A DNA stretch of 64,000 bases, taken from positions 62,001 through 126,000 of the forward strand of contig JAPLDP010000021.1 in NCBI GenBank assembly GCA_026391695.1. Direction: 5' to 3'. Numbering within the stretch: the stretch's first letter is position 1; every line of letters begins with the position of its first letter. The position numbers and the translations under genes are program-made. Shown here one piece after another: positions 1-64,000 of the stretch. Source of the DNA: Bacteroidota bacterium. GTDB lineage: Bacteria; Bacteroidota; Bacteroidia; Bacteroidales; JAGONC01. The notes beneath the pieces were generated by a model. The model made no database searches. It was not told the DNA's origin and worked only from the letters and a program-made list of their open reading frames with translations.

Positions 1-1
1 C

Positions 2-244
2 ATGTTCTCACTTCAGAATCTGGGATTGTTCGCAGTACCCATATTGGCAGGTCATATCCTGGATATAACCAATAAGGGAGTCACGCCGCAAATGATAGAG
101 TCAGGTGCTAAACTCTTTTATACACCGACAATATTGATGTTTGTCGGTTTCGGTATACTTGGATTTATATTTGCCTTGTTATTGAAATGGGATGATAAAA
201 CTTCAGGTTACGGTCTTGAAGTACCCTCTAACAAGAAAGATTAA
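2..244 (+). CDS. MFS transporter, C-terminal fragment
   Basis: The reading frame is open from the window edge, so only the last 80 or so residues are visible. They form two hydrophobic segments (about residues 5-18 and 42-62) joined by a short loop and end in a charged tail, as in the last two helices of a major facilitator superfamily carrier. The substrate cannot be told. It ends 33 nt before hldD on the same strand. The family call is tentative because no signature loop is included. Confidence 0.5.
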   Translation: MFSLQNLGLFAVPILAGHILDITNKGVTPQMIESGAKLFYTPTILMFVGFGILGFIFALLLKWDDKTSGYGLEVPSNKKD

Positions 245-277
245 CAGAAATAACACCGTAAAAAATTTTATTGTAAT

Positions 278-1243
278 ATGATCATCGTAACAGGCGCGGC
301 AGGTTTTATCGGCAGTTGTCTGGTCAATAAGCTGAATAACAAAGGCTTTAAAGATATCGTCCTCGTCGATAATTTTTCCAGTCCGGTTAAGCTGAGGAAC
401 ATACAGCATAAAATCTATCTGCTGGAAGTTGAACGGATGAATTTTTTCCTTTGGCTGAAGGAGCATCACAGGGATGTGGATTTCATATTCCATTTAGGTG
501 CCCGCACCGATACGACCGAATTTAATAAGGCGGTTTTCGACGAACTGAACCTCAATTACTCGAAGTCTGTCTGGAAAGCCTGCGTGGAGTTTGATATCCC
601 GCTAATTTATGCCTCATCGGCTGCTACCTATGGCTTAGGCGAACATGGCTATGATGACAGCCATTCAATTGTTGAAAAGCTCAAACCGCTTAATCCGTAT
701 GGTGAATCGAAAAATGAATTCGATAAATGGGTGCTTCGGCAGGCACACCAGCCTTCATACTGGTCGGGGATCAAATTCTTCAATGTTTATGGACCTAACG
801 AATATCACAAGGGGCGCATGGCATCGGTGATTTTTCATGCCTTCAACCAGGTCCAACAGACAGGGAGAGTGCGGCTATTCCGTTCGCATCGTCCAGATTA
901 TGAAGACGGGAAGCAGCTTCGCGACTTTATCTATGTGAAAGATGTGGTAGATGTTTTATATTACCTCATGAAAGCCCGGCCTCAGCCCGGGCTATATAAC
1001 CTCGGTACCGGCACGGCACGCACTTTTCTCGATCTGGCAAGGGCAACATTTCAATCGCTGGATATCAAAGAAAATATTGAATTTATCGACACACCCATAG
1101 ACATCCGCGACAAGTACCAGTATTTCACCGAAGCCAAAATGGATAAGCTGCGCAGCACCGGCTTTGATTTTCCTTTCTACTCACTTGAAGCAGGAATTGA
1201 GGAATATGTGCAGGGATATTTGCTGCAGCAGGCTTATTATTGA
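278..1243 (+). CDS. hldD: ADP-L-glycero-D-manno-heptose 6-epimerase
   Basis: Extended short-chain dehydrogenase of 321 residues. The NADP-binding GAAGFIG motif lies at residues 6-12 and the catalytic YGESK at Y141-K145. The family converts ADP-D,D-heptose to ADP-L,D-heptose for LPS or other surface heptose. The DFIYVKDVV and GLYNLGTGTARTFLDL segments and the length are typical of HldD (RfaD). The pathway partner, the heptose-7-phosphate kinase, is present at 16067-17083. A distant alternative is another sugar-nucleotide epimerase, but the alignment by eye favours HldD strongly. Confidence 0.9.
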   Translation: MIIVTGAAGFIGSCLVNKLNNKGFKDIVLVDNFSSPVKLRNIQHKIYLLEVERMNFFLWLKEHHRDVDFIFHLGARTDTTEFNKAVFDELNLNYSKSVWKACVEFDIPLIYASSAATYGLGEHGYDDSHSIVEKLKPLNPYGESKNEFDKWVLRQAHQPSYWSGIKFFNVYGPNEYHKGRMASVIFHAFNQVQQTGRVRLFRSHRPDYEDGKQLRDFIYVKDVVDVLYYLMKARPQPGLYNLGTGTARTFLDLARATFQSLDIKENIEFIDTPIDIRDKYQYFTEAKMDKLRSTGFDFPFYSLEAGIEEYVQGYLLQQAYY

Positions 1244-1254
1244 GATGAGATTAT

Positions 1255-1286
1255 AGGTTCACAAGTCCTCGGGTCTGCAGGTTAAG
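1255..1286. repeat. Octamer word array
   Basis: Four consecutive 8-nt units (AGGTTCAC, AAGTCCTC, GGGTCTGC, AGGTTAAG) start 12 nt after the hldD stop. A longer array with closely similar words, sharing TCGGGTCTGCAG exactly, lies at 7195-7242 just behind the adhesin gene, so the two copies flank that gene. Confidence 0.55.
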
Positions 1287-1305
1287 CGAGGCGAAGCCGA
1301 GCGAA

Positions 1306-1324
1306 ATCCCGACGAAGTCGGGAT
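1306..1324. repeat. Perfect hairpin ATCCCGAC-gaa-GTCGGGAT
   Basis: Perfect 8-bp stem with a GAA loop in the gap between hldD and the adhesin. No T-run follows, so it is not a clear terminator. Related stems occur at 18066-18095 (GATCCCGAT arms) and inside the tRNA remnant at 55125-55144. The rest of the 349-nt gap (1244-1592) is AT-rich and holds no ORF. Confidence 0.6.
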
Positions 1325-1520
1325 CGCAGATCCGCACGTCTGTGGATGGCGACTTCCGCAGTGTTCTCTCCATAAAATTTTATCATTGATTATTAACGTT
1401 TTACGAAATATTTTTCATTTTGTTGATAAATATTTCATTTTTCACCCCGACCTTTTAGGGTGTTTTGGTATAAATAAATACTTAGGGTGATAGTTTGGGT
1501 GAAAATAATTATACATCAAA

Positions 1521-1552
1521 TTTGATTTTTTTAAATATATTTTGTATCTTCG
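1521..1552 (+). promoter_or_regulatory. Candidate promoter of the adhesin gene
   Basis: TTTG at 1521-1524, a 20-nt spacer, then TATCTTCG at 1545-1552 (7 of 8 to TAnnTTTG). It sits about 40 nt before the ATG at 1593, which supports that start over an upstream ATG at 1542 lying inside the promoter. Confidence 0.5.
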
Positions 1553-1592
1553 GAACTCATTTCAAGTGTATACCTTCCAATCCCTTGCAACT

Positions 1593-2249
1593 ATGAAACA
1601 AATAATCCATCTGAGAGATCAGAGTTTCGGCATATTACTTTTTTGTTGCATTTCTCTGATATTTGATTGTTCTTTTTTATCGGCAGGCAACAGGCTACCG
1701 CATGGTATGAACAGCCCAACTACCTCCGTTTCAAAAAATCCGTTCATAATTGAACCGGAATCATTTACAGCCCTCGGGGGTAATAGCACCATTACCGGGC
1801 ATGTTTATATATATGGTAGTGATTCCATTCCTATTCATGACGCCACAATCACTATCACGGATGGGTCTTATACCTATTCTGGCATAACAGACTTCTATGG
1901 ATTTTATCTGATTAATTCCATTGAAGCGGGAACGTATACCCTTACGGCGGAAGCCGATGGATATGTAACACAGACCATTGAAGATGTTGTCGTCGGCTCC
2001 CATGAGGTTGTCACCGTTGATTTTTACTTAATGGAATTTCCTATTCCGCCTCTTCCGGTAACAGCAACGCTAAATGATCAGAAAACCGAAGCTTTTATAA
2101 GCTGGTATGATCCGGTTCACTGTTGGAGTATCGTATATGATGATGACCAGGCTGATAATGCGACAGCATGGCTCCAATCAGGAAGCATGAATGCAATCAG
2201 ATTTACACATTCCGGGTATCCCTTTGAGATACTGAATCTTGATGGATAA
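1593..2249 (+). pseudogene. T9SS adhesin, N-terminal piece cut off by deletion and frameshift
   Basis: From ATG 1593 the product starts with a signal peptide (basic N-terminus, hydrophobic stretch about residues 12-30). A carboxypeptidase-regulatory-like beta-sandwich follows (TITGHVYI to VDFYLME), then the start of a WSIVYDDDQADNATAW module. A TAA at 2247-2249 stops it in the middle of that module. The same module continues in another frame from W (2243-2245): WITVNFSQAQ, then VVIDSGDFY. This aligns with WVEIDVSDLDIVIASGDFY in the intact internal copy encoded at about 3946-4395. About 40 residues present between these points in the intact copy are missing here. So this piece and 2273-7186 were one gene, and the junction lies at about 2243-2245. 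A sequencing or assembly fault is the main alternative to real decay. Confidence 0.75.
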
Positions 2250-2272
2250 CTGTAAATTTTTCACAGGCTCAG

Positions 2273-5200
2273 GTGGTTATCGATAGTGGTGACTTTTACG
2301 GTGTGATGATTCAAAGAGGCGATTGGCCCGACTGCGCACCGATCGCTATTGACCAAAGTAATCCTGTTTACCGTAGCTATTCGAGATTTGTTATCGGTGG
2401 AGGACCATGGACACCCGCAGGATACAACGACTTTATGGTCCGTGCCTTGATCTATCCGAGAAATAACCAGTCACGGCAAGTACCAACATCTTCTGAAATT
2501 GATATCACGCTAAACATAGAGCATACTGTTTCATTATATCCTTCAGCAACAGTGGCAGGAACATATAAAGTGGGCGAAGCCAAATACACACCAATGACTG
2601 ACATGCCACCGGAAAACCGGAATTTTGAAAGCTATGAAATATTTATCCTCCCGGAAGGAGAAGAGACAAATCCCGAAAATTGGATTCTGCTGGATTCCAC
2701 ATTGACCTCATCGGATTATACCGACACGCATTGGCCCGAATATGAAAACGGCTGGATTAGGTATGCGGTGATAAGTAAATATACCTACAATCAATCGGAA
2801 CCGGTATTTTCCAATTTATTGCTAAAATCCGACAAGTATGACGTTTTGATACATGTCCGTGGATGTGAGGGTCAACCATTAGTAGGTGCGGTGGTGATCT
2901 TTTGTAATATGGCCAACCCTAGTGGATGTGATACACTATATACCGACGAAACTGGCTCCGGAAGTTTCAGCGATCTTGATCCAGGTATATATTCGTTGGA
3001 GATCATTTACGAAGATTTGCAGCCTTTTTATCTCTCTCATATCGGACTTTTCAACGATATTACAATTAATGTTACTTTATGCGACTGTTGCCCTCCGCCC
3101 CAGAATTTCCATGTGAACAGTCAGACCGGCGTGGCCACATGGTTACCACCGTTTATAGATTACTATACAGTTTATGAAGAAGGCTTTGAAGGCGGTGTGA
3201 TACCGGCAGGATGGACACAGGAATACATCGCACAGGATGTATCGTGGGCAGTACAGACAGGAAGCCCGAGCGGCGTACCGGACTTTGCCCATGGCGGCGA
3301 GTACAATGCGTGCTTTACTGGCAGCTCGGCAAAAACCAGGCTGATAACTCCAGAAATAGACCTATCTGGCGAATTAATACCAAAACTGATCTTCTATCAT
3401 ACACAGCCACAGAGCAGGGGACAGGATGAGTTGAAGATATATTACCGTACATCTCCAACAGCCATCTGGAAACCGATAACGTCATTTTTCAGCAGCTTTC
3501 CGGTATGGACCAAGGCTGAATTGAACCTGCCGAATCCGACAAGCACTTACCAGATAGGCTTTCTGGGTGATAGCCCCGAACCTTCCGGATTGGGTATATG
3601 CCTGGATGACATCAAGGTGATTGCCGGTGTTGACCCGACAGAAGGTGACGGCGAAACCAGGGTGCTCGAAGGATATAATATATACCTGAATGGTGTACTT
3701 CTGGCCTTCACAGCCGAATTGACGTATACTTATACCGACCTGGTGGTCGGCGAATTCTATGTAGCCGGCGTGGATGCACAGTATACGACATGCCACTCGC
3801 TGATCGTGGAATTCCCGTTCACTTATTATACATGCGACTACTTCTATCAGCCGAATGGCTTCACTGGCCAGGTCAATGGCATGGATGTACTGTTGGTATG
3901 GGACCCAGGATGGGTAGAATTTGGTGAATATGAGATCAGGTATGATGACGGCGAACCGGAAAATGCCATGGCATGGGACGATGCAGGAGGAGAAGTAGCT
4001 GTACGTATATCACCAGGAGGTTATCCATGCGAAGTATTGTCAGCTTATGTACATATATTTGATGGCACCTGGCCGGCAGGAACAATCCTGAACCCGATGC
4101 GCATTGTTATTTACGATGATGACGGTGGCAACGGCATGCCGGGAACGAACCTGGGACAGGTAGATTTTACGCCGGCGGATTACAATTGGGTCGAGATTGA
4201 TGTAAGTGACCTGGATATCGTCATTGCCAGTGGCGACTTTTACATAGCACACATGCAGTTGCAAGGTTACCCGGATTGTCCTCCGACAGCTATAGACGAA
4301 TCATCGGCAGGTTCAGGCCGTAGTTATGACCACGAAGTTGGAACAGGCTGGGCACCGGGACAGTACGATTTGTATATGATAAGGGCAAAAGTTTATGGTC
4401 CTTATTATGGTGAACAAATACTGGAACCGGTGATGGTACCGGCAGGCGGCCTTCCAACAGGCGGCGCAGTAACAGCAAATGCCCCGGCAGCACCGGTGGC
4501 TACAGGTTTGGTGGAATTAGGATCGGGCGAATATGTCTTCCCGGATGGACGTTCCAGATTCACACTGTTGGGATATAATGTTTATAAAAACAATAAATTA
4601 CTGAATGATGATGTGTTGACATCATCACAATACCTGGATGTATGCTCACCAGGCGGTATATATTATTATAATGTAACGGCAGTTTGGGACATGGGCGAAA
4701 GCTGTTTCCTGGATCCATCCTATGAAGCTCACGTAGGCGAAGACCTCTTGCTACCAACAGGATTATCAGCAGAATTGCTTGAATGCGATGATGTGTTGCT
4801 GACATGGGATATACCTGGCGAAGTTACAGGTCAATGGATACATTGGGATAATGGCGAGAACTATGACGCAATCGGATTAACATCAGGAGGAAGCTTTATG
4901 GTAGCATCGCGTTGGGAAGTTACGGACCTGGCAGCCTATGATGGCATGTACCTGACCAAGATCAAGTTCTACCCTCGCGGAGCATCGACAGATTACGCAC
5001 TGAAGGTATGGATAGGTGAAAATGCCGGAACACTGGTTGTGGATCAGCCGATAGACTCAGTGGTACTTGATGAATGGAATAAGGTAACATTGACCACACC
5101 GGTACAGATTGATGCCACACAGGAGCTGTGGTTTGGTTATGCAATCATAGAACATCCGGAAGGCGAATATCCTGCAGGATGCGACCATGGCCCGGCTATA

Positions 5201-7186
5201 GCCGGCAAGGGAGACATGATCACAACGGACGGAGAAACATGGGATCCATTGTCAGGATATGGACTGGATTATAACTGGAACCTGCAAGGATGGGTGACAA
5301 CAGAAGCTGTGTATGCACCACTGGTATCATTGCCACGGGCTAAAATAGAAAACAGCGGCGATGTATATCCGGCAGCAGGAATGCTGAAGCCGGTATCGAC
5401 AGCAACGTTTGACGACAACAGCAGGTTGACCCTGTTAGGATACAACCTGTGGAGAAACGGCAACAACGTCCACTTTGTGCCTGCACCGGATACATTCTAC
5501 ATTGATCCGTCAGTAGCAGCGGGTACATGGGAATACTATGTATCCGCAGTGTACGATGAAGGTGAATCCTTCACCTCAGAACCGGCTACTGTCGTGATCA
5601 TTCCCAGGGGTGATTTGAAAGGATATGTAAGGGATGTAAGCACATGGCTGACTGTTCCCGGCGCTGTTGTGAGTGTAAGTCCGGCAGGTCTGGCCGACAC
5701 GACTGATACGGAGGGATTTTTTCTTTTCACAGATATCGCGGCGGGTTTTTATGAAGTCACTGCCATCGCCGAAGGCTATGATACGACTGTTCTTGCAGAA
5801 ATCGAAGTTAAAAATGATGAGATCACCTTCCTGAATATTCCGGTATATTCCGTTAATGCCGAAATTTTCCCATTGCCCTTCACCGAAACATGGTATTCAG
5901 GCTTGTTTGAGACTCATTCCTGGACATATACTCCTGATATAGGCAACTGGATGATTGCAGATGATTTTGGTCAGCCATCACCCTCTGCAGTATTTGACTT
6001 TACTCCTTTTAATGATTTTTATTCTTACTCACTCGTAAGCCCGGTAATTGATGCCACGATGGCACAGGAACATGTCTGGCTTTCATTTGATGTATCGTTG
6101 GATGACTTTGCACCGGGAGATCAAGAAGAACTCCGTGTTGAAATTTGGGGTGATACTTCATGGAAACTTGTGGATAAATTTGACAGCGAGGAGTCGTTTG
6201 AGTGGGAACATTGGTCTTATGGTATTTCCAATCTGACGAAAGGCAGGCTTGTCAGGTTAAGGTTTACAGCAACAGGCGAAAACTCATACATGATCAATAA
6301 GTGGGGTGTTGATAATATCAGGATTTATGAAGCTTCACAGTCCTTTCTTGAAGGTATTGTGACCGAGCTGGCTGGCGGGGATCCGGTGGAGAATGCAAAA
6401 ATCACTACTGACGGATTCCTTGCGGCATTCACTGACAGCCAGGGATATTATTCCTGCGATATTGATGGTAGTACATTTACCGTAGCATGTGAGGCAGCTG
6501 GATTCAATACTGTAGAAGAAGAAATAGAAATTAATGGCCTCACATCCTGGGATGTGCAGTTGACACAGCCGGTGATGACCATCGATCCACAGTCGCTTTA
6601 CCAGGTGTATGATCCTAATACTTCTGATACCCTGGTCTTTTCGCAGATAATTACAATTTACAATGAAGGTAATGGTCCACTTGAGTGGTCGGCCGGAATT
6701 GAATATTTTGATGATTCCGGCAACGGGAGTGTGCCATCTGAGGATAACTGGTTGTCACTTAACATAATCCAGGGTGTGGTCCAACCTGCCGGTCAACACC
6801 AGGTGACAGCCATTTTTAATGCTGAAGGACTTAGTAGCGAGTACAGCTACCTGGCATCCATAACTTTTTCATCATCACCCGATGTGGGTACAATCATCGT
6901 GATGGTTACTTTCGATATATTAAGCGGTGTAACTGAGATCATCAATAAAAACCTGATACAGATATATCCCAACCCATCACGGAATGAGATCACCATTACC
7001 TCTTCTGAAAATATAAGAGCATTAAGGATCATGAATTATCCCGGTCAGGTTGTTTGTGATTTGGCCGGAGATTTGGGTACGAAATTCACCATCAATATTT
7101 CCGGTCTTTCTGATGGTACTTACATGATGGAATTCGAAATGGATGATGGGAGTGTTGTCACATCAAAAATTGTAGTCGATCGATAA
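2273..7186 (+). CDS. Giant modular T9SS cargo adhesin, downstream part with C-terminal sorting domain
   Basis: The frame is open from 2243; the first usable start is GTG 2273, but this is probably the continuation of 1593-2249 rather than a gene of its own. Modules by residue in the 1637-residue frame: remainder of a jelly-roll module (1-65); carboxypeptidase-regulatory-like (about 190-270); fibronectin-like linker; cleaved-adhesin/MAM module (about 300-455, FEGGVIPAGW to CLDDIKVIAG); a second jelly-roll copy (about 558-708); a third more divergent copy (about 856-1010). Then come regulatory-like domains (about 1113-1193 and 1358-1432) around another MAM-like module, an Ig/BACON-like region, and a type A T9SS sorting domain (about 1557-1637, IYPNPS, LSDGTYMMEF, SKIVVDR). 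Such proteins cross the outer membrane through T9SS and are anchored or released by PorU. The ligand is not readable from sequence. Confidence 0.85.
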   Translation: MVIDSGDFYGVMIQRGDWPDCAPIAIDQSNPVYRSYSRFVIGGGPWTPAGYNDFMVRALIYPRNNQSRQVPTSSEIDITLNIEHTVSLYPSATVAGTYKVGEAKYTPMTDMPPENRNFESYEIFILPEGEETNPENWILLDSTLTSSDYTDTHWPEYENGWIRYAVISKYTYNQSEPVFSNLLLKSDKYDVLIHVRGCEGQPLVGAVVIFCNMANPSGCDTLYTDETGSGSFSDLDPGIYSLEIIYEDLQPFYLSHIGLFNDITINVTLCDCCPPPQNFHVNSQTGVATWLPPFIDYYTVYEEGFEGGVIPAGWTQEYIAQDVSWAVQTGSPSGVPDFAHGGEYNACFTGSSAKTRLITPEIDLSGELIPKLIFYHTQPQSRGQDELKIYYRTSPTAIWKPITSFFSSFPVWTKAELNLPNPTSTYQIGFLGDSPEPSGLGICLDDIKVIAGVDPTEGDGETRVLEGYNIYLNGVLLAFTAELTYTYTDLVVGEFYVAGVDAQYTTCHSLIVEFPFTYYTCDYFYQPNGFTGQVNGMDVLLVWDPGWVEFGEYEIRYDDGEPENAMAWDDAGGEVAVRISPGGYPCEVLSAYVHIFDGTWPAGTILNPMRIVIYDDDGGNGMPGTNLGQVDFTPADYNWVEIDVSDLDIVIASGDFYIAHMQLQGYPDCPPTAIDESSAGSGRSYDHEVGTGWAPGQYDLYMIRAKVYGPYYGEQILEPVMVPAGGLPTGGAVTANAPAAPVATGLVELGSGEYVFPDGRSRFTLLGYNVYKNNKLLNDDVLTSSQYLDVCSPGGIYYYNVTAVWDMGESCFLDPSYEAHVGEDLLLPTGLSAELLECDDVLLTWDIPGEVTGQWIHWDNGENYDAIGLTSGGSFMVASRWEVTDLAAYDGMYLTKIKFYPRGASTDYALKVWIGENAGTLVVDQPIDSVVLDEWNKVTLTTPVQIDATQELWFGYAIIEHPEGEYPAGCDHGPAIAGKGDMITTDGETWDPLSGYGLDYNWNLQGWVTTEAVYAPLVSLPRAKIENSGDVYPAAGMLKPVSTATFDDNSRLTLLGYNLWRNGNNVHFVPAPDTFYIDPSVAAGTWEYYVSAVYDEGESFTSEPATVVIIPRGDLKGYVRDVSTWLTVPGAVVSVSPAGLADTTDTEGFFLFTDIAAGFYEVTAIAEGYDTTVLAEIEVKNDEITFLNIPVYSVNAEIFPLPFTETWYSGLFETHSWTYTPDIGNWMIADDFGQPSPSAVFDFTPFNDFYSYSLVSPVIDATMAQEHVWLSFDVSLDDFAPGDQEELRVEIWGDTSWKLVDKFDSEESFEWEHWSYGISNLTKGRLVRLRFTATGENSYMINKWGVDNIRIYEASQSFLEGIVTELAGGDPVENAKITTDGFLAAFTDSQGYYSCDIDGSTFTVACEAAGFNTVEEEIEINGLTSWDVQLTQPVMTIDPQSLYQVYDPNTSDTLVFSQIITIYNEGNGPLEWSAGIEYFDDSGNGSVPSEDNWLSLNIIQGVVQPAGQHQVTAIFNAEGLSSEYSYLASITFSSSPDVGTIIVMVTFDILSGVTEIINKNLIQIYPNPSRNEITITSSENIRALRIMNYPGQVVCDLAGDLGTKFTINISGLSDGTYMMEFEMDDGSVVTSKIVVDR

Positions 7187-7194
7187 TTGATCGG

Positions 7195-7242
7195 AGGTCC
7201 TCAGGTCATCGGGTCTGCAGATCTATGGTTTACAAGTCTTGG
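7195..7242. repeat. Octamer word array
   Basis: Six 8-nt units starting AGGTCCTC, AGGTCATC, GGGTCTGC, with later units decayed, begin 9 nt after the adhesin stop. It shares words with 1255-1286. Confidence 0.55.
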
Positions 7243-7268
7243 ATTAATATATGACCCCCTATCTGATG

Positions 7269-7317
7269 ACCTGCTACCTGAAACCTGTAACCTGCAACTT
7301 GCAACCTGAGACCTACG
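7269..7317. repeat. Heptamer word array ACCTGNA
   Basis: Seven consecutive 7-nt units (ACCTGCT, ACCTGAA, ACCTGTA, ACCTGCA, ACTTGCA, ACCTGAG, ACCTACG) sit between the convergent adhesin and merR genes and run into the merR stop codon. Confidence 0.75.
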
Positions 7318-7648
7318 TCGATTCCCTTATCTCTACCAGAACAGACCTGATTCTCTTCAGCGAAGCAATGACCTCCACCGTTTTAAGCGTGTCGTTTTTG
7401 CTCTCTTTCAGCTTTTTCCTGGCGCCATCGAGGGTGTACCCCTTTTCTTTTACCAGATAGTATATCGATTTAAGTATGTCGATATCCTCAGGCTTAAAAT
7501 AACGATTGCCTTTTTTATTCTTATGAGGTTTAATGATGTTGAATTCCTTTTCCCAGAAACGGATCAGTGAAGCATTGACATGCAGCATGTCAGCCACTTC
7601 TCCAATGGAGTAATATACTTTTTCCGGCTTGTTATCCTGGGATTCCAT
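7313..7648 (-). CDS. MerR-family transcriptional regulator
   Basis: Small protein of 111 residues with an N-terminal MerR winged helix-turn-helix: YYSIGEVADMLHVNASLIRFWEKEF at about residues 12-36, then the wing and KGNRYFKPEDIDILKSIYYLVKEKGYTLDGARKKL. There is no effector domain and no metal-binding cysteines, so the inducer is unknown. It is 20 nt downstream of the M23 peptidase gene on the same strand and probably co-transcribed with it. The sequence alone does not name its target. Confidence 0.85.
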   Translation of the reverse strand: MESQDNKPEKVYYSIGEVADMLHVNASLIRFWEKEFNIIKPHKNKKGNRYFKPEDIDILKSIYYLVKEKGYTLDGARKKLKESKNDTLKTVEVIASLKRIRSVLVEIREST

Positions 7649-7668
7649 CAGTTATGATAATAGGATGA

Positions 7669-8640
7669 TCAATCCATGGTCTGGGATGGCCGCTGTGAGA
7701 GTTCGATGATCTGCTCGAACTGCCCTGGTGTCAGGTCATTGAAAAAGAAGTAAATAGGATTGATAGGGCGTCCATTTTTACAAAGAATATAATGCAGGTG
7801 CGGGGCTGTTGACTTACCAGAATTACCTACATAACCAATTACCTGCCCGCGCTTCACCTGCTGTCCCTGTGTGACATTAAACCGCGAAAGATGGCAATAA
7901 TGCGTCTGATATCCGAATCCATGATCGATGACAATCGTATTGCCGAAACCACTTCGTGATTTAATGACCTCTGCAACAGTTCCATCGCCTGTGGTGTAAA
8001 CCTTGGTTCCTGTCGGTGCAGTGAAATCAAGGCCGTTGTGAAATTTCTGTACTTTATAGATAGGATCTGTCCTGTACCCAAAATATGACGAAAGCCTCTT
8101 CAGATCTTTATTGCTGATAGGTTGTATGGCGGGAATGCTGGCCAGCATAGTCTCCTTGTTTTTGGCCATATTGAAAACTTCATCGAATGACTTGGACTGA
8201 ACGTAAAGCTGGCTTGTGATCTCATCCAGTTTTCTGCTGGTCTGGATAATGATATCGGAATTGGAAAAGCCCATAAGCTGCGAATATTTATCCGCACCTC
8301 CGTAACCTCCTTTTCTTATTGAACTGGGAATAGGTTCTGCCTCGAAAATGACGCGGTAGATATTATCATCCCTGTCCTGCAGATCCCTTAGCGAGGCAGT
8401 GATCAGATTCAGCCGGTCATTGGTGATCTGGTACTGGAGCTTGTACTGCTCAATTTCACGTTTCATCATTTTTTCTTTGGGCGAATCAATGAAATTGTAA
8501 GCAGCATAGGTGAATACAGCGCCAAAAGCAATGCCTGCCGCGGTAACCGAAAGGGCGCGTTTTATCCAGTCCTTGAAGGTCACTTTCACCTTCTCGATCA
8601 TGAATGATCCCGGATTAAACTTATATTCTACCTTTGGCAT
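7669..8640 (-). CDS. M23 family peptidoglycan endopeptidase, membrane-anchored
   Basis: Product of 323 residues with one transmembrane segment at about residues 31-50, a coiled-coil-like stretch (55-90), and a C-terminal LytM/M23 domain (about 180-300). The zinc ligands are visible: H201 and D205 in HNGLD, and H281/H283 in HLH. The family cuts peptide crosslinks in peptidoglycan, so the catalytic domain should face the periplasm. All key residues are present, suggesting an active enzyme rather than an activator of other hydrolases. It is divergent from alaS with overlapping promoters in the 123-nt gap, and merR follows. Confidence 0.9.
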   Translation of the reverse strand: MPKVEYKFNPGSFMIEKVKVTFKDWIKRALSVTAAGIAFGAVFTYAAYNFIDSPKEKMMKREIEQYKLQYQITNDRLNLITASLRDLQDRDDNIYRVIFEAEPIPSSIRKGGYGGADKYSQLMGFSNSDIIIQTSRKLDEITSQLYVQSKSFDEVFNMAKNKETMLASIPAIQPISNKDLKRLSSYFGYRTDPIYKVQKFHNGLDFTAPTGTKVYTTGDGTVAEVIKSRSGFGNTIVIDHGFGYQTHYCHLSRFNVTQGQQVKRGQVIGYVGNSGKSTAPHLHYILCKNGRPINPIYFFFNDLTPGQFEQIIELSQRPSQTMD

Positions 8641-8694
8641 GCCAGATGAGTAACTATTTCAGCAAATTACAATAAATTATGGATAACGGGAGAG

Positions 8695-8702
8695 CAAAAT
8701 TA
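8695..8702 (-). promoter_or_regulatory. -7 element of the M23 gene
   Basis: Read on the minus strand this is TAATTTTG, an exact TAnnTTTG match, 55 nt before the M23 start. No convincing -33 box was found. Confidence 0.5.
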
Positions 8703-8713
8703 ATAAAATAAAG

Positions 8714-8721
8714 TAAATTTG
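8714..8721 (+). promoter_or_regulatory. -7 element of alaS
   Basis: TAAATTTG is an exact TAnnTTTG match 43 nt before the alaS start and 12 nt from the opposing M23 -7 element, so the two promoters are back to back. Confidence 0.5.
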
Positions 8722-8763
8722 CAATCCTTTTATTGTTAAAAAATCTAAATTCCGTGTTCTGAA

Positions 8764-11388
8764 ATGATGGAACGTGCAATGGATGCGGGTCAGATCAGAG
8801 ATGCTTTCCTGCAGTTTTTCCGGACAAAGGGCCATCAGATAGTTCCTTCCGCCCCGATGGTCATTAAAGATGATCCGACACTGATGTTTACCAATGCCGG
8901 GATGAATCAGTTCAAGGAAATTTTTCTCGGTCATTCCTCTGCGAAATATACACGCGTAGCCAATATCCAAAAATGCCTCCGCGTTTCCGGTAAACACAAT
9001 GACCTTGAAGAGGTTGGCATAGATACCTACCACCATACCATGTTTGAAATGCTGGGTAACTGGTCGTTCGGCGATTACTTTAAAACAGAGGCCATTGAAT
9101 GGGCATGGGAGTTACTCACAGTGGTCCTGGGTATCAGTAAAGATGATCTTTATGTTACTGTATTTGCAGGTGATGAGCCTGATAGCCTGCCGGCTGATAC
9201 CGAGTCTTTTAACCTGTGGAAAAATATCATCGGTGAAGACCGGATTATTTTTGGTTCCCAAAAAGACAATTTCTGGGAAATGGGCGATACAGGGCCATGT
9301 GGCCCCTGTTCCGAAATACATGCCGACATACGCAGCAGGGATGAAAAAATAGTGACACCTGGGCGGGAACTGATAAACATGGGACACCCGCAGGTCATCG
9401 AAATCTGGAACCTGGTCTTTATTGAATATAACAGGTCCGCTGACGGGCACCTCGAACCTTTACCACAAAAACATATCGACACAGGCATGGGTTTCGAACG
9501 ACTTTGCATGGTGTTGCAAGGCAAAAAATCGAATTATGATACCGACATATTTCAGCCTGTCATCAGCGAAATATCTAAAGTGACAAGTATACATTATGGA
9601 GATACTTTCCAGCACGATGTGGCCATGCGTGTCATTGCCGACCATCTCAGGGCTGTTGCTTTTGCCATTGCCGACGGACAACTGCCTTCCAATACCGGTG
9701 CAGGATATGTCATCCGCAGGATATTGCGGCGTGCCGTTCGTTATGGCTTTACCTTCCTGAACCAGAAGGAACCATTTATTCATGAGCTCTTGCCTATACT
9801 GGTCAGCCGGATGAAGGCCGCCTTCCCTGAACTCGCCCGGCAACAGGACATGATCAGAAAAGTGATCGCTGAAGAAGAATTATCCTTCCTGCGCACACTG
9901 GCTTTTGGCATCAAACGGTTTGAACAATATGTTGCTGCGATGGGAGGCAATAAGACTATTGAAGGAATTTTCGCCTTTGATTTGTTCGATACCTATGGAT
10001 TTCCTATCGACCTTACACAGCTTATGGCTAAGGAACTCGGACTTACTGTCGACATGGAAGGCTTCAGCAAAGGTATGAACGAACAAAAAGAACGGTCACG
10101 TCAGGCTGCTGTAATCGACTCGGGCGACTGGATCATACTGTCGGGCAATGATGGCGGTGCCTTTATCGGATATGACATCCTGCAGGCCACCGTGAGAATA
10201 ACACGTTACAGAAAAGTCACTGTTAAAAATGAAGAGAAGTACCAGCTTGTCTTTGATAAAACCCCTTTTTATCCTGAAAGTGGCGGTCAGATCGGGGATA
10301 AAGGCTATATCGAACAAAATGGTGAAAAAATCCTGATAACCGACACAAAAAAGGAGCATAACCTTATTGTTCACTATGCCGACAAATTACCTGCCGAGCC
10401 TTCGCATGACATCATAGCCGTTGTGGATCAGGTGAGCCGCACACTGGCAGCATGTAATCATTCTGCCACGCATTTGCTGCATAATGCCTTGCGGGAAGTC
10501 CTTGGGAAATTTGCCGAACAGAAGGGATCCTTTGTCGGTCCAACGCATTTACGCTTTGACTTCAGCCATTATCAGAAGTTAAGCAATGAAGAGCTTGCCC
10601 GTGTCGAAGCCCTCGTCAATCAAAAGATCCGACAGAATATTACACTGGATGAGAAACGCACCGTTCCGATTCATGAGGCCCTGGCTTTGGGAGCTATAGC
10701 CTTTTTTGGAGAAAAATATGGCGATCAGGTGCGGGTGATCCGTTTTGATAATTCCATTGAATTATGCGGAGGAACACACGTCACAGCAACCGGTCAGATC
10801 GGGCTCTTCAAAATTATCTCCGAAAGTGCCATCGCAGCCGGCATAAGGAGAATAGAAGCTATCACAGCCGATAGGGCAGAGGCATATATCAACAGTCAGA
10901 TTCAAATTATCGATGAAATAAAAAACCTCCTGAAAAATCCCGGCGATGTTGTAAAAAGTGTCAGCAATCTTCTGGATGAAAATCTTGCACTTCAGAAACA
11001 GATTGAAAAATATAATAAAAAGAGACTGGAGGATATTAAAAAACAATTGATTGACCAGGTCAGGCAAATCAGTGGTGTCAATTTCATCGGCGCCAGGATT
11101 GACATCGAACCTGCTGCTCTTAAAGACCTGGTTTTTGACCTGAGAAATTCCATAGAGAATATGGTCGTGGTTCTTGGTTCAGAAAATAATGGCAAAGCAA
11201 ATCTGACCATAATGATATCCGATAACCTCGTCAAAGAAAGAGGCCTGCATGCCGGTACAATGATCCGTGAGGTATCAAAGGAAATCAGTGGTGGCGGTGG
11301 CGGACAGGCTCACTACGCTTCTGCCGGCGGTAATGATCCTGTTGGTATTAACCGTGCGATCCAAAAAGTTGAACAAATGATTTCCTGA
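8764..11388 (+). CDS. alaS: Alanine--tRNA ligase
   Basis: Full-length class II synthetase of 874 residues, close to the usual 870-880. The catalytic core begins QIRDAFLQFFRTKGH and contains the TNAGMNQFKEIFLG segment. The editing domain has its zinc and proofreading residues (HSATHLLH and CGGTHV). The C-terminal domain ends with GGGGGQAHYASAGG. It charges tRNA-Ala and clears mischarged Ser or Gly. Two in-frame ATGs are adjacent at the start and a third lies at 8779; the first was kept because the -7 element lies just upstream of all three. Confidence 0.97.
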   Translation: MMERAMDAGQIRDAFLQFFRTKGHQIVPSAPMVIKDDPTLMFTNAGMNQFKEIFLGHSSAKYTRVANIQKCLRVSGKHNDLEEVGIDTYHHTMFEMLGNWSFGDYFKTEAIEWAWELLTVVLGISKDDLYVTVFAGDEPDSLPADTESFNLWKNIIGEDRIIFGSQKDNFWEMGDTGPCGPCSEIHADIRSRDEKIVTPGRELINMGHPQVIEIWNLVFIEYNRSADGHLEPLPQKHIDTGMGFERLCMVLQGKKSNYDTDIFQPVISEISKVTSIHYGDTFQHDVAMRVIADHLRAVAFAIADGQLPSNTGAGYVIRRILRRAVRYGFTFLNQKEPFIHELLPILVSRMKAAFPELARQQDMIRKVIAEEELSFLRTLAFGIKRFEQYVAAMGGNKTIEGIFAFDLFDTYGFPIDLTQLMAKELGLTVDMEGFSKGMNEQKERSRQAAVIDSGDWIILSGNDGGAFIGYDILQATVRITRYRKVTVKNEEKYQLVFDKTPFYPESGGQIGDKGYIEQNGEKILITDTKKEHNLIVHYADKLPAEPSHDIIAVVDQVSRTLAACNHSATHLLHNALREVLGKFAEQKGSFVGPTHLRFDFSHYQKLSNEELARVEALVNQKIRQNITLDEKRTVPIHEALALGAIAFFGEKYGDQVRVIRFDNSIELCGGTHVTATGQIGLFKIISESAIAAGIRRIEAITADRAEAYINSQIQIIDEIKNLLKNPGDVVKSVSNLLDENLALQKQIEKYNKKRLEDIKKQLIDQVRQISGVNFIGARIDIEPAALKDLVFDLRNSIENMVVVLGSENNGKANLTIMISDNLVKERGLHAGTMIREVSKEISGGGGGQAHYASAGGNDPVGINRAIQKVEQMIS

Positions 11389-11450
11389 TATAAACTTTTT
11401 CCCCTGTCAGTTGTTTATTTCCCGTACATGATCATCAACTAACCCATTGT

Positions 11451-12341
11451 ATGACTCAGGGGCTCTACTCGATTAAGGATCTTGAAAAACTCACCGGCGT
11501 CAAGGCACACACAATTCGGATATGGGAGAAACGTTACGCAGTTGTCAAACCTCATCGTACAGCCACCAATATCAGGTATTATAATGACCTGGATCTGAAA
11601 AAGCTTCTGAATATCTCGATTCTGCAACGACATGGTTTAAAGATTTCCTTTCTCGCTCACATGACAGATGATATGATCAGGGAAAAGATACTTAACCTGA
11701 CATTTCAACCCACAAACCACGGCAGCCAGATAGAAACACTGATATCGGCCATGATTGAGCTGGATGAGCTGAAATTTGAAAAAGCACTTTCGGCCGCCAC
11801 GCTGAGTCTGGGTTTCGAAGACACCGTTCTGCAAATCATTTATCCTTTTCTTGAAAGGATTGGTGTGCTATGGCAGGCCGGAAGCATCAATCCGGCACAG
11901 GAACATTTTGTGTCCAGCCTTATCCGGCAGAAAATGCTGGTGGCCATCGATGGACATGCCGAACGACCGAAAGCTGATGCCCGGCGTTTTATACTGTTCC
12001 TTCCGGAAAATGAATGGCATGAACTGGGATTGTTGTTTTATGCCTATCTTATCAGGAAAAGCGGCCATAAAATCATTTATCTCGGGCAATCGGTACCTAT
12101 GAGTGATCTGGTTGAAGTATCGAAATTTAAGCCCCCTGATGCTCTGATCACATCAATAACCACCCCGCTTGATCATGATGATCTGAATAAATATATTGTC
12201 AGGCTTTCCAAAACCTTCCCGAAACAGATTATTTATACCACAGGTTTGCAAATTATACATTCACCTTTGATATTTCCCTCCAATGTCAGGAAAATCAATA
12301 ATGTTATGCAATTCAAAGAGGAGCTTGTGAAATATTATTAG
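11451..12341 (+). CDS. CarH/LitR-like MerR regulator with B12-binding domain
   Basis: Product of 296 residues in three parts. The MerR winged HTH is at about 5-75 (YSIKDLEKLTGVKAHTIRIW). The helical cap of cobalamin-binding photoreceptors carries the W-x9-EH signature (W141, E151, H152). A Rossmann B12-binding domain has ExHxxG at E188-H190-G193, H190 being the expected lower cobalt ligand. In CarH the cap tryptophan and EH motif hold adenosylcobalamin and light releases the repressor from DNA. Keeping all these residues suggests a working B12-dependent, possibly light-sensing regulator. The next gene on the same strand encodes an ECF sigma factor; related pairs in Bacteroidota often precede carotenoid genes, none of which occur here. 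Light sensing itself is inference. Confidence 0.88.
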   Translation: MTQGLYSIKDLEKLTGVKAHTIRIWEKRYAVVKPHRTATNIRYYNDLDLKKLLNISILQRHGLKISFLAHMTDDMIREKILNLTFQPTNHGSQIETLISAMIELDELKFEKALSAATLSLGFEDTVLQIIYPFLERIGVLWQAGSINPAQEHFVSSLIRQKMLVAIDGHAERPKADARRFILFLPENEWHELGLLFYAYLIRKSGHKIIYLGQSVPMSDLVEVSKFKPPDALITSITTPLDHDDLNKYIVRLSKTFPKQIIYTTGLQIIHSPLIFPSNVRKINNVMQFKEELVKYY

Positions 12342-12387
12342 TTTCCCCCGCTTCTGTTTCTTTTTCCGAATATGATGCTTCTACGTT

Positions 12388-12568
12388 TAATACATGTAAA
12401 TGTATATTAAACATTACATAAATAAATGTTTATATAATAACATAGCTGATAATCAATCTATTAGTCATAATTAACAGTATTTTAACATTTTTTAGCATTT
12501 TACATCTTGACTTGTCATGATAATACGTTTAATTTTGTACCGTCAAAATTAAACAATGTTTAACGTTT
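12388..12568. promoter_or_regulatory. GTTTAA-rich operator-like region before the ECF sigma gene
   Basis: The 241-nt gap holds several GTTTAA/TTAAAC words in both orientations. One inverted pair has GTTTAATACAT and ATGTATATTAAAC as its arms near 12388-12415; others lie near 12528, 12549 and 12563. They bracket the sigma-gene promoter. Sites for a dimeric or tetrameric MerR-type repressor would look like this, and the CarH-like gene ends about 47 nt upstream. No binding evidence exists here. Confidence 0.4.
12530..12537 (+). promoter_or_regulatory. -7 element of the ECF sigma gene
   Basis: TAATTTTG is an exact TAnnTTTG match, with TTG at 12507-12509 about 20 nt upstream. It lies 45 nt before the start codon and between GTTTAA words. 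Confidence 0.5.
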
Positions 12569-12582
12569 AAAAATCATGACCT

Positions 12583-13092
12583 ATGACAGCAATTGAATTC
12601 AGTCATAAGCTAATCGGTCTGCAGGACAATCTTCATTATTTTGCCAATTTATTGACCTCAAATGACGAAGATGCAAAGGATCTGGTTCAGGACACTTTAT
12701 ATAAAGCCTTAATAAACAGGGATAAATTCCTGCCTGATACAAATCTAAAGGCCTGGACATATACCATCATGAAAAATACGTTTATAAATAACTACCGCCG
12801 CAATGTCAAATCAAACACCATTCTTGATATTTCTGAGGACTTGTATTATTTGAGGAACAGGGCCAGTGATACCGGTGATATGCCTGATAACGGTTTGGCT
12901 GTTGAGGATATCACTAAATCCATTGAATCATTGGAGGAAGATCAACGCATGCCGTTTGAAATGCACACAGCAGGCTATAAGTATAAAGAAATTGCCGATG
13001 CACTTGATCTATCCATTGGAACAGTGAAAAGCAGGATATTTTTCACCCGTAAAAAGCTGATGGATAGTTTGAAAGCTTATAAAACCAATTAA
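12583..13092 (+). CDS. ECF-type RNA polymerase sigma factor
   Basis: Product of 169 residues with sigma region 2 at about 15-80 (DAKDLVQDTLYKALINRDKF, NLKAWTYTIMKNTFINNYRR). Region 4 is at about 110-160 (GYKYKEIADALDLSIGTVKSRIFFTRKKL). There is no anti-sigma gene next to it, so control may be transcriptional, most simply by the B12-binding regulator just upstream. Similar short sigma factors paired with LitR/CarH-like regulators are known in Bacteroidota. The following gene is convergent and unlikely to share its transcript. Confidence 0.92.
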   Translation: MTAIEFSHKLIGLQDNLHYFANLLTSNDEDAKDLVQDTLYKALINRDKFLPDTNLKAWTYTIMKNTFINNYRRNVKSNTILDISEDLYYLRNRASDTGDMPDNGLAVEDITKSIESLEEDQRMPFEMHTAGYKYKEIADALDLSIGTVKSRIFFTRKKLMDSLKAYKTN

Positions 13093-13128
13093 AAGTTCTC
13101 TCCGCAGAAAAGTTACAATAATCAGATA

Positions 13129-14037
13129 TCAGCCTGATGTCCTGTTCAGGTTGATAATGGCAAAAACCAGTATGGCTGCACCGATCCACTGTGCAACAGA
13201 CAGGAGATTCCCGTTAAATATATAATCCAGGATGATAGCCGATAAAGGGAATGAGAGTTCGCAGATCGTTGCCACCGACGCCTGGATTTTATTCAGCCCG
13301 AAATAATACAGAAATATTGCCCCGGATCCGGTTGTGAAGGCAATAATGAAAAAGATCAGCCAGTTCTGTCCTGTGGTCTGATTGACCTGTCCCAGGGTGG
13401 ATGTAGCCAGGAGAATGATCAACATGAAAAGCGTGGTGAGACCATAGCGGAAAAAGGTGGCTGTCGTGTAATCATATTTAATGAGGACTTTCTTGCTTAA
13501 CACCGTCGAACTCCCGAATGAAAACGCAGCCAGCATGGAATACAGTGCAGCATAAACGGTATTGGAACCTGTCCTGAAATCAGGGAGTCGGAATCCGAAG
13601 GTCAGCAGATAGCTGGCAACAATTGCCAATCCTGCCCAGATCAGATAGTTACGCCTGATTTTTTCGTGCAATAATATAATGGCCAGTGTAATGGCAAAAA
13701 CCGGTTGTAGCTTCTGCAGAAGGACGATTACTGTCAGGCTTTTAAAATTTACCAGGAATAATGCCTTGACAATGGCCATTGTTCCGATGGCGCCACCAGC
13801 CAGTGCAACAAGTGAAAATATCAGCAGGTCATTCCACGAAATTGTTCCAAGATGGCGGTATTCTTTATAAAACACAAAATTCATCAGAAAGAATGGAATG
13901 GCATGGACCATAAAGACCACATAAACGATATTCAGGTTGTACAGGCGGGGTGTGAGGACGACGCCGTCCAGGCCCCATAATGCCGCTGCCATGCTGACAG
14001 CCGCACCGCCAATAAATACCGACCGGTAACCTTTCAT
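13129..14037 (-). CDS. EamA/DMT-family transporter
   Basis: From ATG 14037 the product is 302 residues with about ten transmembrane segments in two EamA halves. The second half is visible in YAALYSMLAAFSFGSSTVLSKKVL to IIDYIFNGNLLSVAQWIGAAILVFAIINL. Substrates of this family are small metabolites or drugs and cannot be told here. A longer frame begins at 14121, but a TACCTTTG -7 element at 14060-14067 lies between, so the shorter start is preferred. Confidence 0.85.
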   Translation of the reverse strand: MKGYRSVFIGGAAVSMAAALWGLDGVVLTPRLYNLNIVYVVFMVHAIPFFLMNFVFYKEYRHLGTISWNDLLIFSLVALAGGAIGTMAIVKALFLVNFKSLTVIVLLQKLQPVFAITLAIILLHEKIRRNYLIWAGLAIVASYLLTFGFRLPDFRTGSNTVYAALYSMLAAFSFGSSTVLSKKVLIKYDYTTATFFRYGLTTLFMLIILLATSTLGQVNQTTGQNWLIFFIIAFTTGSGAIFLYYFGLNKIQASVATICELSFPLSAIILDYIFNGNLLSVAQWIGAAILVFAIINLNRTSG

Positions 14038-14059
14038 CAGAATAATTTGACTAAAGCTG

Positions 14060-14067
14060 CAAAGGTA
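14060..14067 (-). promoter_or_regulatory. -7 element of the EamA transporter gene
   Basis: Minus-strand TACCTTTG, an exact TAnnTTTG match, 23 nt before the chosen ATG. It decides between the two possible starts. Confidence 0.5.
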
Positions 14068-14179
14068 AAAGTTATTTGATGATGTTACCCGGAGAAAATC
14101 GTTCAATCGGCCATCGTTCAATCACTTCTCTTTTTCTTAAATATTTGCTTTTCTCAGGGAATCATAAGGCTGGATATTT

Positions 14180-14701
14180 TCAGGAAAGATTCCTGAATTC
14201 TTCCTTAATGAAATTCATTCCTGAAACAACAGGTGGGTTTTCGTTTTTAAGATAAGACTCCAGGAGAATACCGGCCATTTCACTGCTTCGTGCCGAGGGA
14301 TTAACTTGGGCAGCGCTGATATTTATCAGCCTGATGATATCTTCCTTGGCGTTTTTTATCATCTGCCAGGCTTCGTCCGACACATAGAGCTGCTGCGACA
14401 TATTATGCTCGTATTCGTCGCGGATGCTTTTTATCAGGGCTGCCTGCAACTGTATGACGTTCATTTCCGGCCGGCTGACTCTCAGAACCAGGTTGCCGGG
14501 TGTGAGCCGTTCAAGGAACAGGACCAAACGCTCATAGGCTTGCGTCTTCAGGGGTATCAGGATTTTCTCACGATCCGTTTTCACTTCCGCCTGTCGCTTG
14601 TTGCGGTCATTTTCAAGAAATGCTTTTAGAACAATGAATACAGTTACAAAGACCACCAGCGCGGGAATGATATATTTCAGTATTTCGAGAAATGTTTCCA
14701 T
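14180..14701 (-). CDS. Conserved hypothetical membrane-anchored protein
   Basis: From ATG 14701 the product is 173 residues. One N-terminal transmembrane helix (about 5-27, ILKYIIPALVVFVTVFIVLKAF) is followed by a charged helical cytoplasmic part (LKTQAYERLVLFLERLTPGNLVLRV; LIKSIRDEYEHNMSQQLYVSDEAWQMI). It resembles a Bacteroidota-wide family without assigned function (possibly the one filed as DUF7935). The stop codon lies at a perfect hairpin with TTCAGGAA/TTCCTGAA arms (14179-14197). It is divergent from the aminotransferase gene. No function is proposed. Confidence 0.7.
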   Translation of the reverse strand: METFLEILKYIIPALVVFVTVFIVLKAFLENDRNKRQAEVKTDREKILIPLKTQAYERLVLFLERLTPGNLVLRVSRPEMNVIQLQAALIKSIRDEYEHNMSQQLYVSDEAWQMIKNAKEDIIRLINISAAQVNPSARSSEMAGILLESYLKNENPPVVSGMNFIKEEFRNLS

Positions 14702-14783
14702 TGCATGTTTATTTAATAACAAATGTCAGAAAAATCCGTTAAATAAGCCTTATTATATGTGGATAATAAAAATTTAAAATCAT

Positions 14784-14791
14784 TAAATTTG
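14784..14791 (+). promoter_or_regulatory. -7 element of the aminotransferase gene
   Basis: TAAATTTG is an exact TAnnTTTG match 28 nt before ATG 14819. It lies inside the longer reading frame starting at 14759, which argues against that start. Confidence 0.5.
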
Positions 14792-14818
14792 TCGGCTAAA
14801 CTAAAACCTTCTTTTACA

Positions 14819-16021
14819 ATGATAGTACTTTCGAACAGGGTCATCAATTTGGGGGAATCGGAAACCCTGGCCATGACGCGTATGAGCAGAGAGCTTGAAG
14901 CACAGGGACATAATGTGATAAATTTGAGTATTGGCCAGCCGGATTTTAATACGCCCGATTACATCAAACATGCAGCAATTGAAGCGATAGATAATAATTT
15001 TACGTTTTATCCGCCGGTGCCCGGTTATCAGGACCTTCGCGAAGCCATTAGCATGAAATTCAGGAGGGATAATGGATTGGGCTATTCACCAAACCAGATT
15101 GTCGTCACCACCGGTGCGAAGCAGGCCATAGCCAATGTTGTCCTCTGCCTGATTAATCCCGGTGATGAGGTTCTGTTACCTGTTCCATACTGGGTGAGCT
15201 ATCGTGAGATTGTCAAGCTGGCTGAAGGCAAGCCAGTACTTATCCATGCTTCGGTAGATCATGATTTTAAGGTCACTCCCGACCAGATAGAAAAGTCCAT
15301 TACCAGCAAAACCAAGCTGCTGATCTTTTCAAGTCCCTGTAATCCTTCGGGTACAGTTTATACACGCAATGAACTTGAGGAAATAGCCAGGGTCATTTCG
15401 AGGCATGAGAATATTTATATTATTTCGGATGAAATTTATGAGTATATCAATTATATCGGAAAACATGAAAGCATTGGCCAGTTTGATTTTATCAGGGACC
15501 GTGTCATAACTGTAAATGGGGTATCAAAGGGTTTTGCCATGACCGGATGGCGTCTGGGTTACCTGGCGGCACCGCTGGCTATTGCTAAAGCGTGTGATAA
15601 GCTGCAGGGACAGTTCACATCAGGAGCCTGTACCATTTCGCAAAAAGCCGCACTCCGTGCTGTGCAGAGTGATCCCACCAAAACAGAGGAGCTTAAAATC
15701 ATGGTGTCAGCCTTTAAAGACAGGAGAGATATGCTGCTTGAAATGATGCAGGAAATACCCTGCATGAGAACCAATACACCCCGGGGCGCCTTTTATGTTT
15801 TTCCGGAAATTAATGAATTGTTTGGAAAAAGAAATGGAAGTATAGCAATTAACTCCAGTGATGACTTTTGCTCATATCTGCTTAAGAATTATTATGTTGC
15901 GCTTGTCCCGGGTACAGCTTTCGGCTCCCCTGAGTGTGTCAGGATTTCTTATGCCACATCGAAAAAGAAGCTGGTCGAGGGAATGCTACGAATAAAAAAT
16001 GCCATTTCTGAACTTTCATGA
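14819..16021 (+). CDS. Class I aminotransferase, aspartate aminotransferase-like
   Basis: From ATG 14819 the product is 400 residues, standard for fold-type I PLP enzymes. The PLP-binding lysine is K237 in NGVSKGFAMTGWRLGY. NPSGTVYTRNELEEIA and the C-terminal FGSPECVRISYATS with its substrate-carboxylate-binding arginine are present. The family moves an amino group between an amino acid and 2-oxoglutarate; aspartate is the likeliest donor from overall similarity, but tyrosine, alanine or prephenate specificity cannot be excluded. The heptose kinase gene follows after 45 nt on the same strand. Confidence 0.88.
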   Translation: MIVLSNRVINLGESETLAMTRMSRELEAQGHNVINLSIGQPDFNTPDYIKHAAIEAIDNNFTFYPPVPGYQDLREAISMKFRRDNGLGYSPNQIVVTTGAKQAIANVVLCLINPGDEVLLPVPYWVSYREIVKLAEGKPVLIHASVDHDFKVTPDQIEKSITSKTKLLIFSSPCNPSGTVYTRNELEEIARVISRHENIYIISDEIYEYINYIGKHESIGQFDFIRDRVITVNGVSKGFAMTGWRLGYLAAPLAIAKACDKLQGQFTSGACTISQKAALRAVQSDPTKTEELKIMVSAFKDRRDMLLEMMQEIPCMRTNTPRGAFYVFPEINELFGKRNGSIAINSSDDFCSYLLKNYYVALVPGTAFGSPECVRISYATSKKKLVEGMLRIKNAISELS

Positions 16022-16066
16022 TTAACTTTATAAAAAATTAAGAGTCAAATCAGCGATCAGGTAACC

Positions 16067-17083
16067 ATGTTAACAAAAGATCAAATAAGTTCATTTTTTG
16101 ACTCTGTGAAAACCAACAAGGTGCTTATCGTAGGTGACGTCATGGTTGATGCATACATCTGGGGACGTGTTGAGCGTATATCACCTGAGGCACCTGTACC
16201 GGTTGTCACGGTGAGTCACAGGGCCAATATGCTTGGTGGTGCAGCCAATGTAGCACGCAACATCAAGGCCATGGGAGCGGAACCTCTGCTCTGCTCAGTT
16301 GTCGGTGATGACCAGAAAGGCGGTGAATTCCTGCAACTGCTTATCGAGGAAAGTATCAGCAGTGAAGGCATACTATGTAGTAAAAAGCGCAAGACGACCG
16401 TTAAATTCAGGGTCATCGGCAATAACCATCAGTTGATTCGTGTGGATGAGGAGGATGATAAAGACCTCGACCAGGAAGAAGTTTCGGAATTGCTCTACCG
16501 GTTCGAAGGCCTGCTCAACAAAAATAGATTCCAGGTCATCATTTTCCAGGATTATAATAAGGGGGTGCTGACAGGGCAGGTCATCGACCGCATCATCAGT
16601 AAGGCTCATGGTCGTGGCATCCCTGTTGCTGTCGACCCGAAGAAAAGACATTTCGATGCTTACTGTAATATTGACCTTTTCAAGCCTAACCTGAAAGAAC
16701 TTATTGAAGGCAGCAAGCTGGATATGCCACCACAGAATATGGATGACCTGAAATCGGTTATTATCACATTCCAGAAACAGCAGAATATTGACAATATGCT
16801 TGTAACACTCTCAGAAAAAGGCATTTACATTAGCTCAAAAGAGGGTGATACCTGCATAGCACATCATATACCGGCACATCTGCGAACCATAGCTGATGTA
16901 TCCGGCGCAGGTGATACGGTGATCAGCGTGGCATCGTTATGCCTGGCTTCACAAATGCCTCCCTTTGATATGGCGGCTATTTCCAATCTTGCCGGAGGCC
17001 TGGTATGTGAACATGTCGGAGTGGTGCCGATCAAGAGAGAACGTCTGATAAAAGAAGTGCTGGGGTTATATATGATCGATTGA
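16067..17083 (+). CDS. hldE: D-glycero-beta-D-manno-heptose-7-phosphate kinase
   Basis: PfkB/ribokinase-family protein of 338 residues. MLGGAANVARNIKAMGAEPLLCSVVGDD contains the sugar-binding GG motif, and DVSGAGDTVISV carries the catalytic aspartate D283. It matches the N-terminal kinase half of bifunctional HldE; the C-terminal adenylyltransferase half is absent, so nucleotidylation must be done by a separate enzyme outside the window. It supplies heptose-1,7-bisphosphate to the pathway ending in HldD (278-1243). Confidence 0.88.
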   Translation: MLTKDQISSFFDSVKTNKVLIVGDVMVDAYIWGRVERISPEAPVPVVTVSHRANMLGGAANVARNIKAMGAEPLLCSVVGDDQKGGEFLQLLIEESISSEGILCSKKRKTTVKFRVIGNNHQLIRVDEEDDKDLDQEEVSELLYRFEGLLNKNRFQVIIFQDYNKGVLTGQVIDRIISKAHGRGIPVAVDPKKRHFDAYCNIDLFKPNLKELIEGSKLDMPPQNMDDLKSVIITFQKQQNIDNMLVTLSEKGIYISSKEGDTCIAHHIPAHLRTIADVSGAGDTVISVASLCLASQMPPFDMAAISNLAGGLVCEHVGVVPIKRERLIKEVLGLYMID

Positions 17084-17117
17084 AGTGATTTTTATTCACA
17101 TCCTATCCAAACTTAAC

Positions 17118-17141
17118 AATGATCATTGATCAATGATCATT
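17118..17141. repeat. Perfect palindrome of 7-nt words
   Basis: The 24-nt palindrome reads as AATGATC, ATTGATC, AATGATC, ATT. It starts 35 nt after the hldE stop and uses the same word family as the arrays at 33117-33194. Confidence 0.65.
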
Positions 17142-17179
17142 ATAAAGATACATCCATTTTATGAAATTAGAATAATCGT

Positions 17180-17187
17180 TACATTTG
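17180..17187 (+). promoter_or_regulatory. -7 element of porT
   Basis: TACATTTG is an exact TAnnTTTG match. TTTT at 17157-17160 is a weak -33 box with the usual 19-nt spacing. Confidence 0.5.
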
Positions 17188-17253
17188 CAACGCAATAATT
17201 TTAAAAATAAATTCTTACCCATCCCGTTATAGAGGATATTAAATGCATAGCTG

Positions 17254-18042
17254 TTGAAGTTTCTCAAAATTATACTGATTGGAGTCTTTATCACTACGGG
17301 TATTTTTTCTGAACAGATTTTTGCTCAGAAGCGGCCACGCGTTCTGAACCTGCCTAAATTTGACCTGGCACCTTACCACTTTGGGTTCAGTTTGAATGTC
17401 AACCAGATGTTTTTTACGATAAAGCCTGCCACCAACATGCAGAAAAAATGGTATTACGGCGTCCAGCAATTACCCGACCTGCCGAATTCCGTTAAAGATA
17501 CAGCCAGGGTTCTTAGCCTGGAGAGTTTGAACACATTTGGCTTTACTATTGGCATCGTGTCAAATTTACGGCTGGGAACATTTTTCGACTTACGATTTGT
17601 ACCGGATCTTGCATTTGGTGAAAGAGAACTGGTTTATATTGTCGAAAGGCACTATGATGGAACCGTTGAAACGGTGGGGATGAGAAAAACAGTTTATTCC
17701 ACCCTCGTGGACATCCCTTTACACATCAAGTATAAATCAAAGCGGTATAACAATACAAGAGCCTATTTACTGGCGGGCCTCAAGTACAGCATTGACCTGG
17801 CATCAGAGGCCAAAAAAAATCAGGATGAACTGGATAATAAGCATGTGCGTTTGAAAAAGAATGATTTATATTTTGAAGCAGCGGTAGGATTTGACTTTTA
17901 TACGACCTATTTCAAATTCGGAACGGAATTTAAAATGTCGTATGGCCTGAATGATATTCTTATAAGGGAAGACAATATTTATACTTCTTCAATCGACCGG
18001 TTGACATCCAAGATATTCCAGCTTTCCTTCACATTTGAGTAA
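17254..18042 (+). CDS. porT: T9SS outer-membrane protein PorT/SprT
   Basis: Product of 262 residues with a signal peptide (KFLKIILIGVFITTG, cleavage probably after IFAQ near residue 25). The PorT signature LPKFDLAPYHFGFSLNVNQMFF follows, then alternating amphipathic strands of an outer-membrane barrel ending in phenylalanine/glutamate. PorT is required for T9SS; it fits with porU, porV, porP, gldJ and the plug gene elsewhere in the window. The start is TTG: the only nearby ATG (17243) is out of frame and stops at once. Confidence 0.85.
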   Translation: MKFLKIILIGVFITTGIFSEQIFAQKRPRVLNLPKFDLAPYHFGFSLNVNQMFFTIKPATNMQKKWYYGVQQLPDLPNSVKDTARVLSLESLNTFGFTIGIVSNLRLGTFFDLRFVPDLAFGERELVYIVERHYDGTVETVGMRKTVYSTLVDIPLHIKYKSKRYNNTRAYLLAGLKYSIDLASEAKKNQDELDNKHVRLKKNDLYFEAAVGFDFYTTYFKFGTEFKMSYGLNDILIREDNIYTSSIDRLTSKIFQLSFTFE

Positions 18043-18065
18043 TCATCCTGTCCGGTTTCATACAG

Positions 18066-18138
18066 GATCCCGATTTCACTTCGTTCATCGGGATCAATTC
18101 GACTAGCAATTTTTTCTTCACTGCATTCGAAAAAATTG
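18066..18138. repeat. Two tandem hairpins with near-identical loops
   Basis: Hairpin 1 at 18066-18095 has perfect GATCCCGAT/ATCGGGATC arms around TTCACTTCGTTC. Hairpin 2 at 18107-18138 has perfect CAATTTTTTC/GAAAAAATTG arms around TTCACTGCATTC. The stems are unrelated, but the 12-nt loops differ at only 3 positions. They lie between porT and the next gene. Confidence 0.6.
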
Positions 18139-18201
18139 AGTCTCATTGATTAAAGGAGATTTTATATCTTTACCTGTGATTTTATCAGAAATAATGATTA
18201 T

Positions 18202-18894
18202 ATGGATACCAAAGAACTTTTCGAAACGGTCATCAATAAAGGATCCTTAAAGCAAAATGTGTATACGAATACCTTTAATACGTTTTATCTTTTCAAGGAT
18301 ATCATCCGTCAGCTTGCCGACGAATACATGAAAACTGACCCGGCGAAGAAAAAGAGCATACCCTTTGAATATTTCGATAAGGGTGATTTTCAGATTGAGT
18401 TAAAGTTTGCCGGCGATCTGCTGATCTTCATGATGCATACGAATATTTTTGAATTCTCGAGGTACCATGAGGTGATGAAAACCCCTTACATCAAAGAAGA
18501 TGAAAAACGCTCGTACTGCGGTGTCATCAATATTTACAATTTTCTGGCTGATTCTTTCAAGTATAACCGTTTGAACGATGTCGGATATCTGATCGGCAGG
18601 GTATTTATCAATAAAGACATGCATTATTTCATTGAGGGAAAGCGTGAAATCGGTTTTTTATTCAATAATTTCGGCCAGGCGGTCATGGATAAAAATAGTG
18701 CCCGTCAGATCATTGAATCGGCAATTCTGTATACTATTAATTTTGATCTGTTAACCCCACCTTTTGATAATGTGAAAGAGGTCGTCGTTCAGGACATGAT
18801 GACAGCAATGGATAATATGCAGATAAGGACTGGCAAGAGGCTGGGATTTAAATTCCAGGGTGACCATGAGGAGTTGAAGCTGCCGGAGTTGTAA
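18202..18894 (+). CDS. Conserved hypothetical protein
   Basis: Soluble-looking protein of 230 residues with no signal peptide or membrane segment and no motif I recognise. It contains KGDFQIELKFAGDLLIFMMHTNIFEF and a C-terminal NVKEVVVQDMMTAMDNMQIRTGKRLGFKF. Codon use matches its housekeeping neighbours, so it is probably a long-resident core gene of the group rather than an import. A heptamer array starts 4 nt after its stop. Confidence 0.7.
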   Translation: MDTKELFETVINKGSLKQNVYTNTFNTFYLFKDIIRQLADEYMKTDPAKKKSIPFEYFDKGDFQIELKFAGDLLIFMMHTNIFEFSRYHEVMKTPYIKEDEKRSYCGVINIYNFLADSFKYNRLNDVGYLIGRVFINKDMHYFIEGKREIGFLFNNFGQAVMDKNSARQIIESAILYTINFDLLTPPFDNVKEVVVQDMMTAMDNMQIRTGKRLGFKFQGDHEELKLPEL

Positions 18895-18897
18895 AGT

Positions 18898-18960
18898 AGT
18901 CGGCAGTCAGCAGTCAGCAGTCGGCAGTCAACAGTCAGCAGTCAACAGTCGGCAGTTGGC
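18898..18960. repeat. Heptamer word array AGTCRRC, nine units
   Basis: Nine exact-length 7-nt units without gaps: AGTCGGC, AGTCAGC (x2), AGTCGGC, AGTCAAC, AGTCAGC, AGTCAAC, AGTCGGC, AGTTGGC. It is the longest and cleanest array in the window and lies between a gene stop and the tRNA-Glu promoter. Confidence 0.9.
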
Positions 18961-19042
18961 AGCGGAGCGGGATGAAGCTGGGTATTCAAAATTTTATTTA
19001 GCCTCTCTCGTAGTTTTCTTTCTTTAAATTTTAATCATGATG

Positions 19043-19073
19043 TTTGCAGAATGCAAAATTTGTTCTATTTTTG
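19043..19073 (+). promoter_or_regulatory. Promoter of the tRNA-Glu/rpsT unit
   Basis: TTTG at 19043-19046, a 19-nt spacer, and TATTTTTG at 19066-19073, both matching the Bacteroidota consensus. It lies 24 nt before the tRNA. Confidence 0.75.
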
Positions 19074-19097
19074 CACTCCAATTTTAATGCGCACGTC

Positions 19098-19169
19098 GGC
19101 CCGTTCGTCTAGGGGTTAGGACGTCAGGTTTTCATCCTGGTAACAGGGGTTCGATTCCCCTACGGGCTA
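19098..19169 (+). tRNA. tRNA-Glu (anticodon UUC)
   Basis: A 72-nt cloverleaf. The acceptor arms GGCCCGT/ACGGGCT pair with one G-U, followed by discriminator A. The TCGTCTAG D-arm is typical of glutamate tRNAs. The anticodon stem CAGG/CCTG surrounds a TTC anticodon, and the T-arm is GGGGTTCGATTCCCC. CCA is not encoded. It ends 20 nt before rpsT with no terminator between. Confidence 0.95.
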
Positions 19170-19189
19170 CATAAGCTAAAAATACAGAT

Positions 19190-19444
19190 ATGGCCGATCA
19201 TAAATCATCATTAAAACGGATACGTCAGGAAGAAGTCCGTAAAGAGCATAACCGCTATTATGCTAAAACCATGCGAAATGCTATTCGTAAATTCCGAAGC
19301 CTCACGAGTAAAACGGAAGCAGAAGAAAAGCTCCCTAAACTCATCGCCATGATTGATAAAAATGTCAAGCGTTCCATAGTGCATAAAAATACAGCTTCCA
19401 ACCTGAAATCGAAACTGACAAAATATATCGGAACATTGTCATAA
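19190..19444 (+). CDS. rpsT: 30S ribosomal protein S20
   Basis: Basic protein of 84 residues starting MADHKSSLKRIRQEEVRKEHNRYY and ending NTASNLKSKLTKYIGTL, the standard S20 pattern of long helices that bind 16S rRNA. It lies 20 nt after tRNA-Glu without its own visible promoter, so both are probably made as one transcript. A strong terminator follows. Confidence 0.96.
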   Translation: MADHKSSLKRIRQEEVRKEHNRYYAKTMRNAIRKFRSLTSKTEAEEKLPKLIAMIDKNVKRSIVHKNTASNLKSKLTKYIGTLS

Positions 19445-19474
19445 TCGTTTTTCCCCCATTTGCTCATATACCTG

Positions 19475-19506
19475 AAAGCCTTTTCTTCAACAGAAAGGGC
19501 TTTTTT
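19475..19506 (+). terminator. Intrinsic terminator after rpsT
   Basis: Arms AAAGCCTTTTC (19475-19485) and GAAAGGGCTTT (19493-19503) pair along 11 bp with one G-U, a 7-nt loop, and a run of six T. Confidence 0.85.
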
Positions 19507-19548
19507 ATGGTCACGTTTCATTCATTTCCGGATTAATATCTGGATACT

Positions 19549-20247
19549 ATGGAAAACACTACCGGACATATGCCGATTAATTTCTGGGCCGAGGACGACA
19601 GGCCAAGAGAAAAGATGCTGTTAAAAGGGAAACACAATCTGAGTGATGCCGAACTGATCGCCATATTGATAGGATCAGGCACCCGCCATGCCTCTGCTGT
19701 TGATCTGGCAAAAAATATCCTGCAACGCGCACATAATAACCTCATTGAATTAGCCAAGTTGACTGTCACAGATCTCACCAGGGTACAGGGTATAGGGTCG
19801 GCAAAGGCGATTACAATTATGGCTGCCCTTGAATTGGGACGACGTCGCCGTTCTGCAGAGGTCTTTAACAGGGAAAAGGTACAAACCAGCCGTGATGCCT
19901 ATGAAATATTCCAGGCTAAAGTGTCGGAAGAGAATTATGAAGCATTCTGGATCATGCTCCTGAATCGCTCCAATAAAATCATTGGCATGGAAAAGATCAG
20001 TGATGGCGGCATTTCGGGAACTGTTGCCGATCCCAAAAAAATCTTTAAACTGGCACTTGACCACTATGCATCCTGTATCATCCTGTGCCATAATCACCCA
20101 TCCGGCAGCACGGATCCGAGCCAGGCTGATATGCAGTTAACCGGCAAACTGGTTGAAGCCGGAAAATACCTCGATATTGAAATTCTTGATCATATTATTG
20201 TCGGAGATGAAATATACTATAGTTTTGCAGATGATGGAAAAATTTAA
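19549..20247 (+). CDS. radC: RadC/JAMM-domain protein
   Basis: Product of 232 residues. The N-terminal helix-hairpin-helix is at about 65-90 (LTRVQGIGSAKAITIMAALELGRRR). The C-terminal RadC metal-binding domain holds HNHPSG (H181-H183) and D194. Although named for DNA repair, the true role of this JAB1/MPN-like family is uncertain. The gene is complete and has no mobile-element context; it lies between the rpsT terminator and wecB. Confidence 0.92.
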   Translation: MENTTGHMPINFWAEDDRPREKMLLKGKHNLSDAELIAILIGSGTRHASAVDLAKNILQRAHNNLIELAKLTVTDLTRVQGIGSAKAITIMAALELGRRRRSAEVFNREKVQTSRDAYEIFQAKVSEENYEAFWIMLLNRSNKIIGMEKISDGGISGTVADPKKIFKLALDHYASCIILCHNHPSGSTDPSQADMQLTGKLVEAGKYLDIEILDHIIVGDEIYYSFADDGKI

Positions 20248-20289
20248 TGCCTGAAGCGGCGTTAATGTTTAAAGTTAAGTAAACAGCAG

Positions 20290-21438
20290 ATGATCAAAGT
20301 GATATCCGTGGTCGGAGCGAGGCCACAATTTATTAAGGCTGCCGCTATCAGCAGGGCTGTCAGAAGTGGTTACAGTGATAAAATCCAGGATATCATTCTT
20401 CATACCGGTCAGCACTATGATGATAATATGTCGAAAGTTTTTTTCGACCAGCTTAATCTACCTGTACCGCGTTATAATCTTGGTGTGGGTTCTGCCCCGC
20501 ACGGAGTGCAGACAGCACGTATGATTTTACGCATGGAACCGGCATTTTTAGCTGAAAAGCCCGATGTGATCATCCTTTACGGCGATACCAATTCCACACT
20601 TGCCGGGGCTATAACGGCATCGAAACTGGATATACCGGTAGCACACGTGGAGGCCGGATTACGCTCGTTCAACAGGTCTATGCCTGAAGAGATCAACAGG
20701 ATCGTTTGTGATCATGTTTCCACACTGCTGTTTTGTCCTTCACAAACGGCTGTTAATAATCTCAAACATGAAGGTTTTATGCAGGATAGTGAGCTATCAT
20801 TTTGTGGTAATCATCCTAAGATTTTTTTCTCAGGCGATGTAATGTATGATAATGCTCTGTTTTTTTCCGGAATAGCGAAAGGAAGCACGGATATCCTGAA
20901 TCAATACAGGCTTGCATCCGGTGAGTATCTTTTGGCCACTATTCACCGCGACAATAATACTGACCAGCCTGAACGCCTGAATGCGATCTTTTCTGCTTTG
21001 TACAACCTGTCGGAGGAGTTTGATAAAACGGTCATCATTCCTTTGCATCCCAGAACGACACGGGTACTGAAGAAAAACCTTGAAGCCGGCTTGTACAGGT
21101 CTGTATATAACCGCCCGAATATAATCATTACACAGCCGTTATCATTTTTCGATATGATGGTGCTTGAAAGGAACGCCCAGATCATTTTAACCGATTCAGG
21201 GGGCGTGCAGAAGGAAGCCTTTTTTTATCAGAGACCATGTATCATTTTACGGCCTGAAACAGAATGGATTGAGATAATTGAACATCAGGCCGGCATCATA
21301 GCAGATGCTGATCCGCAAAAGATCCGTGAAGCCTATCTCCATTATGTTGAACACCCGGATATTATTTTCCCTCCTGTTTATGGTAATGGTAAAGCGTCGG
21401 AATTTATTTGCAGGGAGATTGCAGCCATATTTAATTGA
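20290..21438 (+). CDS. wecB: UDP-N-acetylglucosamine 2-epimerase (non-hydrolysing)
   Basis: GT-B-fold enzyme of 382 residues. It begins VISVVGARPQFIKAAAISRAV and contains LHTGQHYDDNMS, GDTNSTLAGAI, HVEAGLRSF, HRDNN and TDSGGVQKEAFF, all typical of WecB. It interconverts UDP-GlcNAc and UDP-ManNAc for surface polysaccharide. In T9SS organisms ManNAc-derived sugars can be part of the LPS that PorU attaches to cargo; that link here is inference. Confidence 0.93.
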   Translation: MIKVISVVGARPQFIKAAAISRAVRSGYSDKIQDIILHTGQHYDDNMSKVFFDQLNLPVPRYNLGVGSAPHGVQTARMILRMEPAFLAEKPDVIILYGDTNSTLAGAITASKLDIPVAHVEAGLRSFNRSMPEEINRIVCDHVSTLLFCPSQTAVNNLKHEGFMQDSELSFCGNHPKIFFSGDVMYDNALFFSGIAKGSTDILNQYRLASGEYLLATIHRDNNTDQPERLNAIFSALYNLSEEFDKTVIIPLHPRTTRVLKKNLEAGLYRSVYNRPNIIITQPLSFFDMMVLERNAQIILTDSGGVQKEAFFYQRPCIILRPETEWIEIIEHQAGIIADADPQKIREAYLHYVEHPDIIFPPVYGNGKASEFICREIAAIFN

Positions 21439-21509
21439 GATAGTCAGTGCTACCGGGATTTCAGAATGGATAGTGTTCGAAAATGTTTTCTTCTAAAAAT
21501 TCCATATAA

Positions 21510-21540
21510 TTTGGAATTTGAAATATTCTTCCTACCTTTG
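21510..21540 (+). promoter_or_regulatory. Promoter of the rpsF-rpsR-rplI operon
   Basis: TTTG at 21510-21513, a 19-nt spacer, and TACCTTTG at 21533-21540, an exact consensus pair 44 nt before rpsF. Confidence 0.75.
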
Positions 21541-21584
21541 CACTCCATTTTTAAATTATAAAGCATTTTAAAACAGCGATAGAG

Positions 21585-21947
21585 ATGTTGAAACAGTATG
21601 AAACCGTTTTCATTATGACTCCCGTTTTATCTGAAGAACAGATGAAGGAAACGGTAGAAAAATTCAGTTCATTCCTGAAAGCAAAAGGTGCACAGATTAT
21701 CCTTGAAGACAACTGGGGATTGCGCAAATTGGCCTATCCCATCCATAAAAAATCGAGTGGATTCTATCACCTTATTGAGTATAAATCTGATGGCACGATC
21801 ATCAAGGAGATGGAAACCGCCTTTAAACGTGATGAACGCATCCTGCGCTTCCTGACCGTCACCCTGGATAGACATGCAATAGCCTATAACGAGAAAAAAC
21901 GTAATAAAAAAGATATCGATAAATTAGCGGAAGTAAAAGAAGAATAA
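21585..21947 (+). CDS. rpsF: 30S ribosomal protein S6
   Basis: Product of 120 residues with the S6 fold signature: QYETVFIMTPVLSEEQMKETVEKF, WGLRKLAYPIHKKSSGFYHLIEY and DERILRFLTVTLD. The lysine- and glutamate-rich tail is usual in Bacteroidota. First gene of the S6-S18-L9 operon; rpsR starts 25 nt later. Confidence 0.97.
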   Translation: MLKQYETVFIMTPVLSEEQMKETVEKFSSFLKAKGAQIILEDNWGLRKLAYPIHKKSSGFYHLIEYKSDGTIIKEMETAFKRDERILRFLTVTLDRHAIAYNEKKRNKKDIDKLAEVKEE

Positions 21948-21972
21948 TAATTCATATTAAAAGAACAGCAAA

Positions 21973-22245
21973 ATGATAAACCAAGGCAATTCAGAAATAA
22001 AGTATTTAACACCGATTGCCGTCGATATAAAAAAGAAGAAATATTGCCGTTTCAAGAAAAGTGGCATTAAATATATCGACTATAAGGATGCTGACTTCCT
22101 TTTGAAATTTGTTAATGAACAGGGGAAAATCCTCCCCAGGAGAATTACGGGAACATCAACCAAATATCAGAAGAAGGTCGCTCAGGCGATTAAGAGAGCA
22201 CGACATTTGGGATTAATGCCCTATGTTGCAGACTTGTTAAAATAG
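21973..22245 (+). CDS. rpsR: 30S ribosomal protein S18
   Basis: Product of 90 residues with [63 protein letters not shown], nearly the complete S18 consensus. S18 binds next to S6 on the 30S platform, which matches the gene order. Confidence 0.97.
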
Positions 22246-22255
22246 GGAGGCAGAT

Positions 22256-22705
22256 ATGGAAGTTATTCTTAAAAAAGATGTGGCCAATCTTGGGCATACG
22301 AATGATGTGGTCAATGTAAAGCGTGGTTATGCCCGAAATTACCTCATACCACAGGGTTACGCCATCCTCGCCACTGAAACCAATAAAAAGGTGTTGTCGG
22401 AGAATATGAGACAAAAGGCCTTTAAAGAAGATAAGGTCCGTAAGGAGGCCGAAGCACTTGCCGGAGCTATTGAAAATATCACGGTAAAAATCGGTGCCAA
22501 AGCAGCTTCTACGGGAAGAATATTTGGTTCCGTTAATGCCCTTCAGATCGCTGATGCTATCAGGGAGCAGTTTAACTATGAAATCGATAGAAAAAAAATA
22601 ATCCTCGATGGCGATGCAATTAAAGAACTGGGTACTTATAAAGCCAAACTCAACCTGTATAAAGATATCAGTGTAACGATAAATTTTGAAGTGTTTGCTG
22701 AATAA
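22256..22705 (+). CDS. rplI: 50S ribosomal protein L9
   Basis: Product of 149 residues. The N-terminal rRNA-binding domain (EVILKKDVANLGHTNDVVNVKRGYARNYLIPQGYAI) is followed by the long connecting helix and the C-terminal domain (KIGAKAASTGRIFGSVNALQIADAI). It ends the operon; a GGGAGG-like stretch precedes the start and a terminator follows. Confidence 0.97.
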   Translation: MEVILKKDVANLGHTNDVVNVKRGYARNYLIPQGYAILATETNKKVLSENMRQKAFKEDKVRKEAEALAGAIENITVKIGAKAASTGRIFGSVNALQIADAIREQFNYEIDRKKIILDGDAIKELGTYKAKLNLYKDISVTINFEVFAE

Positions 22706-22725
22706 TACAGACAATCATTTTAAAG

Positions 22726-22767
22726 CCCGGTGTGCTGAAATATTTTTTCAGAGCACCGGGTTTTTTT
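22726..22767 (+). terminator. Intrinsic terminator after rplI
   Basis: Arms CCCGGTGTGCTGAAA and TTTCAGAGCACCGGG pair with two mismatches and are followed by seven T (22761-22767). Confidence 0.88.
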
Positions 22768-22842
22768 AATGGAATATGTTCCAAACCAGCATTCAGGGTG
22801 AACCTGTCACATAGCTTAAAATATTGCACAACAGCTAATACA

Positions 22843-23616
22843 ATGCTAAGCAGGAATAAAATAAAATACATCACATCTCTCAGGCACGCAAAGTACCGGA
22901 ATCTCCATAATGAATTTATTGTTGAAGGGACAAAAGTTGTACTGGAACTTTTAAAGAGCTCCTGGGTGGTTAAAGAGATATTTGCACTGGATAAATGGCT
23001 TCATGACCACCTGGGTTTTATAGATGAGCAGAGCACCAGTACAATCCGGGTATCGGAGAAAGAGTTGGAAAGGATATCAGCCCTGAACACACCATCTGAG
23101 GTTATAGCCATCTGTGAAATTCCTGAAAGGATACCTGATAAATTAGTGATAAGCGGATTGGTTGTTGTTCTGGATGATATACGTGATCCCGGGAATCTGG
23201 GTACCATCATTCGCACAGCAGATTGGTTTGGCATTAAAAATATTATTTGCTCGCCGCAATGCGTTGACCTCTATAATCCAAAGGTCGTCCAGGCAACCAT
23301 GGGCTCTCTTACACGTGTAAACGTCTATTATGCCGATTTGGGCAATTTTTTAAAAAATCTTCCATCTGACCTGATGGTCTATGGCGCAGCCCTTGAAGGC
23401 CAAAGCATTCATGAGGTATCCCTATCAGCTGAAGGTGTCATCATTATTGGCAACGAATCAACCGGCCTGTCAGGTAATGTTCTTCCCTTTATTACCAAGA
23501 AACTCTATATCCCTGCATATGATATTTATAATGGGGGACCTAAAGCTGAATCTCTTAATGCTGCCATTGCCTGTTCGATTATTCTGTATGAGTTCAGAAA
23601 GCACATGAACCTTTAA
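22843..23616 (+). CDS. TrmH/SpoU-family RNA 2'-O-methyltransferase
   Basis: From ATG 22843 the product is 257 residues. An N-terminal RNA-binding domain (LRHAKYRNLHNEFIVEGTKVV) is followed by the SPOUT knot with its three motifs: VLDDIRDPGNLGTIIRTADW, IIGNESTGLS and ESLNAAIACSIILYEF. The family methylates ribose in tRNA or rRNA with SAM; the exact site (for example 23S G2251 or tRNA position 18) cannot be read. A longer frame starts at 22732 inside the rplI terminator and is rejected. Confidence 0.9.
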   Translation: MLSRNKIKYITSLRHAKYRNLHNEFIVEGTKVVLELLKSSWVVKEIFALDKWLHDHLGFIDEQSTSTIRVSEKELERISALNTPSEVIAICEIPERIPDKLVISGLVVVLDDIRDPGNLGTIIRTADWFGIKNIICSPQCVDLYNPKVVQATMGSLTRVNVYYADLGNFLKNLPSDLMVYGAALEGQSIHEVSLSAEGVIIIGNESTGLSGNVLPFITKKLYIPAYDIYNGGPKAESLNAAIACSIILYEFRKHMNL

Positions 23617-23683
23617 TTATGGTTATTTTAAAAAAAATAATTCCATTCTGAAAAAAACTCTTGCTTTTGGATTTTGGAATTAT

Positions 23684-23691
23684 TATATTTG
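23684..23691 (+). promoter_or_regulatory. -7 element of the alpha-CTD/sigma-4 gene
   Basis: TATATTTG is an exact TAnnTTTG match, with TTG at 23661-23663 about 20 nt upstream and the ATG 23 nt downstream. Confidence 0.55.
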
Positions 23692-23714
23692 TGTAATTTT
23701 TAAAATCCCTTCTT

Positions 23715-25190
23715 ATGCACGATATTAATTTCACTAATTATCATATTGAAGAGTTAAAGAATTCCGAGAATCTTTCGGAACGGACAAAGAATGTTTGCCT
23801 TAAAGGTTCGTTGGATAACCTGAACAAGATTCTGATCTATTTCCTGAAAAATGGGAATTTTAAAAAAATCAGAAATTGTGGTGATAAGACCAACAAAGAG
23901 CTGATTAATATGGCGGAGAAATATCTCGCTCGTTTTAAATTCACTATTGATGATCTTGAAATAAGTGATGAAAGTGAAGTGTTCGAGCGCTTCAAATTTT
24001 TTTGTTACGAAAGTTTTGGAATTCCATCTGTAGAAACAGAGGTTTTTCGTGAAGAGTTCTTTAAAAACAAATTTCCTTTTTTCAGATATGTGATGCTGAT
24101 ACTGAAAAAGATACTTAATGAAAGGGAATATTTCATTTTTAAGCACAACTATGGATACCTTTTTGAACAGGAAAAGATGACCCTGCAATCCATTGGTGAT
24201 ATATATGGTATTACCCGTGAACGGATCAGGCAGATCTCCCAGATGATTCCCTATAAACTTGAGGAAGCCGTCATACGTCTTACAAAAGAACAGGATTATA
24301 TTAAAAGCTGTTTTCATTATAACCTCGATATCAAGGCCGACTATATATTGATTGATAATAATACTGCCCGGGAGATCAATAAATTGGAGGATCTGAAGTT
24401 TACTGTCAAATTCTATGCGCTTGTTTTCTCCATATTGTATTCAAAAACATACAGCATGTTCCAGGATAAGGAAATCACATATAAAAATTATTTCCTGGTA
24501 AAAAATGATTTGTTTAAACAGTTCCGTTTCGCAGCATTATTTGATGATCTGGTAGAAAAAACCAACCAAAGAATTGAAGTGAGTTATGCCGAAGATTTTG
24601 ATAAAGTATTGAAAAAATATCTGAAATCGGATGATCCCGCAATTTTTAAACGTATCAAGCCCATGTGCAGACACATCCTCAAGATCGGGCTTAACCTGGA
24701 AGTGAACAAAGAAAACATGTTGTTCATTCCCCGGAACACAATGGTCAAGTTATCCGAATACATCGTTGATATTGTGAAGAATGCCGGCCGTCCTATGCAC
24801 CTGAAAGAGATACACAAGGAACTCTCCAGAAGATCACATAAGGCTCCTCATAATATCGAATCCCTCCGGTCGTCAATTTTAAGCATCGATGATATTGTGG
24901 CCATTGGTAAAACAAGCACATATGCTTTAAAACAATGGGGGAACATTAAAACCGGTACCATTAAAACGCTGGTGAAAGAATACCTTTCCCAATTCGACGA
25001 ACCACGGCATATTAATGATATCGCTGAATATGTGATTCAGTTCAGGAAAACCACTGATAAAAACATTCTGTCCAATCTAAAACTTGACAGGACCAGAGCC
25101 TTCGTATTTTACAAGAAAAGTTTCATTGGTCTGCGTTCAAAGAAATACAAGCGCATAGGGGGTAAGCATAGCCAGCTTAGATTATTATAA
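23715..25190 (+). CDS. Transcription-related protein: alpha-CTD-like, sigma region 4 and winged-helix domains
   Basis: Product of 491 residues. About 30-75 resembles the RNA polymerase alpha C-terminal domain (FKKIRNCGDKTNKELINMA, a helix-hairpin-helix pattern like IRNFGKKSLEEI). About 130-185 is sigma-70 region 4 with its HTH (LNEREYFIFKHNYG, LQSIGDIYGITRERIRQIS). A long linker has no recognised fold. About 350-425 is a winged helix like HARE-HTH (LSEYIVDIVKNAGRPMHLKEIHKELSRRS), and a second winged-helix-like stretch ends the protein. It lacks sigma region 2, so it should not open promoters alone. A role in recruiting or modifying RNA polymerase at DNA is inference; related proteins occur in Bacteroidota without a settled function. 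Confidence 0.8.
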   Translation: MHDINFTNYHIEELKNSENLSERTKNVCLKGSLDNLNKILIYFLKNGNFKKIRNCGDKTNKELINMAEKYLARFKFTIDDLEISDESEVFERFKFFCYESFGIPSVETEVFREEFFKNKFPFFRYVMLILKKILNEREYFIFKHNYGYLFEQEKMTLQSIGDIYGITRERIRQISQMIPYKLEEAVIRLTKEQDYIKSCFHYNLDIKADYILIDNNTAREINKLEDLKFTVKFYALVFSILYSKTYSMFQDKEITYKNYFLVKNDLFKQFRFAALFDDLVEKTNQRIEVSYAEDFDKVLKKYLKSDDPAIFKRIKPMCRHILKIGLNLEVNKENMLFIPRNTMVKLSEYIVDIVKNAGRPMHLKEIHKELSRRSHKAPHNIESLRSSILSIDDIVAIGKTSTYALKQWGNIKTGTIKTLVKEYLSQFDEPRHINDIAEYVIQFRKTTDKNILSNLKLDRTRAFVFYKKSFIGLRSKKYKRIGGKHSQLRLL

Positions 25191-25211
25191 AAGGCTGAGA
25201 TCTTAGCGAAA

Positions 25212-26216
25212 TCAATCCACAATAAGCTTTTCTATTCCCTCTGTCGCAAAGCTTTTCATGTTCCCGCCCTGATCTGAAAAAATAAAATAGGCATCGAGGC
25301 TTTTCTCTTGCTCAAGGAATTTTTTTGATTTCTCCAATCCCATCACCATAAAAGCAGTGGCATATGCATCGGCAGTCCAGCAATTTTTTGCCTTGACTGA
25401 AACGCTCAGAAGAGTGTGTGTAACAGGATAGCCGGTTGATGGATCAATGGTATGGGAATATCTGATACCATTTTTTTCATAATATTTCCGGTAATTCCCT
25501 GATGTGGAAAGGGCTTCATTTTCAAGCTCTACTATGGCTTTCACCTGCTGGCTGGCATCCATATCCTGAGCCGGCTTTTCAATGCCGACACGCCATCGCT
25601 GACCACCAGGTTTATGGCCTTTTGCATACACTTCACCTCCAATATCCACAAGGAAAGCCGAAATACCTTTCTCATCCAGAAATCTGGCAATGACATCGAC
25701 TGTGTAGCCCTGGGCGATAGCGTTGAAGTCGAAGCGCATGCCTGGATTATCTTTCTGAACTTTCTGTCCTGATAATCTTACTGCTTTATAATTCACCAGC
25801 TTACGGAGGCTGTCAATGGATGCCGTGTCGGTTTTCATGATGGGAGATGTTCCAAATCCCCAGGCATTTACGAGGGGCCCGATAGTCATGTCGAATGCCC
25901 CTCCTGTTTTGTCAGAAACCTCTTTCGCATGATTGAAGATATCTACAAAGATATTATCAACAATAACAGTTGTGTCGTTATTGTTTATCCTGGAGATAAT
26001 TGATGAAGCCTTATAAACCGATACGGACTGGTCGAATGCATTCAGAATGGAATCTATCTCCTCCTGATAATTTTGTCCTGAAGATGTATAATACGTTATC
26101 GTATAATATGTACCCTGGGCTTCACCCGAAAATTTAACCAGTTGTTCTGCTGCATCGGGATTACAGGAGAAGAAGCCTGTAATTATTGCTGATCCGAATA
26201 AAAAATATCTTTTCAT
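25212..26216 (-). CDS. apbE: FAD:protein FMN transferase, lipoprotein
   Basis: ApbE-family protein of 334 residues with a lipobox ending at C18 (IITGFFSC). It contains GEAQGTYYTITYY, the GGAFDMTIGPLVNAWGFG segment, RFDFNAIAQGYTVDVI, VDIGGEVYAKG and SHTIDPSTGYPV. The enzyme attaches FMN covalently to Nqr/Rnf subunits in the periplasm. It is translationally coupled to the nqrF remnant (stop TAA and start ATG share one base), the usual position after an nqr operon. That operon is missing here, so its present targets must be encoded elsewhere. Confidence 0.92.
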   Translation of the reverse strand: MKRYFLFGSAIITGFFSCNPDAAEQLVKFSGEAQGTYYTITYYTSSGQNYQEEIDSILNAFDQSVSVYKASSIISRINNNDTTVIVDNIFVDIFNHAKEVSDKTGGAFDMTIGPLVNAWGFGTSPIMKTDTASIDSLRKLVNYKAVRLSGQKVQKDNPGMRFDFNAIAQGYTVDVIARFLDEKGISAFLVDIGGEVYAKGHKPGGQRWRVGIEKPAQDMDASQQVKAIVELENEALSTSGNYRKYYEKNGIRYSHTIDPSTGYPVTHTLLSVSVKAKNCWTADAYATAFMVMGLEKSKKFLEQEKSLDAYFIFSDQGGNMKSFATEGIEKLIVD

Positions 26217-26485
26217 TATCCTCCAAAATCGTCAAAGGCAATCATTTCTTTCGGGGCACCATAATCATCAAGCATTTTCAGCACAGCCTGATTCATCAGT
26301 GGTGGTCCGCAAAGATAATATTCTACTTCTTCCGGTTCAGGATGTTTGCTGAGATAATTATCCATAACCACCTGGTATTTAAATCCAGTATAACCTTCAC
26401 AGCGATCTTCGGGTAACGGTTCTGACAAAGTAATATTCTGCGATTGCATAGGTGCCATGCCTACACCACCTCCGATCTGTCTCAC
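26216..26485 (-). pseudogene. nqrF: nqrF remnant (Na+-translocating NADH:quinone reductase subunit F)
   Basis: About 89 residues are open, with the NqrF C-terminus well preserved ([46 protein letters not shown]). [10 protein letters not shown] is joined almost directly to LSEPLPED, although intact NqrF has roughly 45 residues between them. Upstream the frame reads only NSTVRQ back to a stop, so the FAD domain, ferredoxin domain and membrane helix are gone. This is a 3' scrap with an internal deletion. No nqrA-E is present on either side. Confidence 0.8.
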
Positions 26486-26523
26486 CGTAGAGTTTTATAT
26501 TTAGTCCCTTTTTTAATTTTTAC

Positions 26524-26531
26524 TATTTTTG
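26524..26531 (+). promoter_or_regulatory. -7 element of the T9SS plug gene
   Basis: TATTTTTG is an exact TAnnTTTG match in the gap between the nqrF remnant and the plug gene; the leader would be about 75 nt. Confidence 0.45.
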
Positions 26532-26611
26532 ACATTAAAAACAGGTAGTTTTTAGTTCTTCCCAGGAAAGCATTCTTCCGATGAACCTATTTTTAAAAGA
26601 ATAAATATTTG

Positions 26612-27949
26612 ATGATTAAAGCAACTCACCGATATTCAGGATTATTCAGGCAGTTTACCATAAGCACTTTCTTTTGGTGTGTGATCGGTTTTTTTATTTT
26701 TCACGCTGACTGCCAGGAAGAGGTCGATTACTATAATGACAACTATTTCCGCTTTACAGATCATATTTATAAGGAAAACATCAAATCGGTTTTATTGTAC
26801 AGGGTTGGATGGGAATTGACATCACCGGTCGTACGGTTCAATTCAGATGATTGTCTGCGGCTGTCATTTGATGATCTGGAGGGCGATACGAAAGACTACC
26901 GCTATACGATACTGCATTGCAATGCAAACTGGTCCCCAAGTGACCTGCGTCCCAATGAATATCTGGAAGGGTATACTGAAGACCAGATTGAAGATTACAA
27001 GTTTTCGTTCAACACCATCCAGTCCTATACGCACTATGATCTGACACTGCCAAACAATTATATCAGATTTACAATACCAGGAAATTATCTTATTAAGGTA
27101 TATGATACGGATAGCTCAGATATGGTGCTGTCAATGCGTTTCATGGTTGTTGATCCCCGGATTACTATTACCGGTCATATTCTTCGCTCATCTAATGTCG
27201 AAGAGAGAAATTACAGGCAGGAAGTTGATTTTTCGATTGATACAAAGGATTATCCCATTTATGAGCCCTATCGAAGCCTGAATGTTGTCGTCATGCAGAA
27301 TAACAGGTGGGATAATGCAATTGTGAACCTGCGACCTCGTATGGTCATTGGTGATGAACTCGATTACAATTATGATGCTGAAAATGTGTTTGACGGTGAT
27401 AACGAGTTCAGAAACGTGGATATCAAAAGCCTTCGTTACCAGTCGCCAAGAATAAAGGCATTCGGCTTTGAGAACAGGACCAATCATGTGTATCTGTGGG
27501 AGGATGAAGCCAGAAGCTTCAGGGTGTACCATTCGGAAACCGATATCAACGGAAACCGGTTAATCAGTTGCGAGGATGCCGAAGACGTAGACGTGGAATG
27601 TGATTATGCCTGGGTGCATTTTGTCCTTAAATATCCTGGTCCGCTGACTGGCGGGAGCCTGTATATTTTTGGTGGTCTGACCAACTGGCAGTTCAACAGT
27701 GATGCTTTGATGAAGTATAACTTTGATGTGAAGGGTTATTGTGACAGTTTATATCTGAAAGAGGGATATTATGATTACTTGTATTTATATGTTGCAAATG
27801 GCCGGTCAGTTGGCGACGCAGGTCAAATTGAAGGTAATCATTATGAAACCGGAAATGATTATGTCATTCTGGTTTATTACCGTCCTCCCGGATTTTTATA
27901 CGATGAACTTATCGGGATTAAAACATTGAATTCCCGTGAAAATCCATAA
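26612..27949 (+). CDS. Type IX secretion system plug protein
   Basis: From ATG 26612 (a TTG lies one codon upstream) the product is 445 residues with a signal peptide (FFWCVIGFFIFHADC). It matches the T9SS plug family (formerly DUF5103) across its length: YKENIKSVLLYRVGWELTSPVVRFNSDDCLRLSFDDL, YRYTILHCNANWSPSDLRPNEYLEGY, and the C-terminal GLTNWQFNSDALMKYN and YYDYLYLYV. In Flavobacterium the plug closes the periplasmic side of the SprA translocon when it is not engaged with PorV. It stands alone here, apart from the other T9SS genes. Confidence 0.87.
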   Translation: MIKATHRYSGLFRQFTISTFFWCVIGFFIFHADCQEEVDYYNDNYFRFTDHIYKENIKSVLLYRVGWELTSPVVRFNSDDCLRLSFDDLEGDTKDYRYTILHCNANWSPSDLRPNEYLEGYTEDQIEDYKFSFNTIQSYTHYDLTLPNNYIRFTIPGNYLIKVYDTDSSDMVLSMRFMVVDPRITITGHILRSSNVEERNYRQEVDFSIDTKDYPIYEPYRSLNVVVMQNNRWDNAIVNLRPRMVIGDELDYNYDAENVFDGDNEFRNVDIKSLRYQSPRIKAFGFENRTNHVYLWEDEARSFRVYHSETDINGNRLISCEDAEDVDVECDYAWVHFVLKYPGPLTGGSLYIFGGLTNWQFNSDALMKYNFDVKGYCDSLYLKEGYYDYLYLYVANGRSVGDAGQIEGNHYETGNDYVILVYYRPPGFLYDELIGIKTLNSRENP

Positions 27950-27968
27950 TATGTTGCCGGATCAGTGA

Positions 27969-29204
27969 TTATTCATAGCGGAGTGATTCGATGGGATCAA
28001 GTTTGGCTGCCTTGGTAGCCGGAATGATACCGGAGATGAGGGCGACGAAGAGGCATAGCATGACACCGGTGATTACCCATGCCCATGGGATAAAGAAATG
28101 CGATCCGATCTGGATGGCAATGACATTGCCGATGGCAATACCGAGGATGATGCCCAGTAATCCGCCTATTTGAGCAATGACAATGGATTCGATGAGGAAT
28201 TGCCGTAATACGTCCCTGTTTTTTGCTCCAATAGCCTTTCGGATACCGATCTCCTGTGTCCGGTCAGTTACTGAGACCAGCATAATATTCATCAATCCGA
28301 TAGCGGCTCCGAAAAGTGTTATGAGGCCGATGATAGTCGCAGCCATTCTCAGGTATTTCAGGTTGCTGAAGAGCATCTCTGCGAGCGTATCACTTTTGGA
28401 GATGTCGAAATTGTTTTCCTCGTTCAGTCTAAGCTTGCGGATATTTCTGAAGAGTCCTGTAGCTTCGCCCTGAGCGGTTTCAAGTGACAGGGAACCTGAA
28501 GTCATGATGTTAATGGAAAACGACATGTCGGGGCGTAAAAATCTCTGCCTGACATTATTCAGCGGGATGATACACATATTATCACTGCTGAAGCCGATGC
28601 CGGAGCCCCGGGATGCGAGTACGCCGATGATTTTGTACTTTCCCGGTCCGATAGAAATCTCACTGCCAATAGGTTCTTCCTTGTTTTTAAACATTTTCCT
28701 GGCCAGTTCTGCGCCGACGACGACCACGTTGGAGCCATAAAAAACCTCATTGGGTGTAAAGGTTCTTCCTTTTGCCAGGTCACTGCCGGATGTGAGCAGA
28801 TAATTCTCATCACTGCCAAGAACGTCAATGTTAGGATTTGATTTGTATGTTTTGTACTTGACGGTGCCGGTGCCGGTTGCCCGGGCGAGAATGGCCACTG
28901 TAGACGGAAAGGTGAATTGTTCTTTGAATGCGACAGCTTCCTCGTAAGATATTTTTATAAATTCCTTCGAGTGGTGGTCGCCGCCCATGACAAACATTGA
29001 CCGGTTGCGGATGGTCAGTGTATTCGCTCCCATTCGCATAAAGTTCTCATTCAGCCAGTATTTGATGGCATCGATGGAAGTCAGGATCCCCATGAGTGCC
29101 ATAATGCCAAAGGCAATGATAAGGATAGTTAATATGGAGCGGAGCAGGTTGCTTTGTATGGAATGAAGGGCTATCTTGATATTTTCGAGCAGTAATTTAA
29201 GCAT
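27969..29204 (-). CDS. ABC transporter permease, MacB/FtsX type
   Basis: Product of 411 residues. The N-terminal transmembrane helix is at about 18-42, a MacB-like periplasmic domain follows to about 260, and three C-terminal helices form the FtsX domain. [27 protein letters not shown] is the cytoplasmic coupling motif. Such permeases work with a separate ATPase as mechanotransmission exporters; no ATPase or periplasmic adaptor gene is adjacent, so the partner is elsewhere. It is 23 nt downstream of upp. Confidence 0.9.
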
Positions 29205-29227
29205 AGTCGTGTAATAGGGTAAAACAA

Positions 29228-29887
29228 TTACAACTCTTCTTTTCTGCCATATGCAAGGTCGCCGGCATCGCCCATTCCCGGCACGATAAAAGCCTGGGCG
29301 GTCAGTTCATCATCTACAGCACCAACCCAAAGTGTGACAGTTGATTTGGGAAGATGACGCTTGAGATGGTCAATACCTTCAGAACTAGCCATGGCAGTGA
29401 CGATATGCGTATGCAAAGGCTGCCCGTGCGTTAGCAATTCCTTATAGCACAGTACCATCGATAAACCGGTGGCAATCAATGCATCTGAGAGTATGAGAAT
29501 TTCATCAGTAAGATCAGGGCATGAGACGTATTCTATATGAATATTTTGGCGTCCGTCTTTATAAGTTTTTCTAAAGGCTGAAATGAAACCACTCGGCGCC
29601 TGGTCAAAGTAACTGAGAATCCCGTTATGCAACGGTAGTCCGGCCCTCAGGATGGTTGCCAGGACAGGCTGTCGTTTTAAAACAGGTACCAGCGCTGTTC
29701 CAAGGGAAGTGACGACATCTTTTTCTTCATAACTCAGTGTTTTGCTGATCTCATAGGCAAATATCTGCCCGATCCTTTCGAAATTGTAACGGAAACGGAA
29801 AGGATCCTTCTGAATTTCAGCATCCCGCAACTCAGCAATGAAATGATTAAAAAGAGTATCCGGTTTTCCTATAATGTTAACTTTCAT
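29228..29887 (-). CDS. upp: Uracil phosphoribosyltransferase
   Basis: Product of 219 residues with a type I PRTase fold. [28 protein letters not shown], the PRPP-binding loop [13 protein letters not shown] and the uracil-binding C-terminus [13 protein letters not shown] are present. It makes UMP from uracil and PRPP for pyrimidine salvage. Its -7 element lies so close that the leader is only a few nucleotides. Confidence 0.92.
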
Positions 29888-29895
29888 AAGTAAGT

Positions 29896-29903
29896 CAAAG
29901 ATA
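29896..29903 (-). promoter_or_regulatory. -7 element of upp
   Basis: Minus-strand TATCTTTG, an exact TAnnTTTG match ending 8 nt before the start codon, implying an almost leaderless mRNA. Confidence 0.5.
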
Positions 29904-29939
29904 CATCTTTTAATTGAAAGAACAATTTAATTATCGGAT

Positions 29940-29967
29940 AAAAAAGGTTGTCGTACGATAACCTTTT
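29940..29967 (-). terminator. Terminator of the aldehyde oxidoreductase gene
   Basis: On the minus strand AAAAGGTT and AACCTTTT arms enclose a smaller TCG-TA-CGA stem, and six T follow. It lies between the end of the AOR gene and the upp promoter. Confidence 0.75.
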
Positions 29968-29987
29968 ATGAATATAGGATTTTCAGT

Positions 29988-32144
29988 CTATTCCTGGTAA
30001 GGTTTGACAAGCTCAATAAGTTCCGGCAGATCCATGCCAAGATTTTCAAGATGTTCAATTTTAGGGACACCGTTTTTCGTCCATCCTCTTCTTATATAAA
30101 CGGCATCCAGCAGTTTTTCATACCGGTCTTCCCTGTATTTTCTCATAAGGGTCATTTTTTCCTTAGTTGATTTACCGGCAGGATTTATTCCAAGGATGTC
30201 CCCGAGCTGTTTGTCATAACGTTCAGCCCTTGATTCATATTCCTCAGCTGTGACCGGTCCGGCTGCGCGATAAGGCTGGGCATCATATTTCCTGGTGCCA
30301 TAGCCTCTCCGGAGGTTGAAGATTCTCTGGAAGTTATAAACCCGTTCAGATTGCCGTATCAACTCCTGTTTATCAAAGGGTTTGCCGGTCACAGCCTTAT
30401 AAATGGTCACATAATTATCAACATGTTCAGGTACTTTGGCCGGTTCATCTGTTTCAGCGTTGGTGACAGGTTCAACGTCATTCCATGGCAGTTTACACAG
30501 CCCTTGCAGTCCAAACCATGTCCGGAACATAGGGAAATAGTGAAGGGCTTCAGCTTTATCTTCGAATGTTGGTATCTGGTTGTTAACCATATCCATAAAT
30601 ATCAGCCAGGCTTCGTCATGCTGGGGACCTTTGTTGGTCATGGCATAACCTCCCTGCTGGGCGAGAGATTCTTTAGAAACGTACTGGGAATATTCCAGTC
30701 CTTTATTTTCCATACCGATATCCTGGAGGAAGGCTGCATCGCCCCAGCCTTTCTCCGCGAAGAGTTTTTTCATTTTTCTGATGCCCAAACCTGCGATGAG
30801 CCCGAAGCCTTCACCACGTGCAAGCTGGTGCATCACTTCCATAGCTGCTTCGGCATTTCCGAATTTCAGCTCCAGCCCACCTGTTCTTTCTTTATTCAGT
30901 ATGCCATTTTCATAGCATTCCATCATGAAAGCCATGGAAGTCCCCCAGGTGATGGTACAAATGCCGTAAGTGTCGCAATAGAAATTGGATTCGACGATCC
31001 ATTCCGGGTTGAAGATGCCGCAATTGGAACCCACACCTGCGGCAGTTTCATATTCCGGGCCATCCACAAGCACGGATTGCCCTTTATAAGGCCCTGTCAT
31101 GACTATATATCCGTCTGCACCCTTGGAGCAGGCCATGTTGCAGCCTATCCAGCATCCATCGAGAATGCCCTGTGTAAAACGCTGCTTCCATATATTGGAA
31201 TGTATTCCGGGGGCATCAGGATGACTGCCGAATTTAAAGTTATGCACGGGAAGCAGGTCATAATCGTTCATGATATTAGTCAGGTGAGCGGTGCCCTTAG
31301 TCTTCATTTCTGCCTGGGAATCATCGAGGTCTCTCATTTCTTTATTGAATCTCCGGCCCCTTTCCATGATAGGTTCAAGGTCGGCCACGTTGTTAAGATT
31401 TCCTTTTACACCGGGGATTTTGACCACGATGGCTTTGATTTTTTTATTACGGAAAACCGTGCCTGTGCCTCCTCTTCCGGCCTGTTTCACCCTGACCTTC
31501 TTTCTTTTGTTATCATAAAAGCTGAAATTAAGCATTCCGAAAAGTGAATGGTCGGCAGCTGCTCCTGTTGACACTATGCCTATATTTTTTTTATCGGCCT
31601 CATCCAGGGCATACATTTCTGTCAGCTGTTCTATAAGGATATGGCTGTCGAAGGCTTCTTTCGGGGCTGTGATAATTTCGACCCTGTGGTTAATACCATC
31701 GATGAAAATGATGATATCTTCCTTCGCTTTACCCTGAAGTTCCAGCGCATCAAAGCCGGCAAATTTCAGGAATGGGCCGAAAAATCCACCAACGTTGCTG
31801 TCAATAGGTATATCTGTCTGTGGGGAAATGGAAACAACAATGGATTTTCCTGTCCCGGAATACTGTGTGATGCCGCCGATGGGGCCTGATGCAATAATAA
31901 TCTCATTTTCAGGATCGTCCCACTTTGTGTTTGGTTTGGTCGCATCCCATAACAAACGCAGTCCATAACCCTTTCCTCCAATAAACTTTTCCTTCATTGT
32001 GGGAGGTACATCTTTTGCTTTTACCGTGTTATCGGAAATATTAATGTACAAAACTTTGTCTGTATAGCCTTTGTCCAGAGGTGTCCAGGTGTATTTCCAT
32101 TCCCTGAGCAATTGATGGCTGCTTTTAATTTCTGATATGTCCAT
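29988..32144 (-). CDS. Aldehyde:ferredoxin oxidoreductase (tungsten or molybdenum pterin enzyme)
   Basis: Product of 718 residues with the AOR N-terminal domain (FIGGKGYGLRLLWD, ASGPIGGITQYSGTGKSIVVSISP, SNVGGFFGPFLKFAGFDALELQGKA). The iron-sulfur cysteines are C331, C335 and C339 (GCWIGCNMACSKG) plus one in GLCKLPW near residue 545. The first gap is three residues, where textbook AORs have two. The family oxidises aldehydes to acids and reduces ferredoxin using a bis-pterin metal site. The divergent ThiF/ThiS pair could supply sulfur for the pterin dithiolene; that link is inference. The substrate is unknown. The best length match is the large AOR subgroup of anaerobic bacteria. Confidence 0.9.
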   Translation of the reverse strand: MDISEIKSSHQLLREWKYTWTPLDKGYTDKVLYINISDNTVKAKDVPPTMKEKFIGGKGYGLRLLWDATKPNTKWDDPENEIIIASGPIGGITQYSGTGKSIVVSISPQTDIPIDSNVGGFFGPFLKFAGFDALELQGKAKEDIIIFIDGINHRVEIITAPKEAFDSHILIEQLTEMYALDEADKKNIGIVSTGAAADHSLFGMLNFSFYDNKRKKVRVKQAGRGGTGTVFRNKKIKAIVVKIPGVKGNLNNVADLEPIMERGRRFNKEMRDLDDSQAEMKTKGTAHLTNIMNDYDLLPVHNFKFGSHPDAPGIHSNIWKQRFTQGILDGCWIGCNMACSKGADGYIVMTGPYKGQSVLVDGPEYETAAGVGSNCGIFNPEWIVESNFYCDTYGICTITWGTSMAFMMECYENGILNKERTGGLELKFGNAEAAMEVMHQLARGEGFGLIAGLGIRKMKKLFAEKGWGDAAFLQDIGMENKGLEYSQYVSKESLAQQGGYAMTNKGPQHDEAWLIFMDMVNNQIPTFEDKAEALHYFPMFRTWFGLQGLCKLPWNDVEPVTNAETDEPAKVPEHVDNYVTIYKAVTGKPFDKQELIRQSERVYNFQRIFNLRRGYGTRKYDAQPYRAAGPVTAEEYESRAERYDKQLGDILGINPAGKSTKEKMTLMRKYREDRYEKLLDAVYIRRGWTKNGVPKIEHLENLGMDLPELIELVKPYQE

Positions 32145-32175
32145 ATAATTGTTTTATATATTGTTCATAGATTCA

Positions 32176-32183
32176 CAAAGGTA
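32176..32183 (-). promoter_or_regulatory. -7 element of the AOR gene
   Basis: Minus-strand TACCTTTG, an exact TAnnTTTG match 31 nt before the AOR start codon. Confidence 0.55.
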
Positions 32184-32262
32184 AATAAAAACTGAAAAAT
32201 CCGTGGAAATGAGGTTTTTTTATACCCCGGATACCTGAACGACCTGTTGTGATATGCTTGAA

Positions 32263-32288
32263 CTGTCAGACCGATGATGGTCTGGCAG
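32263..32288. promoter_or_regulatory. Inverted repeat between divergent AOR and thiF promoters
   Basis: CTGTCAGACC and GGTCTGGCAG arms (10 bp, one G-U) surround GATGAT. The right arm overlaps where a -33 box for the thiF promoter would fall. This is a candidate shared operator; no regulator gene is adjacent. Confidence 0.5.
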
Positions 32289-32302
32289 GTTGAATAATTT
32301 TA

Positions 32303-32310
32303 TATTTTTG
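32303..32310 (+). promoter_or_regulatory. -7 element of the thiF-thiS pair
   Basis: TATTTTTG is an exact TAnnTTTG match 17 nt before ATG 32328. Confidence 0.5.
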
Positions 32311-32327
32311 TAGTGAATTAATTGATA

Positions 32328-32912
32328 ATGCACCTGATGCTTGAAAGATTAAAAAAATGCACGGTTGGCATTGCCGGTTGTGGCGGGCTGGGTTCCAATT
32401 GTGCCATCGCTTTGGCCAGAGTAGGAATTGGAAAGATCATCATTGCCGATGATGATATTGTCAATAGAAGTAATCTGAACAGGCAATATTATTTTTTAAA
32501 ACAGATAGGATTGAAGAAGACGGTGGCGTTGAAAGAAAACATCCGCATGATCGACCCTGAGGTTATTGTAGAGGCTCATGATATGAAGCTTACGTCGCAC
32601 GATATTGGCCGCATATTTAAAGACTGCGATGTCATTGTAGAGGCATTTGATCTGAAAGAGATGAAGCAGATGATAGCCGAAGCGGTTATTTCGGGGATGC
32701 CGGGTAAGCCTCTCATTATCGGATCGGGACTGGCCGGATGGGGTAGAAATAATGCCATCAGAACCAGAAAGATCGATCATATTTATGTTTGCGGCGACGG
32801 GGCCACAGAGGTCAGCGATCATTTACCTCCTCTTGCGCCTAGGGTAGGGATTGTTGCAAATATGCAGGCAAACCAGGTGCTCGAGATTTTATTGGGAAAA
32901 CCAGCATTATGA
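32328..32912 (+). CDS. ThiF/MoeB-family sulfur-carrier adenylyltransferase
   Basis: Short E1-like enzyme of 194 residues with the ATP-binding GIAGCGGLGSNCAIALARVGIG near its N-terminus, DDDIVNRSNLNRQYYF and a C-terminal VGIVANMQANQVLEILLG. It lacks the zinc-binding CxxC pairs of MoeB. It should adenylate the C-terminal glycine of a ThiS/MoaD-like carrier, and such a carrier is encoded immediately downstream with a 4-nt overlap. Starts at 32322 (TTG), 32328 and 32337 are in frame; 32328 is the first ATG. The position divergent from an AOR gene suggests sulfur delivery for tungstopterin rather than thiamine. Confidence 0.87.
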   Translation: MHLMLERLKKCTVGIAGCGGLGSNCAIALARVGIGKIIIADDDIVNRSNLNRQYYFLKQIGLKKTVALKENIRMIDPEVIVEAHDMKLTSHDIGRIFKDCDVIVEAFDLKEMKQMIAEAVISGMPGKPLIIGSGLAGWGRNNAIRTRKIDHIYVCGDGATEVSDHLPPLAPRVGIVANMQANQVLEILLGKPAL

Positions 32913-33112
32913 GAATTAATTTGAATAATAGATTTGAAGATTTTCAGGGTGAGCAGTTGACTGTTTCCGAACTCCTTCAAATAAAGAATTTCACCTTCCG
33001 GTTATTGGTCATTAAAATCAACGATAAGCTGATCAGAAAGGAAGATTACGGCAGCGCCCTGATCAGTGATGGCGACAAAGTTGTGGTTATGCATCTGGTG
33101 AGCGGAGGATGA
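32909..33112 (+). CDS. thiS: ThiS/MoaD-like sulfur-carrier protein
   Basis: Beta-grasp protein of 67 residues ending in the essential double glycine (VSGG), with LTVSELLQIKNFTF and DGDKVVVMHLVSGG. It overlaps the ThiF-like gene by 4 nt (ATGA), which couples translation of enzyme and carrier. The symbol reflects the family; a role in tungstopterin or molybdopterin supply is equally possible given the AOR gene. Confidence 0.85.
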   Translation: MRINLNNRFEDFQGEQLTVSELLQIKNFTFRLLVIKINDKLIRKEDYGSALISDGDKVVVMHLVSGG

Positions 33113-33116
33113 TGTT

Positions 33117-33194
33117 CAATGAACAATGATCAATGAACAATGATCAAAATTAGATACTCCCAGTACTGATCACTGATCATTGATCATTGATTAA
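33117..33194. repeat. Inverted pair of heptamer arrays
   Basis: Left arm (33117-33144): CAATGAA, CAATGAT, CAATGAA, CAATGAT. Right arm (33167-33194): TGATCAC, TGATCAT, TGATCAT, TGATTAA, largely the reverse complement of the left. It fills the gap between convergent thiS and folC from 5 nt after the thiS stop. Confidence 0.8.
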
Positions 33195-34489
33195 ATGGCT
33201 TCAGCCACAACAAAGGTGCTTCCTCCTATGAAAACCATATCATCTTTCAGGGCATTTTTTTGTGCGTCGTGCACCGCATCCGTAACCGAAGGATAGGCAC
33301 CACCTGCAAGGTGAAATGATTTTGCCTGTTCTGCCAGCACATGCTGGTCCAATCCTCGCGGGATATTAGCCTTGCAGAAATAGTAACGGGCATCTTTTGG
33401 CAGGAGGGAAAGAATCTCATTTATGTTTTTATCTGCCACCATCCCAAAGACAAAATGCAGCTGCTGGTGGGGGGTGATGTCAATTTGTTTCAGCACCTCA
33501 ATAATGCCTTCTTTGTTATGTCCCACATCGCAGATGGTGAGGGGATCTTTGCACAGTATCTGCCAGCGGCCTGCTATCCCGGTGTTTTTGATGACATGGT
33601 ATATACCCTTTCTGATCTGATCTTTTGAAATGTCAAATCCTGTATTGTTCAGGCATTCTGCAACCTGCAGGGCTGTTCTGATATTTTTAAGCTGGTACTG
33701 TCCGGTGAGGGGTGACTTCAATGACGAAATAAAAGACTGGCCATTCCGTGTGATATCCATTTGCAGTAAGGGATTGCTATAATCCAGATATCGTATATGG
33801 TCAGTTGCATAATGATCCCCGGCAAACACCAGAAGCGATCCCATTGTTTCAGCCTTCCGGATAAATACATGTTGTGTTTCATCCTGCCGCTCACCAATCA
33901 CAACTGGCTTACCAGGTTTGATGATGCCGGCTTTCTCTCCGGCGATTTTTTCAAGAGTGTCACCAAGAAACTGCATGTGGTCATATCCGATGTTGGTAAT
34001 GACCGCCAATACCGGAACAACGATATTGGTCGAGTCAAGCCTGCCTCCCAGGCCTGTTTCCAACACAGCGACATCCACCTTTTCTTCCGAAAAGTAATGA
34101 AAAGCCATTCCTACGGTCATCTCAAAGAAGGATGGCCTGATGGCGTCAAAGTCTTTTTGATAGGTGTTGACGAAATTGCATATATATGCCTTGGGAATTT
34201 TTTTCCCGTTTATTCTGATCCTTTCACGAAAATCACGGAGATGTGGTGAAGTATACAATCCGACTTTGAGACCAGCTTCCTGTAAAATGGATGCTGTAAA
34301 ATGTGATACAGAGCCTTTTCCGTTTGTGCCGGCAATATGAATAGAGCGGAAATTATGCTGCGGATTTTGAAGAAGGTTGCAAATGGCTATAGTGTTGGTG
34401 ATATCGGTTTTGTATGCGGCAGGGCCAATGCGTTGAAAGACGGGGAGCTGGTTGAAGATGTAGTTGAGGATTTGCTGGTATTGGGTCAT
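33191..34489 (-). CDS. folC: Folylpolyglutamate synthase/dihydrofolate synthase
   Basis: Mur-ligase-family protein of 432 residues with the ATP loop GTNGKGSVSHF, LYTSPHLRDFRERIRINGK, ETGLGGRLDSTNIV (family FolC motif) and the C-terminal VDVAVLE and DVGHNKEG segments. It adds glutamate to folates and, in bifunctional forms, also makes dihydrofolate. It is last in the minus-strand run that begins with porP; a heptamer array lies just upstream. Confidence 0.92.
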   Translation of the reverse strand: MTQYQQILNYIFNQLPVFQRIGPAAYKTDITNTIAICNLLQNPQHNFRSIHIAGTNGKGSVSHFTASILQEAGLKVGLYTSPHLRDFRERIRINGKKIPKAYICNFVNTYQKDFDAIRPSFFEMTVGMAFHYFSEEKVDVAVLETGLGGRLDSTNIVVPVLAVITNIGYDHMQFLGDTLEKIAGEKAGIIKPGKPVVIGERQDETQHVFIRKAETMGSLLVFAGDHYATDHIRYLDYSNPLLQMDITRNGQSFISSLKSPLTGQYQLKNIRTALQVAECLNNTGFDISKDQIRKGIYHVIKNTGIAGRWQILCKDPLTICDVGHNKEGIIEVLKQIDITPHQQLHFVFGMVADKNINEILSLLPKDARYYFCKANIPRGLDQHVLAEQAKSFHLAGGAYPSVTDAVHDAQKNALKDDMVFIGGSTFVVAEAI

Positions 34490-34510
34490 TAGTTGCGCGG
34501 ATTACCGGAA

Positions 34511-34558
34511 TAAATTAAAAATCAAAAATTAAAATGTAAAAATACAAATCAAAAATTA
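34511..34558. repeat. Heptamer word array AAAATNA
   Basis: Units TAAATTA, AAAATCA, AAAATTA, AAATGTA, AAAATAC, a six-base unit, and AAAATTA lie between tonB and folC. The AT-rich words make chance similarity more likely than for the GC-richer arrays. Confidence 0.5.
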
Positions 34559-34608
34559 AATGGATAGAGGTTGCAGATTACCTGCGACTGTTACCCATGA
34601 ACCCCCAA

Positions 34609-35409
34609 TCAGTTCATTTTAATAAAAATATAGGTAATCGTTCCCTTTTGTTCTTCGGGTGCGTTGGGATCGGAAGTAAATTTCGATTGGAGGGCGGCAT
34701 TTTTTGCCAGCTGGCGCAATGACAGGTCAGTGACATCGGTTCCTTTTGCGCCAGCTTCTGCCCGGATGACATCACCATTGCGGTTCACCCATATAGTGAC
34801 GACCACCTTGCCCTGCTCTTCGGACCGGTAATAAGGTTTGGGTAGCAGTTTGGAGCGGCGTCCTGATAGGCTGTAAGATATGCCGTCACCTTGTCCGCCC
34901 TGGCCATCATAGGTTTTAACATTTGGGGCTCCGTTTGGGGACCCCTGGTCACCTGGCTGGCCGGTTATGCCTTCCGTTCCTGTTGCATCTGATTGGGTCT
35001 TTCTTCCCTTGTAAAGCGCATCAGGATTGACCACAGGTTTAGCTTCCTCTTGGCTTTGTGTTTCTTCATTTTTTATTTCCCTGATAGTTTCCTGTGGTTG
35101 CTGTTTCTCAGGTTTCTTAACCTCTTCGACAGGGGGAGCTTCTTCTGTATTTTGGGTGATGTCGGGTTGCTCCTCTGATGAAGCCGGAGGCTGCTGCATT
35201 GCTGCTTCCGGTACATTCACCGCTGCGTCTTCTTCAGGCTGCATATCGCCTATACCGACATCGATATAACCAAGGTCTACCTCCACGCCTTCTTCCTGTG
35301 GCAAGGGTAAAGGTGTATGCAGGGCCAGGAAAAGGGCCACGAGAATGATCAGCAGATGAAAGGCTGATGTTCCGGCTATTCCATATAGTTTATCCTTTTC
35401 TATGCTCAT
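34609..35409 (-). CDS. tonB: TonB-family energy transducer
   Basis: Product of 266 residues. One N-terminal helix (about 10-30, AFHLLIILVALFLALHT) is followed by a long Glu/Pro/Gln-rich periplasmic spacer (about 50-140) and a C-terminal TonB domain (VTIWVNRNGDVIRAEAGAKG, GTITYIFIKMN). It passes proton-motive energy from ExbBD to outer-membrane receptors. It overlaps exbD by 4 nt and so is translated with it. TonB-dependent receptors are not in the window. Confidence 0.9.
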   Translation of the reverse strand: MSIEKDKLYGIAGTSAFHLLIILVALFLALHTPLPLPQEEGVEVDLGYIDVGIGDMQPEEDAAVNVPEAAMQQPPASSEEQPDITQNTEEAPPVEEVKKPEKQQPQETIREIKNEETQSQEEAKPVVNPDALYKGRKTQSDATGTEGITGQPGDQGSPNGAPNVKTYDGQGGQGDGISYSLSGRRSKLLPKPYYRSEEQGKVVVTIWVNRNGDVIRAEAGAKGTDVTDLSLRQLAKNAALQSKFTSDPNAPEEQKGTITYIFIKMN

Positions 35410-35828
35410 GATCGCGGAAAAGGCTGTGTGGCAAGTATGACTTTATGTTTCGTCCCGGTCAGCTTATTTACATTATTGACTGCATCAATCACCATGACAA
35501 TATACTGCACGGTGACATCCTTGTCTGCTTTAAGCACGACTGATGCATCCTGTTCTCCTTTCAGTTTTTCTGTAAGCCCGGTTTCGAGAATGGAGGCTTC
35601 TACAGGTATTCCGTCGATATAAAAATTCAGATTGGCATCGATGTATACGGTCACGCTGGCCGGTTTGGCAAGTGTTCTGCTGTTGCTGCTTGGGAGCAGA
35701 AGTTTAACGGCATTGGGTGCTACAAGTGTGGATGACAGCATGAAAAAGATCAGCAGCAGAAAGACCAGGTCGGCCATTGAGGTAGTGTTGAATTCCGCCC
35801 GGCGTTTATTTCTTATCTGGATTGCCAT
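35406..35828 (-). CDS. exbD: ExbD/TolR-family biopolymer transport protein
   Basis: Product of 140 residues with one helix carrying the conserved aspartate (TTSMADLVFLLLIFFMLSSTL) and a small periplasmic domain (DANLNFYIDGIPVEASIL, VVLKADKDVTVQYIVMVIDAVN). It forms the proton channel with ExbB. It starts 11 nt after exbB ends and overlaps tonB. Confidence 0.93.
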   Translation of the reverse strand: MAIQIRNKRRAEFNTTSMADLVFLLLIFFMLSSTLVAPNAVKLLLPSSNSRTLAKPASVTVYIDANLNFYIDGIPVEASILETGLTEKLKGEQDASVVLKADKDVTVQYIVMVIDAVNNVNKLTGTKHKVILATQPFPRS

Positions 35829-35839
35829 AGATATACTTT

Positions 35840-36529
35840 TTACTTGGCAGGTTCATGAAGCAGGTCCATGAATTCTGTTGCGCGGGCCTCCAGTATATAT
35901 ACCAGCTTCTCGATGCGTGCAACCAGGATATTATATAATATGTATGCGATGATACCAACGATCAATCCACCAACTGTCGTAATCATAGCGACATAGATAC
36001 CATTTGAGAGAAGCTGGATATCGATGTTGTTACCGGCCAGCGACATGTCGTAAAAAGCCCTCACCATGCCAACGACGGTGCCCAGGAATCCGATCATCGG
36101 TGATATGCCGGCAATGGTTGCCAGTGCGGCGACATTCTTTTCAAGCCTGGCAATTTCAAGCTTACCTACATTTTCGATGGCGGCATTGATATCATTGAGA
36201 GGCCGGCCTATCCTGGCCAGGCCTTTGTGAATCATGCGGGCCAGGGGTGCATTAATGCTTTTGCACAACATATTGGCTGCCTCGCGTTTCCCGTCATGAA
36301 CAAAATCACGGATATTGTTCATGAAATTGAATTCTTCCCTCGAAGCTTTCCCGATAACAAGATATCTTTCAATAAAAATATATACCGAAACGACCGACAG
36401 TATCCCCAATGGCAGCATAAGCCAACCGCCTTTTAGCGTCATTTCCCATATCGACATTTTGATTTCTGTTGCTGCACCGGGTAATAAGGCCTGTGCATTC
36501 TGGGCAACCTGCAAAATAACTCCAATCAT
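35840..36529 (-). CDS. exbB: MotA/TolQ/ExbB-family proton channel protein
   Basis: From ATG 36529 the product is 229 residues with three transmembrane segments. The first is GGWLMLPLGILSVVSVYIFIE; the other two are the conserved MotA_ExbB pair, with LATIAGISPMIGFLGTVVGM before a cytoplasmic or periplasmic turn and MITTVGGLIVGIIAYILYN. A longer frame begins at 36568, but the shorter start gives a normal N-terminus. First gene of the exbB-exbD-tonB unit, 173 nt after anmK. Confidence 0.92.
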   Translation of the reverse strand: MIGVILQVAQNAQALLPGAATEIKMSIWEMTLKGGWLMLPLGILSVVSVYIFIERYLVIGKASREEFNFMNNIRDFVHDGKREAANMLCKSINAPLARMIHKGLARIGRPLNDINAAIENVGKLEIARLEKNVAALATIAGISPMIGFLGTVVGMVRAFYDMSLAGNNIDIQLLSNGIYVAMITTVGGLIVGIIAYILYNILVARIEKLVYILEARATEFMDLLHEPAK

Positions 36530-36701
36530 TGATGATGAATTTAATGGCCTTAAAATTAGATATATCAAAAGCTATATCAGGACATTAATATCCCAATTTG
36601 TAAACAGGGATTTGTTAGTATTAACTACGGAAATCGCAATTTATTTTATAGGGAAATTTGATTGTTTATTGTCCGGATGCAGAATGACCATATCTGGTAT
36701 G

Positions 36702-37781
36702 TCAGGGCAGGAATAATGCTCCGCCGGACGAATTTTTATCCGCCCCTGTCACCGACTTCAGGCAGTTGGGCTGCTGCTCCATGCGTAAAATGCCCAGAAA
36801 TGCAAAGATCAGCGCTTCCTTATAATCAATAATTTTTTTATCAGGTATAAGGATTTTATGATGCGATAATTCAGTGATACGTTCAATCAGGAAGATGTTG
36901 TGCGCCCCGCCGCCGGTTACAAAGATCTTTTTATCTTTATCAGTGAGTGTGGCTTTTGCGACCTGGTGAGCGATATGCTCGGTGAATGTCCGCAGAATAT
37001 CCGGGATGTTCTTATTTGGATGGCTTACGAGGGGGAGGATATGGCGCGATACCCATTCCATGCCAAGTGATTTGGGCGGTTTTTCAGAGTAATAGGGGAG
37101 GGCATTCAATTTTTTCAACAGGTACTTATCTAACAAACCACCTTTGGCCAACTGACCATCTCTATCGAAAGGGAGACCCGTTTTATTGGCCAGACCATTC
37201 AGTACAGTATTACATGGACATATATCATAAGCGATCCTTTCTCCATTGACATCAGATGAGATGTTGGCAAATCCTCCCAGATTGAGGCAGTAATTAAACT
37301 TTTTAAAGAGAAATTTATCGCCCATGGGAACGAGAGGTGCTCCCTGACCGCCGTGAGCTACGTCAAGCGACCGGAAGTCATTGATGACAGGTAAACCGGT
37401 TTCGGCTGCTATGGCTGCGCCATGGCCAATCTGCACGGTCATCCTGTTTTCGGGCTGATGGAAGATCGTATGTCCATGCGAAGCAATGAAATCAGGATGA
37501 AGATGATATTCGTGAATGAAGGATCTGATGATCCCGCCAAGGTAGTGCCCGTAGTCGGTATGTGTCTGGCAGAATGTCATCGCAGAGCTTTTTGCAAGTC
37601 CCGACAGGCGCTGCTTCCATTCATCATTATAACTGTATGTTTCAGCAGCAACAATCTGGTAAAACAATTTTTTACTCTTTGGCATAAAAACACAATAGGC
37701 TACATCAACACCATCAAGAGAAGTCCCTGACATGACTCCGATGACCTTATACTGGTCCTTTTTAAACCGTTCATTTTTCAT
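36702..37781 (-). CDS. anmK: Anhydro-N-acetylmuramic acid kinase
   Basis: Sugar-kinase-fold protein of 359 residues with MSGTSLDGVDVAYC, the HGHTIFHQP segment, NLGGFANIS, DICPCNTVLNGLA and VTGGGAHN. It phosphorylates and opens 1,6-anhydro-MurNAc during cell-wall recycling. It is 36 nt downstream of murF on the same strand, a functional pairing of recycling with precursor synthesis. Confidence 0.94.
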   Translation of the reverse strand: MKNERFKKDQYKVIGVMSGTSLDGVDVAYCVFMPKSKKLFYQIVAAETYSYNDEWKQRLSGLAKSSAMTFCQTHTDYGHYLGGIIRSFIHEYHLHPDFIASHGHTIFHQPENRMTVQIGHGAAIAAETGLPVINDFRSLDVAHGGQGAPLVPMGDKFLFKKFNYCLNLGGFANISSDVNGERIAYDICPCNTVLNGLANKTGLPFDRDGQLAKGGLLDKYLLKKLNALPYYSEKPPKSLGMEWVSRHILPLVSHPNKNIPDILRTFTEHIAHQVAKATLTDKDKKIFVTGGGAHNIFLIERITELSHHKILIPDKKIIDYKEALIFAFLGILRMEQQPNCLKSVTGADKNSSGGALFLP

Positions 37782-37817
37782 TTGTGCTGCTTATTTCATT
37801 ATGATCATTTATTTTTT

Positions 37818-39170
37818 TCAGAGCATGTCTGTCAGCCTCTCAAGTCCTATTCCCCGGGAACCTTTAATGAGAATGGTAGATGCGGCGACAGGATGCTGAC
37901 GAAAATACTCTCTGGCTTCACTTGTACTGGCAAAGCAGGTGTGAGCCTTACCCTTAACTGAAAATTGTTCACCAACCAGAAAAACGGTTTTAAAACCAAG
38001 TTCCCGGATCAGATCCAGGATTTTATCGTGTTCGGCCTGGCTCTCATCACCCAACTCGAGCATATCGCCGATAATCAGGACTTTATTTTGCCAGGACATA
38101 TTGGCAAAGTTGACCAACGCCTGTTCCATGCTTGAAGGATTGGCATTATAGGCATCAAGGATGAGGGTATTCAGGCGGGAGTGAACGACCTGTGACCGGT
38201 TATTTGAGGGATGGTACTGTTCAATAGCTTTCTGTATTTCTGCAAGGGAAACGGTGAAAAAATTTCCTATACAGGCTGCAGCAAGGATATTCTCAAAGTT
38301 ATAATGACCTATGAGATGCGTGTGAATCTCGACTGTCTCAACTGATTGTGTCAGAGCATTTTTTATATTCAGATTGATAACTAAAAACGGGTCTGTTGTA
38401 ATGACTTCACCTGACATGGAGGAATGTGCTGAATATCCGTATGCAATCCTGTCCAGTCCGGCTGACAGATTGCTAAGCAGCGCATTATCTGAATTATAAA
38501 AGATCACATTCCCCGTATGCTGGAAATAATCATAGAGTTCTTTTTTTGCCCTTACAACACCTTCGAATCCGCCGAAGCCTTCCAGGTGGGCCTTACCGAT
38601 GTTGGTGATCATCCCATGTGTGGGTAAAGCCATCTGGCATAAGGAGGTAATCTCTCCCTGATGATTGGCTCCCATTTCAATAATGGCCATCTCTGTATCG
38701 GATTTTACTGACAGAAGTGTCAGTGGCACACCTATCTGGTTATTCAGATTTTCGGAGGTGGCGACAGTGTTAAATTTTGATGCGAGAATTGCATGACACA
38801 GCTCTTTGGTTGTAGTTTTTCCATTCGTGCCTGTGATTGCTAAGACTGGGATGTTAAATTGTTTCCGGTGATGGCAGGCCATATGCTGGAGTGTGTGAAG
38901 CACATCAGCGACCAGGAGATAACGGTCATTTACAACATATTTCGGATCATCCACCACAGCATAGAGGCACCCTGCATCCAGAGCCTGAGCGGCAAAGCGA
39001 TTGCCGTCGAAATATTCACCTTTCAAGCTAAAGAAAATCGAATCTGGAGTCACTCTCCGGCTATCCGTGCATATAACCGGATGTTGCAGGAAGAGTTGGT
39101 AGAGTTTCAGAAGTTTCTCTTCCTGTCCTGTTTGCCTTGTCTCCTTCTGCTGATTATCTGGAGATGACAT
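37818..39170 (-). CDS. murF: UDP-N-acetylmuramoyl-tripeptide--D-alanyl-D-alanine ligase
   Basis: Mur ligase of about 450 residues with the N-terminal substrate domain (TDSRRVTPDSIFFSLKG), ATP loop TGTNGKTTTKEL, ENLNNQIGVPLTLL, IEMGANHQGEI and C-terminal DAYNANPSSMEQAL. It adds D-Ala-D-Ala to the UDP-MurNAc tripeptide in the cytoplasm. Its ATG at 39170 lies inside the gldJ coding end (17-nt overlap), so translation is probably coupled. A gldJ-murF neighbourhood is known from Flavobacterium. Confidence 0.95.
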   Translation of the reverse strand: MSSPDNQQKETRQTGQEEKLLKLYQLFLQHPVICTDSRRVTPDSIFFSLKGEYFDGNRFAAQALDAGCLYAVVDDPKYVVNDRYLLVADVLHTLQHMACHHRKQFNIPVLAITGTNGKTTTKELCHAILASKFNTVATSENLNNQIGVPLTLLSVKSDTEMAIIEMGANHQGEITSLCQMALPTHGMITNIGKAHLEGFGGFEGVVRAKKELYDYFQHTGNVIFYNSDNALLSNLSAGLDRIAYGYSAHSSMSGEVITTDPFLVINLNIKNALTQSVETVEIHTHLIGHYNFENILAAACIGNFFTVSLAEIQKAIEQYHPSNNRSQVVHSRLNTLILDAYNANPSSMEQALVNFANMSWQNKVLIIGDMLELGDESQAEHDKILDLIRELGFKTVFLVGEQFSVKGKAHTCFASTSEAREYFRQHPVAASTILIKGSRGIGLERLTDML

Positions 39171-40647
39171 CACCCACCCTGCTCATGGCGCATCTGAAGC
39201 CGATATAATTTGTGGCTTCATTTTCGTTGAGGAATCTTCTTGCTGAGGGGCTCAGATAATGGACAGGATCTCTCCATGAGCCACCTTTATACACCCTGGC
39301 TTTATCATTAATCAGAGACGTCTTACCATAATCGTACATGAGCTGGGTTGTATTGGCAAGCGCAGGCTGTTGCATCCAGTCAGTAGCCAGTGTTGAGGGA
39401 TAATCGCCATCCAGGTAGTTAATATTGTCTGCTTTACGGTAATTTTTCCTTCCTGCGGCCTCCTCAGGTGTAACCTCTCTGTAACGGATACGTCCGAGGC
39501 TGTCTTTTTGAGCTATCATGCCAGTTTCGTCAATCACTTTAGTTTGAAACACGTTTCCTCTGAAAGGATTCAAGTCGGTTACATCTTCGAAACTGAGAGG
39601 ACGGTAGACATCCTGGACCCATTCGGCAACATTGCCGGCCATGTTGTACAGACCATAATCATTGGGCCAGTATGAACCGACCTCAGCCGGTATCAGTGCG
39701 CCGTCATTCAGGTTACCGGCAACACCCATATAGTCACCGCTTCCTCGTTTAAAGTTGGCGATATAATTACCGTAATATTTTTTCTCATCAGTTCTCACGT
39801 AATCTCCGTTCCAGGGATAAGTTCTGCGTTCGACTATTCTTTCGGTCATGGTATTACCGATCAGGCCATAAGCGGCGTATTCCCATTCAGCTTCGGTTGG
39901 GAGCCGGTATTTTGGAAGCAGGATGCCATCTTCCATCTTGACTTTGCGGCCGTCAGGATTGCCATTAGGGCGGAGGTCTGGCAGGTTTTTATTGACAAGG
40001 CCTTCATATTGGCCGGCGAGATAGGCTTCAGTGTTGAAGCTATTTTCATTTTTTTGGTCCGGGTCGAGCTTGAGGATGCCCTTTTCAACCAGCAGCATTT
40101 CATTGACCCTGTCGGTACGCCAGGCACAATATTCTGTAGCCTGTATCCAGCTGACACCCACAACAGGATAGTTCTGATATGCCGGGTGGCGTAAATACTG
40201 TTCAACAAAGGGTTCATTGAAAGCCAGTTTATCCCTCCACACCAACGTGTCGGGCAAGGCTTTGCGGCCTACTTCCGGATAATCTGTTCCATAAATCCTG
40301 TTTAGAGTGTAAAGATATTCACACCAATCTACATTCGCCACTTCGGTTTCATCCATATAAAAAGATTGAACAGTGACCCTTCTGGGAATATTATCCCACT
40401 CGTACATAACATCCTGTTGGGTAGCTCCCATGGTAAAGGTGCCACCTTCAACGAATATCAGTCCGGGACCTGTTATTTGTTCCTGATATTGGGCGACTTC
40501 ATATCCACCCCATTTTGGATCATTATAAGCCCATCCTGTTGTCCTGGATGACTCTTTCTTGAATATTCCTGTTTTACCGCATGAAGCCAGGATCACCAGC
40601 ATGACTGTTAATGAAAGCCAGTAATTTAATTTCGAGAATTTGATCAT
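39154..40647 (-). CDS. gldJ: Gliding/T9SS lipoprotein GldJ (SUMF1-fold)
   Basis: Product of 497 residues with a lipobox ending at C23 (LVILASC). A formylglycine-generating-enzyme-like domain spans most of it: GGTFTMGATQQDV, FYMDETEVANVDW, YPVVGVSWIQATEYCAWR, RLPTEAEWEYAAYG, GNVAEWVQDVYRP, YKGGSWRDPVHY and a C-terminal IGFRCAM. GldJ and the related GldK form a periplasmic/outer-membrane ring of the T9SS or gliding motor. The GldJ assignment over GldK rests on length, the neighbouring murF and porP, and general similarity. Confidence 0.85.
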   Translation of the reverse strand: MIKFSKLNYWLSLTVMLVILASCGKTGIFKKESSRTTGWAYNDPKWGGYEVAQYQEQITGPGLIFVEGGTFTMGATQQDVMYEWDNIPRRVTVQSFYMDETEVANVDWCEYLYTLNRIYGTDYPEVGRKALPDTLVWRDKLAFNEPFVEQYLRHPAYQNYPVVGVSWIQATEYCAWRTDRVNEMLLVEKGILKLDPDQKNENSFNTEAYLAGQYEGLVNKNLPDLRPNGNPDGRKVKMEDGILLPKYRLPTEAEWEYAAYGLIGNTMTERIVERRTYPWNGDYVRTDEKKYYGNYIANFKRGSGDYMGVAGNLNDGALIPAEVGSYWPNDYGLYNMAGNVAEWVQDVYRPLSFEDVTDLNPFRGNVFQTKVIDETGMIAQKDSLGRIRYREVTPEEAAGRKNYRKADNINYLDGDYPSTLATDWMQQPALANTTQLMYDYGKTSLINDKARVYKGGSWRDPVHYLSPSARRFLNENEATNYIGFRCAMSRVGDVISR

Positions 40648-40685
40648 CGTTATGTTGGATTTTAAATTTTTAAACCACTTATTAA

Positions 40686-41699
40686 CTAAAATGTGGGCGA
40701 TTTTATTGTTCTGATACGCCTCTTTTTGTAATCTTCTTTATAAATGCAGAATTCCCACATAAAAGACACTTCATGTGCGCCGCCTGAGTTGATACCCAGC
40801 TTTGAAACGGTGAAATCAAAACTGTAGCCCAGCTGGTAATTTTGCTGTTTGAATCCAAGCAGGACTATCACAGCATCGGGATTTTCAAAATTATGCCTGA
40901 ACCACAATCCCCCAATGAAAGGATAAGCCTTTCCATACATACCCACATTGAGTTGATGGAATTTATCCTGTTGCTGATAGAGAATATTGGGGGAAATGGT
41001 AAATTCATCATTTTCCCCTGAACCAAAACGTAATGATGACAGGTTGAATTCTGTTCCGGCGTGCACCGTAATCTTCATGGGAAGAGTACTGGTAGATTGG
41101 ATATGCAGCCCGTTATCGGGTTCATTCAGGTGATGTACGGCAATACCGCCAAAAACCTTATCCTGGTATCCTGCGACAAGGCCGGCTGAAAAGTCAATAT
41201 AAGATTTGTTTTTATTCCAGTCAGCCTCTGACTCCTGTGTGGGATTTGTCGTTGCACCGGTATTGGGATCGATCATATCACCAAAGATGTACTTGTTCCA
41301 ATCCATCTTTATTTGGCCATATGTGCCCTGAGCGCCGAAGTCCACATTAAATGAGTTGCTGACTCTTAATTTGTAGGAATACAATGCGCTTATCAACATG
41401 GTCGATAGTGCTCCATCGCCCTGCCGGTCGCCCATGAACACCAATCCATAGCCGCTGTTTATTTTCTCAAGATATTGGTCGTAAGCCGCGTCATAAGTGA
41501 CATATCCTTTGGAAATGGAAGGCCATTGATTCCGGTAATTCAGCGTGAGCCGGCCACAAAAGGTGGTGCCTGCAAAAGCCGGATTTAAATATAATGGATT
41601 TGCATAAAACTGTGAAAACTCAGGGTCCTGCGCAGATGACTGAAAGCCTGGGAATAACAGACACAAAACCACAATTACGTACAGCAGTTTTTTCGCCAT
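40686..41699 (-). CDS. porP: PorP/SprF family T9SS membrane protein
   Basis: From ATG 41699 the product is 337 residues with a signal peptide (LLYVIVVLCLLFPGFQSSAQ). The PorP/SprF signature follows: QDPEFSQFYANPLYLNPAFAGT, then repeated barrel strands and a C-terminal MWEFCIYKEDYKKRR. Family members sit in the outer membrane; P. gingivalis PorP belongs to the T9SS core, whereas SprF-type paralogues serve particular cargo. The TTG at 41714 is a less likely start. It heads the minus-strand run leading into gldJ. Confidence 0.88.
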   Translation of the reverse strand: MAKKLLYVIVVLCLLFPGFQSSAQDPEFSQFYANPLYLNPAFAGTTFCGRLTLNYRNQWPSISKGYVTYDAAYDQYLEKINSGYGLVFMGDRQGDGALSTMLISALYSYKLRVSNSFNVDFGAQGTYGQIKMDWNKYIFGDMIDPNTGATTNPTQESEADWNKNKSYIDFSAGLVAGYQDKVFGGIAVHHLNEPDNGLHIQSTSTLPMKITVHAGTEFNLSSLRFGSGENDEFTISPNILYQQQDKFHQLNVGMYGKAYPFIGGLWFRHNFENPDAVIVLLGFKQQNYQLGYSFDFTVSKLGINSGGAHEVSFMWEFCIYKEDYKKRRIRTIKSPTF

Positions 41700-42012
41700 G
41701 AACACCTTTTTCAAGAATGAAGCAACAATATTACGAAAAATATTAAATACTTCATCGTTTTTTTTATACCAGCAATATAATCTTTTGTATAACGTTAAAA
41801 TTGCAAAATTATGTTTATCTCTGATATTTTAAACTTTTTTATTCTGAAAATGTTACACTATTCATACAGAACAATTTTGAACATTTTCGGTGCAATGGGC
41901 TGAAGTTTCTTTGTCCGGAAGCAACTTTTTTTACCTTGAAACGGTCTTATGAATACCCTGTTCCGCCGAAATGATTAATTTTGCCGCTGTGAAAATCACC
42001 GATAAGTTACGA
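41700..42012. other. AT-rich intergenic region between divergent porP and porU
   Basis: The 313-nt stretch has no ORF or array of note. It must hold both promoters. The only exact -7 match is TAATTTTG at 41976-41983 for porU. On the minus strand a 7-of-8 match (TAATATTG) lies about 25 nt before porP. Confidence 0.6.
41976..41983 (+). promoter_or_regulatory. -7 element of the porU operon
   Basis: TAATTTTG is an exact TAnnTTTG match. An in-frame ATG at 41971 overlaps it, so the ATG at 42013 is taken as the start. Confidence 0.5.
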
Positions 42013-45000
42013 ATGAAGGTCAGATTCCCGATAATTCTTTTATTGTTTTTACAGGCTTTCATCTGCAGCAAAGCACAGGATGCTGAAAGCAGAACAACCA
42101 TCCTGTGGAAAGATATTTTTTCGTACAGGTTTTCTGACCTGGATTCTGTTCCGGTACTTATGTTTGAAGGTGCGAATTATTTTGAAGAAACAGGGACGCT
42201 GCCGGTATATTTTAAAAGAGTGCCCCTTGAAAAAGCCGGGTCAGACTATAAAGTTTTACTGAAGAATCTGATTTTTGAGGATCTGCCGTTAACAGATCCA
42301 TCTTTATGGCCGGAACTCGCCAACCTTAAGGATTCCATCTCCGTTAACACGACTGTGAGTTATGAACGCAGGAAACCTTTTCTGACATTTTCCTTTGTTC
42401 CGATCCGTAAAAATGGTTTACTCGGGAATTATGAGAAGCTTGTTTCATTCACAGTCGAAATAATTCCTTCACCCGGCCAGGAAAATGGCTCAGATGTCCG
42501 GTCGGTGAGAAGCTATGTTCAGGCTTCAGTGCTTACATCAGGCAACTGGTACCGGATGGCTGTACAAAATACAGGTATCCATATCATTAATTATCAGCAG
42601 CTTTCGGCTATGGGTATAAATCCGGCAGCGATTGATCCGCGAAACATACGGATTTATGGCAATGGTGGCGGTATGCTTCCCGAAAATACCAGTGTAGCCC
42701 GAAATGACGATCTTGCAGAGAATGCCATACAGGTCGTGGGCGAAGAGGATGGCCACTTTGACGAGGGTGATTATATCCTCTTTTATGGCGAGTCGCCTGT
42801 GTCGTGGACATATAATTCGCTGAAACAACAATTCGAACACGCCAATCATTTATACTCCGATAGAAACTATTATTTTCTTACAGCCGATCTTGGCCCCGGC
42901 AAGCGCATATCTCCTGAAGAGAGTACCACGTCACAGGTTACTGACCAGGTGAGCTCGTTCAATGATTTTGCAGCGCATGAGCTGGATCAGGTAAATCTCA
43001 TTAAATCGGGCCGGCAGTGGTTTGGAGAGCTTTTCGATATGGTCACCGAATATACATTACCTTTTGAATTTCCCAATATAGATCAAAATTCCACTGTTTA
43101 CCTGAAAGCGGGATTAGTCGCCCGATCCACGTCAACCAGCAGCTTTACGGTCACTGCTGACGGACATGTGGTAACGACAAGTGTGGCTTCCATATCCACA
43201 CAATATAACAGCCAATATGCCAGAAAGGCTGTGGCTGTGAATGAGTTTCTGCCTTCGGGGGCTGGTCTGAATGTCAGGATCCGTTATAACAAGTCCACAT
43301 CTTCTTCTATCGGATGGCTTGATTTTATTGAACTAAATGTCCGCCGCCATTTGATCATGTCCGGTGATCAGATGCCGTTCCGTGATGCTCAGTCGATCGG
43401 GAACGGAAAAATATCGGAATTCACTGTTGGTAATGCATCAGGTGATGTTAAAATATGGGATGTCACCGATCCTGTGAATACCCGTCTGGTGGATGCCACA
43501 CTGTCAGGAGGCAATCTGATTTTCAGGCTGGCGACCGATACGCTCAGGGAATTCATCGCTTTTAACGGAAAATCTTTTTATAGTCCGGAATTTATTGAGA
43601 CTGTTGTTAACCAGAACCTGCACGGGCTGGGTCAAACCGACCTGGTCATTGTTTCACACCCTCTGTTTCTGGAGCAGGCCAGAGCATTGGGACAGCATCA
43701 TGCTGACCTCGATGGTTTGAGGTTTATTGTAGTCACACCACAGGAAATTTATAATGAATTTTCATCCGGCGCACAGGATATATCAGCCATACGCGATTTT
43801 ATCAAAATGTTTTATGACAGGTCCCCGTCAGGGAATGAACCCAGATATCTGCTGCTGTTTGGTGACGGTTCCTATGACAATATGAACAGAATGCCGTCGA
43901 ACACGAATTTTATTCCGACCTACCAGTCAGATGAATCCCTTCACCCGGTGTTGTCGTATGTCACAGATGATTATTATGGATTCCTTGATTATGGAGAAGG
44001 CACAAATGAGGCAGATATGCTGGATATCGGAGTAGGCAGGTTGCCTGTCGCCTCTGTGGAAGAAGCACAGGCTGCCATTGATAAGATCTTTCATTACAGC
44101 ATCCCCTCTGAAGAAGTGATGGGTGACTGGCGAAATAATGTTTGTTTCATTGCCGACGATGAAGACAGCAACATACATTTCATCCAGGCTGAAGGTATGG
44201 CCAATTATGTTGACACTGCTTATCCTGATTATAACGTGAATAAAATCTATCTCGATTCCTATAAGCAGGTCTCCACACCGGGAGGGGAGCGGTATCCGGA
44301 TGTCAACCAAGCCATCAATGACCAGGTTGAACAAGGCACATTAATAATCAATTATACTGGGCATGGCGGTGAAGTGGGCTGGGCTCACGAACGTATTCTT
44401 GAAATCTCCGATATCAATAACTGGAGGAATTTCGACAATATGCCGGTTTTTGTCACTGCAACCTGTGAATTCAGCCGCTTTGACGACCCCGGCAGAGTGT
44501 CGGCAGGGGAGTATGTGTTTCTTAATCCCCATGGTGGTGGCCTGGCTCTCTTCTCAACATCGAGAGCTACGTTTGGCAGCCCCAACTATAACCTGAACAA
44601 AAGTTTTTATACTTATGCCTTTGATAAAATTGACGGCCACTTTCCGACAATGGGCGATATTATCAGGCTGTCGAAACGGGAAAGCGGTTCTGATAACAAC
44701 GGGCGTAAATTTGTCCTCTTGGGCGATCCTGCCCAGCGCCTTGCCTACCCGCGTGAGAATGTCATCACATCCACCGTCAATTACCGTGACGTGAACTCCG
44801 AACCAGATACCCTTAACGCATTGTCGGAAGTCATCATCACTGGTATGATTACAGATGATATGGGCAGAATGATATCCGACTTTAATGGTACTATTCATAC
44901 CACGGTGTTTGATAAGCCTCTTGTTATCAGTACACTGGCAAACGACGGTGACCAACCCCGCACATTCGAAATCCGCAAAAGCCTCCTGTATAAAGGCAAA

Positions 45001-45831
45001 ACAACAGTCACTGATGGCGTGTTCAGCTTAAACTTTATCGTACCCAAGGACATAGCCTATAAGTATGGCTATGGGAAGATCAGTTATTATGCTGAAAATG
45101 GGATAACCGACGCCAACGGATACAATGACAATATCATCATCGGCGGATTTAATAAAGATGCCTCTCTTGACCAGATGGGACCGGAAATCCATTTGTATAT
45201 GAATGATACAAATTTCCTTGACGGTGGTATGACCAATGAAAATCCAGTTCTGCTTGCCATCGTGAGCGATGAGAGTGGCATCAATACTGTTGGCAATGGC
45301 ATCGGTCACGATATCACAGCCATACTCGATGATAAAAGCGAAGATATTAAAGTACTCAACGATTTTTATGAATCGGACCTTAACACGTATAAGAGTGGAA
45401 GCGTGCGCTATCCATTTTTTGGTTTGAGCGAAGGCCCTCATCAGATAAAATTCAAGATATGGGATGCCTTTAATAATTCATCGGAAGAAACGATCAATTT
45501 TGTGGTCAGAGGGTCAGATAGCTTTACGATCGGTGACATGATAAATTATCCCAATCCGTTCAGGGATTATACAAATTTCAGCTTTGAACATAATAGTGCC
45601 GATCAGATCCTGGATATTACCATCGACATATTCTCTATTACCGGGCAACGTGTTAAATCGATCAGAAGTTCGGGTTATGCCGAGGGCTACAGGATAGCTC
45701 CCATACGGTGGGATGGCACTGACGACAATGGTTTCCGGCTCAGAGCGGGTATCTATTTGTACCGTGCCGGAATCCGCTCAAATTATGGTGAATATGCTGA
45801 GAAATCAGCAAAGTTAGTTATCTACAGGTAG
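42013..45831 (+). CDS. porU: PorU-like T9SS sortase, C25 gingipain family (copy 1)
   Basis: From ATG 42013 the product is 1272 residues. After a signal peptide (FPIILLLFLQAFICSKAQ) comes an N-terminal region of about 130 residues absent from the next gene, then PorU N-terminal beta-domains (GNWYRMAVQNTGIHIINYQQL). The C25 protease domain is at about 560-890, with catalytic H784 in TGHGGE and C818 in TATCEFSRFDDPGR. Ig-like domains and a terminal FlgD-like fold follow (NYPNPFRDYTNFSFEHN to AKLVIYR). PorU removes the C-terminal sorting domain of cargo at the cell surface and attaches the cargo to LPS. The following gene is a paralogue 6 nt away. Confidence 0.9.
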   Translation: MKVRFPIILLLFLQAFICSKAQDAESRTTILWKDIFSYRFSDLDSVPVLMFEGANYFEETGTLPVYFKRVPLEKAGSDYKVLLKNLIFEDLPLTDPSLWPELANLKDSISVNTTVSYERRKPFLTFSFVPIRKNGLLGNYEKLVSFTVEIIPSPGQENGSDVRSVRSYVQASVLTSGNWYRMAVQNTGIHIINYQQLSAMGINPAAIDPRNIRIYGNGGGMLPENTSVARNDDLAENAIQVVGEEDGHFDEGDYILFYGESPVSWTYNSLKQQFEHANHLYSDRNYYFLTADLGPGKRISPEESTTSQVTDQVSSFNDFAAHELDQVNLIKSGRQWFGELFDMVTEYTLPFEFPNIDQNSTVYLKAGLVARSTSTSSFTVTADGHVVTTSVASISTQYNSQYARKAVAVNEFLPSGAGLNVRIRYNKSTSSSIGWLDFIELNVRRHLIMSGDQMPFRDAQSIGNGKISEFTVGNASGDVKIWDVTDPVNTRLVDATLSGGNLIFRLATDTLREFIAFNGKSFYSPEFIETVVNQNLHGLGQTDLVIVSHPLFLEQARALGQHHADLDGLRFIVVTPQEIYNEFSSGAQDISAIRDFIKMFYDRSPSGNEPRYLLLFGDGSYDNMNRMPSNTNFIPTYQSDESLHPVLSYVTDDYYGFLDYGEGTNEADMLDIGVGRLPVASVEEAQAAIDKIFHYSIPSEEVMGDWRNNVCFIADDEDSNIHFIQAEGMANYVDTAYPDYNVNKIYLDSYKQVSTPGGERYPDVNQAINDQVEQGTLIINYTGHGGEVGWAHERILEISDINNWRNFDNMPVFVTATCEFSRFDDPGRVSAGEYVFLNPHGGGLALFSTSRATFGSPNYNLNKSFYTYAFDKIDGHFPTMGDIIRLSKRESGSDNNGRKFVLLGDPAQRLAYPRENVITSTVNYRDVNSEPDTLNALSEVIITGMITDDMGRMISDFNGTIHTTVFDKPLVISTLANDGDQPRTFEIRKSLLYKGKTTVTDGVFSLNFIVPKDIAYKYGYGKISYYAENGITDANGYNDNIIIGGFNKDASLDQMGPEIHLYMNDTNFLDGGMTNENPVLLAIVSDESGINTVGNGIGHDITAILDDKSEDIKVLNDFYESDLNTYKSGSVRYPFFGLSEGPHQIKFKIWDAFNNSSEETINFVVRGSDSFTIGDMINYPNPFRDYTNFSFEHNSADQILDITIDIFSITGQRVKSIRSSGYAEGYRIAPIRWDGTDDNGFRLRAGIYLYRAGIRSNYGEYAEKSAKLVIYR

Positions 45832-45837
45832 TCGGAA

Positions 45838-48800
45838 ATGATGTTTTCAGGTGATTTTAAAAAGAAGAGGGGAAGCCTTTTGAAAATAGTGCATTCATAT
45901 CGCCTGTGTTTCCTTATATGTCTTGTTTTACCCTTTCCGGGTTTTGGAGGTCAGGAAGGGAAACACCTTTATGCTGACCAGTCGGTATTGGAATTTGGTG
46001 ACTGGTACAAATTCAAAGTAGACAAGACAGGGATCTATAAGGTGACATATCAGGATTTGGTGGGTATTGGTCTGGACCCAACCACCATTGATCCCAGAAA
46101 ACTGCGGCTATATGGTAATCCGGCCGGCATGCTTGCAGAATCGAACTTTGACGCCGGCATGGATGACCTGTCTGAAATGGCTATTTATGTCCAGGGTGAA
46201 GAGGATGGGCATTTCGACACGGATGACTATATCCTGTTTTACGGGCAGTCGTCAACAGTATGGTCTTTTAATCCTTTCAGGGCTAAATTTGAACATACCA
46301 ATCACCTGTATGATGATTACACATATTACTTTTTAACTGTTACTCCTTCCGGTGACAATGGCAGACGGCTCAGCACTGTCACTTCGACTTCGGCTACACC
46401 TACGGATACAGTTGTCAGTTACAATGATTTTGCCTGCTATGACCCCGACCTCACCAACCTTATCAAATCGGGCAAGGAATGGTACGGGAAGAAATACAGC
46501 CCTATAGATAACTCGGAAACCGTATCATTTGATTTTCCGGATATTGACACGTCAGCTTTGGTCTACATGCGGCTTAATGTGGCTGCCAAGTCAACGACAT
46601 CCAGCACCTTTACGGTCAACTATGGAAATACCGCTGTCATCACAGCATCTGTCAGCGGGATTTCTCCCACTTCGACAACTGTTTATGCCCGAAAAACCAT
46701 TACTGCGGAATATTTCCAAGTCACAGGCCCTGCGCTGGATTTCAAGATCATATATGATCCACCGACGACCACCTCACTGGGATGGCTGAATTATCTGGAA
46801 ATTAATGTGACCAGGCATCTTCTGTTTCCCGGGGGGCAGGTGTCGTTTCGTGATATCAACTCCATGGGCAGGGATAAAATTGCTGAATTTATTATGTCCT
46901 CTGCAAATGAACAGGTTACTGTATGGGAGGTATCCAATCCGCTTGATGTACGTGCTGTTGCAGCTGAGTTGACAGGCACACAGCTCCGGTTCCGGATGGC
47001 GACAGATACTTTAAGGCACTTCATTGCTTTTGACAAAACATCGTTCTACAGTCCGGTTTTTGTTGAAAAGGTCATTAACCAGAATCTTCATGGTATTGAG
47101 CCTATTGACATGGTCATTGTCAGTCACCCGCTGTTTCTTGATCAGGCCTTTCACCTGGCCGACCTGCACAATGAGAAGGATGGACTGACGGTAGCAGTGG
47201 TGACGCCGCAGCAGATCTATAATGAGTTTTCGTCCGGATCGCAGGATATTGCTGCTATCAGGAATTTCATGAGAATGCTTTATAAAAGGGCTGATTCTGC
47301 AAATAGACCACGATACCTTCTCCTGGTTGGTGATGGCACATATGATCCCAAAGACCGCGTTACCAGCAATACCAACTTTATCCCGACATTTCAGTCGAGA
47401 GAATCACTTCTTTTGACTTCGTCCTTTGTTTCCGATGATTTTTTCGGTCTCTTTGACCCGGATGAAGGGAATGATGGCATGGGAGGTCTTGATATTGGCA
47501 TCGGACGTCTGCCGGTGACATCTGAAGCTGAGGCAGAAATTTTTGTGGGGAAAATTGAGCATTACCTCAGCACTTCTCAAAATGTTCTTGGCAACTGGCG
47601 CAATAATATTTGTTATGTTGCCGATGATGAAGATAATAACCTCCATTTCAAGCAGGCTGAGGAGTTATCTGAATACATCAGGGCAAACAACAAAACCATA
47701 AACATTGACAAGATCTACTTTGATGCCTTTAAACAGATATCCACTCCGGCGGGCCAACGCTATCCGGATGCTAAAAAGGCCCTGAACAAACGTGTTGAAG
47801 ATGGCGTGCTGATCTTGAATTATACCGGGCATGGAGGTGAGGAAGGATGGTCAGATGAAAAGGTGTTGGAGATGACAGATATCAATTCATGGACGAATTT
47901 CGACAGACTGCCTCTGTTTGTCACCGCCACTTGTGAATTCAGCAGGTTTGATGACCCGGGCCGGACATCGGCAGGAGAACAGGTTTTCCTTAACCCCAAT
48001 GGAGGCGGCATCGCTTTGATCACCACCACCAGACTCGCTTTTGCCCAATCCAACTTTTTAATGAATAAGCGTTTCTATGAACATGTCTTTGAAAAAAGTA
48101 ACGGACAGTACTGGCGAATTGGCGACCTCATAAGATTGTCGAAGAATCCGCCCAACGATAATATCCGGAATATCGTCCTCCTGGGAGATCCTGCTCTGCA
48201 ATTGGCATATCCGCGTTATTCCGTTATAACCACTTCATTCAACAATTCTCCTGCCGATGGGGCGCCCGACACAGTGAGAGCTCTGAGCACCGTGGCAGTC
48301 AGGGGTGCTGTCGTAGATGATCAGGGCAACATCGATATGGCTTTCGGCGGTACTCTATTCCCATTAGTATATGATAAGCCCGGTGTAGTCAATACCCTGG
48401 GCAACGATCCCAAGAGCTTCCCGGCACCTTTCTACGTTCAGAAAAATATCCTTTATAAAGGCCAGGTTAGTATCATAAATGGTGAATTTTCTTTTTCTTT
48501 CATGCTGCCAAAAGATATTTCCTATAGCTATGGAAATGGTAAAATAAGTTACTATGCCCGGAATGCCGGTATGGATGCTTCAGGCTACTATGACAATTTT
48601 ATTATAGGCGATATTGACCAGGAGGTGGTACCTGATATGGAAAGCCCTGTCATCAGGTTATTTATGAATGATACAAATTTCCGGTCCGGTGATGTCATTA
48701 ACGAGAATCCCCTGTTGCTTGCCTATCTTACAGACGATTGCGGCATAAATGCAAACGGTATCGGCATCGGGCATGAAATCATAGGTTATCTCGACGGACA

Positions 48801-49299
48801 TTCAGACGAAGCCATCACACTGAATGACTATTTCGAGCCAGGTCTCGATACATATCAAAGTGGCATAGTGAGGTATTATTTTCATGACCTGGCCGAAGGG
48901 CCTCATACCTTAACAGTGAAAGCATGGGACCTTCAGAATAATTCATCCACTGTGACTATTGATTTTATGGTTTCACTTACTATTGACGTAGCCATATCTC
49001 ATGTGATGAATTACCCAAATCCGGTGACCAGTGGCACTTCATTCCAATTTGACCATAACCAGTTCAATGCCCAATTGCAAGTGGAGATCAGAATTTTTGA
49101 TATGTTGGGCAACCTGATGACAACCATTGGCCCGCAAATGATCATCTCTGAAGGTTATCATGCCGAACCAATTTACTGGGACGGGACTGGAAATAATGGC
49201 TCTCCTTTCAGCCGTGGTATTTATATCTATCAGGTCATCGTTGATAATAATAAATTATCAAAACAAACGTTATCCGGTAAACTTATCATTTTTAACTGA
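45838..49299 (+). CDS. porU: PorU-like T9SS sortase, C25 gingipain family (copy 2)
   Basis: Product of 1153 residues, a tandem paralogue of copy 1. The signal peptide is RLCFLICLVLPFPGFG. The mature part begins directly with GDWYKFKVDKTGIYKVTYQDL, so it lacks the extra N-terminal stretch of copy 1. Catalytic H665 (TGHGGE) and C699 (TATCEFSRFDDPGR) keep the same 34-residue spacing as in copy 1. Ig-like and terminal FlgD-like domains match (NYPNPVTSGTSFQFDHN, SGKLIIFN). Its length is closer to the classical P. gingivalis PorU. Both copies look active, so which is the main sortase cannot be told. It is co-transcribed with copy 1; porV follows with its own -7 element. Confidence 0.88.
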   Translation: MMFSGDFKKKRGSLLKIVHSYRLCFLICLVLPFPGFGGQEGKHLYADQSVLEFGDWYKFKVDKTGIYKVTYQDLVGIGLDPTTIDPRKLRLYGNPAGMLAESNFDAGMDDLSEMAIYVQGEEDGHFDTDDYILFYGQSSTVWSFNPFRAKFEHTNHLYDDYTYYFLTVTPSGDNGRRLSTVTSTSATPTDTVVSYNDFACYDPDLTNLIKSGKEWYGKKYSPIDNSETVSFDFPDIDTSALVYMRLNVAAKSTTSSTFTVNYGNTAVITASVSGISPTSTTVYARKTITAEYFQVTGPALDFKIIYDPPTTTSLGWLNYLEINVTRHLLFPGGQVSFRDINSMGRDKIAEFIMSSANEQVTVWEVSNPLDVRAVAAELTGTQLRFRMATDTLRHFIAFDKTSFYSPVFVEKVINQNLHGIEPIDMVIVSHPLFLDQAFHLADLHNEKDGLTVAVVTPQQIYNEFSSGSQDIAAIRNFMRMLYKRADSANRPRYLLLVGDGTYDPKDRVTSNTNFIPTFQSRESLLLTSSFVSDDFFGLFDPDEGNDGMGGLDIGIGRLPVTSEAEAEIFVGKIEHYLSTSQNVLGNWRNNICYVADDEDNNLHFKQAEELSEYIRANNKTINIDKIYFDAFKQISTPAGQRYPDAKKALNKRVEDGVLILNYTGHGGEEGWSDEKVLEMTDINSWTNFDRLPLFVTATCEFSRFDDPGRTSAGEQVFLNPNGGGIALITTTRLAFAQSNFLMNKRFYEHVFEKSNGQYWRIGDLIRLSKNPPNDNIRNIVLLGDPALQLAYPRYSVITTSFNNSPADGAPDTVRALSTVAVRGAVVDDQGNIDMAFGGTLFPLVYDKPGVVNTLGNDPKSFPAPFYVQKNILYKGQVSIINGEFSFSFMLPKDISYSYGNGKISYYARNAGMDASGYYDNFIIGDIDQEVVPDMESPVIRLFMNDTNFRSGDVINENPLLLAYLTDDCGINANGIGIGHEIIGYLDGHSDEAITLNDYFEPGLDTYQSGIVRYYFHDLAEGPHTLTVKAWDLQNNSSTVTIDFMVSLTIDVAISHVMNYPNPVTSGTSFQFDHNQFNAQLQVEIRIFDMLGNLMTTIGPQMIISEGYHAEPIYWDGTGNNGSPFSRGIYIYQVIVDNNKLSKQTLSGKLIIFN

Positions 49300-49361
49300 T
49301 ATAATATCTTTGATCAGCAATAAGTTTTTTAAAAAGGCGTTCAGAAGTAATAATAATTTCA

Positions 49362-49369
49362 TATCTTTG
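49362..49369 (+). promoter_or_regulatory. -7 element of porV
   Basis: TATCTTTG is an exact TAnnTTTG match 24 nt before ATG 49394, giving porV a promoter separate from the two porU genes. Confidence 0.5.
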
Positions 49370-49393
49370 CAGACTCAAAAATTGATAAACTCT

Positions 49394-50605
49394 ATGCAGA
49401 TAATATCGCTGAAAATCAGGCTGGTGGTTTTTTCAGGTTTTTTATTCCTAACCTCTGTAATAAGTGCTCAGAATAGTGACAAACCAAATTATCTAGGTCA
49501 ACTGAATACCATTACCACGGCTGTGCCATTTCTCATGATAGCTTCGGATGCCAGGGCGGGAGGCATGGGCGATGTGGGTGTGTCATCAACTCCGGATGCC
49601 AATTCCATGCATTGGAATCCGGCAAAATATGCGTTCATTGATAAGGATATGGGTTTTTCTGTCTCTTACAGTCCCTGGCTGCGGGCTCTCGTCAGCGATA
49701 TAAACCTGGCTTACCTGGCCGGATTTAAAAGACTTGACGATCGGCAGACTCTGGCCATGTCGCTGCTGTATTTCTCTCTTGGCGATATTACATTTACCGA
49801 TATACAGGGTGAGATCATCGGCAATTACAAACCCAATGAATTTTCTATTGATGCCACTTATTCCCGTAAACTGGGGCCCAAATGGTCGGGTGCTGTTTCG
49901 GCGCGTTATATTCATTCCAACCTTACACAGGGACAATATGTTGCCGGTGCTGCCACACACCCAGGTAACTCTGTCGCTACTGACGTTGCCTTTTATTATA
50001 CCACACCTTTGGAAAGCAGAAACCTCTCTGGCGGATCGTTTAACATCGGAGCAAATATCTCCAATATCGGCGCTAAAATCTCTTATAGCGATGATAATAC
50101 GGAAAAAGACTTCATACCTACCAACCTTCGCATCGGGCCATCGATAACATTAGACATTGATGAATTTAACTCTCTGTCGTTCATGGTCGATGTGAACAAG
50201 CTACTTGTTCCAACGCCGCCAATATACGATACGGTTGACGGGGAATCTGTGATCGTTGCAGGGGAAAATCCCGATATAGGTATTGTCAAAGCAATATACC
50301 AGTCGTTTTATGATGCTCCCGGCGGTTTTAATGAGGAAATGCGCGAGTTCAGCTTCTCTATTGGAACAGAATACTGGTACGACAAGCAATTTGGCGTGAG
50401 AGGCGGATATTTCTGGGAAGATAAGACAAAAGGCAACCGCAAGTTCTTCACGCTTGGCGCCAGCCTCAGATATAACGTCTTCGGACTGGATTTCTCCTAT
50501 CTTATACCTACCGACCAAAAGAATCCACTCGAAAATACGCTGCGGTTCACGCTGACATTTAACTTTGATGCCGTAGTAAATCGAGATACCCAAAATCTTA
50601 ATTGA
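49394..50605 (+). CDS. porV: T9SS outer-membrane protein PorV
   Basis: From ATG 49394 the product is 403 residues with a signal peptide (LVVFSGFLFLTSVISAQ). The PorV signature follows: ITTAVPFLMIASDARAGGMGDVGVSSTPDANSMHWNPAKYAF, then FadL-like barrel strands and a C-terminal aromatic strand (LRFTLTFNFD). PorV collects cargo from the SprA translocon by its sorting domain and carries it to PorU. A frame that starts at 49160 inside copy 2 of porU is too early. Its stop TGA overlaps the ispF start. Confidence 0.92.
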   Translation: MQIISLKIRLVVFSGFLFLTSVISAQNSDKPNYLGQLNTITTAVPFLMIASDARAGGMGDVGVSSTPDANSMHWNPAKYAFIDKDMGFSVSYSPWLRALVSDINLAYLAGFKRLDDRQTLAMSLLYFSLGDITFTDIQGEIIGNYKPNEFSIDATYSRKLGPKWSGAVSARYIHSNLTQGQYVAGAATHPGNSVATDVAFYYTTPLESRNLSGGSFNIGANISNIGAKISYSDDNTEKDFIPTNLRIGPSITLDIDEFNSLSFMVDVNKLLVPTPPIYDTVDGESVIVAGENPDIGIVKAIYQSFYDAPGGFNEEMREFSFSIGTEYWYDKQFGVRGGYFWEDKTKGNRKFFTLGASLRYNVFGLDFSYLIPTDQKNPLENTLRFTLTFNFDAVVNRDTQNLN

Positions 50606-51090
50606 TGAAAATCAGGGTCGGATTTGGCTTTGATGTTCATCCACTCGAGTCCGGCAAGACTTTTGTCCTTGGCGGCGTCATTATCCCTTATACGAAGGGT
50701 TCTGTGGGTCACAGCGATGCCGATGTCCTTATCCACGCCATCTGTGATGCCCTACTCGGCGCTGCCGGCCTGAGAGATATCGGCTATCATTTTCCTGATA
50801 AATCGTTGGAATTTAAAAATATTGACAGCACAATACTCCTTGGCAGGGTAAAAGACATGCTTACTGAAAAAGGGTATGCCATCGGCAATATTGATGCTAC
50901 CGTCTGCTTGCAGGAACCGAAAATTTCTTCTTTTATTCCGGAAATGAGAAAAGTTCTTGCAGGAGTGTTGGGGATGAGTGAGGAAGACATTTCGATTAAG
51001 GCGACAACAACAGAAAAGCTGGGCTATGTTGGCCGGGGTGAAGGGATATCAGCCTATGCTGTGGCATTAATTCAGTCTGTTCCCCGATAG
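50605..51090 (+). CDS. ispF: 2-C-methyl-D-erythritol 2,4-cyclodiphosphate synthase
   Basis: Product of 161 residues with FGFDVHPLESGKTFVLGGV (metal ligands in DVH), GHSDADVLIHAICDALLGAAGLRDIGYHFPD and TTEKLGYVGRGEGISA. It forms the cyclodiphosphate in the MEP isoprenoid pathway. Its ATG overlaps the porV stop by one base, indicating translational coupling of an unrelated housekeeping enzyme to porV. Confidence 0.96.
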   Translation: MKIRVGFGFDVHPLESGKTFVLGGVIIPYTKGSVGHSDADVLIHAICDALLGAAGLRDIGYHFPDKSLEFKNIDSTILLGRVKDMLTEKGYAIGNIDATVCLQEPKISSFIPEMRKVLAGVLGMSEEDISIKATTTEKLGYVGRGEGISAYAVALIQSVPR

Positions 51091-51149
51091 ATGCAGACTA
51101 TGCCCGAAAGTACATGGTACTACTTGACAGTTCTTTTAAAATAAAAAGA

Positions 51150-52577
51150 TCACCTGCTGAAGAATTTATCATTGAAGTTCACCAGGTACACCTTTTCCTT
51201 TGCCCGTGTAAGCGCTGTATACAACCATCTCATGAACTCCACATTAATCATCTCATCTCTCACATACCCCTGGTCAATGAACACGGTGTTCCATTGTCCT
51301 CCCTGTGTCTTATGGCAGGTCAGGGCATAGGCAAATTTGACTTGCAGGGCATTATAATATGGGTTGTTTTTCACCTGTTCCACACGCGAGCTTCTTTTCT
51401 CCATGTCGGCATAATCCTCCATGACAATACTGAAAAAGCGGCGGTTATCGTCGCTGCTGAGTGAGGGTGATTCACTGGTCAGTGTGTCGAGGAGAATCCT
51501 TGTATCAAACTCCTTCTCGTCAGGGTAATCGAGCATCCTGACCAACACATCGGCGAAGCGGAATTCATACATTTCGTAAATCCTTCTGATGCGCATGATC
51601 TCGATGATATCGCCATTGGCAATAAATCCGGCATGGGAATCAGGTGGCAGCCAGAAGTAACTGTTCTTCACCACCATGAGCAGGTCACCTGCTGTGATTT
51701 CACTATCCTGGTAGAGAATCCTGCGGCGTATTTCCTGGTTATACATGTTGGCTCTTTTATTGGAGCGGCAGATGACCACAACATCGCTCCATCCGTGTGT
51801 GGAATAAGCTTTGTTCAGCAGGTCTTCGAAGTCCACGCCATTAATTTCCACCACATCATCAAAGGAAGAAACTGAAAAAAATGGCGGAGTGGCTGCTGTG
51901 GTTTTAATTTTCTTACGGAGCAGTGTAGCATTATACAATATCCCGGAGTCATGGGCTTGCCGGACCACCTCGGTGAGTTCATGCAGTTCGATGGTTATGT
52001 GGTAGGCATTTTTCAGGTATGCGGTATCGAGTGCCGGGCTGATGGAAAGCCCGACCGGAGGCAGTTGTGCCGTATCGCCGATGAGCAGGAGCTTACAGTT
52101 CCTGCCCTGGCTCACATAGGAGAACAGATCGTCAAGCACGTTGCGCTGCGAAAACAGGCTGAAATCGTTCGGATTATCATTCTGTATCATGGATGCTTCG
52201 TCGACGATGAAAAGAGTGTTTGAATGGGTATTCTGTGCCAGTGTCATGATGATGCTGCCATCGCTGGCCACGCGCGGCTGATAGATCTTTTTGTGGATCG
52301 TAAAGGCCTGATGACCGGAATAGGCCGCCAGAACTTTGGCAGCACGACCGGTGGGGGCCAGAAGCACAGATTGCTTTCCCAGCAGCGATAACATCTGCAC
52401 TAGCGCACTGACGACAGTCGTTTTTCCCGTACCTGCATAACCTTTGAGAATAAATAGAGAGGGCTTTTCAAAATCTATCAGAAATTGCGAAAGTTTCAGG
52501 ATAAACTTCTTCTGGCCCTCAGTGGGATTGTAAGGGAATTGCCGGAGAAGTAATCTTTCGATGTCGGATATGTTCAT
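51150..52577 (-). CDS. RecD/Dda-like ATP-dependent DNA helicase
   Basis: SF1B helicase of 475 residues. Motif I is GYAGTGKTTVVSALVQML, motif Ia LLAPTGRAAKVLA, motif II FIVDEASMI, motif III LLLIGDTAQLPPVG, and the UvrD_C_2 motif VI region is KFAYALTCHKTQGGQWNTVFID with YTALTRAKEKVYLVN. It is shorter than RecD2 and closest in layout to the stand-alone AAA/UvrD_C_2 helicases of Bacteroidota. Its role is probably in replication or repair; the exact pathway is unknown. Confidence 0.9.
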   Translation of the reverse strand: MNISDIERLLLRQFPYNPTEGQKKFILKLSQFLIDFEKPSLFILKGYAGTGKTTVVSALVQMLSLLGKQSVLLAPTGRAAKVLAAYSGHQAFTIHKKIYQPRVASDGSIIMTLAQNTHSNTLFIVDEASMIQNDNPNDFSLFSQRNVLDDLFSYVSQGRNCKLLLIGDTAQLPPVGLSISPALDTAYLKNAYHITIELHELTEVVRQAHDSGILYNATLLRKKIKTTAATPPFFSVSSFDDVVEINGVDFEDLLNKAYSTHGWSDVVVICRSNKRANMYNQEIRRRILYQDSEITAGDLLMVVKNSYFWLPPDSHAGFIANGDIIEIMRIRRIYEMYEFRFADVLVRMLDYPDEKEFDTRILLDTLTSESPSLSSDDNRRFFSIVMEDYADMEKRSSRVEQVKNNPYYNALQVKFAYALTCHKTQGGQWNTVFIDQGYVRDEMINVEFMRWLYTALTRAKEKVYLVNFNDKFFSR

Positions 52578-52604
52578 ATTAATAAGAGGTCATCAGAATG
52601 CCAT

Positions 52605-52643
52605 CGTCAAATCGTCAAATCGCCAAATTGACAATTGGCAATT
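52605..52643. repeat. Octamer word array CGTCAAAT
   Basis: Units CGTCAAAT (x2), CGCCAAAT, TGACAATT, GGCAATT run up to and over the tamL stop codon, between tamL and the helicase gene. Confidence 0.65.
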
Positions 52644-54999
52644 AAAACGGATATCCTATCGCAAAATTCCACACCAAATGAGCGACGTTTTTATTATTGA
52701 ATATCCAGCGGTCACCGGCTGTGTGCGACGGATCAAGGACAGGGGAGGCTACATCAAGCCGGAAGATGAAAAAGTCGAAGTCGAAGCGGAAGCCGATGCC
52801 GGCATCCACGGCCATCTGACTCAGAAACTCGTCCAATTTGAATTGTCCGCTGGGAAATGCCTCGCTGGCATGGAGCTGCCAGATATTGCCGGCATCGGCA
52901 AATAATGCACCGTGAAAGAACGAATAGACAGGGAAACGGAATTCAATGTTGCCCATCAGTTTGATATCTCCCATGCGGTCAATATCTTTCAGTGTGTCAC
53001 TGTAAAATGAACCCGGACCCAGCCGCATGAACTGCCACCCCCGCTGATCATTTGCACCGCCACCAAAGAATGCCCTTTCGAAAGGTAAAGCCTCGGAATT
53101 GCCAAAGGGTATGCCTAGCCCCATATACCCTCTCATAACGAGGATGTTGTCCTGATTTAAATAGTGATAATATCGCAGGTCGATATTTCCTTTGAGATAT
53201 TGTGAAAAGGGAATACGCAGAATAGTATATTTGCCATTCTCATTTTTTGAAGCACCCGTTAATCTATTTATAGTATATAGCAGGTTCCCACCCGATTCAC
53301 CGCTGACATCAAGATAAATAAAATCAACAGTTGTTTTGATTTTCTGGCTGCTGAAAATATAGTTGTAGCGCATGTCCATGATCAGGTGGTCGGTATATTG
53401 CTCGATCAGTCGCAGGTCATGTGTCTTGTGGAGATCGCTGTAGAAGGTTGAGTCAAAAGCTTTGATTTTCACCGAACTGATCTCAACAGGATAAAACGAA
53501 TGCCGGTTGTTGATCTGTGGTTCCCAGTTATAACCAAATGAAAGGTTCAGAAGGGTGCGTTCATATTTAGGCCAGAACTCAAAGCCATATCCGGTGATGA
53601 TGGATGTGCGGGGTTTAAAATATTTCGGAAACCTTTCCTGACTGATGGGGATAAGAAACCGGGGAAACTGGAGGCTGAACTCAATACCTGTTTCAAATGT
53701 GTTGAAGATACCCAGTTTTTTCGTGCTGCTGCCAGCTGTTTTCTGGATTTCTGCCGAGCCCCGCAGTTTTATGCGGAATACCTCTGCACCCCGAAAGATA
53801 TTTTTATTTTGGAATGTGAAACTCCCTGCCACACCGGGATTACCGGCTGAGTTGGTGACGTCGGTTTCGACAGAAAAGGCGTTGACCGGCGACCGCAAAA
53901 TATTTATCCGGCAGTTGAGCAGGCCAAAATCCTTACCGGGGGTGTTCCCTGTGGTATTCAGCTCATCAAAGTTTATGGTGGCCAGGCGCGTCACAGGCAA
54001 CCGCGACAACTGGGTGTTGGTCTCGGTCTGATCTTTAAAATTGTAAATATCCCCTTTTTTAAATAAGATCGACTGAGTAAAAACCCTGGGTCTTATCTTG
54101 AAATCGCCATAGTGGATGAAGAAATAACCGCTGAGGGTATCGTTGTGATCAGGCTTTGTTATTATAAATTCCATCGTATCGCGACGGACGCTGTCGGGAA
54201 ACGGGGTGTTAAATTCCGGATTGATATAGATATTGTTGATGATAAAGCGTTTGTGTTTCAGCTCGAGGACCGAATCGGGATATTCGGGTGAACGGTAACG
54301 GATATTCTGAATATATGCGGTGATATCTATTGAATGGGCATTCAGGCTGGTATCCAGCTCATAAGTGATATAATCTGTGATGAAGTTATAATACCCCTGG
54401 TTTTTAAGATTCCTGGTAATACGGCTGCGCTCTTCATCCAGGGTGTAGACGTTGAAAACATCACCCGGTTTGACCAGCGTATTACCCATCTCCGTATAGA
54501 CAAATTTCTTCAGGGTGTCATCGGGTATGCTCCATGTGATATTAAGCAATATATAAGGAGCGCCGGTGTTGATGACATATTTTACATGGGCTTTCTTTTT
54601 CCTGTAAGTATTCTCAGAGCTGACCTTAGAGTTAAAATAACCAATATTATTCAGGTAAGCTTTCATATCGCGGCAGGAGTTTTCAGTCATGCGGTTTTCG
54701 AGCATCACCGGTGGTTTGCCGAATTTATTTTTTATCCACGTTTTAAATTTTGTCTGCGTGCCTTTGCCTGCCTTAGCGTATATCCATTGGCTGTAATAAA
54801 GTCTCAGGAATCCTTTGTTGGGCTTCTGCTGGATGAAATTTTCCAGCTCACCGGCATCCACATCTTTATGATCTGTTTTAAGCGATGTCTTATTCAGGAG
54901 GTACCCCGGTTCAGTCAGCCAGTGCGAAGAGCTACATCCGGCAAGGAACAGGATACAAACAAAGAGGAGGAGATATGTGAGCCTGGTGAAATCTTTCAA
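52642..54999 (-). CDS. tamL: BamA/TamA-family outer-membrane lipoprotein TamL
   Basis: Product of 785 residues. A lipobox ends at C22 (CILFLAGC), POTRA-like repeats fill about 30-400, and an Omp85 beta-barrel is C-terminal, with RAFFGGGANDQRGWQFMRLGPGSF (the conserved surface/lid motif region) and a terminal strand ending in GYPF. Lipidated TamA-like proteins (TamL) are typical of Bacteroidota and are thought to help insert outer-membrane proteins with TamB; no tamB is seen here. LTEPGYLLNKTSLK after the cysteine fits TamL. Confidence 0.88.
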   Translation of the reverse strand: MKDFTRLTYLLLFVCILFLAGCSSSHWLTEPGYLLNKTSLKTDHKDVDAGELENFIQQKPNKGFLRLYYSQWIYAKAGKGTQTKFKTWIKNKFGKPPVMLENRMTENSCRDMKAYLNNIGYFNSKVSSENTYRKKKAHVKYVINTGAPYILLNITWSIPDDTLKKFVYTEMGNTLVKPGDVFNVYTLDEERSRITRNLKNQGYYNFITDYITYELDTSLNAHSIDITAYIQNIRYRSPEYPDSVLELKHKRFIINNIYINPEFNTPFPDSVRRDTMEFIITKPDHNDTLSGYFFIHYGDFKIRPRVFTQSILFKKGDIYNFKDQTETNTQLSRLPVTRLATINFDELNTTGNTPGKDFGLLNCRINILRSPVNAFSVETDVTNSAGNPGVAGSFTFQNKNIFRGAEVFRIKLRGSAEIQKTAGSSTKKLGIFNTFETGIEFSLQFPRFLIPISQERFPKYFKPRTSIITGYGFEFWPKYERTLLNLSFGYNWEPQINNRHSFYPVEISSVKIKAFDSTFYSDLHKTHDLRLIEQYTDHLIMDMRYNYIFSSQKIKTTVDFIYLDVSGESGGNLLYTINRLTGASKNENGKYTILRIPFSQYLKGNIDLRYYHYLNQDNILVMRGYMGLGIPFGNSEALPFERAFFGGGANDQRGWQFMRLGPGSFYSDTLKDIDRMGDIKLMGNIEFRFPVYSFFHGALFADAGNIWQLHASEAFPSGQFKLDEFLSQMAVDAGIGFRFDFDFFIFRLDVASPVLDPSHTAGDRWIFNNKNVAHLVWNFAIGYPF

Positions 55000-55024
55000 T
55001 GCCCGACGGAATTATGTCAGTGTA

Positions 55025-55032
55025 CAAATGTA
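55025..55032 (-). promoter_or_regulatory. -7 element of tamL
   Basis: Minus-strand TACATTTG, an exact TAnnTTTG match 25 nt before the tamL start. Confidence 0.5.
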
Positions 55033-55043
55033 AAAATAAAAAG

Positions 55044-55090
55044 GGAAAAAGAGGGATGACATCTCCGATTTGGAGATGTCAGCCCTCTTT
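55044..55090 (-). terminator. Strong hairpin after the GIY-YIG/tRNA remnant
   Basis: AAAGAGGG-TGACATCTCC pairs with GGAGATGTCA-CCCTCTTT around a 5-nt loop, with one mismatch, and on the minus strand a T-run follows. It would end a transcript coming from the GIY-YIG ORF. The inner GACATCTC words link it to the palindromes around the GH3 gene. Confidence 0.65.
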
Positions 55091-55092
55091 CC

Positions 55093-55155
55093 TGTGGGAG
55101 TTACAGGATTCGAACCTGTGACTCTCCCGACCTGTCAGTCGGGATGCTCTGAACC
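55093..55155 (-). pseudogene. tRNA 3'-half remnant (Val-like)
   Basis: Bases 55093-55122 repeat exactly the 3' end of tRNA-Val at 55483-55512 (T-arm, acceptor and flank, 30 nt). Bases 55143-55155 repeat another 13 nt of its D-arm side. Between them the anticodon arm is different: perfect 7-bp TCCCGAC/GTCGGGA arms with a 6-nt loop, three bases longer than in tRNA-Val. The 5' acceptor and most of the D-arm are missing and replaced by the GIY-YIG ORF, so no functional tRNA can form. Confidence 0.8.
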
Positions 55156-55398
55156 TTTGAAGATTAAGCTCCGAATCCGAATAGTGTTTTTCCATTTCTT
55201 TAGCTGACGCTCTCTTTCAGAGGCTTTCTCTTTCGTGGAATACTCTTCAGTATATACAAGTTTCCAATCATTCACATACCCGGTGTATCCCTGATGGTTG
55301 GTATTATGTTTTTTAATCCTATCTTGAAGATTCGATGTATAGCCGATATAATATTTATCTTTTATTTTACTGTGAAGGATATAGAAGTAATAATTCAT
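55135..55398 (-). CDS. GIY-YIG endonuclease-domain protein ending in tRNA sequence
   Basis: Product of 87 residues. YYFYILHSKIKDKYYIGYTSNL holds the GIY-YIG-like core (YIL...YIG), followed by the conserved arginine and EEYSTKEKASERERQLKKWK. The last residues GSEHPD and the stop are encoded by the D-arm and anticodon arm of the tRNA remnant (55135-55155). Short GIY-YIG proteins of this kind are common in Bacteroidota and may be single-strand or homing-type nucleases. An inverted repeat AGGGTCA/TGACCCT (55399-55405, 55437-55443) lies just before the start. Activity and mobility are inference. Confidence 0.8.
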   Translation of the reverse strand: MNYYFYILHSKIKDKYYIGYTSNLQDRIKKHNTNHQGYTGYVNDWKLVYTEEYSTKEKASERERQLKKWKNTIRIRSLIFKGSEHPD

Positions 55399-55450
55399 AG
55401 GGTCATTTTTCTGTTAATTTATTTTTCGTTAAAGTGTGACCCTGTGAAAT

Positions 55451-55480
55451 AAAAAAGCCATCACAATTGATGGCTTTTTT
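55451..55480 (-). terminator. Bidirectional terminator after tRNA-Val
   Basis: Perfect 13-bp stem of AAAAAAGCCATCA and its complement with a CAAT loop gives a T-run in either direction. It lies 4 nt after the tRNA-Val 3' end. Confidence 0.88.
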
Positions 55481-55484
55481 GGTG

Positions 55485-55559
55485 TGGGAGTTACAGGATT
55501 CGAACCTGTGACCCTCTGCTTGTAAGGCAGATGCTCTGAACCAACTGAGCTAAACTCCC
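55485..55559 (-). tRNA. tRNA-Val (anticodon UAC)
   Basis: A 75-nt cloverleaf on the minus strand. The acceptor GGGAGTT pairs with AACTCCC, discriminator A. The TAGCTCAG D-arm is present, the anticodon arm TCTGC-CTTACAA-GCAGA has TAC at the anticodon, and the T-arm is ACAGG-TTCGAAT-CCTGT. CCA is not encoded. All arms pair, so it should be functional; part of it is duplicated in the remnant about 390 nt away. Confidence 0.95.
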
Positions 55560-55565
55560 ATAACA

Positions 55566-55600
55566 ATTTAAAATTTAAAATTGGAAATTTTAAATTTCAG
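55566..55600. repeat. Heptamer word array ATTTAAA
   Basis: Units ATTTAAA (x2), ATTGGAA, ATTTTAA, ATTTCAG lie between tRNA-Val and the end of the glutaryl-CoA dehydrogenase gene. AT-rich, so weaker evidence than the GC-richer arrays. Confidence 0.5.
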
Positions 55601-55655
55601 GGGGGCAAAGATAGTTATTAATTTGTAATAAGCAAACCGGATGACTTATTTACTG

Positions 55656-56837
55656 TTAACGAAAAGCTTCCAATCCGGTAATCTCATGCCCGGTTATTAG
55701 CAGGTGAATGTCGTGTGTACCTTCATAGGTGATGACCGACTCGAGGTTCATCATATGCCGCATCATAGGGAAATCATTGGTGATGCCCATAGCGCCAAGG
55801 ATCTGACGTGTTTCCCGGGCAATAGTCAGTGCCATGTGCACATTGTTGCGCTTTGCCATTGATATTTGCGCCGGCGTGACCTTCCCTTCATTTTGAAGCG
55901 TACCCAGCCTCCATGCCAGCAACTGTGCTTTTGTTATTTCGGTGAGTGCTTCGGCCAGTTTTTTCTGCTGCAGCTGCATGGCGCCGATAGGTTTCCCAAA
56001 CTGAATCCTTTCCTGCGAATAGCGCACTGCTGCATCATAACAATCCATGGCAGCGCCGATGGCACCCCAGGCTATGCCATAACGTGCCGAATTGAGGCAG
56101 CGCAAAGGCCCCTGTAATCCGACGGCAAGGGGCAGTATATTGCTCTTGAGGACGATGACATTGTCGAACACCATCTCGCCTGTAACCGATGCACGGAGTG
56201 ACCATTTACCATGTGTTTCAGGCGCCGTAAATCCCTTTTGTCCCTTTTCAACGATGAGTCCGCGGATGACATCCTGATCATCCTTAGCCCACACAATGCC
56301 GATGTCGGCAATGGCTGAGTTGGTGATCCACATTTTAGCGCCATTCAGGAGGTAATGGTCGCCTTTATCTTCTATCCTGGTGATCATGCTGCCCGGGTCG
56401 GAGCCGCAGTTGGGTTCGGTGAGCCCAAAGCAGCCAATGATCTCGCCGGTAGCCAGCCGCGGCAGGTATTTCATCTTCTGTTCCTCAGAGCCATAGGCAT
56501 ATATCGGGAACATGACCAGGGATGTCTGCACCGATGCCATCGACCGTATGCCTGAGTCGCCACGTTCCAGTTCCTGCATGATCAGGCCATAGGAGATATA
56601 ATCCAGCCCTGCGCCGCCATATTCCTGCGGAATAAAAGGACCAAAAGCACCCAACTCTCCCAATTCCTTCACCAGGTGGATTGGAAACTGGGCTTTCTCG
56701 CAATACTCCTCAATGACCGGAAGCACCGCCCTGTTAACCCAATCCCTGGCAGCGCTGCGGACAATTTTTTGTTCATCTGTTAAAAGATCATCGACCATAT
56801 AATGATCAGGTGCTGTAAATTGTGCGATCGTTGGCAT
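55656..56837 (-). CDS. Acyl-CoA dehydrogenase, glutaryl-CoA dehydrogenase type
   Basis: Product of 393 residues with the three acyl-CoA dehydrogenase domains. CFGLTEPNCGSDPGSMITR and the flavin-binding KMWITNSAIADI lie in the middle. The end, NLESVITYEGTHDIHLLITGHEITGLEAF with catalytic base E372, is typical of glutaryl-CoA dehydrogenase (decarboxylating, lysine/tryptophan degradation). No ETF or beta-oxidation genes are adjacent. A closely related short-chain acyl-CoA dehydrogenase is the alternative. Confidence 0.88.
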   Translation of the reverse strand: MPTIAQFTAPDHYMVDDLLTDEQKIVRSAARDWVNRAVLPVIEEYCEKAQFPIHLVKELGELGAFGPFIPQEYGGAGLDYISYGLIMQELERGDSGIRSMASVQTSLVMFPIYAYGSEEQKMKYLPRLATGEIIGCFGLTEPNCGSDPGSMITRIEDKGDHYLLNGAKMWITNSAIADIGIVWAKDDQDVIRGLIVEKGQKGFTAPETHGKWSLRASVTGEMVFDNVIVLKSNILPLAVGLQGPLRCLNSARYGIAWGAIGAAMDCYDAAVRYSQERIQFGKPIGAMQLQQKKLAEALTEITKAQLLAWRLGTLQNEGKVTPAQISMAKRNNVHMALTIARETRQILGAMGITNDFPMMRHMMNLESVITYEGTHDIHLLITGHEITGLEAFR

Positions 56838-56933
56838 AATAGGTTCAAATTGGAAATTGTGATTTTAATTTATCATAAATTTGAAAGAAAAAATTTATCC
56901 CCATTAAAGATAGTTATATACAAAAACACTATT

Positions 56934-57008
56934 ATGAAAAAATCAAAATATATCTTTTATTTCTTTCTGTCATTAGTGATTGGAGGGTGTTTATCAACAG
57001 AAAAATAA
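56934..57008 (+). CDS. Putative mini-lipoprotein, 24 residues
   Basis: MKKSKYIFYFFLSLVIGGCLSTEK is a complete lipoprotein signal peptide with lipobox ending at C19 and then stop after five more residues. It is far shorter than ordinary lipoproteins, although entericidin-like peptides are also tiny. Either it is a small lipopeptide or the surviving start of a decayed lipoprotein gene. No remaining coding sequence is obvious in the AT-rich 214 nt that follow. Confidence 0.4.
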   Translation: MKKSKYIFYFFLSLVIGGCLSTEK

Positions 57009-57130
57009 CTGGCAAATAACTGCGAATAGCACATCAAAATATTATTTAGCCGTTGTAGTTGATTAGAATATTAGAGTTTATTTATTTTTCATTTGTTTTT
57101 TTTGATAAAACAGATTATATTGCGACGATA

Positions 57131-57138
57131 TATATTTG
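57131..57138 (+). promoter_or_regulatory. -7 element of the GH3 gene
   Basis: TATATTTG is an exact TAnnTTTG match; the leader of about 80 nt would contain the hairpin at 57185-57211. Confidence 0.45.
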
Positions 57139-57184
57139 TTCAATAAATATGGGTTTCTGCTGTTTGAAGGATTAATTATAAATA

Positions 57185-57211
57185 GATGTCATCTCTCCAA
57201 GAGATGCCATC
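57185..57211. repeat. GATGYCATCTCT palindrome in the GH3 leader
   Basis: Arms GATGTCATCTCT and AGAGATGCCATC pair along 12 bp with one G-U around CCA, ending 11 nt before the GH3 start. Same word family as 55057-55081, 59418-59451 and 59471-59501. Confidence 0.65.
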
Positions 57212-57222
57212 CGTGAAAAGAT

Positions 57223-59415
57223 ATGACATCCATGATAAAAACCCCTTTTATGCTCCATGTTACACTGTTATTAATTCTTTTCCCTTTTTTTGTTGGATGG
57301 TGGCATCCAACAGAAAAACCTTCAGAATACGAATTTAAGGATCCTGCTTTACCTCTTGACGTCAGGATCAACGACCTGATATCCAGGCTTACGCTGGAGC
57401 AGAAAGCGTCGATGATGCTTTACAACAGTCCAGCTATCGACAACCTGGGCATTCCGGCCTACAACTGGTGGAATGAATGTCTGCATGGTGTAGCCAGGGC
57501 TGGCAAAGCCACGGTGTTCCCTCAGGCTATAGGGTTGGCCGCCACGTTCGATGACAGTCTCATTTACCGCGTGGCAGCGGTGATTTCGAGCGAAGCCCGC
57601 GCCAAGTTTAATGTGGCAGCAGCGAAAAACAACCGTGCCCAATATGCGGGGCTGAGCTTCTGGGCGCCCAACATCAATATTTTCCGCGATCCACGCTGGG
57701 GAAGGGGACAGGAGACCTATGGTGAAGACCCATTTTTGACATCCCGCCTGGGTGTGGCCTTTGTCAGGGGATTGCAGGGTGAGGATCCCAAGTATCTGAA
57801 AGCGGCCGCCTGCGCCAAACATTTTGCCGTCCACAGCGGTCCTGAGAATATACGTCATAAGTTCAATGCACTCCCTGAGGAAAGAGATTTCAGAGAGACC
57901 TACCTGCTGGCATTTAAGTCACTCGTGGATGCCAAAGTCGAAGCAGTCATGTGCGCCTATAACAGGCTTTATGACCTGCCCTGCTGTGGTAGCCCTTATC
58001 TTCTTTATGATATCCTGCGTAAGGAGTGGAGTTTTAAAGGCCATATCGTCTCCGATTGCTGGGCTCCCGATGACTTCTTTAAAACACATAAAGTAGTCAA
58101 AACCGAGGTGGAAGCTGCTGCCATGGCTGCCAATGCCGGTGTCAACCTCAATTGCGGGTATACTTATAAAGTTCTGCCGGATGCTGTGAAACAGGGATTG
58201 GTCACTGAAAACACCATTGATTCAATACTCAGGCCATTGCTGAGAACCCGTTTCAGGCTCGGTCTCTTCGATCCGGACTCATTGAATCCTTATTCGGCGA
58301 TTGATCCTGCTATTGTCGATTGCGATAAACACCGGCAGCTGGCCTATGAAGCTGCCGCCAAATCCATCGTCCTGCTCAAAAACAACGGCATCCTGCCCCT
58401 GCGCGGCGATACGCTGAAAAAGATATATGTCACCGGTCCCACAGCCACCGACGTGTTTGCACTCGTCGGTAACTATAACGGATGGTCGGGTAACATGGTG
58501 ACATTCCTCGAAGGCATCACGCAACGGGTGGATGCAGGGACGATCGTCGACTATTTGCAGGGATGCCGGCTGTATGCAAAAAAAGACCACTACTATGGTT
58601 TCTGGGAAGCCCGGATGGCTGATGTGACCATTGCCTTCATGGGCCTCACCCGAATGCTGGAAGGTGAGGAGGGTGAAGCCATCATGACCAGAACAGGTGG
58701 CGACAGGCCCGACATTGCACTGCCTGAAAACCAGGTGGAGTTCATTCGTCAGATGAGAGACAAGATAAAAGACAAACCCCTGATCGTCGTTCTCACCGGT
58801 GGCAGTGCAGTCGCCATTCCCGAGATACTTCAGCTCGCCGATGCCGTATTGATGGCCTGGTATCCCGGCGAAGAGGGTGGCACTGCCCTCGCTGATGTCC
58901 TTTTTGGAGATGTGAATCCCTCCGGCCGCCTGCCGGTCACATTTTACCGGTCGGTAAAAGACCTTCCTCCTTTCGATGACTACCGCATGCAGGGAAGGAC
59001 ATACCGCTATTTCATAGGTAAACCTGAATTTGAATTTGGCTTTGGGCTGAGCTATACAACATTTGACTATAAGAATGCAAATACCGACAGGACGGAAGTG
59101 ACCGGAAATGACTTCATCAATCTGAATGTCATCCTGTCAAATTCAGGTAAATATGACGGAGAGGAGGTGATACAGGTCTATGGTAAAAAGATCGATCCTG
59201 TTTTTTTCCGGCCTGTGAAAACACTCATCGGATTTCAGCGCGTAAACATCAGGAAAGGGGAAATCAAAGAGGTAGTCATTCCACTGGATATTTCAAAATT
59301 ATCGTACTGGGATGTTGAAGCTCAGCAATATGCCGTTGAGCCGGGGAAATATGAGGTGCAGATAGGAGCATCCTCAGCCGACATCAGGTTAAGGACTGAG
59401 ATAAATATCAGGTAA
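57223..59415 (+). CDS. Glycoside hydrolase family 3 protein, beta-xylosidase-like
   Basis: Product of 730 residues (727 if the ATG at 57232 is used, which gives a normal signal peptide LHVTLLLILFPFFVG). The GH3 catalytic domain carries QKASMMLYNSPAIDNLGIPAYNWWNECLHGVARAG, NIFRDPRWGRGQETYGEDP, CAKHFAVHSGPE and the nucleophile D278 in HIVSDCWAPDDFF. The GH3_C domain and a fibronectin type III-like end (GEEVIQVYGK) follow. WWNECLHGVA and DCWA are typical of the xylosidase/arabinosidase branch. It should act in the periplasm on xylan-type oligosaccharides. No SusCD pair is adjacent. Confidence 0.9.
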   Translation: MTSMIKTPFMLHVTLLLILFPFFVGWWHPTEKPSEYEFKDPALPLDVRINDLISRLTLEQKASMMLYNSPAIDNLGIPAYNWWNECLHGVARAGKATVFPQAIGLAATFDDSLIYRVAAVISSEARAKFNVAAAKNNRAQYAGLSFWAPNINIFRDPRWGRGQETYGEDPFLTSRLGVAFVRGLQGEDPKYLKAAACAKHFAVHSGPENIRHKFNALPEERDFRETYLLAFKSLVDAKVEAVMCAYNRLYDLPCCGSPYLLYDILRKEWSFKGHIVSDCWAPDDFFKTHKVVKTEVEAAAMAANAGVNLNCGYTYKVLPDAVKQGLVTENTIDSILRPLLRTRFRLGLFDPDSLNPYSAIDPAIVDCDKHRQLAYEAAAKSIVLLKNNGILPLRGDTLKKIYVTGPTATDVFALVGNYNGWSGNMVTFLEGITQRVDAGTIVDYLQGCRLYAKKDHYYGFWEARMADVTIAFMGLTRMLEGEEGEAIMTRTGGDRPDIALPENQVEFIRQMRDKIKDKPLIVVLTGGSAVAIPEILQLADAVLMAWYPGEEGGTALADVLFGDVNPSGRLPVTFYRSVKDLPPFDDYRMQGRTYRYFIGKPEFEFGFGLSYTTFDYKNANTDRTEVTGNDFINLNVILSNSGKYDGEEVIQVYGKKIDPVFFRPVKTLIGFQRVNIRKGEIKEVVIPLDISKLSYWDVEAQQYAVEPGKYEVQIGASSADIRLRTEINIR

Positions 59416-59417
59416 AA

Positions 59418-59451
59418 ACGGATGCCATCTTTTATAAAAGATGGCATCCGT
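59418..59451. repeat. Perfect 34-nt palindrome after the GH3 stop
   Basis: The left half ACGGATGCCATCTTTTA is followed directly by its complement, starting 3 nt after the stop codon. It may serve as terminator or be a repeat copy; the GATGCCATC core recurs before the gene. Confidence 0.8.
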
Positions 59452-59470
59452 GCTCTAAAAGCTTTGTTCA

Positions 59471-59501
59471 CGGATATTATCTCTGTGAGAGATGCCATCC
59501 G
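59471..59501. repeat. Imperfect palindrome, GATGCCATC family
   Basis: CGGATATTATCTCT and AGAGATGCCATCCG arms (11 of 14 pair) around GTG lie 9 nt past the stop of the convergent WYL gene. Confidence 0.6.
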
Positions 59502-59509
59502 TACGTTTT

Positions 59510-60520
59510 TTATTCGGTTTTGTATTGTTGGAATGCTTTTTCCAGCCCATCACGGATGGTCTTCACTAGACCTTCCGGCTCTAGCACTTTCACCGCAGAT
59601 CCCCACCCCCAGATAAAATTGATAAGTTCCGACGTCAGTGCGACATTTAATTTAATGATCACCCGTTCATCGTTCTCTTCAATGATTTCCTGCGACTCAT
59701 GCAACGGCTGTGTGATGAGATACTGTGCTTCCGGTTTATTAAATGACAGCAACACCTTACTTGGAACAGGCGGTGTGGCAAAGACGCCGATGGTGTGCCT
59801 GAAAAACTCTTCCGGGCTGAATCCGCTTGCCACATAATCCTTTTCCATGTTTTTTTCAATCGACATGATCCTGTCAAATCCATAAATCCTGATATCCTTA
59901 AATTCATCATGCAATCCTACAAGGTACCACCGGTTCCTGTATTCCTTCAGCAAATAGGGATGTATGACATGCGTATGTGAATGGTCAGAATAGAACGACT
60001 GATACCGGATGTTGACCACCTGTTGCGCCTTGATCATGGTGATCAGTTCTTCGAGGTACTCGCTGCCTTTCACAAAAGGCACCTTCTCCAGGTCAATGAA
60101 GTCAAGCGGCTCTTTATCCTTCTCTATGCGACGAATATTTACAATGTCGATGACCTTCTGCACATTGCCCGAATATTTGCTGAACAGCTCAACATTCTTG
60201 AACTGGTTGAGGATGGCTGCGGCAAATTTCAGTGATTCCATCTCATCACTGTTGATGGGCAAAGCATCGATGGAATAGCCCGGATCTTCATAATAATAGG
60301 CCCTTTTGATCCTGTCGTAACGGATGGGTGCATTATAGCCTAGGTGCCGGTCGTAGCGCATGGCATTGATATCGCCTGCAATAGTCCTGCTGCCAAGCGG
60401 ATGGATGTCAAGCGCATTCTCACACGCAGCGATGAGCTGCTCTTTTGTGACATAGGAATAATCGAGGAGACATCGGTTGATGACCCTGTACCTGATAAGT
60501 GCTTCCTTGTTCTTAGGCAT
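59510..60520 (-). CDS. WYL-domain transcriptional regulator
   Basis: Product of 336 residues. The N-terminal winged helix is at about 1-75 (RYRVINRCLLDYSYVTKEQLIAACE, SRTIAGDINAMRYDRHLGY), the WYL domain at about 150-230 (VVNIRYQSFYSDHSHTH, YRNRWYLVGLHDEFKDIRIYGFDRI), and a C-terminal extension follows. WYL proteins bind nucleic acid or nucleotide ligands and control DNA repair or phage-defence genes in several bacteria. It is divergent from the AAA ATPase gene, with an inverted repeat between. Confidence 0.9.
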   Translation of the reverse strand: MPKNKEALIRYRVINRCLLDYSYVTKEQLIAACENALDIHPLGSRTIAGDINAMRYDRHLGYNAPIRYDRIKRAYYYEDPGYSIDALPINSDEMESLKFAAAILNQFKNVELFSKYSGNVQKVIDIVNIRRIEKDKEPLDFIDLEKVPFVKGSEYLEELITMIKAQQVVNIRYQSFYSDHSHTHVIHPYLLKEYRNRWYLVGLHDEFKDIRIYGFDRIMSIEKNMEKDYVASGFSPEEFFRHTIGVFATPPVPSKVLLSFNKPEAQYLITQPLHESQEIIEENDERVIIKLNVALTSELINFIWGWGSAVKVLEPEGLVKTIRDGLEKAFQQYKTE

Positions 60521-60557
60521 GATAAATTTTTTTTGCTTTTTCTGAAACCTGCACCAT

Positions 60558-60576
60558 AATGCAGATTCACTGCATT
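60558..60576. promoter_or_regulatory. Candidate operator between WYL regulator and AAA ATPase
   Basis: AATGCAG and CTGCATT arms (7 bp, perfect) around ATTCA lie in the 88-nt gap of the divergent pair. This is the place and form expected for an autoregulatory site; no binding data. Confidence 0.45.
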
Positions 60577-60608
60577 GCCGGCGTGTAATATTGCATCAGA
60601 TTAAAAAA

Positions 60609-62267
60609 ATGAATATGTATACTAACAGTAAAATTAAGGACGACAATTTAACAAAAAATCTCGACAATGTGTATTTGAGAGCTGAAAATTCACAGCTCAA
60701 CCTGTCATCATTTAAAGATGTGAAAGATGATCTTGAAAAGTTGACCGGTCTCCTTCATTGCAGTGAAACCCAAGCTATTTTATTTTCGATCATCTTTGGA
60801 AAAAGCTTTCATAACAATTGGGTGACCATCGATGATATTGCAGAGTTCCTGAATTGCAGCCCGATAAAAGCTGCTGCATGTTTCAATGATTTGCTTCAGC
60901 TTCAGAAATTACGGCTCATCCGCAGGGAAAGAGACAGCCGGATGGAAGGCCTGAGTTCCCTCCGGTTTTACATCACACAGGATGTGTTTGAAGCGATGTT
61001 CAGAAACGATGGCCTTAAAACCCCTGACATGAGTAATCTTGACGTTGTTGCGTTACTTGCCCGAATACGTGAAATCATCGAGGAAAGAAGCAATAATACG
61101 TTGACTTCAATTGAAATGGAGGAGGATATCGAACACATGCTTGACGCCAACAAAGAAAACAACCTCGTCAGGCAGCTGGATAATTATAAACTCCCGCCTG
61201 AAGATAAATTCCTCCTCCTTTATATGTGTTATGAAGCCCTCAGAGGATACCCGGAAGTCGATCTGGGTTCAGCCAGCAACGAACTTTTCAGCAGCACCAG
61301 AGTGAAATTTGAGATGCACAAAGCCCTGGTCAGAGGAACAAGCCTGCTGATAAAATACGACCTCGTAAAACTCGAAGACGGATTGTTCCGCAACGACAGA
61401 AGCGTGTTACTGACTAAAAAAGCCATGGATTTATTATTTGATGAAGAACTGGATATTGTAAAAAAGAAAGTGCAGAAGGACCTAATCTCTCCTGATGCCA
61501 TTGAAGAGAAGCGGCTCTTCTTTGCTCCGGCTTTGCAGCGTGACCTGGATGACCTGACGCGTATTCTGATGAGAGAACAGTTTTGTGAAGTACAGATGCG
61601 TCTTGAAGGATATCACATGCATAAAGGTGTTGCCATCCTTTTTCACGGAGATCCCGGTACCGGCAAGACTGAATCGGTGTACCAGATCGCAAAGAAAACC
61701 GGCCGGCCGCTGATGATGGTCGACATCAGCCAAACCAAAAGCCTGTGGTATGGTGAGTCGGAAAAGCGTGTGAAAGGTATCTTCGACCAGTATGCTTCAC
61801 TGGTCAACGACAGTGAAGTGACGCCTGTACTTGTCTTCAACGAAGCTGATGCCGTCCTGTCGCACCGCACTGAAAACAAGACCTCAGCCGTGGACCAGAC
61901 AGAAAATGCCATACAGAACATCATCCTGAATGAACTCGATAACCTCAACGGCATACTGATTGCCACCACCAATCTTGCCGGTAACCTCGATAAAGCCTTT
62001 GAACGCCGGTTCCTGTATAAAATCCGGTTTGAGCGGCCTTCGTGTGAAGCCATGTCCGCTATATGGAAAGATAAAGTTCCCGATCTGATAGATGAAGAAT
62101 CTCTATTTCTTGCCGGCAACTTTCCTCTCACCGGAGGACAGATCGACAACGTAGCCCGGAAATACCTGCTGCGCCAGATACTCAACGGCTCAGCGCCTGA
62201 TATTGAAGAGCTTGCAAAGTTCTGCCGCGAAGAGACTCTTGAGTTCACCCGAAAGATCGGATTCTGA
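60609..62267 (+). CDS. AAA+ ATPase with N-terminal winged-helix region
   Basis: From ATG 60609 the product is 552 residues. About 1-300 is helical and includes a winged-helix-like segment (WVTIDDIAEFLNCSPIKAAACFNDLLQLQKLRLIRRE). The AAA+ module is at about 310-500, with Walker A GDPGTGKT (K353), Walker B LVFNEAD (N411-E412, an Asn where Asp is usual, though seen in this ATPase subgroup) and the ARG finger region FERRFLYKIRFERP. It probably remodels a protein partner that is not identifiable here. Pairing with a divergent WYL regulator suggests stress or defence control, which is inference. Confidence 0.85.
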   Translation: MNMYTNSKIKDDNLTKNLDNVYLRAENSQLNLSSFKDVKDDLEKLTGLLHCSETQAILFSIIFGKSFHNNWVTIDDIAEFLNCSPIKAAACFNDLLQLQKLRLIRRERDSRMEGLSSLRFYITQDVFEAMFRNDGLKTPDMSNLDVVALLARIREIIEERSNNTLTSIEMEEDIEHMLDANKENNLVRQLDNYKLPPEDKFLLLYMCYEALRGYPEVDLGSASNELFSSTRVKFEMHKALVRGTSLLIKYDLVKLEDGLFRNDRSVLLTKKAMDLLFDEELDIVKKKVQKDLISPDAIEEKRLFFAPALQRDLDDLTRILMREQFCEVQMRLEGYHMHKGVAILFHGDPGTGKTESVYQIAKKTGRPLMMVDISQTKSLWYGESEKRVKGIFDQYASLVNDSEVTPVLVFNEADAVLSHRTENKTSAVDQTENAIQNIILNELDNLNGILIATTNLAGNLDKAFERRFLYKIRFERPSCEAMSAIWKDKVPDLIDEESLFLAGNFPLTGGQIDNVARKYLLRQILNGSAPDIEELAKFCREETLEFTRKIGF

Positions 62268-62301
62268 TATTAACTAATGCCATGAAATACAATATCATTT
62301 T

Positions 62302-62373
62302 ACCACAATTGGCACAATAGGTCACAATAGGATTAGCAATAGGACTACTGTGCCCTAATGTGTCTATTGTGGT
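62302..62373. repeat. CACAATAG-rich imperfect palindrome
   Basis: Outer arms ACCACAAT (62302-62309) and ATTGTGGT (62366-62373) enclose several CAATAGG/CACAATAG words. It starts 34 nt after the AAA ATPase stop. The unit spacing is 9-12 nt, not 7. Confidence 0.55.
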
Positions 62374-62429
62374 TTTATAGAAAAGGGTCTTCGCAGAGAA
62401 GCGTACTTTTAAGATATCGAGGGTGAATA

Positions 62430-62484
62430 ACTCCGTCCTTCAGGGCGGAGTCAAAAAAGACAACACCAAACCGGGCTTTAGCCC
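62430..62484. repeat. REP-like paired hairpins
   Basis: ACTCCGTCC/GGGCGGAGT arms (one G-U) with a TTCA loop (62430-62451) are followed by GGGCT-TT-AGCCC (62473-62484). They resemble the paired hairpins moved by Y1 (TnpA-REP) transposases; no such transposase is in the window. Confidence 0.55.
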
Positions 62485-62533
62485 AAAACCTTTTGTGATG
62501 AACCAGGTTTCTGTTATGCTAATTGCAAAGTAA

Positions 62534-62539
62534 AAGGAG
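62534..62539 (+). promoter_or_regulatory. Unusual Shine-Dalgarno sequence
   Basis: AAGGAG lies 5 nt before ATG 62545. Bacteroidota genes rarely use such sites and most genes here lack one, hinting that the following gene is of foreign origin. Confidence 0.45.
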
Positions 62540-62544
62540 ATTAT

Positions 62545-63171
62545 ATGAGATTACGTGATTTTTTTAAAAAATCAACTATCAGAAAAATCAAATATCTGAG
62601 CCCGGATGGTAAACCCGATATCCCGGATATGGTATATGTTGCCAAAGGAATATGGTTAGCACAAGCACGTAAGAATGAAGAAAAATTTACTAATCATATA
62701 CAAGAAAATACAAAAGTATATTCCTTATCCGGTGATCTGTTAGAAGAAGGAATAAGTCCGGAACAACGTGAGCTATCAAAATATAGAGGCGGGATTATTG
62801 TTTTTTCTACCGATGTGAATTGTGTTCAATTAACAACAAACATAATCACAACCTGGTTTAAGCAGAATTGTGCAACATTTGTCAATCGTTTAATGAAAAA
62901 TAAAAACATTACGCAATTAATGATAAAAAATAAAATACTGAATCAAAAATCGGATTTGGGTTTTAGTGTTGGTCAATTTTTTAAAGGTCATTTTGTAGAT
63001 CTTAAAACCGGAAAAAAATATAATGAAAAATCAATGAGCATTGAACTTATAGGAATGCCAACTGATGTGCTTCCATTAATAGCTACTGCTATTTGTAAGC
63101 ATTTTGAACAACAAACTGCACTGGTTAAGGATTTCAATACCGGTAAATTTTATCTGGTGGACGATAAATGA
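62545..63171 (+). CDS. Hypothetical protein, AT-rich accessory gene
   Basis: Soluble protein of 208 residues that I do not recognise. Lysine- and asparagine-rich, no signal peptide or transmembrane helix. Segments such as SKYRGGIIVFSTDVNCVQLTTNIITTWFKQNC and GFSVGQFFKGHFVDLKTGKKYNEKSMSIELIG look like a compact alpha/beta domain. The AT-rich codons and an AAGGAG site set it apart from the core genes and suggest recent acquisition. It lies between REP-like hairpins and a toxin-antitoxin pair. Confidence 0.6.
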   Translation: MRLRDFFKKSTIRKIKYLSPDGKPDIPDMVYVAKGIWLAQARKNEEKFTNHIQENTKVYSLSGDLLEEGISPEQRELSKYRGGIIVFSTDVNCVQLTTNIITTWFKQNCATFVNRLMKNKNITQLMIKNKILNQKSDLGFSVGQFFKGHFVDLKTGKKYNEKSMSIELIGMPTDVLPLIATAICKHFEQQTALVKDFNTGKFYLVDDK

Positions 63172-63255
63172 GAATGATGATATAAATACTAGTTTTTACT
63201 CAATCGATATGCCTCATACTAAAAGAAGACTGCTTTTAAAATATTTTTATTAAAA

Positions 63256-63287
63256 TTTGGTTGATGTTGCCCAAATAGGTAACTTTG
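63256..63287 (+). promoter_or_regulatory. Promoter of the toxin-antitoxin pair
   Basis: TTTG at 63256-63259, a 20-nt spacer, and TAACTTTG at 63280-63287, exact consensus; the toxin start follows 19 nt later. Confidence 0.7.
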
Positions 63288-63306
63288 TTCCGTAACTGAA
63301 AAATTT

Positions 63307-63645
63307 ATGCGGACGACTTATGTTTACGGAAATGATTTTTGGGACTTTTATTACTCTCTAAAGCCAGAAGTTCAAAACAAAATTGATTGGGTAATTGGAC
63401 TTGTCAGGACATTAAGAATGGTCCCCGAGAAATTTTTCAAGTGCCTTGAAGGGACCGACGGACTTTTTGAAATAAAAATCAAATTAGGCAGCGACATATA
63501 TCGGATTTTCTGCTTTTTCGACAAAGGAAATTTGATAATCCTGCTTAATGGTTTTGAAAAAAAAACTGACAAAACCCCAAAAAATGAAATTGAAAAAGCA
63601 GAACGTTTAAAACAAAAATATTATGAAGCAAAATCAAGGAAATAA
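63307..63645 (+). CDS. RelE/HigB-type toxin
   Basis: Product of 112 residues of the Gp49/HigB-like RelE superfamily: KIDWVIGLVRTLRMVPEKFFKCLEGTDGLFEIKIKLGSDIYRIFCFFDKGNLIILLNGFEKKT. The arginine after SDIY and the hydrophobic strand pattern fit ribosome-dependent mRNA endonucleases. Toxin before antitoxin, with overlapping frames (23 nt), is the HigBA order. It has its own promoter. Confidence 0.87.
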   Translation: MRTTYVYGNDFWDFYYSLKPEVQNKIDWVIGLVRTLRMVPEKFFKCLEGTDGLFEIKIKLGSDIYRIFCFFDKGNLIILLNGFEKKTDKTPKNEIEKAERLKQKYYEAKSRK

Positions 63646-63931
63646 TCTTGTTTCCTGGGACGACCATTTGGATAAAAAATACGGTAAAGTAGGCACACCG
63701 ACAAGGGATAAATACGAAGAAGAATTTGAAAATTTTAAAATAGGTGTACTTATTCAAAAAGCCCGGAAACAACAAAACCTGACACAGGAAGAACTTGCTG
63801 TAAAATGTGGGACAACAAAAAACTACATTTCAAGGATAGAGAATAATGCCAGCGACATTCGACTTTCGACACTTATGAGAATAATTCGCGAAGGTCTTGG
63901 TGGACAACTAAAATTAAGCCTTGAACTTTAG
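63623..63931 (+). CDS. HigA-type antitoxin, XRE-family HTH
   Basis: Product of 102 residues. The N-terminal 40 residues (GKVGTPTRDKYEEEFENF) are probably the toxin-binding part. The C-terminal helix-turn-helix (IGVLIQKARKQQNLTQEELAVKCGTTKNYISRIENN) binds DNA, expected at the promoter at 63256-63287 for autorepression. It overlaps the toxin gene by 23 nt, so the two are translated together. Confidence 0.88.
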   Translation: MKQNQGNNLVSWDDHLDKKYGKVGTPTRDKYEEEFENFKIGVLIQKARKQQNLTQEELAVKCGTTKNYISRIENNASDIRLSTLMRIIREGLGGQLKLSLEL

Positions 63932-63950
63932 GAACAAATAGCACAAGGCA

Positions 63951-64000
63951 TAACGACCCGGCAGCCAGGCGAAGATTAATTTTGATGTGCAAATCCGTCC
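63951..64000. other. GC-richer tail after the toxin-antitoxin pair, cut by the window edge
   Basis: From about 63951 the sequence changes to a GC-rich non-coding stretch beginning GCATAACGACCCGGCAGCC. That start is one mismatch from the RYYYAAC core of integron attC sites, and a folding arm is suggested, but the second half is outside the window. Confidence 0.25.

Follow-up and report, generated by a model that had tools for sequence, protein, structure and literature searches.

Free-standing GIY-YIG homing endonucleases of the Seg type are encoded in T-even phages (PMC13096335; PMC2988022). One of them, SegB from phage T6, is associated with tRNAs of many isotypes and brings about the segmental amplification of tRNA genes (PMC13096335). 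It is the nearest published case to the arrangement reported here, which was not found described for a bacterial chromosome in the open-access literature on GIY-YIG, tRNA, palindromes, UPF0213, COG2827 and rnpB. The family studied here resembles the Seg enzymes in having a tRNA-adjacent gene and tandemly amplified tRNA segments. In contrast, it is chromosomal (in Bacteroidota and other bacteria), consists of single-domain proteins of ~85 aa always encoded on the strand of the tRNA, and carries a tRNA copy in which a TCCCG hairpin has taken the place of a stem-loop; SegB lacks such a copy as far as the text of PMC13096335 shows. Other systems share further features. Genomic islands and ICEs integrated in tRNA genes likewise have an intact tRNA at one end and a tRNA 3' copy at the other, whereas the element here has no integrase, a unit of only ~315-360 bp and a hairpin swap in the repeat copy. 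REP/RAYT palindromes and IS200/IS605 elements are similar in their conserved imperfect hairpins, dispersed copies and variable loops. Unlike them, the loci here lack a Y1 transposase and their hairpins replace tRNA stem-loops; the CGGGA-type repeat is also absent from the text of the REP papers PMC3733652 and PMC12306157. Finally, group I introns with homing endonucleases in tRNA anticodon loops (PMC3984707) also target tRNA genes, but the element here has no intron.

The window, a stretch of 64,000 nucleotides from a Bacteroidota genome, contains one such locus on its minus strand, in the order intact tRNA-Val(TAC), terminator, ORF for an 87-aa GIY-YIG protein, tRNA-Val remnant and terminator (Table 1). 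This order, claimed in a first-pass annotation, was confirmed by ARAGORN, the ORF list, the PF01541 match and the sequence, and the 30-nt copy of the tRNA-Val 3' end and the further 13 nt (GATGCTCTGAACC) that it had pointed out are both exact and in the place given. The end of the ORF (GGT TCA GAG CAT CCC GAC TGA, i.e., GSEHPD and stop) does run through the 3' side of the D arm and into the hairpin. By analogy with a resolved tRNA-Ala site (see below), the first terminator is presumed to be part of the element and the second is presumably the native terminator of tRNA-Val. No integrase-sized ORF exists in the 512-bp unit of the window or in the ~315-bp units elsewhere. Although hairpins are present, there is no Y1 (HUH) transposase, the GIY-YIG gene being the only ORF of the unit. 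Rfam detected no group I intron, its matches being to tRNA or weak and due to chance, and nothing interrupts the intact tRNA. On our best reading, the unit of the element consists of a tRNA 3' end with terminator, a single-domain GIY-YIG gene, and a pseudo-tRNA with a stem-loop swapped for a TCCCG..CGGGA hairpin.

Table 1. Features of the tRNA-Val locus in the window.
Feature	Position	Strand	Basis or remark
Intact tRNA-Val(TAC)	55484-55559	-	ARAGORN; Rfam 77.5 bits
Intrinsic terminator between intact tRNA and ORF, AAAAAAGCCATCA..TGATGGCTTTTTT	55451-55480	-	Read from sequence
GIY-YIG nuclease ORF, 87 aa, single domain	55135-55398	-	PF01541 E 2.4e-17; conserved residues; model pLDDT 83
tRNA-Val remnant, 3' side of D arm to 3' end, anticodon arm replaced	55095-55157	-	Sequence, Rfam; Rfam match reaches 55172
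Hairpin TCCCGACTGACAGGTCGGGA replacing the 17-nt anticodon arm TCTGCCTTACAAGCAGA	55125-55144	-	Loop gives the TGA stop of the ORF
Second terminator, 3' of remnant	55050-55089	-	Read from sequence

The remnant was scored by Rfam as a degraded tRNA (22.5 bits, under the 29-bit cut-off), and it retains the end of the D arm, the variable region, the T arm and the acceptor strand of tRNA-Val. The Rfam alignment (55095-55172) suggests that the stretch upstream of GGTTCAGAGC may be decayed tRNA as well. The anticodon arm has been swapped at exact boundaries for the hairpin TCCCGAC..GTCGGGA, which also encodes the last codons of the ORF. It had been suggested that the remnant could come from another tRNA, but its two 14-nt flanks match tRNA-Val at 11 and 13 nt, respectively, up to the hairpin edges at positions 28 and 45, and its odd arm is the TCCCG..CGGGA hairpin common to many isotypes, so that a different source was rejected. 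The tail of the ORF is a by-product, because residues 85-87 of the model have pLDDT below 50 and homologues end in other tRNA-derived tails or at an earlier stop. The objection that GSEHPD might occur without tRNA sequence failed, the tRNA-derived C-terminus being accounted for by the remnant.

The protein belongs to the GIY-YIG superfamily (PF01541, 63.4 bits against a curated score of 22.6), and Y17, G19, R27, H31 and E63 are invariant across 20 sequences. Both sequence and predicted fold place it in the UPF0213/SLX1-like branch. Its closest PDB relatives are UPF0213/COG2827 proteins (1zg2 and 1ywl) and the structure-specific SLX1 (E 2e-12 and 2e-6; Foldseek 5e-5 and 5e-3), most family relatives in the same genomes not being tRNA-linked. 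A separate domain for DNA binding is missing from the protein, and the solved structures nearest to it are not of a homing enzyme with such a domain. The kinship with SLX1 is compatible with structure-specific activity, whether the enzyme acts in homing or in an exchange of hairpins. Within the tRNA-Ala group, dN/dS values of 0.02-0.21 demonstrate purifying selection on the nuclease, and some ORFs of the family carry internal stops. A phage origin was rejected, as no relative was found in IMG/VR and phage records yielded a single weak match.

A scan of GTDB contigs recovered 37 relatives. Those most similar to the window protein, from Bacteroidota, Zixibacteria and Patescibacteria, adjoin tRNAs of many isotypes, whereas a second subfamily (WKR..NPxWxDL) has no tRNA linkage. 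The profile of the first, tRNA-linked group matched 251 of 395 Bacteroidota genomes, with 1 to 22 copies at differing tRNAs. At 95 of the 110 Bacteroidota loci topping the profile match list, an intact tRNA on the strand of the ORF lies no more than 500 bp away, against none for the opposite strand, a figure that describes this subfamily because the profile was built from tRNA-linked members; by our estimate from ~45 tRNA genes per 3.5 Mb, less than 1% is expected by chance. Some of the loci without a nearby tRNA lie at contig ends or have hairpin-tRNA pieces. When nearly all matches in 12 genomes were considered, tRNA linkage was found for 24/31 above a score of 70, 4/12 at 60-70 and 5/46 below 60, the low scorers, mostly other subfamilies, serving as an internal control; a tRNA on the opposite strand was again absent (0/89). 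The association that the first-pass annotation had suspected for small GIY-YIG homologues is therefore general. It involves 18 isotypes (Ala, Arg, Asn, Asp, Cys, Gln, Glu, Gly, His, Leu, Lys, Met, Phe, Pro, Ser, Thr, Trp and Val), and a tRNA 3' copy follows the ORF in 69 of the 85 loci with an upstream tRNA. With the degraded tRNA detected by Rfam and the same layout at 95 of 110 related loci, the observation in the window is far beyond chance. Decayed tRNA copies are common beside tRNA genes, and an unrelated GIY-YIG gene could have come to lie next to one. Such a coincidence is refuted by the strand bias, by the linkage of high scorers and by the identical hairpin signature at many isotypes and phyla, and its probability is negligible. 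Instead, the recurrence in many bacteria, and with 18 tRNA isotypes, suggests a minimal mobile element that is widespread.

Insertion into a site that is empty in relatives was found for a tRNA-Ala of one genus, a locus other than the tRNA-Val of the window. Of 30 loci at this syntenic tRNA-Ala(GGC) site, 11 contain the nuclease and 4 contain a hairpin-tRNA copy alone, upstream, while the majority of the remainder are empty. Several of the occupied loci show, after the intact tRNA, a terminator common to the elements (AAATACCCAAACAG..CTGTTTGGGTATTTT), then the ORF and a remnant with TCCCGATGCATCGGGA, and lastly a terminator of the kind located directly 3' of the tRNA in empty sites. As read from these sequences, element terminator, ORF and hairpin remnant constitute an insertion between the intact tRNA and its native terminator. 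This comparison of occupied and empty orthologous sites supports the earlier suggestion of an insertion that restores one intact tRNA, with the tRNA 3' copy and native terminator displaced. In two loci (L216 and L217) the remnant has the T-arm type of the element and the intact tRNA another type, which implies that the insertion junctions, at least there, lie within the last ~10 bases of the tRNA. For the tRNA-Val of the window, four genomes of the same family lack the gene at a tRNA-Val, but the gene neighbourhood there is different and these were not accepted as orthologous empty sites. Near-identical terminators on both sides at other loci could be explained by tandem duplication, which would produce them, and tandem arrays of ORF plus hairpin were found (315-bp unit in L064). 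A separate tandem array of tRNA-Asp (L079) adjoins hairpin-bearing copies and nuclease, and three of its copies are now tRNA-Gly(GCC) through an anticodon change.

We read the window locus, with moderate confidence, as a copy of a minimal element that inserts into tRNA genes in a homing-like manner. This reading draws on the same-strand linkage to tRNAs, the occupied and empty tRNA-Ala sites, the exact swap of inverted repeats, the tRNA 3' copies after the ORF, the clustering of isotypes on the nuclease tree, the purifying selection, the tandem arrays and the correlation of hairpin with nuclease numbers, with SegB as a precedent. The element would be placed so that one tRNA stays intact and functional, transcribed in the direction of the tRNA with the displaced tRNA 3' copy downstream. 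The nuclease may cut tRNA genes that lack the element, or their hairpin-forming part, and a copy that bears the element would then serve as template for repair of the break, the conserved tRNA sequence on either side providing homology. The hairpin in the remnant would abolish the target site and prevent re-cutting, and recombination between the repeated tRNA ends might generate the tandem arrays. Cutting and movement by the nuclease are thus what we infer for it. The chief difficulty for homing is that the intact tRNA beside the ORF resembles a normal target, with no consistent recoding relative to empty sites. Furthermore, no recent transfer was seen at the resolved site, the missing DNA-binding domain counts against a homing enzyme, and homing alone leaves unexplained the hairpin-bearing tRNA copies without a nearby ORF (13 of 30 loci). 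A cleave-and-rescue scheme with a recoded tRNA was likewise unsupported, because the anticodon arms of the intact tRNAs are of two types, CTTGC or CTACG, whether the site is occupied or empty.

Hairpins of the TCCCG..CGGGA type near these genes numbered 149, and in 135 a flank matched the neighbouring tRNA. Where both flanks could be anchored (79 non-redundant cases), the missing tRNA segment had complementary ends (2 bp or more) in 89%, compared with 6% of random equal-length segments of the same tRNAs, and sliding the replaced segment by one base reduced this to 0-6%. The swap is therefore of exact inverted repeats: whole 17-nt anticodon arms in Val, Arg, Ala, Met and Gln, and short inverted repeats in other cases, for instance CGAGTTCG (T arm, Asp and Gly), CAACCTTG (Gly) and ACCGAAGGGT (Asn). 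Across 122 distinct hairpins the inner stem varies yet stays paired (complementary in 97% at pair 6 and 88% at pair 7), and the distance between the arms is variable. The kept pairing and variable spacing suggest that a folded strand, more probably than a double-stranded dimer site, is what is recognised. A tRNA-Val locus of the same layout with the hairpin TTCCGT..ACGGAA (L185) indicates that the hairpin core differs between lineages. The genome of the window contains 51 dispersed TCCCGA..TCGGGA palindromes, against 0 copies of the reversed pattern. Across genomes, hairpin count correlated with nuclease gene count (rho 0.53; control -0.02; within-family permutation p 2e-4), a correlation that is partly trivial because each locus brings one or two hairpins.

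The ORF is also found in another structured RNA. In three genomes from the genus g68 it lies within the RNase P RNA gene, where the 5' strands of P1 and P2 come first and the ORF fills the P3 loop, which is 302-306 nt long there and 22 nt in three sister genomes. With these cases the host range extends beyond tRNA, to further structured RNAs that are essential. Together with the swap, they bear on a different mechanism, in which a structure-specific nuclease acts on hairpins folded in single-stranded DNA, cuts a small tRNA-gene hairpin out at its base, and the TCCCG hairpin, with or without cargo, takes the vacated place, as in the single-strand transposition of IS200/IS605 and REP/RAYT but with a GIY-YIG enzyme. 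The replaced segment being an inverted repeat, the stem conservation with variable loop and inner pairs, the unfixed arm spacing, the branched-DNA nuclease SLX1 among the nearest solved relatives, the hairpin-tRNA copies without ORF and the ORF inside a P3 stem-loop all speak for it. However, anticodon arms are palindromic in any case, and the resolved tRNA-Ala junctions lie near the tRNA 3' end, away from the hairpin, in at least two genomes. We also know of no strand-transferase activity among GIY-YIG enzymes. This mechanism accounts for the swap better than homing does, but is without precedent for the enzyme class, and we regard it as possible though rather unlikely. The same doubt attaches to the tentative corollary of a new mobile element that, with a GIY-YIG nuclease as sole protein, spreads by putting its own conserved TCCCG hairpin in place of a small hairpin in the gene for an essential structured RNA (tRNA, or P3 of RNase P RNA).

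In a nuclease tree of 139 proteins (80 columns, with many forks unresolved), tRNA isotype required 46 changes, compared with 99 when shuffled. Groups associated with Gly, Met, Ser and Asn were largely coherent, some across bacterial families and classes, and Val and Arg switched. Patchy tRNA-Ala occupancy and isotype clades across families would suit horizontal or super-Mendelian spread, but element identity tracks the flanks. At the tRNA-Ala site of one genus, recent transfer between species was looked for and not seen: divergence of element and flanks moved together, the element exceeding the flanks by more than 5 points in only 1 of 55 pairs. This suggests that over this time-scale the element was mostly inherited and lost, not freely transferred. 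Such tracking, the strong purifying selection and arrays of intact tRNAs such as Asp/Gly(GCC) in L079 would also suit a domesticated, vertically inherited host gene, whose tRNA-linked nuclease promotes duplication or repair of tRNA genes and so makes tRNA dosage adjustable; amplification by SegB provides a precedent (PMC13096335). We consider domestication unlikely, given the patchy occupancy of one site within one genus, the ever different tRNAs and copy numbers across Bacteroidota genomes, and the ORFs with internal stops.

The window remnant is stably folded as RNA (z -3.5) and the units lie within tRNA transcripts, as might be expected if hairpin pseudo-tRNAs were decoys or guides and the nuclease acted on tRNA rather than DNA. 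On the other hand, many remnants lack the T arm or acceptor strand and several swaps disrupt the tRNA fold. The GIY-YIG enzymes matched here (SLX1, UvrC and I-TevI) act on DNA, and action at the RNA level is very improbable.

As a homing-like insertion, the element would rank among the smallest protein-coding mobile elements, residing in some of the most conserved, essential genes without apparently destroying them, and reaching, besides the matched Bacteroidota species, several other phyla. It would explain odd tRNA pseudogenes and hairpins at tRNA loci that annotation tools misread, and a large set of small GIY-YIG genes whose function is unknown would gain a probable role. Further, the system bears on the question of whether movement or tRNA amplification needs more than a structure-specific nuclease. 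An ORF lying in the stem-loop of a catalytic RNA without an intron, as in RNase P, is an oddity in its own right.

Several minor observations accompany these loci. The RNase P loci are L143 (G054:C16:190449-191171), L145 (G163:C17) and L259 (G065:C1:1050842-1051443), and an inverted repeat of ~20 bp surrounds the nested ORF, e.g., CCCCGCACATAACATTTAA..TTAAATGTTATGTGCGGGG. Three TCCCGA..TCGGGA palindromes lie inside the window (1307-1323, 18068-18093 and 55125-55144), and most of those in its genome are outside tRNA genes, often beside AGCGAAGC-type repeats. On the contig of the window but outside it, L047 (G000:C21:42231-42248) comprises a tRNA-Asp 3' half with a TCCCGATTTTCATCGGGA hairpin, flanked by CTCCGGAG palindromes and with no nuclease gene seen adjoining, and is possibly a footprint of the element. 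In L206, L212, L220, L221, L020 and L010, tandem units of tRNA leader plus the 5' two thirds of a tRNA with hairpin stand upstream of intact tRNAs, also without a nuclease gene. Finally, the tRNA-Val remnant of L006 has a second hairpin, CCTGTCTAACTGGCGTTAGCCAGGTAG, inside its T loop.
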